Shown: positions 1-32,323 of the stretch, piece by piece
Numbering within the stretch: the stretch's first letter is position 1
Layout of the letters: every line of letters starts with the position of its first letter
Assembly: GCA_934295165.1 (NCBI GenBank)
Contig: CAKRAT010000021.1
Location: 1-32,323 of the forward strand
Direction of reading: 5' to 3'
DNA: 32,323 bases
From: an uncultured Dorea sp.
GTDB lineage: Bacteria > Bacillota > Clostridia > Lachnospirales > Lachnospiraceae
Translations under genes and position numbers: made by a program
Notes under the pieces: model-generated
What the model was told of the DNA's origin: nothing
The model's database searches: none
Seen by the model: only the letters and a program-made list of their open reading frames with translations

Positions 1-84
1 TCATCGTCCCAGTCATCATCGTCGTCATCGTCCCAGTCATCATCGTCGTCATCGTCCCAGTCATCATCGTCGTCATCCCAGTCG
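1..84 (-). repeat. 24-bp tandem repeat encoding W-D7 octapeptides
   Basis: Three identical 24-bp units start at 1, 25 and 49, followed by a shortened unit to about 84. The period is a multiple of three and stays in frame with the minus-strand gene, so each unit encodes Trp plus seven Asp. The array may continue beyond the window. Copy number probably changes by slippage without breaking the frame. Confidence 0.9.
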
Positions 85-260
85 TCATCTTCCAGATAAC
101 TATATGTCTCATTCTCAGATACCCATCCGATTCCATATGGAAATTGATGTGCGATATCTGCCATGGTCGTTCCCATCCCCCAGGATACTGAACAACAAAT
201 GATTCCGATCAGAAACATGGAACCACACACGATCCAGAATATTTTCCAACGTTTTTTCAT
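1..260 (-). CDS. Membrane-anchored protein with Trp/poly-Asp repeats (partial, C-terminus outside window)
   Basis: The reading frame opens at an ATG at 260, three bases after the stop of the DUF1700-like gene, and stays open to the window edge, so only the first 86 residues are seen. It begins with a basic stretch (MKKRWK) and a hydrophobic segment at about residues 7-27, a signal or membrane anchor. From about residue 58 it becomes a near-perfect octapeptide repeat of one Trp and seven Asp. In PadR-DUF1700 operons of Firmicutes the third gene often encodes a DUF4097 beta-strand (putative adhesin) protein. That identity is inferred from position only, because the diagnostic region is not in the window. 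The acidic repeat would be an extracytoplasmic linker or cation-binding segment. Confidence 0.7.
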   Translation of the reverse strand, partial: MKKRWKIFWIVCGSMFLIGIICCSVSWGMGTTMADIAHQFPYGIGWVSENETYSYLEDDDWDDDDDDWDDDDDDDWDDDDDDDWDD

Positions 261-263
261 CTT

Positions 264-917
264 TTACGCCACCGCCTTTCTGTGAAATGGTTTTCTTAAA
301 ATATATACGATTCCTCTGACGATTCCCGGAAATACGATCATGCAGAGTCTTACGCCGATCACGGTTCCGATTATGCCTATTACCATTACGATAAGCCCCG
401 CTCCAAAGACTCCCAGCGCTACACCGGGATTTGCGAACAGACATCCGATTCCCATTGCGAAAAGCATAATGCCAACCACCGCCACCGCCACAAATGCGAT
501 TACAATTGCCGCAAATACGCAGAACACTGCGATTACAATTCCTGCAATCAACGCCAGAAGCCCTATTCCAAGCGGTATCACAATCGGAAATCCGATCACT
601 ACAATTGCTATGATCATCGCCCATTTTAACCATTTATTCGTCCACGGCTTGTTCTCCCTGCTTTCCTCATAATCATAGGTTCCGTTATCCTGATATATTT
701 TATTATCTTTTTCATCCTTGTATGTATCTTCCCGGTCTGCCTTGATCTTCATCGCCACTTTTTCCGGACTTTCCAGTTCTTCTATGACCTTCTGTTCATT
801 CTCAGATCCTGCATCATCAAAATAATCATTATAATATTTCAACGCATCGATCCGGTCCTCCTCCGGAATATCCATCAGAAGTCCGGACAGCGTCTCCATA
901 AATTCTATTCTGTTCAT
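264..917 (-). CDS. DUF1700-like (HAAS-domain) membrane protein
   Basis: A 217-residue protein. Residues 1 to about 65 form a soluble helical domain (MNRIEFMETLSGLL, then EEDRIDALKYYNDYFDDAG) typical of the DUF1700/HAAS family. It is followed by a charged linker and three or four very hydrophobic Gly/Ile/Val/Ala-rich membrane segments from about residue 95 to 205. The start overlaps the PadR stop as ATGA (914-917), which implies translational coupling. Members of this family are regularly encoded beside a PadR-like repressor and a DUF4097 protein and are thought to act in envelope-stress response. No enzymatic motif is seen; the precise role is unknown. Confidence 0.85.
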   Translation of the reverse strand: MNRIEFMETLSGLLMDIPEEDRIDALKYYNDYFDDAGSENEQKVIEELESPEKVAMKIKADREDTYKDEKDNKIYQDNGTYDYEESRENKPWTNKWLKWAMIIAIVVIGFPIVIPLGIGLLALIAGIVIAVFCVFAAIVIAFVAVAVVGIMLFAMGIGCLFANPGVALGVFGAGLIVMVIGIIGTVIGVRLCMIVFPGIVRGIVYILRKPFHRKAVA

Positions 918-1237
918 TCTAGTCTACCTCCCTCAAACAATTCGCTGATCTTCCCGGAATATTCTTTCCATTCCTTCTGATACATGGCAAGCTGTGTTCT
1001 TCCGCTGTCTGTCACTTTATAGTAGCGTCTGTTTCTTCCGTCAAACTGCCGGTCATAAACTTCCAGGTATTCTCCTTTCTGCAGTCTCCTGAGCACCGGA
1101 TATAATGTAGATTCTGATACATCAATTGCTTTTCTTACATCCTGTGTAATCTTATATCCATAAGTTCCTTCATCTTCCCACGATACTACTGCCAGCACAA
1201 TTGCATCCAGAAGAGCAGCACCTGTATTAAAAACCAT
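914..1237 (-). CDS. PadR-family transcriptional regulator
   Basis: A 107-residue winged-helix regulator. The N-terminal half (LDAIVLAVVSWEDEGTYGYK, then SESTLYPVLRRLQKGEYLEV) carries the PadR helix-turn-helix, and the wing follows (GRNRRYYKVTDSGR). The frame extends upstream to 1285, but the start at 1237 is chosen because AGGGAG sits eight or so bases before it and the family normally begins near this point. The stop overlaps the next ATG by four bases. PadR proteins usually repress their own operon; the promoter upstream contains dyads that overlap the -10 box, consistent with autoregulation. The ligand is unknown. Confidence 0.92.
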   Translation of the reverse strand: MVFNTGAALLDAIVLAVVSWEDEGTYGYKITQDVRKAIDVSESTLYPVLRRLQKGEYLEVYDRQFDGRNRRYYKVTDSGRTQLAMYQKEWKEYSGKISELFEGGRLE

Positions 1238-1285
1238 GCTCTCACTCCCTTTCGCATCACTATCCAATATTATTTTGTTACGCAT

Positions 1286-1314
1286 ATTATACGGTGTATA
1301 ATATAGTATGTCAA
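1286..1314 (-). promoter_or_regulatory. Consensus sigma-A promoter with overlapping dyad for the PadR operon
   Basis: On the minus strand TTGACA (1309-1314), a 17-bp spacer and TATAAT (1286-1291) match the vegetative consensus exactly. A perfect 7-3-7 inverted repeat, ATTATAC-GGT-GTATAAT (1286-1302), covers the -10 box. A second dyad, TATGT-CA-ACATA (1307-1318), covers the -35 box. Such a strong promoter would need a repressor, and the PadR protein it drives is the obvious candidate. Confidence 0.75.
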
Positions 1315-1463
1315 CATATATTACGTATGTTACAAAATTGTAAGATTTATATCACTTGCGGACACATAGTAATGCAGAGAACTTCCTTCCCTGGTAGCTT
1401 TTCTTGTATACTTTTGCATCTACAGGTCCTGGCACTTGCAGCTTCTCTTATATATTTTGTTAT

Positions 1464-1523
1464 AAAAAAACGTATCCTGATTGAGGTGCCTGAGGCTCTC
1501 CCACAATCCGAATACGCTTTTTT
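1464..1523 (-). terminator. Strong, probably bidirectional intrinsic terminator after addA
   Basis: The outer 13-base arms (1471-1483 and 1504-1516) pair with one mismatch and one G-U. An inner GCCT-C-AGGC element lies within them. The hairpin is flanked by a run of A on the left (T tract for minus-strand transcripts, 1464-1470) and a run of T on the right (1517-1523), so it can stop transcription in both directions. It marks the end of the dapF-addB-addA unit. Confidence 0.88.
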
Positions 1524-1578
1524 CCTATATAGTTTTCATTCTAATCTTCTAATATATTTTAAGCTTTTTCTAGATTTT

Positions 1579-4500
1579 CTATTTTATATAAATCTCTTTT
1601 TTCAAACTAAATGAATATATAATCTTTTCTTTTACCTTCTTCCCGGACATCTGTTCCAGAGCCTTTGCATAATAGCGAAGCTGTTCCTGGTATTTTTCTG
1701 CCAGTTCTTCCCCGCATTTTGCCTTATCGGTCTTATAATCCAGCACAACCAGTCCGTCCGGTTCTTCAAAGTAAGCGTCAATGATTCCCTGTACCAGAAT
1801 CAGTTCTCCGTCTTCTTCCTCCGGATACAACTCTTTCGCACCGATTCCAAGCACAAATGGCTGTTCCCTCCAAAGTTTCTGATTGCCGGCTGCTTCCCGC
1901 ATCCGCTTTCCTGCAACGGATTCCACAAATCCAAGAATGTCAGTCCACCGAATACATGCTGCTGCGTCTTCTTCTATCCGCCCTCTTTTGACCTGATCCG
2001 CAAGCCATCTGGTAAACCATTGCCTCCATGCTTCTTGTATATCAGACTCTTTTGCCATAGTTCTGTCATCTTTTTCTACTATACCGTCATAATTCACAGC
2101 CATAGTATTCTGCATATCAACGAAATCCAAAAGTTCCATCACACGGTGATATGCCGTACCTCGCGGCGCCCCGGTCAGAACCTCTTCTTCCTGCATGAAC
2201 TTTGGAAGCAGTGAAACCACCTCCAGCTCTTCATATAAGAGTTCCCCCTGTTCTTCCACTTCCTCCAGACCGCCATCCCCCGCAATCTCATAGGCCCTTT
2301 TTTTCAGTTCCGTAACTGTAAATTTTAACTTTCTCGTACTGCTCTTTTCATACGGATAGGAAAATGCGAACTGCTCCTGCATCATTTCATGCAACTTTGG
2401 TTCATAGATTTCTCCGGTATTCCAATTTTCAAGAATGACTCTTGAAAGTCCGCTTTTTTCTTCTTCCTCTATGCTGTCCTTTACTACATCTTCCACATGC
2501 AGGATCTGCAGACGGAACAGATCTTCCTGCTGGCAGGACTGCACTGCCGGTAAGATCCAGTCCCAGTACGTTGAAGCATGACTGAGCTGTGAAAATGTCA
2601 GATCTTTCATCTTCTCTTCCGGTTTGGAAAGGGTTCCTGTGATGATCAGCTTTTCCTTCGCACGGGTCAATGCCACGTACAATACACGGAGTTCCTCTCC
2701 CAGGCTTTCCATGGCTTCTTCTTTCTGGATCACTTTCTTGATAATACTTGGAATCTTTGTCCGGTATTCCAGGTTCACCGCATCCAGTCCGACTCCCATT
2801 CCGGCATGAAGTGCCACTGCGCTCCTTGCATCCTGCATATTGAAACGTTTGCCCATTCCGGCTACAATCACGACCGGGAACTCCAATCCTTTACTTTTGT
2901 GGATTGTCATCACACGCACCGTATCGGAATGCTCATCCTCAATGCTCGCTTCTCCATAATCCACATCGTATTTCTGCAACTGCTCTATATACCTTACGAA
3001 ATGAAATAATCCCTTATAGCTGGTGGACTCATACGCCCTTGCCTTTTCGATCAGCATATCCAGATTGGCTTTGCGCTGTGCGCCGCCCGGCATGGCTGCC
3101 ACATAATCTCCGTATCCAGTTGTCTCCAGAATCTTCCACAACAGCTCATGCATCGGTGTATACGGAACAATTCTTCTGAGTTCATCCATCTGCCCCAGAC
3201 ATTTTTCAAGTTTCACCCGGATCTTTGGCTCTTCTCCATGTTCCCGGTATTCTGCCACACTGGTAAAGAATGGCACATCTGGGTAGCCACACCGGATCTT
3301 CGCCAGCTCTTCCTCCGACAATCCTGCAAAAGAAGAACTTAAGACTGCTGCCAGAGGAATGTCCTGTCTCCGGTTATCCAGAACTCTTAAGTAGTCCAGA
3401 AGCACTCCGATCTCCTGCGTCTGAAAATATCCTTCACTGGTTCCCGCATAGGCCGGAACCCCCTCTCGGTTCAGTACTTCCGTAAATACATCTGCAAATC
3501 CTTTGATACTTCTCGTCAGAATCACAATATCCGAATACCGGGCATTCCGCAATTCTCCGGTTTCTTTATCTGTCACTTTCTGCGACCTGAGAAGTTCCCG
3601 GATCCGCATCGCGATCATACGCGCTTCTAATTCTCTTTCTGACGCAATCCTCTCTTTCTCTGCTTCATCCGTTGTTCCCGCTCCGGCTCCCGGCTTCTTT
3701 TCGTCTGATTTCTTGTCATCCGATTCCTCATCATCTTTTCTCTGATATGCCTCCAGGTCACTATCCATCACGAGGATTTCAGTTTCCAGATTGTCATTTT
3801 CCGGATATTCCGCTCCCGGATAAAGTGCCGCCTGGTCATCATACACAATGCCTCCGAGCCGCTCCGTCATGATCTGGCGGAAGATGGCATTGGCGCCTTC
3901 CAGCACTTCTTTCCGGCTTCGGAAATTCTTATGCAGATCAATTCTCTGCGTCTGACTTTCTTCTATATTATATGTGTGGAACTTCTCCATGAATAATTCC
4001 GGTCTCGACAGCCGGAACCGGTAAATGCTCTGTTTGACGTCTCCTACCATAAAGATATTATACCGGCCGCTTCCGCAGGTGGATACACTGGTAAGAATCG
4101 TCTCCTGTATCAGGTTACTGTCCTGATATTCGTCGATCATGATCTCCTGGAACTGCTTCTGATATTCTTCCGCTATTTTGGACGGGACAAAACCTTTCTC
4201 CGTTTTCTCTGTCAGAATCCGAAGCGCATACTGTTCCATATCCGAAAAGTCGATCATGTTCTGATCACGCTTCTGCTCTTCGAACTTTTCTGCAAATAAC
4301 CGTACAAGATCTGCCAGTTCTTCCATCGCCGGTGCACATAATTTCAGATCTTCTACCAGTTCTTCCGGGCTTTCGTAAAAATACTGGCTGCTGATATTCT
4401 TTACAATGCCTTTTACCAGTTCCCTTATTTTTTTAACCTGATCGATCTTTTCTTCCGAAACGGTCTTATCTTTGTTCGGCGCAATTCTTGCCCATTTTAC

Positions 4501-5328
4501 ATTTGCAAACGCTTCTGCCATCTTCCGGTAAGATGTGATACCGGTCAGATTTTCGATCACCTGCATATCCTTATCCAGCGTTGTCTCATACACAGCCGGA
4601 CCATTCGGACTTAATGCGATCTTCTCCGCATGAAACAGCAGATCTTTTGCATCTTCCAGATTCTTCCGAATATCTGTTATCACCTTTTTCATAAAGCTGT
4701 CCGTCTCAAGTGCTTCCACATCCGGTATTCCGTACGCCTCCACACACGAATCCAGCCACGCCTCACTGTCCGGATAGCTTCTAGAAAACTCATAGATTTT
4801 CAGTATCAGATCTTCAATCTTCTTATCATTTCTTCCTGTACTGTAGGCTGCTGCAAAATCAAGGAACCGTTTACTTCCTTCCTGGTATTTCTCTTCCAGC
4901 ATCTCTTCCAGTACATCATGTCTTAACAGCTTCAGTTCGCCCTCTTCTCCGATCCGGAAGCCCGGATCGATATCGACCGCATGAAAATGATCACGGATCA
5001 CGGAGAGACAAAAGCTGTGAATGGTCGTAATCTGTGCATTATGGATCAGTGTTGCCTGCTGTTTCAGATGTTCATCATCCGGGCATTCCGCCAGCTTCTT
5101 CTCAATCGCCAGCCGGATTCTTTCTTTCATTTCCGATGCCGCTGCCTCGGTAAAGGTCACGATCAGAAGCTTATCTACATCCATCGGAGGATCATCTGCT
5201 GTCAGCATGGTAATAATACGCTCTACCAGAACCGCCGTCTTTCCCGAACCGGCTGCCGCCGATACCAGAATATTACGGTTTCTTAACTGTATGACTTTCT
5301 GCTGTTCTTCGGTCCATTTCACTTCCAT
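1579..5328 (-). CDS. addA: ATP-dependent helicase/nuclease subunit A (AddA)
   Basis: A 1249-residue UvrD-type helicase with a C-terminal RecB-family nuclease, the usual AddA length. It forms AddAB with the next protein upstream and processes double-strand breaks for RecA loading. Visible motifs are Walker A AAAGSGKT (24-31), Walker B/motif II MIDEYQDSN (near 397), helicase motifs MTIHKSKGLEFP and VLYVALTRAKE, and the PD-(D/E)XK nuclease core LDYKTDK (Asp1197, Lys1199) with the partner acidic residue in QGIIDAYF. A charged low-complexity insert rich in Asp, Lys and Glu lies at about 530-565. The ATG is two bases after the addB stop, and its ribosome site AAAGGAGG lies inside the last addB codons, implying coupled translation. 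Confidence 0.97.
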   Translation of the reverse strand: MEVKWTEEQQKVIQLRNRNILVSAAAGSGKTAVLVERIITMLTADDPPMDVDKLLIVTFTEAAASEMKERIRLAIEKKLAECPDDEHLKQQATLIHNAQITTIHSFCLSVIRDHFHAVDIDPGFRIGEEGELKLLRHDVLEEMLEEKYQEGSKRFLDFAAAYSTGRNDKKIEDLILKIYEFSRSYPDSEAWLDSCVEAYGIPDVEALETDSFMKKVITDIRKNLEDAKDLLFHAEKIALSPNGPAVYETTLDKDMQVIENLTGITSYRKMAEAFANVKWARIAPNKDKTVSEEKIDQVKKIRELVKGIVKNISSQYFYESPEELVEDLKLCAPAMEELADLVRLFAEKFEEQKRDQNMIDFSDMEQYALRILTEKTEKGFVPSKIAEEYQKQFQEIMIDEYQDSNLIQETILTSVSTCGSGRYNIFMVGDVKQSIYRFRLSRPELFMEKFHTYNIEESQTQRIDLHKNFRSRKEVLEGANAIFRQIMTERLGGIVYDDQAALYPGAEYPENDNLETEILVMDSDLEAYQRKDDEESDDKKSDEKKPGAGAGTTDEAEKERIASERELEARMIAMRIRELLRSQKVTDKETGELRNARYSDIVILTRSIKGFADVFTEVLNREGVPAYAGTSEGYFQTQEIGVLLDYLRVLDNRRQDIPLAAVLSSSFAGLSEEELAKIRCGYPDVPFFTSVAEYREHGEEPKIRVKLEKCLGQMDELRRIVPYTPMHELLWKILETTGYGDYVAAMPGGAQRKANLDMLIEKARAYESTSYKGLFHFVRYIEQLQKYDVDYGEASIEDEHSDTVRVMTIHKSKGLEFPVVIVAGMGKRFNMQDARSAVALHAGMGVGLDAVNLEYRTKIPSIIKKVIQKEEAMESLGEELRVLYVALTRAKEKLIITGTLSKPEEKMKDLTFSQLSHASTYWDWILPAVQSCQQEDLFRLQILHVEDVVKDSIEEEEKSGLSRVILENWNTGEIYEPKLHEMMQEQFAFSYPYEKSSTRKLKFTVTELKKRAYEIAGDGGLEEVEEQGELLYEELEVVSLLPKFMQEEEVLTGAPRGTAYHRVMELLDFVDMQNTMAVNYDGIVEKDDRTMAKESDIQEAWRQWFTRWLADQVKRGRIEEDAAACIRWTDILGFVESVAGKRMREAAGNQKLWREQPFVLGIGAKELYPEEEDGELILVQGIIDAYFEEPDGLVVLDYKTDKAKCGEELAEKYQEQLRYYAKALEQMSGKKVKEKIIYSFSLKKEIYIK

Positions 5329-5330
5329 AC

Positions 5331-8300
5331 TCAGATTCCTCCTTTCCCGTCATTTTCTGATTCACTCTGCTCCTGCCGCATCGCTGCCATGGCCTCTTCT
5401 TTTCCCGTCGTCCCGATATCCCGGTATTCATATCCCGGAACCTTGACATCAAATCCACATACCTGACGGTATGGACAGTAATCACATCCGCTTTCCTGTC
5501 CACGCTTATACGGAAGAGCACCTACATCTCCATTTAATATCTTCGTTCTTGCATCTTCCATCTGCCTTTTTGCATGTGCGATCATTGCGGAGAAATCTTC
5601 TCCTGCAACCACTTTGGAATATCCTGACACACTGCCGTTCTTGTTATATTTTACCGGAACTGCCATGGACTCGCCTGAAGTGTTGTGATCCAGATGCTTC
5701 AGGATCTCTGGCTCAAGCGGAATGATCCCGTCTGGCTTTAACTGCTTTAAAACAGCCCGTTCTGCTTCTTCTTTATCCTCCGTCTTATCAACTAACGGAT
5801 CCTGGATACGGTAATAGAACACACCCGCCGGGATTACTTCCTTCTCCGGATGGCGCTTTTTCTGAAATGCAACTGCTGCATCCATATAGATCATAAGCTG
5901 CAGCTGCAGACCATGATACAGCGCAACCACATCAAATGACTTACTTCCGGTCTTATAGTCCATGACCTTGACATATACCTGATCTTCCGTCTCACATATA
6001 TCGACACGGTCAATCTTTCCGCCAAAGAAACGCAGTTCGTATGCCTCCGGTACAAAATCTCCCGCTTTCAACTGGTTTGTAAGTGCCCACACGGTTCTCT
6101 CCAGCATCTGCTTCATACGCACGATCAGCTGTTCATTTCTCGCCGTACTGTACAATACAGAATTGCCATAATCCGTAATAGCCTCTTCCACACATGCATC
6201 GATCAGTTCTTTCCGCTGTTCTTCTGTCAGAACCGTCCAGCCGCCTGCCTCTGACGCCTTTTTGGAAAATGATTCCAATGCACTGTGACATACATTTCCC
6301 AGATCCACCGCCTTAAATTCATACACCGGACGCTCCTTCAGACGCAGTCCATAGGCAAGGAAATGTGCACACGCACAGGTCGCATATCGCTCCATCCTCG
6401 TGATACTTCCTTCGAAATGCCCGCCATACAGCTCTTTTGCCACACGCTCAGACAACTGATCATCCGGCCGTCTGTAGTACCATGCCTGTAAAAGCCGGTC
6501 CACTGCTGCTTTCCAATGCGGATCTTTCTGATACCATGTATACAATTCCTGCCAGGTGAGATCCAGATTCTTCTCCTGCAGTCCCCGGATCAGATACGAA
6601 ATTCCCGTCTTCTCGGTCAGCTCTTTTTCCTGCAGTTCTTTTTCTTCTTCATCCTGTACCTTTAATCCCGGATACAGCCTTAACAGTTCCTGAATCAGAT
6701 ACGACGGACGCTGGGATTTTCCATCTGACGATACCTTACTGTAATAGATTTTCAACTTTTCTGCCGGTTTCGTCAGGTTCATATACAGATAAAATTTCTG
6801 GACATATGCTTTTTCCTTGCCGCCTGCCGACAATGCAAGGTCAGCCTGCTGGAATTTCTCCCTGTCACGCTCAGATAATAATCCGGTTCTGAGTAAGGCT
6901 CCCGGAAGGAAACTGTCATTTGCTCCCAAAAAAAAGAGTGCCTTGATATCCTTCAGTCTCGTTCTCTGCATGTCTCCGGCCACTACCTGGTCTACACTTG
7001 GCGGAATCACACCGACCCTCGCCTCTTCCAACCCGGCATCCAGAAGCTTGCAGTATTCGTTCAGGGCCACCGTTTCCTCTCCAAGAAGTTCTACGAACTT
7101 GTCAAACAATTCCATAATAATCCGGTAGACCTGGGCATACTCTTTGGCAAGTGCCAGTTCTCCCGCTTTCTGGAATTCTTCTTCCGTCCTTTGCAGGCGC
7201 TCCTGTATATTCTCTTTCACCATGAATTCATACACTGCAATGGTAATATCCTTTACCGTTTTCCTCTTCTGCTTCAGCACAAACATCAGGTTATCCACTT
7301 TTTCTACCAGTTGTACGCGGTAATGATTCAGACGATCCAGTTCCTCTTCTTCCATCCCTTTCAGTCTGCGGATCCACCGGTTCTGCCAGCCCTTATATCC
7401 AAAGATTCCAAGTCCGATCACATAATTTTCCAGTTCATCGACTTCTTCACTGGTAAATCCGGCCAGATTGGTTCGTAAGAATCGGAACACACTTTCATAT
7501 GAGAAATTTCTCTCCGCCATATTCAGAAGACTTCTGATATACTCTACAAATGAATTCAGAAGAATACTTCTCTTATGGTCCATAAACACCGGAATCCCGT
7601 ATGTCTCAAATGCCTGTTCCAGATGATCTCCATATGCATTCATATCACTGACAATCACACCGATCTCTCTGTAACGGTAATGCTCTTTACGCACAAGCCT
7701 GCGGATTCCTTCTGCCACCGCATCTGCTTCCTGCCTCGGATTTCCCGCCACATGGATCTCCAGATTTTCCGGTTCTTTTTCATATTTTCCTGCCCCGTAC
7801 CGGAAGATATTCCGCTCCAGAAATGCCAGTTCCCGGTTCTTTTCAAATCGTTTTACCGGATACCCATACAGGCAGACCGGCTCTTCTACCTCAATATGAT
7901 CTTCTCTTGCAAGTCTCACCAGCGTTGTCACCATCTGCTTACTCAGTCCGAATAACTGATATGGATGCTTATAGGTATATGGATTCTCCCGTTCATCCAT
8001 CGTAACCGTCACCCATACTTCCCGGCATCGCCGCATCAGCTCCAGCATCAGCCGGTTCTGCACCGGAGTAAATCCGGTAAATCCATCCAGCACCACAACA
8101 CTGTTCTTCAGAAGTTCCGACTCTTTCACCTGCCGGCTCAGCACATCCAGAAGCTCTTCCTTCGTAATATACCGTTCTCTTAAGTAATCCTGAAAGCCTT
8201 CATATAAAAGCTGGATATCTTTTAACTTGTAATACAATCTGGATTCTTCATCCAGTATATGCAGCATCTCATCAATCTCATCTTCCCCGATATCATACTG

Positions 8301-8690
8301 GGTAAACTCAGAGATTACAGATTTGACCTCACTGATATATCCAAGTTTCTTAATATTCCCCTTCAGTACCGTCAGTTTCTCCTCATAATCCCCCGCAATC
8401 TTTCTGAGGATCAGGTTTTTCCCCTCATCATCCAGAACCGGAAGCTTCTTTGCACCGGTTTCTTCAAAGACACGGTAGGCAAGTCTTGCAAAGCTCAGTA
8501 CATCGATGTTCATGATACCGTGTCTCGGGTGCATGCTGACCAGATCTTTCTGCGTCTGCATTGTGAACTGCTCCGGTACGAGCACTATGAAATTCTCCTG
8601 TGGATATTTTTCAGATTCTTCTATGACATGCTGATATAAATACGTTGATTTTCCTGAGCCGGATGGCCCGAATACAAATTTTAAAGGCAT
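5331..8690 (-). CDS. addB: ATP-dependent helicase/deoxyribonuclease subunit B (AddB)
   Basis: An 1119-residue partner of AddA. Walker A is FGPSGSGKST (7-16). The C-terminal nuclease carries VMDYKTGSKS. Four cysteines for the AddB-type 4Fe-4S cluster are present: one at 772 (or 774) before the nuclease domain, and Cys1069, Cys1072 and Cys1078. The C-x2-C-x5-C spacing is that of Bacillus AddB. AddB recognises recombination hotspot sequences and contributes the second nuclease. The ATG at 8690 follows AAGGAGG closely but is buried in an 11-bp inverted repeat. It lies 66 bases after dapF on the same strand. Confidence 0.97.
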   Translation of the reverse strand: MPLKFVFGPSGSGKSTYLYQHVIEESEKYPQENFIVLVPEQFTMQTQKDLVSMHPRHGIMNIDVLSFARLAYRVFEETGAKKLPVLDDEGKNLILRKIAGDYEEKLTVLKGNIKKLGYISEVKSVISEFTQYDIGEDEIDEMLHILDEESRLYYKLKDIQLLYEGFQDYLRERYITKEELLDVLSRQVKESELLKNSVVVLDGFTGFTPVQNRLMLELMRRCREVWVTVTMDERENPYTYKHPYQLFGLSKQMVTTLVRLAREDHIEVEEPVCLYGYPVKRFEKNRELAFLERNIFRYGAGKYEKEPENLEIHVAGNPRQEADAVAEGIRRLVRKEHYRYREIGVIVSDMNAYGDHLEQAFETYGIPVFMDHKRSILLNSFVEYIRSLLNMAERNFSYESVFRFLRTNLAGFTSEEVDELENYVIGLGIFGYKGWQNRWIRRLKGMEEEELDRLNHYRVQLVEKVDNLMFVLKQKRKTVKDITIAVYEFMVKENIQERLQRTEEEFQKAGELALAKEYAQVYRIIMELFDKFVELLGEETVALNEYCKLLDAGLEEARVGVIPPSVDQVVAGDMQRTRLKDIKALFFLGANDSFLPGALLRTGLLSERDREKFQQADLALSAGGKEKAYVQKFYLYMNLTKPAEKLKIYYSKVSSDGKSQRPSYLIQELLRLYPGLKVQDEEEKELQEKELTEKTGISYLIRGLQEKNLDLTWQELYTWYQKDPHWKAAVDRLLQAWYYRRPDDQLSERVAKELYGGHFEGSITRMERYATCACAHFLAYGLRLKERPVYEFKAVDLGNVCHSALESFSKKASEAGGWTVLTEEQRKELIDACVEEAITDYGNSVLYSTARNEQLIVRMKQMLERTVWALTNQLKAGDFVPEAYELRFFGGKIDRVDICETEDQVYVKVMDYKTGSKSFDVVALYHGLQLQLMIYMDAAVAFQKKRHPEKEVIPAGVFYYRIQDPLVDKTEDKEEAERAVLKQLKPDGIIPLEPEILKHLDHNTSGESMAVPVKYNKNGSVSGYSKVVAGEDFSAMIAHAKRQMEDARTKILNGDVGALPYKRGQESGCDYCPYRQVCGFDVKVPGYEYRDIGTTGKEEAMAAMRQEQSESENDGKGGI

Positions 8691-8717
8691 AAGGTTTCCT
8701 CCTTATGCCTTAGTATA
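8684..8717 (-). promoter_or_regulatory. Hairpin over the addB ribosome site and start, with adjacent -10 box
   Basis: A perfect 11-bp inverted repeat (8684-8694 and 8701-8711) with a six-base loop encloses the addB start. On the minus strand the left arm ends in AAGG, the loop is AGGAAA, and the right arm contains CCTTATGCC with the ATG. In RNA the Shine-Dalgarno and start codon would be largely paired. Immediately upstream is TGTTATACT, an extended -10 (8712-8720), with a weak TATACA -35 seventeen bases before it. Confidence 0.6.
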
Positions 8718-8756
8718 ACACGAATATATGTTTGTGTATAGCCGTAAAAACTGCTT

Positions 8757-9614
8757 TTATAACGCACGCAGTCTCTCTGCAAATTCGTTACTGAGTGTCA
8801 TCTTCGCAACATAGAATACATCTCCTGTCATGTATACATTCCAGTCATCTTCTACTTCCACCTGGAGTTCTCCTCCCGGCATGTGAACAATCACCTTACT
8901 GTTCGTAAGTCCCAGTTTATATGCCACACCTGCTGCCGCACATGCTCCTGTTCCGGATGCTCTGGTGTATCCCGCACCACGCTCAAAGATCTCGATCGCA
9001 ATATTTTCTTTGTCAATCACCTGCATGATCTGTGTATTGATTCTGTTCGGGAAATATCTTGCAATCTCGGAATAATCACCAATCTTGCATACCAGCGGTT
9101 TGGAAATCTCACGCATCGGAATAACGCAGTGTGGATTACCGATGGATACACAGGTAACCGGATACAACGTTCTTCCAAATACCATATCCTCGTTGATTAC
9201 TTCACGTCTCTCACCAATTACTGGGATCTCATCACTCCAGAATGATAATTTTCCCATAGATACACGCAGGCGGCTTCCATCTTCATTTAAGAATGTCACT
9301 TCCACCGAACCATTTCCCGTGAATAATTTAAAATTCTTTTTCTGTACATAGCCGGCATCCTTCAGATATTTTGCGAAGATGCGGACACCATTTCCACTGG
9401 TCTCTGATTCACTTCCATCCGGATTCCATACTTTTACATGCATGCCGTCTTCTTTCAGAATCGGACCTTCCAGAACTCCGTCTGCTCCAAGTCCCTCATT
9501 ACGGTCACAGATCATTTTTACATTTGCCTGATCCAGTTCTAATTCATTATGGTTCGGATCAAATACCAGATAATCATTTCCCAGTCCGTGATAACGTTCT
9601 AATACTACTTTCAT
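8757..9614 (-). CDS. dapF: Diaminopimelate epimerase homologue with both catalytic cysteines replaced by serine
   Basis: A 285-residue protein of normal DapF length with the two-lobed fold signatures: HGLGNDYLVFD, GADGVL, the first active-site loop, SIGNPHCVI, PNRINTQ, and ERGAGYTRA with the second active-site loop. DapF interconverts LL- and meso-diaminopimelate for lysine and peptidoglycan, using a Cys pair as acid and base. Here the first loop reads TSGNGVR (Ser73) and the second ASGTGAC (Ser220) where C-GNG and C-GTG are expected. The codons are AGT and TCC, each one base from Cys. All other family signatures look intact. It may be an epimerase variant or may have another substrate. The start is supported by AGGAGG nine or so bases upstream. 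Confidence 0.85.
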   Translation of the reverse strand: MKVVLERYHGLGNDYLVFDPNHNELELDQANVKMICDRNEGLGADGVLEGPILKEDGMHVKVWNPDGSESETSGNGVRIFAKYLKDAGYVQKKNFKLFTGNGSVEVTFLNEDGSRLRVSMGKLSFWSDEIPVIGERREVINEDMVFGRTLYPVTCVSIGNPHCVIPMREISKPLVCKIGDYSEIARYFPNRINTQIMQVIDKENIAIEIFERGAGYTRASGTGACAAAGVAYKLGLTNSKVIVHMPGGELQVEVEDDWNVYMTGDVFYVAKMTLSNEFAERLRAL

Positions 9615-9984
9615 CTTACTTCCTCCTGATTTTTTGCCTGATTCTTGTTTACCAACTTGTTTTAAATATTTTTATTTCTTATATTTTATTTTTGTTTCAC
9701 CTTTACTGTTTCTCTTTTATTTCAGCCATTTTCTTTTCTCAACTGGCTTTCTTTATTCTTATCATAACAGGCATTATTTCCATAATCTACACAAATAATG
9801 CTCTGTTTCTTGCAAATAATGCCATTTTTATATAAAATAATTATATACATTCATTTCATAGATTTTGATACACCATCATATATGATATCACACTGGGAAA
9901 TTACCACTGACAGCTTCCTATAAATGCATGGTGCTACGAATACAAATCGTTTCTATAATTTTGCAAAAAATACGGAGGATATAT
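9615..9984. other. Divergent control region between dapF and the AraC-type gene
   Basis: About 370 AT-rich bases without a convincing gene; a plus-strand frame at 9371-9835 is a shadow of dapF running into this region. It holds three AAATAATGC boxes (9770-9823), an extended -10 TGTTATGAT for dapF on the minus strand (9761-9769), a 12-bp perfect palindrome ATCATATATGAT (9875-9886), and a TATAAT (9954-9959) near the regulator. The -35 elements are weak on both sides, as is common for regulated promoters. Confidence 0.6.
9770..9823. promoter_or_regulatory. Three AAATAATGC boxes, likely AraC-type operator
   Basis: AAATAATGCT (9793-9802) and AAATAATGCC (9814-9823) are direct repeats with a 21-bp period, which puts them on the same helix face, the spacing of classical AraC half-sites. 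An inverted copy, GGCATTATTT (9770-9779), lies directly beside the putative extended -10 of dapF. The divergent AraC-family gene is the natural candidate to bind here. Confidence 0.55.
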
Positions 9985-10824
9985 ATGGGACAATACGAGA
10001 AAAAAGGATATCTGAACAGTGAATTCAAGCTTTTTCACCTTACAGATCAGGAAACAACCGAAGTCGATTACCATTATCACGATTTTAACAAGATCACCAT
10101 CTTCATTCAGGGAAAGGTGAATTATATGATTGAGGGCCGCTCTTACGACCTGAAGCCCTATGATATCGTTCTGGTAAAGCAGGGAGATATCCACAAACTG
10201 ACGGTAGACAATTCCTGTCCATATGAGAGGATCATTGTCTATATCTCCCCGAATTTTATGAATGCATACCAGACCGAAAACTATGATCTGAGCTACTGTT
10301 TCCAGAAAGCGGATCAGGAACATTCTAATGTCCTGCGTATCCCGTCACCGGAAAAGAGCTCCCTGTTCCGTTCTATCTCTAATCTGGAACATTCTTTTAC
10401 GGACGGCGGATATGCTTCCGAACTCTACCGGCAGGTGATGTTCCTGGAATTCATGATCCATCTGAACCGTGCGGCCAGAAAGAACCGCCTGGAATACATT
10501 GACACGGATAATTGTAATGAAAAAGTGCTCGCCATCCTTGATTATGTCGGTGAGCACCTCTGTGAGAACTTGTCGATCGACCTGATTGCCAGTCAGTTCT
10601 ACATCAGCAAGTATTATATGATGAGATTATTCAAGCAGGAAACCGGCTATACACTGGGACAGTACATTTCCCAGAAGCGGCTCCTGCTCGCAAAAGAATT
10701 ATTATCTTCCGGTGTGCCGGGCACACAGGTTTGTTACGATTGTGGTTTTAAAGATTACTCTACCTTTTCCAGAGCTTATAAGCAGTTGTTCGGTGTAACC
10801 CCTTCCGGACGCACCTGTCCATAA
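9985..10824 (+). CDS. AraC-family transcriptional regulator with cupin sensor domain
   Basis: A 279-residue regulator and the only plus-strand gene in the window. Residues 15 to about 100 form a cupin-type ligand domain (VDYHYHDFNKITIFIQG, then YDIVLVKQGDIHKL). The last 95 or so residues carry the double helix-turn-helix of AraC/XylS proteins (LIASQFYISKYYMMRLFKQE and TQVCYDCGFKDYSTFSRAYK, ending in LFGVTPSG). The frame is open from 9928, but the start at 9985 is preferred because GGAGG lies nine or so bases before it. Its 3' end overlaps hflX by 49 bases. The usual GVTPSEYR ending is replaced by GVTPSGRTCP. The ligand is unknown; dapF is a plausible target because of the shared control region. 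Confidence 0.93.
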   Translation: MGQYEKKGYLNSEFKLFHLTDQETTEVDYHYHDFNKITIFIQGKVNYMIEGRSYDLKPYDIVLVKQGDIHKLTVDNSCPYERIIVYISPNFMNAYQTENYDLSYCFQKADQEHSNVLRIPSPEKSSLFRSISNLEHSFTDGGYASELYRQVMFLEFMIHLNRAARKNRLEYIDTDNCNEKVLAILDYVGEHLCENLSIDLIASQFYISKYYMMRLFKQETGYTLGQYISQKRLLLAKELLSSGVPGTQVCYDCGFKDYSTFSRAYKQLFGVTPSGRTCP

Positions 10825-12044
10825 AGTTCTGCCGGAACGAACGCTCTTACGAAAATGCCGTCCTCACGGTATTCTTCTTCCTGCAGTTCCCCGTATTTTC
10901 GGATCTGCTGGATTTTTCCGGCTTCTTTATACGGATAGACCGCTTCGATCTCCACCTTCTGCTCTCTTAAGACAGCTTCCACAGACTGAAGGAATCCGGT
11001 GATTCCTTCTCCTGTCTTCGCCGAGATTTTTACATGATAATCTGCGCGCAGATCTCTCGGAACCCATGTATCTTCCATTCGGTCAATCTTGTTAAATACC
11101 GTGATCACCGGCTTATCTTTGACTCCTAAATTCTGTAATGTCTCATATACGGTATACATCTGCTCATCCATCTGCGGATTCGAGGCATCTACCACATGCA
11201 GGATAATATCTGCATATTTTGCTTCTTCCAGTGTACTGCGGAATGCTTCGATCAGATGATGCGGCAGCTTCCGAATGAATCCTACCGTATCCGTCATCAG
11301 GATTTCCTGCCCGCTTGGCAGTTTCAGATCTCTTGTCGTCGGGTCCAGAGTAGCAAACAATTTGTCTTCTGCAAGAATTCCTGCACCAGTCAGTGTATTT
11401 AACAGGGTTGATTTACCCGCATTCGTGTAACCGACAATTACCGCTACCGGAATATGGCTTCTGCTTCTCTGTTCTCTGGTCACTTCACGGTGCTTCTTGA
11501 CATCTTTTAATTCCCGGTTCAACTGTGCAATCCTGCTCTTGATCAGACGGCGGTCCATCTCAAGCTTCTTCTCTCCGGGACCTCTGGTTCCGATTCCGCC
11601 ACCCAATCTCGACATCGCTCTTCCCCAGCCGGTCAGTCTGGTCTGCTGATACTTAAGCTGTGCCAGCTCAACCTGTATCTTGCCTTCGCTGGTCGATGCC
11701 CTCGCTGCAAAGATGTCCAGAATGATCAGGGTCCGGTCCATGACTTTAACATCCAGTTCATCCTGCAGATTTTTCATCTGCGCCGGAGACAATTCATCAT
11801 CACACACGATTCCGGTTGCCCGAAGCTCCCAGATCATGCTCTTTAATTCTTCGATCTTTCCTTTTCCGACATACGTTCCCGGATGCTGCTGTTCCCGGTT
11901 CTGAATAACCATTCCCACCGTCTCTGCTCCTGCTGTCGATACCAGATCTTTTAATTCTTCCAGTGATTCTTTGGTATCATCCTGGTCAGAGAGTGAAACT
12001 CCAACCAGAATCACTTTTTCGGTTTCATTTTTTATTTCAATCAT
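10776..12044 (-). CDS. hflX: Ribosome-associated GTPase HflX
   Basis: A 422-residue HflX. The N-terminal domain contains QHPGTYVGKGKIEEL, followed by the glycine-rich hinge SRLGGGIGTRGPGEKKLE (145-162). The GTPase domain has G1 GYTNAGKST (205-213), G3 DTVGF (252-256) and G4 NKID (318-321). HflX splits or rescues stalled ribosomes, especially under stress. The C-terminal tail after AFVPAELYGQV is encoded on the strand opposite the AraC-type gene and is probably not conserved. There is no strong ribosome site before the ATG (only GGAAAT); the start is kept because MIEIKNETEKVILVGVS is the expected family beginning. Confidence 0.95.
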   Translation of the reverse strand: MIEIKNETEKVILVGVSLSDQDDTKESLEELKDLVSTAGAETVGMVIQNREQQHPGTYVGKGKIEELKSMIWELRATGIVCDDELSPAQMKNLQDELDVKVMDRTLIILDIFAARASTSEGKIQVELAQLKYQQTRLTGWGRAMSRLGGGIGTRGPGEKKLEMDRRLIKSRIAQLNRELKDVKKHREVTREQRSRSHIPVAVIVGYTNAGKSTLLNTLTGAGILAEDKLFATLDPTTRDLKLPSGQEILMTDTVGFIRKLPHHLIEAFRSTLEEAKYADIILHVVDASNPQMDEQMYTVYETLQNLGVKDKPVITVFNKIDRMEDTWVPRDLRADYHVKISAKTGEGITGFLQSVEAVLREQKVEIEAVYPYKEAGKIQQIRKYGELQEEEYREDGIFVRAFVPAELYGQVRPEGVTPNNCL

Positions 12045-12098
12045 ATTTATATCATATTTCCATTAGATTTCTGTTCTTTTCTATTTCCGTCCCGTCTT

Positions 12099-12620
12099 TT
12101 ATCGCGTTTCCAGAAATTCTGCTTCTTTTTTGGCTGATTTGTCATTCGGATAACTCTCCAGATATTCCTCCAGTTTCAGTTTCGCACTTTCCCAGTCTTC
12201 TATCTTTTCATAAGCAACGATGATATTATATTTCATTTCTTTTTTCATCTTTTTGCTGACATCATCCTGTTCCAGACCAAGATTATAATAGTTCAGCGCT
12301 TCTTTCGCTTTTCCTAATTTCAGATCACAGTTACCAATCAGATTATAAATCGTTCCCGTCTTTTCAGCATCATTATCCAGCGCTTTCTTAAATGCTTTTC
12401 TTGCCTCTTTATAATCTTTCTGTTCCCATTTTGCAATGCCGATTCCACGCCATGCATCTCCGACATTCTTATTCTTCTCTACCGCCTGTTCAAACTGTTC
12501 GATTGCCTGATCGTATTCTCCCTCTTCCAGATATTCGACTCCTTTTTTGGACGGATTCCCGCAGGCAGTCAATAACAGACCTGCAGCTAATACCGCAATC
12601 AGTGCTTTTGCTCTTTTCAT
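12099..12620 (-). CDS. Tetratricopeptide-repeat lipoprotein
   Basis: A 173-residue secreted lipoprotein. The signal peptide ends in a lipobox LLTAC, with lipidated Cys20. The rest is three to four TPR units (GVEYLEEGEYDQAIEQFEQA, DAWRGIGIAKWEQKDYKEAR, YNLIGNCDLKLGKAKEALNY, YNIIVAYEKIEDWESAKLKL). These make a protein-protein interaction scaffold on the outer face of the membrane. It sits between ung and hflX on the same strand with short gaps (22 and 54 bases). The partner is not predictable from sequence. Confidence 0.88.
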   Translation of the reverse strand: MKRAKALIAVLAAGLLLTACGNPSKKGVEYLEEGEYDQAIEQFEQAVEKNKNVGDAWRGIGIAKWEQKDYKEARKAFKKALDNDAEKTGTIYNLIGNCDLKLGKAKEALNYYNLGLEQDDVSKKMKKEMKYNIIVAYEKIEDWESAKLKLEEYLESYPNDKSAKKEAEFLETR

Positions 12621-12642
12621 ACGTTTCCTATACTCTCCTCAT

Positions 12643-13311
12643 TTACTCTATCTGCCAGTCAATCGGCTCCACTCCGTGAGCTCTCAGATAATCATTCGTC
12701 TGGCTGAATGGTTTGCTTCCAAAGAATCCGCGGTATGCAGACAACGGACTCGGATGTGGTGCCTTTAAGATCAAATGCTTTGGATTCGTAAGCATCCTTG
12801 CTTTTCTCTGCGCCGGCGCTCCCCATAAAATGAACACAATCGGGCGGTCCTGACTGTTGAGTGCCATAATCGCCGCATCGGTAAATTCTTCCCATCCGAT
12901 ATCTTTATGTGAATTTGCCTGATGTGCCCTTACCGTTAATACGGTATTTAACATCAGTACTCCCTGCTCCGCCCACTTGGTCAGACATCCGTGATTCGGA
13001 ATGGTACATCCCAGATCATCGTGCAGTTCTTTATAAATATTCACAAGTGAAGGCGGAATATCTACCCCTTTCTTTACCGAAAAGCATAGACCATGCGCCT
13101 GTCCTACATTGTGATATGGATCCTGTCCCAGAATAACTGCCTTTACATTATGAAGCGGCGTCAGATGAAATGCATTAAAGATATCATCTGCCGGCGGAAA
13201 GATCTGTCTTGTTCTATATTCTTCATTTACTGTCTCGAATAATTTCTTATAATATGGCTTTTTAAATTCCCCTTTCAGAGCATCCAGCCAGTCATTATTG
13301 ATTGCTGCCAT
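12643..13311 (-). CDS. ung: Uracil-DNA glycosylase
   Basis: A 222-residue family 1 UDG that removes uracil from DNA in base excision repair. The water-activating loop GQDPYH carries Asp64, and the minor-groove leucine loop HPSPLSAYRGFFGS carries His186. LMLNTVLTVR is also typical. The start is chosen by family length (MAAINNDWLDALKGEF); the ribosome site is weak. It follows hisF by 68 bases on the same strand, with no clear terminator between them. Confidence 0.97.
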   Translation of the reverse strand: MAAINNDWLDALKGEFKKPYYKKLFETVNEEYRTRQIFPPADDIFNAFHLTPLHNVKAVILGQDPYHNVGQAHGLCFSVKKGVDIPPSLVNIYKELHDDLGCTIPNHGCLTKWAEQGVLMLNTVLTVRAHQANSHKDIGWEEFTDAAIMALNSQDRPIVFILWGAPAQRKARMLTNPKHLILKAPHPSPLSAYRGFFGSKPFSQTNDYLRAHGVEPIDWQIE

Positions 13312-13379
13312 TGTTCTTTACACTATCCTTTTCCTCTTCTGTCCATGTTGTCTTCACACTACTTTTTGCAGGCCGCAAA

Positions 13380-14141
13380 CTACAAACGGACAGATACACC
13401 TTTTCCTCTTAAGTACTCTTTTACTTCTTTGATCTCCAGTTCTTTATAATGGAATAAGGATGCTGCCAGTGCGGCATCTGCTTTTCCTTCTGTCAGCGCA
13501 TCATAGAAATGTTCCAGATTACCAGCACCACCGGATGCGATCACAGGAATATTCACTTCCTCTGCGATTGCTCTTGTCAGTTCCAGATCATATCCCGCTT
13601 TCGTTCCGTCACAGTCCATACTCGTCAGAAGAATCTCTCCTGCTCCAAGCTTCTCCACTTTAGCTGCCCACTCTACCGCATCAATTCCAACGTCGATACG
13701 GCCGCCATTTTTATAAATGTTCCATCCGCTTCCGTCTTCCCGTTTCTTTGCATCAATTGCCACAACCACACACTGGCTTCCGAATTTCTCTGCTGCTTCC
13801 GATATAAGATTGGGCGTATTAATTGCAGAAGAATTGATTGATATCTTATCTGCACCTTCTCTTAACAGAGCCTTAAAATCATCAACTGTACGGATTCCGC
13901 CGCCTACCGTAAATGGAATAAATACATTTTCCGCTACTTTACGCACCATGTCTACTACAGTTCCCCGCGCATCAGACGATGCAGTGATATCCAGAAATAC
14001 CAGTTCATCCGCACCTGCTTTATCATATGCTTTTGCAATCTCGACCGGATCTCCGGCATCTCTTAACGATACGAAATTAACTCCTTTTACAACTCTTCCG
14101 TTATTTACATCCAGACATGGAATGATTCTTTTTGTATGCAT
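13380..14141 (-). CDS. hisF: Imidazole glycerol phosphate synthase subunit HisF
   Basis: A 253-residue (beta/alpha)8 cyclase subunit of IGP synthase. It uses ammonia from HisH to form imidazole glycerol phosphate and AICAR in histidine synthesis. Catalytic Asp11 (RIIPCLDV) and Asp130 (VVVAID) are present, along with the phosphate-binding loops FTVGGGIR and IASGGAGN. The frame runs up to 14168, but the start at 14141 has GGGAGG eight bases ahead and gives the standard N-terminus [12 protein letters not shown]. That ribosome site overlaps the hisH stop (TAGGGAGG). Confidence 0.97.
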
Positions 14142-14154
14142 GATAATGTCCTCC

Positions 14155-14760
14155 CTATAATTCCACAAAGTTCTTTAATATCTGAATTCCAATGTCACTA
14201 CTCTTCTCCGGATGGAACTGGCACGCAAATACATTACCCTGTTCTACCGAAGCATGGATGTGTGTACTGTACTCTGTCGTAGCTGTCACAATTCCTTCAT
14301 CTTTTGCTTTCAGATAATAAGAATGAACAAAATATACATATGAATCTTCCGGAATACCTTTAAATAATCTTCCGTTATTCTGGAATTTCAGTGAATTCCA
14401 CCCCATATGTGGAATCTTAAGACCTTCCTGATCCGGAATTCTTAATATCTCGCCTTTTAGGATTCCAAGACCTTCCACTCCCGGTGTCTCGTCACTTTGT
14501 TCAAATAATAACTGCAGTCCCAGGCAGATTCCAAGAAACGGGGTACCCTTTGCCGTTACATCTCTGATCACTTCATCCAGCCCATACTGTCTGAGCTTGC
14601 CCATGGCATCTCCAAATGCTCCAACTCCCGGAAGGATTACCTTATCCGCATTCATGATTGTCTCTCTGTCTCTTGTAATCGTTACTTCCTGTCCCAGAAG
14701 CTGCATGGCTTTCTCCACGCTCTTTATATTTCCCGCATCATAGTCGATAATTGCAATCAT
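14155..14760 (-). CDS. hisH: Imidazole glycerol phosphate synthase glutaminase subunit HisH
   Basis: A 201-residue class I glutamine amidotransferase. The nucleophile Cys79 lies in [12 protein letters not shown], and the His183/Glu185 pair in CQFHPEKSS. The oxyanion-strand region [10 protein letters not shown] is present. It supplies ammonia to HisF, whose gene follows 13 bases later. No other his gene is in the window, so the rest of the pathway must be elsewhere. It lies 49 bases after the sensor kinase gene and may be on the same transcript. Confidence 0.97.
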
Positions 14761-14809
14761 CTTGTTGTCCTGCCTTTCCTGTATGGTATGTAAAATAAAT
14801 TATTACATA

Positions 14810-16330
14810 TTATTGTACATCAAGTTCGAACCAGAATTCAACACCATTGTCGTAATTCTTCACACCATATTCCTGATGAAAGGACTGCATGATCGCTTTT
14901 ACAATCGAAAGCCCGATCCCGTTACCTCCATATTCTCTTGTATGCGCCTTGTCAACTTTATAGAATTTATCCCAGATATGCTCCACATCATTTTTCGGAA
15001 TCGGTGTTCCGGTATTGAATACAGATACTCTTACTTTACCCTCCGATACGTCCATCTTTACTTCTATTACTTTATCTCCGCTGACATGATGAATTGCATT
15101 ACTTACATAATTTCTTACAACCTGTTCTACTTTGAATTCATCCGCCCACGCATAAATATCTTCACTTACATTGAAAATCACTTTTGCATCGGCCTGATCT
15201 GTCATGATCTCCATGCTCTGAAGAACACCCTTCACCAATGCTGTCAGATTAAAACGGTCAAATACAATATCCTCATCACCAAATTCCAGCTGATTTAATG
15301 CCAGCAGATTCTTTACCATCTGATTCATCTTGGATGCCTCATCCATGATCACATCACAGTAGAATTCCCTGCTTTCCGCATCTTCATTGACACCTTCTTT
15401 TAACCCTTCCGCATAACCCTGGATCAATGCAATCGGTGTCTTTAATTCATGAGATACATTTCCCAGGAACTCATTTCGCATCTTTTCCAACTTGTCTTTC
15501 TGTTCGATATCTTTCTGCAGACTGTTATTTGCTTTCTTTAATTCTGAAATCGTACTTTCCAGTTTTTCCGACATACGGTTAAAGTTTTCTCCCAGTTCAC
15601 CAATCTCGTTGCTTCCGCCACTGGTATATTTGGCATCAAAATCAAGATCAGCCATCCGATCTGATAATCTGGCCAGTTCCCGGATTGGTTCTGTAATCCT
15701 TTTTGAAAAATACCAGATCAGAAGAATTGAGACCACGATTAAAACACTCCCTATATATAATAGGAAACGATTAGATATCGATGCACTCTCCCGCATACTT
15801 TCAACCGGACTCCTGAGCAAAAACTGACTTCCGTCATCCAGGCTTCCCCACATATCAACATAATAATTCTGATTCCACGGATCCCATGACTGATTGATCT
15901 GATAGTTCTCCGTTGAATCCAGTATACGGCTTTCTTTCTGCGCCTGATTCAGAAAATATCCCATCAGCTGATTCTTCAGCATATTCTTGTCATGTACATT
16001 TGTATGCACATCATTATCCTTTTCTATTACCAGGTAAGAAATATTATTCTTTTCAGCGAAATGAATCAATGAACTATTCTTCTTTGTATTATCCCATCTA
16101 TCTGCATTCGATACATCATTTAACTTTTCATAAAGCTCTACAAATCTAGATTCTTTTTTACTTATATAATATGGCTCCAGAAATTTTCCGTTGATGAACA
16201 TTAATGCCGCTACCAGACAGATCAATAACCCTACAAATGATACGATCATTTGTGTCTTGATCGAATGATGCATATTCTTTATTTTTAATCTCTTATCTTT
16301 GATTATATTCTTCATGCTTATATTTTTCAT
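14810..16330 (-). CDS. Two-component sensor histidine kinase
   Basis: A 506-residue membrane kinase. Membrane segments at about 29-47 and 189-207 enclose an extracellular sensor domain of about 140 residues. A HAMP domain (210-265), a HisKA domain with phospho-acceptor His294 (NVSHELKTP), and a HATPase_c domain (N box NYVSNAIHHV, G boxes EYGGNGIGLSIV) follow. Its ATG overlaps the response-regulator stop as ATGA, so the pair is translated together. The signal is unknown; the sensor domain shows no recognised ligand motif. Confidence 0.95.
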   Translation of the reverse strand: MKNISMKNIIKDKRLKIKNMHHSIKTQMIVSFVGLLICLVAALMFINGKFLEPYYISKKESRFVELYEKLNDVSNADRWDNTKKNSSLIHFAEKNNISYLVIEKDNDVHTNVHDKNMLKNQLMGYFLNQAQKESRILDSTENYQINQSWDPWNQNYYVDMWGSLDDGSQFLLRSPVESMRESASISNRFLLYIGSVLIVVSILLIWYFSKRITEPIRELARLSDRMADLDFDAKYTSGGSNEIGELGENFNRMSEKLESTISELKKANNSLQKDIEQKDKLEKMRNEFLGNVSHELKTPIALIQGYAEGLKEGVNEDAESREFYCDVIMDEASKMNQMVKNLLALNQLEFGDEDIVFDRFNLTALVKGVLQSMEIMTDQADAKVIFNVSEDIYAWADEFKVEQVVRNYVSNAIHHVSGDKVIEVKMDVSEGKVRVSVFNTGTPIPKNDVEHIWDKFYKVDKAHTREYGGNGIGLSIVKAIMQSFHQEYGVKNYDNGVEFWFELDVQ

Positions 16331-17010
16331 GCTTCATCAACCTCGAATTTATATCCCATACCCCAGATTGTTTTAATATAATTTCCTTTTTCTCCGAGTT
16401 TGCTTCTTAATTTCTTTACATGTGTATCGATCGTTCTCGCGTCTCCAAAGTAATCATAGTCCCATACATTATTCAATATCTTCTCTCTTGATAATGCAAT
16501 ACCCTGATTCTCTACAAAATATGTTAACAGTTCGAATTCCTTGAAGCTCAATTCAATCTCTTTGTCGTCAATCTTCACCTGATGTGCCGCTTTATCTATG
16601 ATGATTCCACCGGCATCGATCTCATCACCGCCGCCTAATATATTGGCTCTTCTTAAGATTGCATTGACTCTTGCCACCAGTATCTTAGGACTGAATGGTT
16701 TGGAAATGTATTCATCTACACCGAGATCAAATCCCTGTAATTCATCCCGTTCTTCTGATCTTGCAGTCAACATGATGATCGGTACTTTCGATGACTGGCG
16801 TACTTCACGGCATACCTGCCATCCGTCCATTCTCGGCATCATCACGTCTAATATAATAAGCGCAATGTTTTTTTCATCATAAAATACTTCCATCGCTTCC
16901 ATACCGTCTCCGGCTTCCAGTACCTGGTATCCTTCCCTTCCCAGGAAATCTTTCACCAGTTTTCTCATTCTGCTCTCATCATCTACTACTAATATTTTGA
17001 TCTTATCCAT
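16327..17010 (-). CDS. OmpR-family response regulator
   Basis: A 227-residue regulator. The receiver domain has the acidic pocket Asp10/Asp11, phospho-acceptor Asp55 (IILDVMMPRMDGW) and the conserved Lys in ISKPF. The winged-helix DNA-binding domain has ELLTYFVENQGIALSREKIL and TIDTHVKKLRSKLGE. AGGAGG lies about ten bases before the ATG. It pairs with the overlapping kinase. The target genes are not visible; the neighbouring flavoprotein operon is one candidate by position only. Confidence 0.95.
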   Translation of the reverse strand: MDKIKILVVDDESRMRKLVKDFLGREGYQVLEAGDGMEAMEVFYDEKNIALIILDVMMPRMDGWQVCREVRQSSKVPIIMLTARSEERDELQGFDLGVDEYISKPFSPKILVARVNAILRRANILGGGDEIDAGGIIIDKAAHQVKIDDKEIELSFKEFELLTYFVENQGIALSREKILNNVWDYDYFGDARTIDTHVKKLRSKLGEKGNYIKTIWGMGYKFEVDEA

Positions 17011-17068
17011 AAGACCCAGCCCTCCTCTTATTCTGTATGTTCATGCTATATTTTCTCTGATGATATCT

Positions 17069-17077
17069 ATTATAGCA
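17069..17077 (-). promoter_or_regulatory. Extended -10 promoter of the two-component pair
   Basis: TGCTATAAT on the minus strand is a perfect extended -10, about 60 bases upstream of the response-regulator ATG. No good -35 hexamer is found at the normal spacing, so the extended element or an activator (possibly the regulator itself) would compensate. Confidence 0.6.
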
Positions 17078-17142
17078 GAGAACTATGTAGACTTTGTGAA
17101 AAAATCAAGAAGATATGCTTCTTCCAAACGTATAACACTGCA

Positions 17143-17215
17143 AAAAGAGCACTCATAATATAAAGTTGTTTGTCTATAAATTTCAAACATTTCTTTATAC
17201 TATAAATGCTCTTTT
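17143..17215 (-). terminator. Long AT-rich hairpin after the surface-protein gene
   Basis: Arms of 23 bases (17143-17165 and 17193-17215) pair at 20 positions around a 27-base loop. They begin and end with AAAAGAGCA / TGCTCTTTT, so there is a T run on either side. Placed about 100 bases after the stop of the surface-protein gene, it is the likely operon terminator. The large loop makes it weaker than a typical one. Confidence 0.55.
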
Positions 17216-17313
17216 CTTCTATGCCAGACTTTCTATACAGCCGGTACTTCCGATTTTCTTTGAATCTCTGGCATTTTTTATTTTGCTAAGATATATTTTA
17301 GTCTTAGAAATTA

Positions 17314-20300
17314 TTACATTTCTTCTTCGTCTTTTTTCTTTCTTTTGGACTTAACTCCTCCGATTCCTGCTCCGAGTGAAGTTACTGCAAGTCCTAACCA
17401 TGCAAACAGGCTTGATGGATCACCTGTCTTAGCTGCTTTGCCGCTCTTTGAAGAAGATGTAGATCCTGTGCTTCCGGTTTTTCCTGATGATGTGTTTGTT
17501 CCGGTTGTATTGCTTGTTCCGGTTGTTGTCTGGCTTCCTGCATCTTTCTTCACCAGTGCGCTGATTGCTTTGTTCAGTGCTTCTGTTGCTGCATCAACTG
17601 TGCTCTGGTCTTTCTTTTCTTCCAGTGCTGTCTTCGCACTTGCAAGTGCTGTCTGAAGTGCTTTCCAGCTGTCTGCTGTATAATCAGCTTCTTTTAATGT
17701 ACCTGCTGTAGCGATTGCTTTTTCAAGTGCGTCAGTTGTAACTTCTTTGACCGAATCTTCTGTATCATCTTTTACAAGTGCATTCATTGCCTGACTCAGT
17801 GCCTCTGTTGCTGCATCGACTGCTTCCTGGCTTTCTTTTGCTTCCATAGCTGCCTTGGCATTTGTAAGTGCTGACTGGAATGCTGCCCAGCTCTCTGCTG
17901 TGTAGTCTGATTCTTTTAAGCCTTCTGCTGTTGCGATTGTCTCTGCAATCTTTGTTGTATCAACTTCCGGTGCCGGCTGTTCTGCTTTTACCAGATTGTT
18001 GAGTGCTTCTGTCAGGTGTGTTGTCTGCTCTGTTACTTCTGCTCCTGCCGGATTCTCTTTTGCAAGCAGGTCTTTTGATTCCTGTAACTCTGTCTGCAGG
18101 TTCTTCCAGCTCTCTTCTGTGTAATCAGATTCATTCAGCCCTTCTGCTTCTGTTACTTTTGCCTGCAGTGCTGCAATCTCTTCTGTTGTTGCCGGTTTCT
18201 TTTTGGCTACAATGTTCTCTGCTGTTGCCTGGAAATCATATGTATAATCTTCATATCCAAGGGCATGTACTGTCAGTCTCCAGTATCCTGTTCCGTCCGT
18301 TCCTTCTGGTAACTGGCATCTGATGGAATCTGTCAGCCCAAGCTGGATTCCCATTGATTTGTGCATCCAGTTATCTGCTGCAAATTTTGTTCCATATGTC
18401 TGAAGCGGTGTACTGTAACTACTGTCACTTCCATAGTATGTCCATGTCACTGCCTGCATATTTGATCCAAGGTCACCATAGTTTCCGTTAATGTCTACTC
18501 TCAGGAACTCTCCGTATGAACCGCTTGCGGCTTTTACTGTTGGTTCTACTCCTGTTGCTGTCTTTAATGCCTGATCTTTGATTCCGGATTCTGTGCCTTC
18601 ATTCTTTCTTGCCGTGAATGTGAATCCGTCTCCTGATTTTACTGCTTCCTTCAGTCCATATGTATTCGCTGTTACGTTTGCTGTCTCTGTATATGCTTTC
18701 AGTTCTTTTTCTTCATATCCTCCTGAAAGTGTTCCTCCATTTTCTACAACTGTATAGTTCTCTTTTAATGACGGCAGATCAGCTGTCTTAACTTTCACCG
18801 GAACATATTTCAGACCTGTTACTTCGTAATGGTCAAGTGCTTTTCCATTCACCAGTTTATTTTTTGAGTCAAATGTTACTGTACTTCCATCTGTTAATAC
18901 GAGCTCTGATGATGAATTCCAGCTTGCAACTTTATATGTATTTCCTTCTGTATCATAGATTGTTGCGATACACTGGAAGCTTCCTCTGTGTAAACCGTGG
19001 TTTGCTGTTGCTCTTGTTACTACATCAAATCCACCCTTATCATACTCTTCGTGTGAATCCTGTTCACTTGATGACTCTGTGTTTCCTGCCTGGTATACAC
19101 CTTCATTTGCCCAGTATTCTGCCCATGTCATTCCTACATATACATATGAATACTCGTCTGTCACTGCCTCTTCTGCAACTACACTTGTTTTAATATCCTG
19201 ATAATTATCACTTGTAATTGTCAATGTGTAGTTTGTACCTACTGTTGGTTCTTTATCCAAAGCAACTTTTAAATCTTTCAGATCTCCGCTTGTCAATTCT
19301 GATTCTTTACGTCCGTTTCTGTAAGTCAGTTTATATGCCGGATTTTCCAGATCTTTTAATTCTACTCCATTCAAAGCAATTTCCAGTTCTGTTCCCTTTA
19401 ATGTTGCAGTTGCATCTGCTGTTGGATATGTAGCCTTAATTTTCTCTTCTAATTCACTGATCAGTTCTGCTGCATCTGCAGATAACGCTTCCTTATTTGC
19501 AATCATGTCCTGAGCCTCTTTTACGTGCTCTTTCAGATCAGTATTCTCGGAATAACCTGTTGTCTTTTCTGCTTTTTCAATCAGCTTCTGTAATGTATCT
19601 TTCTGCTTATCTGTAATTGGTGTAGATGTCTTTCTTGTGATATCTGGATAATTACTGCTGCTGATTGTAATTGTATACTGCGTGCCGGCTGTTGGTGCAT
19701 CTTTTAAAGCAACTTTTCCATTCTTCACACTTGCCTTATCTGCCAGACCACCGGATACACTTACCGTTACATCTTTCAGATCAGATGGGATCCCACTGAT
19801 TTCAAGTTCATCTGAATCATTCTTCAGAGAATATTTTAATCCGCTGAGGTCTCCGTCATAATATTTATCTAATCTAACATTACACGGAACATCAATCACG
19901 CCGAGATCTGTAATTAATGTAACGCTGCTTAATGTAGCACCATTCATATCAGCAAACTGATAGAATGCATCTCCCTGGTCATGCGCTCTCTTTAATCCCT
20001 GTCCTTCTTTGATAGACCATGCGATTTCTACATTTGTTGTCTTTGTTCCAACCCAGAGATTCTCCAGGCTTGTCATACCGTAACTCTTTCCAGAAGTTGT
20101 GTTCAGGATTGCTCCATAAAGAGTGTATTCTTTGGTTTCATTTTCTCCAACTTTTATTCCTGTTTTCGTTCCCAGTCCGTCAATTGTAATCTGGTAGTCT
20201 CCATATCCTCCGTTTAATTCCAATTCATCTGCCGGAACGGAAAGATAGTTGTTTGTTACCGTTGCATCAGACATTTTTGAGAAGCTATATGTTCCGTCTT

Positions 20301-21288
20301 CTTTTACCGTTAATTTGCTGTATGCTTCTGGTACCTTATCTAAGGTTGTAAAATAGTAATCATCATTTTCAGTCAGATTTGTCTTTAATTTTGCATAATC
20401 TTCTGCACTTACTTCTACCGGGATTGTTACACCCATGATATATTTACCATTATTGTAAGTACCTTTTGCAAGCCCTGTTGTTCCTTTGAATTTATTTGTT
20501 GTTGCTGTAGATACAGCATCCACACCATCTTCTACTTCCCATACCGCTTTATCTGTCAGATTATAAGCCTTATAGAACTGATTGTATGGAACATTCATAA
20601 CAAGATATTTTGCTTCTTTGACAGCTGGTTTTAAATTGCTGATCGCTGCATCCAGTTCTTTTTTTGCTGTATCAACTGCATCCTGGGATTTCTTTTCAGA
20701 AGCCGCCGTCTTTGCAGCAGTAAGTTTTGTTTTTAATGTGCTCCATGATTCTGCAGTATAATCGCTTTCATTTAAAGCTTCTGCCTGTTTGATTGATTGT
20801 TCAAGTGCTGTCGTATCAACTGTCACTGCCGCCCCTGCTTCCGGTGCTGACTGGATTGCTGCTAACGCTGCTTCTTTTACAGCATTCGATGTTCTTGTTG
20901 CACCCGATACTACATCCCAGCTGCTAATTACACTTTCTGCCGCTGACTGTCCGGCTAATTTTGTCTTTATTCCTTTTTTACCGGAAAATGCTTTATCAAA
21001 ATATGTTTTGTTTTCTGTTTCATATCCATTTTCAGGAGTTACCGTAATATCAGAAAATTTTCCATCTTTTACTGTTAATGCTACCTGAACGTCATACTCA
21101 TTCCATTCGTTCTCTTCTTCATCATCCTCTTGCGTTCTGGCAACATGTGCAGTCTTTGTATACGTTCCATCTTTTGCCACCTGATCCTTCGTTACCGCCA
21201 TCGCCGGTACCGCCGGGCAGATACTGGCTGCCATTGCAGTAGACATCGCAACTGCCATTACTTTGGTCTTCATTTCTTTCTTTTTCAT
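17314..21288 (-). CDS. KTGD-anchored surface protein: FMN-binding domain, two Tp47-like modules, FIVAR repeats
   Basis: A 1324-residue cell-wall protein. The start at 21288 has AAGGAGG at ideal spacing; the frame extends 33 codons upstream without one. Order: signal peptide (1-31, cut after AMA); FMN-binding domain (36-145) with the ApbE acceptor motif DVVSGAT (125-131, flavin predicted on Thr131); FIVAR repeat (161-222); Tp47-like module 1 (226-470); Ig-like segment (480-556); helical FIVAR-like segment (562-618); Ig-like segment (620-705); Tp47-like module 2 (712-1022); three FIVAR repeats (1036-1248); Ser/Thr/Gly linker; KTGD sorting motif (1287-1290); membrane segment and basic tail. Module 2 matches what I recall of Treponema pallidum Tp47 at [40 protein letters not shown] and GYWRLT. 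It is probably displayed on the wall as the outermost flavoprotein of the upstream operon. Tp47 binds penicillin; whether this one does is unknown. Confidence 0.88.
17545..18183 (-). repeat. Three consecutive FIVAR repeats in the surface protein
   Basis: Residues 1036-1248 consist of three units of about 65 residues sharing the pattern [14 protein letters not shown], then LQ-L--AK, then A---L--A---LV. A fourth copy lies at residues 161-222. These helical units are common spacers in wall-anchored proteins and push the active part away from the wall. Confidence 0.85.
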
Positions 21289-21318
21289 AAAAGCCTCCTT
21301 AACGAAAATATTTATTAT

Positions 21319-21340
21319 TAAGTTAGTATTTTCTAACTTA
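21319..21340 (-). promoter_or_regulatory. Perfect 8-6-8 dyad upstream of the surface-protein gene
   Basis: TAAGTTAG, six bases, CTAACTTA form a perfect inverted repeat 31 to 52 bases before the ATG. It could be an operator or a 5' leader hairpin protecting the message. No convincing -35/-10 pair is seen, so an internal promoter for this gene is possible but unproven. Confidence 0.45.
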
Positions 21341-21363
21341 TAATCAAAAAAAATTTTACTTAA

Positions 21364-21392
21364 CAGACATGTGCGTTTTCCACACATGTCTG
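21364..21392 (-). terminator. Intercistronic hairpin between Fe-S protein and surface-protein genes
   Basis: Perfect 10-bp arms CAGACATGTG and CACATGTCTG with a nine-base loop lie 15 bases after the Fe-S gene. The T tract begins only about seven bases beyond the stem and is preceded by TTAAGTAAAA. It may therefore be a partial terminator or an RNA-processing or stabilising element that sets the level of the surface-protein message separately from the upstream genes. Confidence 0.5.
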
Positions 21393-21407
21393 CATGTTAT
21401 CCTGTTT

Positions 21408-22274
21408 TTATACTCCAAGCCAGATACATAATCCAAGCAGTATCAGTGCTCTCAGTATTGTAAACCAGATTTCATTTCCTCTCAGTTTCTTCACGCCACA
21501 ATGAATATTCTTTTTCGGACATGTATCCATACATTTCTGGCACTGGAAGCAGTCGCCTTCTACTTTCCAGGAACCATCCGTTGGAAGTCCGATATTCGCC
21601 GGACATTTTCTGGTACAGGCGCTGCATTTTGGGATGCACGCTTCTCTGTCCCGGTGTAAAGAAAAAAGTGGCAGCACCGGAATCAGGGAAAATACAGCTC
21701 CCATCGGGCAGAAGTTTCTGCAGAAAAATCTTTCTTCCAGACACATTCCAACGATCAGAAGCAGTAATATAATCAGTCCGGTCACATATCCTCCCAGTCT
21801 GAAATTACCGGCATGTATCATAGAGAATACATCCCATGGGCTTGTTCCCTGTGCTTTGCTGTATACGCCCCCATAACACATGAAGACGATCACTGCCAGG
21901 ATCACATATTTCAGATATACAAGTTTATCTGAAATTCTATCCGGTATCTGTACCGGCTTTTTCTTGCATTTTTTGCAGATCCACACATGCAATGCATGTA
22001 CTGCATCACCAAGTGTTCCGAACGCACAGGCAAATCCACAGAAGAATCTGCCGAATATCATTGTATAGATACAGACTACCACGAGCACACTGACGAAAGA
22101 TGTCAGAGCAATCTTTTCACCTGCACCAATCTGTGTAAATATGTATTTCACTCCGGCAAATGCTGCCGTATAGACAGACGGTATGAACAGGAAATATAAC
22201 AGCTGGATCAAAGCCCGCAGCCAGATATGTATCTTTTTTATCTGTTTTGCATTTATATTCTTTCTCTTTTCCAC
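21408..22274 (-). CDS. NapH/NosR-like membrane protein with two 4Fe-4S clusters
   Basis: A 288-residue membrane electron carrier. Membrane helices lie at about 18-45, 55-74, 120-137, 160-178 and 270-287. The paired motifs GRFFCGFACAFG (75-86) and ERFFCRNFCPMG (181-192) are those of the NapH/NosR/CcoG-type family. Two ferredoxin clusters follow: Cys213, 217, 220, 224 and Cys242, 245, 248, 252. It would move electrons from the quinone pool or a cytoplasmic donor across the membrane to the FMN-binding proteins encoded beside it. The start is GTG, one base after the stop of the previous gene. Confidence 0.85.
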   Translation of the reverse strand: MEKRKNINAKQIKKIHIWLRALIQLLYFLFIPSVYTAAFAGVKYIFTQIGAGEKIALTSFVSVLVVVCIYTMIFGRFFCGFACAFGTLGDAVHALHVWICKKCKKKPVQIPDRISDKLVYLKYVILAVIVFMCYGGVYSKAQGTSPWDVFSMIHAGNFRLGGYVTGLIILLLLIVGMCLEERFFCRNFCPMGAVFSLIPVLPLFSLHRDREACIPKCSACTRKCPANIGLPTDGSWKVEGDCFQCQKCMDTCPKKNIHCGVKKLRGNEIWFTILRALILLGLCIWLGV

Positions 22275-22275
22275 G

Positions 22276-22710
22276 TTACTCTACCGCCTTTTCCAATGCC
22301 TGTTTTGTTGCATTCCTGATTCCCGTCGAACTGAATGTTGCTCCACTGATCGTGTCTACTTCTGCACTCTGTGCATCCAGTATCTTCGGAATAATATCTT
22401 TCGCCATAGACAGATACGATCCATCTTCGCCTTCCGCAGAAGTTACATTTAATTCTGTGATCTTCTGCTTCTCCACTTTCACTTCTACTTCTACAGTTCC
22501 GCCGAAACCATCCGCTTCACCGGTATAACTTCCATCTTTATAGGAACCTTCTCCATCGTTCTGGTCTTCTGAATTATCTGTACTTTCTATTCTGGCATTT
22601 AGTTTTGCTATTTTCTCATCCTTTTCTCTGGCATCCAGTACCGAATTATATCCAAATATCATACCGATGATCACAAGGACACTTACCAGACGCATCCAGA
22701 ATTCTCTCAT
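22276..22710 (-). CDS. Small membrane-anchored FMN-binding protein
   Basis: A 144-residue protein with an N-terminal membrane helix (6-24), a short coiled coil (26-42) and one FMN-binding domain (57-143). The ApbE acceptor motif is DTISGAT (119-125), with Thr125 as predicted flavin site. Similar domains occur in RnfG and NqrC. Placed between the multi-FMN protein and the Fe-S membrane protein, it could relay electrons between them at the outer membrane face. The domain is of normal length and shows no defects. Confidence 0.9.
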   Translation of the reverse strand: MREFWMRLVSVLVIIGMIFGYNSVLDAREKDEKIAKLNARIESTDNSEDQNDGEGSYKDGSYTGEADGFGGTVEVEVKVEKQKITELNVTSAEGEDGSYLSMAKDIIPKILDAQSAEVDTISGATFSSTGIRNATKQALEKAVE

Positions 22711-22734
22711 TCTTTTCTCTCCTTCTTACGCTGA

Positions 22735-24504
22735 CTACTTACTGTTTTTCGCCGAAACCAATGCATTATCACAAGCTTCCAAGATCGCTTTAGATGAACA
22801 GGTCGCTCTGGATACTACATCAATATCTTCTGTTGAACCTTTTTCGATTACCTGCGCTACAACGCCTTTTCTGCTGGAGGTACCATTTGCTGCTTTGGTA
22901 ATATAGCTGTTATTGGAAGAATCTCCGTCTCCCTTTACATCGGTAATTGCAACAATCTTGTCATTTCTTACGGTTATCTTTAACGTCAGATTATAAGCTG
23001 TAAAATCTTCATCTTCATCCGGAAGGCAGAGCGCACGTCCTTCGTAAATACCATTCTTATACACTGTATTATCTTCATCCGAACCGTTATCTTTCTTCTC
23101 AAGCAAGGCAAGAGCCTGATTCAGATTTTCCAGTGCCTGATCTACTTCTTCCTGTGTAATCTTAGTTTTGTCTGCATCAATTAATTTCTGTGCGTCCTCC
23201 ATTCGTGTCTTAAGAACTGCATAAGTTGCTTCTGTGTAATCATCTGCATTTATTTTGGCTGCTTCTTCCATCACTTTTTCAAGTTCTTCCGTATCCGCTT
23301 TTTTTACTTCCGGTTCCGTCTGCTGCCCGTTGGTTGCTTTTTCTGCTTCTTTCAGGGCATTCTTGACCGCATTTATCAGACCATTGGAACTGTAGGTTGC
23401 CCCGGATACCACATCCACATCTGTACTTTGCTTTTTCATTATATTCTTCACTACGTCCATCGCACGGTTGAAGAATCTTTCATCATCGTTATTTTTCGTA
23501 ACCAGTACTGCTTTTATTGATTTTTCCTGAATGACAACTGCTACTTCGATGTCACCGTTATAACCTTCGGCCGTTCCATAATAGATTCCTTCTTTATATG
23601 GGAAGTTTCCGGTTGTTACCGTAGATGTATTGTCATTCTGATTCGTACTACTGCTATCCGTCGATATCTCTGCACTTACGGAGCTTCCACTTACTGCCGC
23701 CTGGCGGAGTGCATCTCTTACCGCACTCTTGATTCCATTCGAACTGTACGTTGCTCCGGATACCACATCTATGTTCGTGCTCTGTGTTGCAATAATCGTA
23801 TTGATTAATGTTGTTGCACGATTCAGATAGCTGCTGTCATCATGATTTTCTACAATGTCAATTGACGCAATCTTACCGCCACTGATCACAACCTTAACCT
23901 TCAGGGTTCCTCCGAATCCGGTTCCGGTTCCATAGTAAGTTCCGTCTTTATATGCCGCAGCGTCCTGTACATCATCAAGCGCAAGAGTACTTCCTTCTGC
24001 CGCCGTATTTCCTGACTTCGAAGCACCTGTCTCACCGCTGTCTTTTTCTCCCGTCAATGCATTTTTTACCGCACTGATAATACCATTCGAACTAAAGGTC
24101 GCTCCGGATACCACATCTACATCCAGCGTCTGACCGGCAATGATCCTGTCAATGACTGCTTTCGCACGGTTAAAAAACGCCGCATCATCCGATGAACTTA
24201 AGATATCGATTGCTGTGATCTGTTTATCCTTAATTGTAACCGCAACGGTAATATCTCCGGCATATCCGGTTCCCGTTCCCTTATATACCCCATCCGCAAG
24301 ATCAAATGAGCCTTTCACTGTATTTTCTGTTTTTTCTTTACCGGCATCTGTATCTACATTCTTCGTTTCTTTCGTCTGTGCCTGCACTTCATAAACCGGT
24401 GCCTGATAACCACTCAGAGAGATGCCGATACAGGCTGCAACTACAACAGCCGACGTCAGAGGTGCTCCCTGTTTGATTTTTTTTATTACTTTTTCTTTGT
24501 CCAT
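22735..24504 (-). CDS. Multi-FMN protein with four FMN-binding domains
   Basis: A 589-residue extracytoplasmic protein with an N-terminal signal/anchor (about 14-33). Three similar FMN-binding domains (67-150, 183-268, 301-387) each end in DVVSGAT followed by -SSNGI or -SSNGL; the predicted flavin threonines are Thr136, Thr252 and Thr370. A FIVAR-like helical segment (404-470) separates them from a fourth, divergent domain (479-585) with DVVSRAT (Thr568), in which the motif glycine is Arg. Several flavins in one chain suggest a flavin wire like other flavinylated extracellular electron-transfer proteins. It lies ten bases after apbE, which would flavinylate it. Confidence 0.9.
   Translation of the reverse strand: MDKEKVIKKIKQGAPLTSAVVVAACIGISLSGYQAPVYEVQAQTKETKNVDTDAGKEKTENTVKGSFDLADGVYKGTGTGYAGDITVAVTIKDKQITAIDILSSSDDAAFFNRAKAVIDRIIAGQTLDVDVVSGATFSSNGIISAVKNALTGEKDSGETGASKSGNTAAEGSTLALDDVQDAAAYKDGTYYGTGTGFGGTLKVKVVISGGKIASIDIVENHDDSSYLNRATTLINTIIATQSTNIDVVSGATYSSNGIKSAVRDALRQAAVSGSSVSAEISTDSSSTNQNDNTSTVTTGNFPYKEGIYYGTAEGYNGDIEVAVVIQEKSIKAVLVTKNNDDERFFNRAMDVVKNIMKKQSTDVDVVSGATYSSNGLINAVKNALKEAEKATNGQQTEPEVKKADTEELEKVMEEAAKINADDYTEATYAVLKTRMEDAQKLIDADKTKITQEEVDQALENLNQALALLEKKDNGSDEDNTVYKNGIYEGRALCLPDEDEDFTAYNLTLKITVRNDKIVAITDVKGDGDSSNNSYITKAANGTSSRKGVVAQVIEKGSTEDIDVVSRATCSSKAILEACDNALVSAKNSK
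23344..24306 (-). repeat. Three tandem FMN-binding domain repeats
   Basis: Residues 67-387 of the multi-FMN protein are three units of about 85-90 residues with the same order: Y--G-YYGTG-G--G, a VAV-I strand, a (D)D--(F/Y)-NRA helix and DVVSGAT-SSNG. The similarity implies domain duplication within the gene. Confidence 0.88.
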
Positions 24505-24514
24505 ATCTCCACCT

Positions 24515-25603
24515 CTATTTTTTCATCACATTTACTTCATAGTCGGAACTGAAATCATCTGCAATCCCCTCTGATACATATAATTTGTTATCATCGGTAA
24601 GCAGGATCACGTCAAATTTATCACTGTATTTTTTCCAGTATTTTTCTGCTTTCTCTTTTCCCATAATGAATAACGAAGTAGACAGACCATCTGCCAGAGT
24701 TCCGTCATCACTGACGATCGTCACAGATGTCAGACCATTCTCTGCCGGATAGCCCGTGGACGGATCAATGATATGATGGTATTTCTTTCCATTTTCTTCG
24801 AAATACCGTTCATACCCTCCGGATGTAATGACTGCTTTATCTTTTGCCTGTAATACTCCCAGATAATTGCCGTCTTCTTCCGGGCTTTCTACTGCCACTT
24901 TCCAGCCACTGCCGTCCGGCCTGGCTCCCAGTAACTGTACATTACCGCCAAGACTTACAAGACCACTTGTCACACCACATTCTTTATAGATCTCCATAAT
25001 TCTCGATGATGTATATCCTTTGGCAATACCTCCGAAGTCAATTTTTACATTTTCCGGAAGTGTGATTTTTTTTGTCTTCTTATCATACTGAATTTTGGAT
25101 GCATCTACATTTGCAAGCAGTGTATGAAGTTCCTCTTCCGAAGGTACTTTATAATTTTCCGTCGGAAATCCCCATGCATCCATAACCGGATAGATTGATA
25201 TATCGAATACACCTTTCGTCTGTTTGTATAATTTTTCTGAACGTTCAAACAGATATGCCGTATCCTCTGATACAACACCTTCTCCATTCTGGTTCAGCTG
25301 ATATACCTCGCTGGTTTCTTTTCCTGTCGATAAAAGTTCATCTAATCTCTTGATCTCTGCCTCTGCCTTGTCTACCGCATCCGATGCATGTTCTCCATAT
25401 GCGGTTACCGTCATATAGGTATCCATGGCAAAGATATCACGGCTCTGCTTCTCTTCATCCGGCTGTGTACTTTTACTTTCCATACTGTCCTGCTTTGTCT
25501 CTTTTGTCTGTGTTGTGTTGGCAGATCTGGCATCCTTTCCACAACCTGCTGCCCCTGCCGATATCGCCGCACATAATATAGCTATGACAATCCTCTTCTT
25601 CAT
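24515..25603 (-). CDS. apbE: ApbE-family FAD:protein FMN transferase (lipoprotein)
   Basis: A 362-residue lipoprotein. ApbE transfers FMN from FAD to a threonine in Dxx(S/T)GAT motifs of exported proteins. The signal peptide ends in AAGC with Cys21 as lipid site. Conserved elements are AMDTYMTVTAYG (59-70), DFGGIAKGY (189-197), SLGGNVQLLG, HHIIDPSTGYP (276-286) and the Mg-binding ADGLSTSLF (Asp305, Thr309). The start at 25603 is preferred over 25636 because GAGGATGAGAGA precedes it and a proper signal peptide results. It is the first gene of the flavoprotein operon; its substrates are the three FMN-binding proteins encoded next to it. Confidence 0.95.
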   Translation of the reverse strand: MKKRIVIAILCAAISAGAAGCGKDARSANTTQTKETKQDSMESKSTQPDEEKQSRDIFAMDTYMTVTAYGEHASDAVDKAEAEIKRLDELLSTGKETSEVYQLNQNGEGVVSEDTAYLFERSEKLYKQTKGVFDISIYPVMDAWGFPTENYKVPSEEELHTLLANVDASKIQYDKKTKKITLPENVKIDFGGIAKGYTSSRIMEIYKECGVTSGLVSLGGNVQLLGARPDGSGWKVAVESPEEDGNYLGVLQAKDKAVITSGGYERYFEENGKKYHHIIDPSTGYPAENGLTSVTIVSDDGTLADGLSTSLFIMGKEKAEKYWKKYSDKFDVILLTDDNKLYVSEGIADDFSSDYEVNVMKK

Positions 25604-25676
25604 TCTCTCATCCTCTGCATTTATAGTTATATACATCTAATATAGTATCTTATACGCTAATTTTTGTTCGCATCTT

Positions 25677-25716
25677 CTAACCTAGTTAATGTACCATATG
25701 ACTTTGACTGCTTCAA
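25677..25716 (-). promoter_or_regulatory. Putative promoter of the apbE-led operon
   Basis: On the minus strand TTGAAG (25711-25716), a 17-bp spacer and TACATT (25688-25693) form a promoter with an extended -10 (TGG before TACATT). A nearly symmetric CTAAC-CTA-GTTAA (25677-25689, one mismatch) overlaps the expected start site and could be a second operator. Confidence 0.5.
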
Positions 25717-25732
25717 TTATTTTTTGAGTTTT

Positions 25733-25747
25733 TGATAATTATTATCA
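25733..25747 (-). promoter_or_regulatory. Perfect 7-1-7 Fur/PerR-type box
   Basis: TGATAAT-T-ATTATCA is an exact 7-1-7 inverted repeat, the classical Fur box of Bacillus; PerR boxes differ by one base per half. It lies 16 bases upstream of the apbE -35 and after the tmRNA terminator, so the apbE operon is the only gene set it can serve. The site may overlap an upstream promoter with a TAATAA -10. Confidence 0.7.
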
Positions 25748-25842
25748 TTTTATTGCATATACTTTAACGCATTCCAGCTGTTTTTGAACATATGGCGATA
25801 TATAAGAACCTGCCACTGGCAGCTTCTCCTGCATACTTTAGT

Positions 25843-25890
25843 ATAAAAATAACGGCATCATGTATGTTGTTTTTCATACATAATGCCGTT
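25843..25890 (-). terminator. Intrinsic terminator of ssrA
   Basis: Arms of 16 bases (25851-25866 and 25875-25890) pair with one mismatch around an eight-base loop and are followed on the minus strand by ATTTTTATA. It starts ten bases after the mature tmRNA 3' end. This is a very stable hairpin. Confidence 0.93.
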
Positions 25891-25900
25891 ATCGCTATAG

Positions 25901-26248
25901 TGGACCTGGCGGGAGTTGAACCCGCGTCCGAAAGCCCATCCATTCGAGCATCTCCCATCACAGTCATTATATTAACATTCCCTCCATGCGGCACCTAATG
26001 ACAGGTTCCTCACTTTAGTAGCTTCATAAGTTCTTCCATCTCCTCAAAGCTTTGGAAACGAAGTGCTCCGCCTGTTTGAAGCCGGTGACCCGGACAGCGG
26101 ATGATCCGGGGCCGACTGCGGCCTAATTAGGCTGCGTACGCTAATTCTGTATTGTCTGCGTTTATATTTAAGTGGAACTTTTAACGTAGTGTCCCGCTAC
26201 GGATGGCTTCTCCAACTTCCAGACCCCCGTCGAAACCAGTACAAGCCC
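25901..26248 (-). ncRNA. ssrA: Transfer-messenger RNA (tmRNA)
   Basis: tmRNA frees stalled ribosomes and tags the unfinished protein for proteolysis. The 5' end GGGCTTG pairs with the 3' CAGGTCC as the acceptor stem, followed by the hallmark TGGTTTCGACGGG. The T arm is GCGGG-TTCAACT-CCCGC. The tag frame at 26127-26159 reads A-DNTELAYAA then TAA, with GCA as the likely resume codon and a GCCTAATTAGGC hairpin at its stop. The last three bases are CTA instead of CCA, so the CCA end is probably added enzymatically. The mature ends are inferred from stem pairing. Confidence 0.95.
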
Positions 26249-26302
26249 TGAATTAAAAATGCTTTTTCTGGTTTACAGACAGTCTTTCATTAGGTATCTT
26301 AT

Positions 26303-26332
26303 ATTGTATAGCAGGAACATTTGTTTTGTCAA
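26303..26332 (-). promoter_or_regulatory. Promoter of ssrA
   Basis: TTGACA (26327-26332) with TATACA (26305-26310, 16-bp spacer, TGC extension) or TACAAT (26303-26308, 18-bp spacer). It lies about 55 bases before the mature 5' end, consistent with RNase P trimming. The methyltransferase stop is only 15 bases upstream of the -35 and no terminator separates them. Confidence 0.75.
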
Positions 26333-26346
26333 GTCCTGTTTCGCCG

Positions 26347-26994
26347 CTATTTCATTTTTACCGCAACTACATGACACCGGAATTTTTCTTCCGCCCTGAT
26401 CTTCATTTTTGTAAATCCTGCTTTTTCAAGCATATCTTTGAATTCTTCTCTTTTATATACCTTAACATCCCCATGTCCGGTCAACCGTGCAAGTGGAAGT
26501 TCAATATGATTCATGAACCACAGCACAACTCCGGTAGAAGTATAATCTCTTAATATCAGTCTTCCATTTTTTCTGAGTACTCTGTAAACATTATCAAAAA
26601 ATGCCTGCGGGTTCGGATAATGATGAAAGCTGTTTGTGCAGATAATCACGTCAAAGGATTCATCTGCAAACGGAAGATTCTCGCAGTCTCCTACTATGAA
26701 TTCTGTATTTTTCAGATTCTTTTCCTTCGCTTTTTTGATCATTTCCGGTGTCAGATCAAGCCCCGTATACTGCTTATCCGAATATTTTTCTGTCAGTATC
26801 TCAACCATCGGACCGGTTCCGCAGCCACAGTCCAGAACGTCTTTAAATTCCATATTTTCCAGTTCTGCAAGGACTTTCGGATAATCATATTTACACATTT
26901 CGTATATTCCGGAATGTCCGGAGTCGTATATCTTTGCAGCTTTGGTGAATTCTTTTACTGACATATTTTTATATTCTTTTGATGTCTTTGCCAT
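26347..26994 (-). CDS. Class I SAM-dependent methyltransferase
   Basis: A 215-residue methyltransferase of the Methyltransf_11 type. Motif I is VLDCGCGTGPMVEIL, followed by the acidic strand GLDLTPEMI, the DCENLPFADESFDVIIC region, HHYPNPQAFFDNVYRVLRKN and GRLILRDY. The frame is open to 27045, but AAAGGAG sits at good spacing before 26994 (MAKTSKEYKNMS), so that start is used. The substrate is unknown: the sequence resembles UbiE/quinone and small-molecule methyltransferases. It has its own promoter with dyads, so it is separately controlled. Confidence 0.88.
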   Translation of the reverse strand: MAKTSKEYKNMSVKEFTKAAKIYDSGHSGIYEMCKYDYPKVLAELENMEFKDVLDCGCGTGPMVEILTEKYSDKQYTGLDLTPEMIKKAKEKNLKNTEFIVGDCENLPFADESFDVIICTNSFHHYPNPQAFFDNVYRVLRKNGRLILRDYTSTGVVLWFMNHIELPLARLTGHGDVKVYKREEFKDMLEKAGFTKMKIRAEEKFRCHVVAVKMK

Positions 26995-27005
26995 GAGTTC
27001 ATCTC

Positions 27006-27061
27006 CTTTAGTATTAGTTCCATCTAACCTCAATACTAAAGCCATATTTTCAAAATGTCAA
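27006..27061 (-). promoter_or_regulatory. Methyltransferase promoter with overlapping dyads
   Basis: TTGACA (27056-27061), a 17-bp spacer and TAGTAT (27033-27038). A perfect 10-bp inverted repeat, CTTTAGTATT and AATACTAAAG (27006-27015 and 27032-27041), covers the -10 and reaches the ribosome site. A second perfect 9-bp repeat, CAATCTCCT and AGGAGATTG (27059-27067 and 27102-27110), overlaps the -35. This suggests tight repression by an unidentified regulator. Confidence 0.6.
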
Positions 27062-27200
27062 TCTCCTGTTAGCGAGTTGTGACTGGAATGCCTTTGCTTT
27101 TAGGAGATTGGGATGCCCTTAGATTTTCTTACATCACAGAATCTTAGCAGCAAACATAACACCAAGTCTTTCTCATGAACCGGGAGGCCACGATGATGAA

Positions 27201-27971
27201 CTAAATAGAAAACGCCATAACCACAACCCCGAGTATCACCAATATCACACCGGTCATTCGATTCAACGTCTTCGGTGTTGCCTTATTCGCAAATACTGCC
27301 GCAATCCTTGCCCACAACAGTGTGAACATAATACATAAAATCCACACCGCTATATTCGGCATTCCCCCAATTGCAAAATGCGAAACTGCGCCGGTAAAGG
27401 CTGTAAATGTCATGATAAACACACTCGTTCCAACCGCCGTCTTAAGTTCATATCCAAGCACTGAAGTCAGGATCAGAAGCATCATCATACCGCCTCCGGC
27501 ACCGATAAATCCACAGATAAATCCGATCAGCACACCACAGATTACCGACTGAACCGCACGTTTCTTCGGTGATACCTTTGCCATGGCCTCTTTCGTTGTC
27601 ATGACAGGCTTTACGATGAACTTAATTCCAAGCAAGAATGTCATAAATACGGAGAAATTTCCCATCGTTGCCGATGGTACCAGACTGGACACATAACTTC
27701 CTACAACTGTAAATATGAGAACGCTGACCATCATGATCAGACCATTCTTTATGTCCAGATTCTTATTCTTTCCATATGTATAGGCAGATACTGCGCTTGC
27801 AAGCACGTCCGATGAAAGTGCGATTCCGACTGCCATATATGGATCCATTCCAAGAAATGTGATCAGCATCGGACTGATCACTGCCGCCGCGCTCATTCCG
27901 GCAAATCCGGTTCCGAGTCCGGCTCCCATGCCTGCGAAAAATGTTACGATAATCATTAATATTGTATTCAT
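27201..27971 (-). CDS. TauE/SafE-family (TSUP) membrane transporter
   Basis: A 256-residue protein with seven or eight membrane helices. The N-terminal FAGMGAGLGTGFAGMSAAAV and the mid-protein FICGFIGAGGGMMMLLILTS are the two glycine-rich repeat signatures of the TSUP family. Members export sulfite, sulfoacetate or other organic sulfur or carboxylate anions. Its ATG directly follows the MarR stop (TAG-ATG), with the ribosome site GGAGG inside the marR gene. The regulator and transporter are thus one unit. The substrate cannot be told from sequence. Confidence 0.92.
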   Translation of the reverse strand: MNTILMIIVTFFAGMGAGLGTGFAGMSAAAVISPMLITFLGMDPYMAVGIALSSDVLASAVSAYTYGKNKNLDIKNGLIMMVSVLIFTVVGSYVSSLVPSATMGNFSVFMTFLLGIKFIVKPVMTTKEAMAKVSPKKRAVQSVICGVLIGFICGFIGAGGGMMMLLILTSVLGYELKTAVGTSVFIMTFTAFTGAVSHFAIGGMPNIAVWILCIMFTLLWARIAAVFANKATPKTLNRMTGVILVILGVVVMAFSI

Positions 27972-28406
27972 CTAGATCTTTTCCTCCAATATCTTTTCTA
28001 TATTCGCTTCCATATGCGCCATTCCTTTTTGAAGTGCTTTTCTTGTATCTTCATCCATTCCTTCAAATAGTTTTTCAACAAACGACTGCTGGAGTTTCTG
28101 TCCTTTTTTGATAATCTCTTTTGACTTTTCTGTACAGAGCAGATGAACTTTTCTCCGGTCACCTTCTACACTTTTCCGCTCCAGATAGCCTTCATTCACA
28201 AGTTTATCCACATTTACCGATACAAGATTGGCTTTAATTTTTCGTACCTCTACGATATCTCTGGCGGTTTTGTATTCTGGGTTGTTCGCCAGGAATAATA
28301 AGATGTCAAATGCGGTCTGTGGAATATTCAGTTCATGGCATAACGGTTTGCAGGTCTCGCTATATGCCTTTGACAGCTTTTCTGCAAATTCAATTCCTGT
28401 GTTCAT
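27972..28406 (-). CDS. MarR-family transcriptional regulator
   Basis: A 144-residue winged-helix regulator. The core is FDILLFLANNPEYKTARDIV, then IKANLVSVNVDKLVNEGYLER (recognition helix) and the wing KSVEGDRRKVHLLCTEKS; dimerisation helices lie at both ends. MarR proteins repress neighbouring transporter genes and respond to small ligands, so it probably controls the exporter behind it. AAAAGGAG lies about 11 bases before the ATG. Confidence 0.92.
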   Translation of the reverse strand: MNTGIEFAEKLSKAYSETCKPLCHELNIPQTAFDILLFLANNPEYKTARDIVEVRKIKANLVSVNVDKLVNEGYLERKSVEGDRRKVHLLCTEKSKEIIKKGQKLQQSFVEKLFEGMDEDTRKALQKGMAHMEANIEKILEEKI

Positions 28407-28456
28407 ATATGTATGTCTCCTTTTTATTTCATTTTTGAACTATTCACATTTGTATT

Positions 28457-28485
28457 AATATAACACTTGGAAATAAGTTTGTAAA
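28457..28485 (-). promoter_or_regulatory. Promoter of the MarR-exporter operon
   Basis: TTTACA (28480-28485), a 17-bp spacer and TATATT (28457-28462) with a TG extension (TGT before TATATT). No perfect dyad is visible over it, so the operator is not assigned. Confidence 0.65.
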
Positions 28486-28522
28486 GTACTATCCGATATG
28501 CACTTATATGCCAGTGCACAGC

Positions 28523-28555
28523 AAAAGCCTTCCGAGTACCGACTCAGAAGGCTTT
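28523..28555 (-). terminator. Terminator of the thiamin operon
   Basis: AAAGCCTTC-T-GAGT, loop CGGT, ACTC-G-GAAGGCTTT on the minus strand, ending in TTTT. It lies 38 bases after the last thiamin gene. Flanking A and T runs make it potentially bidirectional. Confidence 0.85.
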
Positions 28556-28592
28556 CCTGCTCTTTTAAAAATGAGCTGTTTTATTTCAATTG

Positions 28593-29180
28593 CTATATTT
28601 TCATCATCCCGGACATAATACATCCACCAACTGCTCCACATTTTTCCATATCATTCCACTGTTCTTCATCGAATTTTATTCCGCCGATCCCATATACCGG
28701 AATATTAACTTCCTTACACACTTCTTCTAAAAAATCCAGTCCTCTTGGCGGTAATCCCTTTTTACAGTCCGTTGCATAAATATGTCCTGCAGCAAGATAA
28801 GATGCGCCTAATCGCTCTGCTTCTTTCGCTTCTTCTACAGAATGTACAGAAATTCCAATCTTTGTAAACTTATTCTTTTCTTCGTCAGTTATTTTTTGCA
28901 AAATCGGAAGTGGCAGATGTACAGATGTACATTCCAGTTCTAATGCAGTCTCCCAGAAATTATGAAGAATACAAGACACCTGATAACGGCTGCAAATATC
29001 CATTACTTCTTTCGCCAATGTCACATATTCCTCATCTGTCAGATCTTTTTCCCTCAAGATCACAGCTTCCGGATGTATCTTGCATACTCTTTCTATCTGC
29101 TCTAAAAACGGACGATCGCACAGTTTTCGATTACTGACTGCAATGATCTTAAAGTCCTGATTGTTTACAGATTTTATCAC
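28593..29180 (-). CDS. thiE: ThiE/TenI-family protein, probable thiamine phosphate synthase
   Basis: A 195-residue TIM-barrel protein closing the thiSFGHE cluster. ThiE joins HMP pyrophosphate with the thiazole phosphate. Family elements are IIAVSNRKL, ILREKDLT (41-48), the glycine-rich GASYLAAGHIYATDCKKGLPPRG (from 125) and PVYGIGGI. Two parts are unusual. The segment normally reading HLGQ-D reads VHLPLPILQK (87-96), and the pyrophosphate-binding TPTK-like loop reads YATDCKKG. It may be a divergent ThiE or a TenI-like thiazole tautomerase. A GTG start at 29180 is chosen because AAAGGAG precedes it by six bases; TTG at 29186 is too close. Confidence 0.78.
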   Translation of the reverse strand: MIKSVNNQDFKIIAVSNRKLCDRPFLEQIERVCKIHPEAVILREKDLTDEEYVTLAKEVMDICSRYQVSCILHNFWETALELECTSVHLPLPILQKITDEEKNKFTKIGISVHSVEEAKEAERLGASYLAAGHIYATDCKKGLPPRGLDFLEEVCKEVNIPVYGIGGIKFDEEQWNDMEKCGAVGGCIMSGMMKI

Positions 29181-29233
29181 TGACAACTCCTTTCAGCTGT
29201 ATTCGGCTTGTTTTTAACACAAGATGCTCCCTG

Positions 29234-30460
29234 TTACACATAGATATAATCACTCATCACCGGTTGAAGATTGTGTTTCAGAAGTGCCTGATATACTTCA
29301 TCCACGGAACGTCCATCCGAGATTTCAAACTGATCGTCACCCTTGTCTTCAATATCTTCTACATGACTTCCGATTCCGGTACTTACACCGGCAGAGATCT
29401 TCGTTGCCGCAATGCTTACCAGATTGTCGCGGACTCTCTCACATTCTCGTGTCGAAACCGTAATACTTGCAAACGGCATAAACAGGCGGTATGCACATAC
29501 TACCTGCAGAAGCTGCGGCTCATGCACATCCATCGGATTGATCCTGTCATTGTTGATGATCGGACGGAGTCTCGGACAGGAGAATGCAATCTCTGCATGT
29601 GGATATTTTCTCTGTAACAGGTAAGCATGATACCCTGTTGCAAATGCGTCCTTCCGGAAATCATCCAGTCCAAGAAGTGCTCCGAATCCGACGCCGCGCA
29701 TGCCGCCTCTTAATGCTCTTTCCTGTGCATTGACACGGTATGGATAGATTCTCTTATGTCCCGCAAGATGAAGTGTCTCATATTTATCCGAATTGTATGT
29801 CTCCTGGAATACCGTTACATAATCTGCTCCACATTCATGCAGATATGCATATTCGTCTGAATTCACCGGATAGATTTCCAGACCTATGACTTTAAAATAT
29901 TTTCTGGCAATTTTACATGCTTCACCGATATATTCTACGGTAGATTTGTTACGGCTTTCCCCTGTAAGAATCAGTATTTCCTGCAGACCGGTCTCAGCGA
30001 TGGCTGCCATTTCTTTTTCAATCTCTTCGGCATTTAACTGTGCACGGTTAATTTTATTATGGCAGTTGAAGCCGCAGTAGATACAATAGTTCTCGCAATA
30101 GTTTGCAATATAGATTGGTGTAAACATATAGACACTGTTACCAAAATGCTTTCTTGTCTCCATCTGCGCTGCCTGTGCGATCTCCTCCAGAAATGGCAAT
30201 GCTGCCGGAGACAATAATGCCTGAAAATCTTCCGGTGTACGCTCTGTATGTGCCAGTGCACGTTTTACATCTTCTGCAGTATATGTATTATAATCGTAAG
30301 CCTCCATCGCTGTTACGACCTGGTCGAGGATCTCTGATCCGATATCCTCCATCCCCGGAAGATAAGTCATGTGATCGATCCGGTTCTTCTTCTGATCTTC
30401 CAGAATCGCCTCACTTAGAATACTTTCATTGATATGTGTATCTTCATGCTTTGTTTCCAT
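29234..30460 (-). CDS. thiH: 2-iminoacetate synthase ThiH (radical SAM)
   Basis: A 408-residue radical SAM enzyme that cleaves tyrosine to dehydroglycine and p-cresol, feeding ThiG. The cluster motif is Cys122, Cys126, Cys129 (CENYCIYCGF). LILTGESRNKS, LEIYPVNSDEY, VFQETYNSDKY and GFGALLGLDDFRKDA are typical ThiH signatures. It is a little longer than E. coli ThiH owing to an N-terminal extension of about 30 residues. The ATG at 30460 follows AGGAGG, which overlaps the thiG stop (TAGGAGG). The enzyme is oxygen-sensitive, in keeping with an anaerobe. Confidence 0.95.
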   Translation of the reverse strand: METKHEDTHINESILSEAILEDQKKNRIDHMTYLPGMEDIGSEILDQVVTAMEAYDYNTYTAEDVKRALAHTERTPEDFQALLSPAALPFLEEIAQAAQMETRKHFGNSVYMFTPIYIANYCENYCIYCGFNCHNKINRAQLNAEEIEKEMAAIAETGLQEILILTGESRNKSTVEYIGEACKIARKYFKVIGLEIYPVNSDEYAYLHECGADYVTVFQETYNSDKYETLHLAGHKRIYPYRVNAQERALRGGMRGVGFGALLGLDDFRKDAFATGYHAYLLQRKYPHAEIAFSCPRLRPIINNDRINPMDVHEPQLLQVVCAYRLFMPFASITVSTRECERVRDNLVSIAATKISAGVSTGIGSHVEDIEDKGDDQFEISDGRSVDEVYQALLKHNLQPVMSDYIYV

Positions 30461-30472
30461 TATCCAATCCTC

Positions 30473-31261
30473 CTAATCCTGCAAAAATCCTGTCAGAGGT
30501 GAAGAAGCACTTGCACCGCGTTCGATCGTTCTTCCAAGTCCGGAAAGGTATGCACTTCTGCCCGCTTCGATTGCTTTCTTAAATGCTTCTGCCATTGCAG
30601 GCACATCTCCCGCAGTCGCAATTGCTGTATTTGCCATAACTGCGGCCGCTCCCATCTCCATTGCCTCGCATGCCTGGGACGGACGTCCGATTCCGGCATC
30701 TACAATGATCGGCAGATCAATCTCATCGATCAGGATTTGAATAAAGTCTTTTGTACTGAGTCCTTTGTTTGAACCGATCGGTGCGCCAAGCGGCATGATA
30801 CATGCTGCACCGGCATTTGCAAGATCTCTTGCAGCATTCAGATCCGGATACATGTATGGCATAACTACGAATCCTTCTTTTGCAAGAATTTCTGTAGCTT
30901 TGATCGTCTCATAGTTATCCGGAAGAAGATATTTCGAATCTCTTACCACTTCTACTTTGACGAAATTGCCGCATCCGACTTCTCTGGACAGTCTGGCGAT
31001 ACGTACCGCTTCTTCTGCATTTCTGGCTCCTGATGTATTTGGAAGAAGTGTCACATCTTCCGGGATATAATCCAGAATGTTGGCAAGTCCACCTTCATTT
31101 GCACGGCGGAGTGCCAGTGTGATAATCTGTGCTCCGGCTTTTTCTACACATGCTTTCACCAGATCCAGTGAAAATTTTCCCGAACCAAGTATAAAGCGGG
31201 ACGTAAATTCTTTTCCTCCAAGGGTAAATATATCTGCTTTCTTTGTTTCTGTATTGTCCAT
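30473..31261 (-). CDS. thiG: Thiazole synthase ThiG
   Basis: A 262-residue (beta/alpha)8 enzyme that builds the thiazole phosphate from DXP, ThiS thiocarboxylate and dehydroglycine. [40 protein letters not shown], the Schiff-base Lys in [16 protein letters not shown] and [10 protein letters not shown] are clear family signatures. The ATG at 31261 is chosen over the TTG at 31267 because AAGGA stands at the correct distance. Length is normal. Confidence 0.96.
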
Positions 31262-31320
31262 AATCAAATCCTTCTTTCTTATTATTTGTCTTTTCTATTT
31301 GCTTTTTCCTATTGGTCTTT

Positions 31321-31971
31321 CTACACGTCTTCTTCCCCAAGAATCAGACGTGTGATCATATTTGCTTCATGAGCCGCACAGATTGCAACTCTGGGAGCCA
31401 TCAGACCGTTCCCATAAGTTGGTGCTGTCTCGCGGTCTCCGCACAGGTAAAAGTTCTTCATTAATTTCTGTGTGCGGATCGTATTACTGCTTCCGTATCC
31501 AGCCATACCGGTTGCCGATACGAGTTTCTTTTCCGGAAAATGTTCCAGTATTCCATTGACCAGCATTGCCTTCGCTTCTGGATTATCGAATGCTTCACAC
31601 ACAATCGCTTCGTCATTAAATAGTGTCTTAAGATTCTCTTCTGTGACTTTCACACAATCTGTATAGATATCCAGATACGGATTAATCTTTAACAGTAATG
31701 CTTTTAATGCATCTGTTTTGTACATTCCAATGTGCTCCATAAAGTACTGCTGCCGGTTCAGGTTCGTAATATCTACCACATCAAAATCTATCAGATGGAG
31801 ATGTCCGACTCCGATTCTCGCAAGTGCATATGCCACATTTGACCCCAATCCGCCAAGTCCGGCTATCGCAACTCTTCCGGCCGACAGAATTTTCTGCTTT
31901 TCCGGAGAATGCCTCTCATTAAGCGCAGACATAATCTCTTCTTTGCTGAGTATTTTCTTTGATTCTGTCAT
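31321..31971 (-). CDS. thiF: ThiF-family sulfur-carrier adenylyltransferase
   Basis: A 216-residue E1-like enzyme that adenylates the C-terminus of ThiS so that sulfur can be loaded. The nucleotide-binding loop is VAIAGLGGLGSNVAYALAR, followed by LIDFDVVDITNLNRQQY and CEAFDNPEAK. It is shorter than E. coli ThiF and lacks the paired CxxC zinc motif, which fits the shorter ThiF family 2 of clostridia. The ATG is four bases after the thiS stop, and its ribosome site is made of the last Gly codons of thiS. Confidence 0.93.
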   Translation of the reverse strand: MTESKKILSKEEIMSALNERHSPEKQKILSAGRVAIAGLGGLGSNVAYALARIGVGHLHLIDFDVVDITNLNRQQYFMEHIGMYKTDALKALLLKINPYLDIYTDCVKVTEENLKTLFNDEAIVCEAFDNPEAKAMLVNGILEHFPEKKLVSATGMAGYGSSNTIRTQKLMKNFYLCGDRETAPTYGNGLMAPRVAICAAHEANMITRLILGEEDV

Positions 31972-31975
31972 TCTT

Positions 31976-32173
31976 TTAGCCTCCTCCTACGAATGTCACA
32001 ACTTCCAGACGGTCGCCGTCTTTTAACATGGTATCGGAATAGCTGTATTTCGGAAGAATATCTCCATTTAACTCTACAGCGATTCTTTTTACCTGATACT
32101 GATTCTGTTCCAGATATTCTGCAACAGTCGTATCCTCTGTCAGATTGATTTCTTTTCCATTTACGATAATCAT
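31976..32173 (-). CDS. thiS: Sulfur carrier protein ThiS
   Basis: A 65-residue ubiquitin-fold sulfur carrier ending in VTFVGGG, whose terminal Gly is adenylated by ThiF and thiocarboxylated. N-terminal MIIVNGKEINL and RIAVELNGDIL are typical. The frame extends upstream to 32239, but AAAGGAGAACGC before 32173 fixes the start. It is the first gene of the cluster and follows a leader with a terminator-like hairpin. Confidence 0.96.
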   Translation of the reverse strand: MIIVNGKEINLTEDTTVAEYLEQNQYQVKRIAVELNGDILPKYSYSDTMLKDGDRLEVVTFVGGG

Positions 32174-32198
32174 GCGTTCTCCTTTCCCGGATATATGT

Positions 32199-32260
32199 AA
32201 AAAAGAGTTCACGAAGTAAATACACCCGTGGTGGTGCACCCCTTCATGAACTCTCGTTCA
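32199..32260 (-). promoter_or_regulatory. Leader attenuator upstream of thiS (terminator with competing GNRA hairpin)
   Basis: A 12-bp stem with one G-U (32205-32216 and 32242-32253) followed by six T on the minus strand (32199-32204) is a strong intrinsic terminator, 26 bases before the thiS ATG. Just upstream, TGAAC-GAGA-GTTCA (32247-32260) can form a GNRA-loop hairpin that uses part of the same terminator arm, so the two exclude each other. The hallmark TPP riboswitch segments (CTGAGA and ACCTGAT) are absent from the visible leader. It may instead be simply the terminator of a gene beyond the window. Confidence 0.6.
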
Positions 32261-32323
32261 CTCTCAACTTATCCGATATTCTATTGTTCCTGATTTACGT
32301 CACATAGCAACAAAAAAGAGAGA

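Follow-up and report, generated by a model that had tools for sequence, protein, structure and literature searches.

Genes for a predicted electron-export path beside a Tp47-domain wall protein in an uncultured Dorea sp.

Do five neighbouring genes of an uncultured Dorea sp. encode one path for exporting electrons, and what would the large surface protein at its end contribute? The window, meaning the whole stretch of DNA that was analysed, is 32,323 nucleotides long, and 24 of its proteins were scanned with Pfam. At 17314..25747, its minus strand encodes an ApbE, a four-FMN_bind protein, a small FMN_bind protein, a NapH-like protein and a wall protein. A preliminary description had claimed this same-strand set; all five genes are indeed found there, and Pfam confirms their domains. 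We consider it probable that they encode an electron-export path, predicted to run from the cytosol through the NapH-like protein and carriers that ApbE is predicted to flavinylate to the Tp47-domain surface protein.

The flavin transferase, the flavin carriers and the NapH-like protein

The ApbE-type FAD:protein FMN transferase (24515..25636, minus strand; Pfam ApbE 2.1e-90) bears a lipoprotein signal, as judged by eye, and the conserved stretches SGGY, HHIIDP and DGLST are all present. Its best solved relative is 7esa, a FAD:protein FMN transferase (1.6e-52), which we take to be FmnB of Listeria. The four-FMN_bind-domain protein (22735..24504, minus strand; Pfam FMN_bind 8.9e-53 in 4 stretches) has, by eye, an N-terminal membrane anchor. 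Its motifs are located at 24117, 23769, 23415 and 22821, three being intact D-x-x-SGAT, and one, DVVSRAT in the fourth FMN_bind domain, carrying SRAT. The small FMN_bind protein (22276..22710, minus strand; Pfam FMN_bind 7.9e-14) also appears by eye to be anchored at its N-terminus, and contains DTISGAT at 22356-22336. The wall protein has an FMN_bind domain of its own at residues 99-179 (20851..21093, minus strand; 5.7e-8), with DVVSGAT at 20916-20896. The motif scan returns the count given earlier, five intact and one altered flavinylation motif in three proteins, the intact ones being three in the four-domain protein, one in the small protein and one in the wall protein. The altered motif recurs: of the 40 related loci having such a protein, 8 carry [ST]RAT in the apparently matching domain (7 SRAT, 1 TRAT, with the SKAS row of L042 dropped as low-complexity). 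Solved relatives with the required chemistry are available both for ApbE, in 7esa, and for the FMN domain, in 8p2b (CbFMN4 domain 1), which the third domain of the four-domain protein matches at 4.3e-11. In 8p2b, covalent FMN sits on Thr67, according to the available part of PMC10339131.

The NapH-like 4Fe-4S membrane protein (21408..22274, minus strand) matches Fer4_5 (PF12801) at 1.4e-9 (38.2 bits; cut-off 22) and the NCBIfam NapH/MauN model at 4.1e-21, which lies under that model's cut-off. Its Cys motifs are kept, at residues 79, 185, 220 and 242. The window thus holds a PF12801 protein clustered with apbE and adjoining FMN_bind genes, which is the arrangement of a NapH-like flavinylation system.

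The wall protein and its Tp47 modules

A hairpin with a T8 run lies in the gap between the NapH-like gene and the wall gene (21346..21393, minus strand), the 13-bp hairpin lying at 21393-21363 and the T8 following at 21353-21346. The RNA fold of 21412-21285 reaches -32.2 kcal/mol (z -5.56), and 0 of 200 shuffles were equally stable. The ATG at 21387 falls within this hairpin and the ATG at 21288 stands behind AAGGAGG, so the latter is taken as the likely start of the wall gene (17314..21288, minus strand; Pfam, NCBIfam and start re-call). This would give a predicted surface protein of 1324 aa, the same length as homologue P0088, while residue numbers used here follow the 1357-aa ORF from 21387. 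The hairpin is possibly an attenuator, a processing site or a partial terminator. As it lies ahead of start 21288, the fifth gene may have control separate from the first four, and co-transcription with them is not assured.

The wall protein consists, in order, of a signal peptide (by eye), the FMN_bind domain, FIVAR, two Tp47-type modules, more FIVAR and a KTGD-type anchor. Pfam reports Tp47_c at 1.2e-73 and Tp47_a at 5.1e-65 (247 and 218 bits, cut-off 25), along with four FIVAR stretches. The C-terminal LPXTG-like signal (17332..17430, minus strand) scores 17.5 bits with TIGR01167 LPXTG_anchor, above the cut-off of 15.9. Together with the four FMN_bind stretches of its neighbour, this large FIVAR protein gives the locus the make-up of a multi-flavinylated cluster. 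The Tp47 fold was found for the Tp47_a/Tp47_c module at residues 744-1063 (18199..19158, minus strand) and also for a divergent region at residues ~258-512 (19852..20616, minus strand), which is without a Pfam match and looks like a second Tp47-fold module; Foldseek by itself did not match this region to Tp47. The entries shown in the VIA lists include no FMN_bind structure for either module, which bears neither way on a relation.

Both modules contain a stretch that resembles a flavinylation motif, DVVTRAT at 19026-19006 in the Tp47_a domain and DAVSTAT at 20520-20500 in the divergent module. The pattern D-x-x-[ST]-x-A-T, which is the ApbE target motif minus its glycine, is kept in 275 of 276 Tp47_a modules of a redundant set (190 proteins including near-identical ones, 6 of 282 rows being dropped for gaps), and in 100 of 111 rows of the divergent module, misaligned rows included and 57 of 168 dropped. 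A separate count of 53/53 is not used here, as the motif is already presupposed by its regular expression and by one scan pattern. The motif V is invariant in nine sequences and variable in the wider set. At position 5, the aligned Tp47_a modules have R in 270, S in 5 and G in 0 of 276; the divergent rows have S or T in 101 of 111, and the two G among them are misaligned VLTDGTT. In the FMN proteins of the same loci, regular-expression motifs read [ST]GAT in 118 of 129 and 43 of 44 cases. The idea that Tp47 modules are ordinary ApbE substrates (D-x-x-[ST]-G-A-[ST]) was rejected on the missing glycine. A Gly-to-Ala change in the motif leaves about half of the flavinylation (review PMC12052999, as far as available), which makes Arg at that position doubtful. 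Tp47_a as a diverged FMN_bind domain was likewise rejected: the hhalign alignment spans just 12 columns at the motif (prob 15), so common descent is dropped and the motif likeness alone is kept.

The densest conservation of the Tp47 module lies in two polar loops, D-x-x-[ST]-R-A-T-x-x-H-G-x-x-R and K-F-A-x-D-N-W-M-H, and is inflated across loci by scan patterns taken from these very loops. The loops, taken here as a putative binding site, fall in low-confidence regions of a model for which ten sequences were used.

Tp47 proteins and flavinylation genes in related loci and genomes

Conserved linkage had been proposed beforehand as a check, and it holds: Tp47 proteins lie near ApbE, FMN and NapH genes in most loci. 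Of 54 loci, 34 have all three partner classes (ApbE, NapH, FMN protein) near the Tp47 protein, 11 have two, 2 have one and 7 have none. Where both flanks extend for 9 kb or more (36 loci), the figures are 25, 9, 1 and 1, and within 10 kb there is an FMN protein in 34, NapH in 31 and ApbE in 29, in shuffled orders. The 34 complete loci give thirteen gene-order strings, some distinct merely through split or doubled ORFs, and three orders cover 24 of these loci. Six of the 54 (L023, L042, L045, L047, L049, L050) have a partner encoded on the other strand. EetB is encoded in 26 and EetA in 22 of the 54 loci (Pfam, run on one pair). In L008, L016 and L026, the Tp47 protein is accompanied by ApbE and an apparently multi-TM FMN_bind protein, which in L026 is MsrQ-like; flavinylation genes thus accompany the Tp47 protein even when another membrane carrier is present. 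For ApbE, 16 genomes were checked, among them the sources of the 11 loci that have no NapH close by, and every one has it. At E <= 1e-10 NapH was not found in the genomes of six of these 11 (L007, L008, L016, L026, L034, L047), several of which are draft MAGs. Five Faecalibacterium loci are without ApbE nearby, and the genome of L025 has it elsewhere. In L034, a truncated wall protein is joined to half of an ApbE; this apparent ApbE-Tp47 fusion was set aside as a deletion or assembly chimera.

The domain survey covered 49 of 53 proteins, omitting L015, L023 and L051 (contig ends) and L054 (a fragment). The preliminary description put weight on the FMN domain of the wall protein itself, an emphasis that is not sustained: FMN_bind occurs in merely 13 of the 49 Tp47-protein relatives, and is an optional part of the surface protein. 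FMN_bind-type motifs found by regular expression in 120 listed homologues keep the glycine in 46 of 106. The part that the relatives share is the Tp47 module, by which they were gathered.

Tp47_c is found in 8 of 332 genomes (6/120, 1/65 and 1/147 in the three samples), and all eight have a NapH relative on the same contig, at most 5 kb away. With the three seed genomes left out, Tp47_c occurs in 5 of 17 NapH-positive and 0 of 312 NapH-negative genomes (329 in total; hypergeometric 2e-7). All five come from the first sample, where the comparison is 5/16 versus 0/103 (2.4e-5); the other two samples have Tp47_c solely in a seed genome and hence add zero independent positives. At least one genome of the first sample, G018, is the source of a locus (L014), so that the locus and genome tests overlap. 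In the 120-genome sample, 11 of 17 NapH-positive genomes are without Tp47_c. Seven such genomes were inspected, revealing a divergent Tp47-like module in three (L083, L085, L088), other secreted proteins in three and a contig edge in one.

Electron path, competing explanations and known systems

In the proposed mechanism, ApbE would attach FMN to the five intact motifs, and the NapH-like protein would be reduced by a carrier in the cytosol, for instance ferredoxin; quinol as donor seems less likely in fermenters of such kind. Electrons would go from the NapH-like protein to the small anchored flavoprotein, then to the four-domain protein and on to the wall protein, where the conserved Tp47-module loops would form an acceptor or partner site. 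The Tp47-type module likely binds a redox partner outside the cell; ferric iron as the acceptor is a guess. The membrane-to-surface flavin path that had been claimed for this DNA agrees with the NapH-like class and the wall clusters of PMC8238504, in the part available, and its outline is thus known; the stress on the wall FMN domain is what did not stand. As Tp47 proteins are found with flavin genes across many gut bacteria, Tp47-type proteins likely work in cell-surface electron transfer. A further step, which we regard as unlikely, would make the Tp47 fold itself a redox module at the outward end of flavin electron export, with the D-x-x-[ST]-x-A-T loop as a glycine-free ApbE target or a carrier docking site; the syphilis Tp47 would in that case serve in electron transfer, and penicillin binding would not be its main function.

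The Tp47 wall protein may instead be an adhesin or cell-wall scaffold that holds the flavoproteins, its modules binding glycan or peptidoglycan without a redox part. We judge this possible, yet clearly on the improbable side. The Tp47 domains of relatives do adjoin FIVAR, Big_2, fn3, SLH or choline-binding repeats, and the Tp47 of T. pallidum has been reported to bind penicillin and to act as a penicillinase (PMC11057208, available part). However, C-termini vary widely, by eye from sortase-type to none recognisable, yet the flavin genes remain near in most loci, and conservation peaks in the two polar loops as for a specific ligand site, subject to the scan-pattern bias. It is also conceivable, with distinctly little probability, that the system is assimilatory, reducing iron or taking iron or electrons from host haem, with the Tp47 protein as a haem or haemoglobin receptor. 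A Shr-like haemoglobin-interacting domain does occur in 16 of the 49 relatives, but Pfam finds no Shr-like_HID in the window's wall protein at E <= 0.1, and an iron or haem transporter is named for 0 of the 24 window proteins scanned. Pfam took the name Shr-like_HID from a single protein of streptococci; surface proteins commonly carry this domain. Links between flavinylation and iron are known in outline (PMC8238504, available part).

Block transfer of the cluster could account for part of the linkage. That the wall gene merely rides with a mobile flavinylation cluster, uncoupled in function, is the most doubtful of these accounts. The rare and patchy distribution of the Tp47 domain (eight genomes, as above) is consistent with block transfer, but the thirteen order strings and six opposite-strand loci indicate neighbours that were reshuffled yet retained, and the association outlasts a change of membrane carrier.

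On the favoured reading, Tp47, a well-known syphilis antigen, would gain a repeated genomic context in its relatives, that of flavin electron transfer. Faecalibacterium is known for flavin-dependent electron shuttling. Assigning the Tp47 fold to surface proteins formerly unannotated (PMC8238504, available part) offers a concrete test protein in common gut genera, Faecalibacterium included.

Compared with the Listeria EET locus (FmnB, PplA, EetAB, Ndh2, FmnA), whose gene roles are partly general background here, the window has a related ApbE, with a NapH-like carrier instead of Ndh2/EetAB. Among the 24 window proteins scanned, there is no type II NADH dehydrogenase (Ndh2-type) and no EetA/EetB (PF07009/PF07456), and the window flavoproteins are without a match to the PplA model at E <= 0.01; EetA/EetB relatives do adjoin many of the related clusters. 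In Listeria, EetB is the FAD-export subunit that feeds ApbE (PMC9973259, available part). The same 24 proteins include no RnfA-E or NqrA-F partners by Pfam, while the RnfG and NqrC models match the window FMN proteins below their cut-offs.

T. pallidum is reported to flavinylate protein and possesses an ApbE homologue. Its Tp47 (1o75) is a lipoprotein, whereas the window protein is multidomain, wall-anchored and beside flavinylation genes; no redox role for T. pallidum Tp47 was met in the literature searched, as far as available. CbFMN4 and SaFMN3 (8p2b, 8p2a; PMC10339131, available part) likewise have tandem FMN_bind domains beside a flavin transferase gene, with covalent FMN demonstrated, whereas the fourth domain in the window has SRAT.

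The closest published systems are those of Meheust et al. 2021 (PMC8238504), whose available part describes multi-flavinylated wall clusters, FIVAR wall proteins and NapH carriers, with 539 clusters pairing a NapH-like carrier with a separate FMN-binding protein. ApbE, a NapH-like carrier, a multi-FMN protein and a large FIVAR surface protein are common to those clusters and the window. A limited collection of literature was searched, and a published link between Tp47 and flavinylation was not found there; both words in PMC6399405, and Tp47 with flavin in PMC5956850, are incidental mentions in the parts available. Section 18 of PMC8238504 models an electron path to the wall for the multi-flavinylated clusters and describes their large surface proteins as unannotated. 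In that paper 'Tp47' and 'penicillin' have 0 occurrences each, whereas the present analysis names the Tp47 domains and shows them tracking the cluster.

The flavin cluster in the window

Along the minus strand, the cluster runs from apbE, encoding the FAD:protein FMN transferase, through a gene with four FMN_bind domains, a small FMN_bind gene and a napH-like gene, to a large gene for the predicted wall-anchored surface protein (17314..21288). The first four genes lie close together, 1 to 24 bases apart. The preliminary description, which counted five same-strand genes with five intact flavin motifs and one altered, is upheld on each point, the altered motif being SRAT. [ST]RAT is kept in the apparently matching FMN domain of 8 of the 40 related loci with such a protein, and SRAT is therefore no chance defect of the Dorea genome.

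Between the napH-like and wall genes lies a strong hairpin followed by T8 (21346-21393, minus strand; 13-bp stem, z -5.56). The wall-gene ORF opens at 21387, inside this 13-bp hairpin, and the gene likely starts at 21288, behind AAGGAGG. The same interval is occupied by eetA/eetB-like ORFs in five relatives (L009, L012, L015, L029 and L044). Directly upstream of apbE is a tmRNA gene (25898-26248, minus strand; tag ADNTELAYAA), and a hairpin resembling a terminator comes after it at 25893-25848; a TauE/SafE exporter and a MarR regulator (27201-28406, minus strand) are also found in the window, with thiamine genes beyond. A response regulator and a HAMP histidine kinase (14810-17010, minus strand), encoded downstream of the wall gene, could regulate the flavin cluster; in L025, L032, L037 and L045, relatives of both are found no more than 10 kb from the Tp47 gene.

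Linkage of Tp47 proteins with flavin genes

The alignment of the Tp47 fold, named after a Treponema pallidum antigen, was scanned against one genome per species, yielding 54 loci from genomes labelled as Lachnospiraceae genera, Faecalibacterium, Coriobacteriia and others. A neighbourhood scan placed NapH near the Tp47 gene in 43 of these, ApbE in 38 and an FMN protein in 45; among the 36 loci flanked on each side by 9 kb or more of sequence, the counts are 31, 29 and 34. The conserved linkage that the preliminary description proposed to seek in relatives is thus borne out, with shuffled orders. The 34 complete loci show thirteen gene-order strings, three of which account for 24 loci, and some of the remainder differ by split or doubled ORFs only; a partner lies on the opposite strand in 6 of the 54. 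EetB and EetA relatives occur in 26 and 22 of the 54 loci, respectively, and the Listeria EetB is described in PMC9973259 as an FAD exporter supplying ApbE.

The linkage was also assessed in 120, 65 and 147 genomes sampled around three seeds, in which Tp47_c was present in 6, 1 and 1 genomes and a NapH relative (E <= 1e-20) in 17, 1 and 2. NapH lay less than 5 kb from Tp47 on the same contig in all eight Tp47 genomes. With an average of about 0.18 NapH matches per genome (21 in the 120 genomes of the first sample), the estimated probability of a chance match up to 10 kb away in either direction, for a genome of 3 Mb, is of the order of 0.1%. With the seeds left out, Tp47_c occurred in 5/17 NapH-positive versus 0/312 NapH-negative genomes (hypergeometric 2e-7); all five belong to the first sample, where the comparison is 5/16 versus 0/103 (2.4e-5). 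This sample overlaps the 54 loci and is not independent of them, G018 being the genome of L014. Seven of the 11 NapH-positive, Tp47_c-negative genomes were inspected: three hold a secreted protein bearing the divergent module (a second Tp47-fold stretch), in three more the secreted proteins are of other kinds, and the last is cut off by the edge of its contig.

NapH is not nearby in 11 loci. It lies elsewhere in the genome for five, two of them drafts that carry Tp47 proteins and whose NapH relatives (L091 and L092) have in-frame stops, and was not found genome-wide for the other six. ApbE turned up in every one of the 16 genomes examined, including those of the 11 loci. For three of the six (L008, L016 and L026), the Tp47 gene, coding for a short protein, sits beside ApbE and an apparently multi-TM protein with a C-terminal FMN_bind domain, which we regard as a second type of carrier serving the Tp47 surface fold; in L026 its match to MsrQ (2.5e-7) fell below the cut-off. 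In a single ORF at L034:4058-6346, half of an ApbE is fused to a truncated Tp47 protein, apparently through a deletion or as an assembly chimera.

Conserved and variable parts of the Tp47 proteins

The domain scan covered 49 of the 53 listed relatives and found FMN_bind in 13, FIVAR in 15 and SLH in 1; Tp47 domains are present in all 49 because the relatives were gathered by them. A Shr-like haemoglobin-interacting domain (Shr-like_HID, PF07550) stands beside the Tp47 domains in 16/49. The C-terminal ends vary, with sortase-type signals at one extreme and, at the other, nothing that can be recognised by eye. The wall FMN domain and anchor are thus dispensable, while the flavin genes keep close in most loci. 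Conservation in the Tp47 module, compared over 52 locus instances and the window, reaches 97% or more in 67 of 335 columns and is most concentrated in R-A-T-x-x-H-G-L-x-R-G and G-T-K-F-A-x-D-N-W-M-H-K; the count is inflated because the scan patterns were taken from these two stretches. Parts of both loops rank among the least confident regions of the structure model, which might fit a site ordered by a ligand or simply a shallow alignment.

The motif D-x-x-[ST]-x-A-[ST], the ApbE target minus its glycine, is found in 275/276 aligned Tp47_a modules and 100/111 divergent modules (a redundant set, gapped rows dropped), as well as in T. pallidum Tp47. D, V, A, T and one Y are invariant in nine sequences of both module kinds, and D, A and T hold in the wider divergent set. 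The motif may have arisen by meaningless convergence, serve for docking, or represent an ApbE target that lacks the glycine. None of the 276 aligned Tp47_a modules has glycine at this position, which counts against ordinary flavinylation; FMN_bind motifs of the homologue set keep it in 46/106.

Proposed electron path and known systems

The NapH-like protein is predicted to take in cytosolic electrons, which would pass through the anchored flavoproteins and reach the surface protein, where the Tp47 modules likely bind an outside partner. The Tp47 fold as a recurring surface partner was not found in the literature searched, in keeping with the earlier view that this coupling is little described. 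The ApbE-FMN-NapH outline was rightly called known: a 2021 paper (PMC8238504) described the NapH-like class and put forward the wall-spanning idea, and multi-FMN proteins and ApbE have been biochemically characterised (PMC10339131, PMC12052999).
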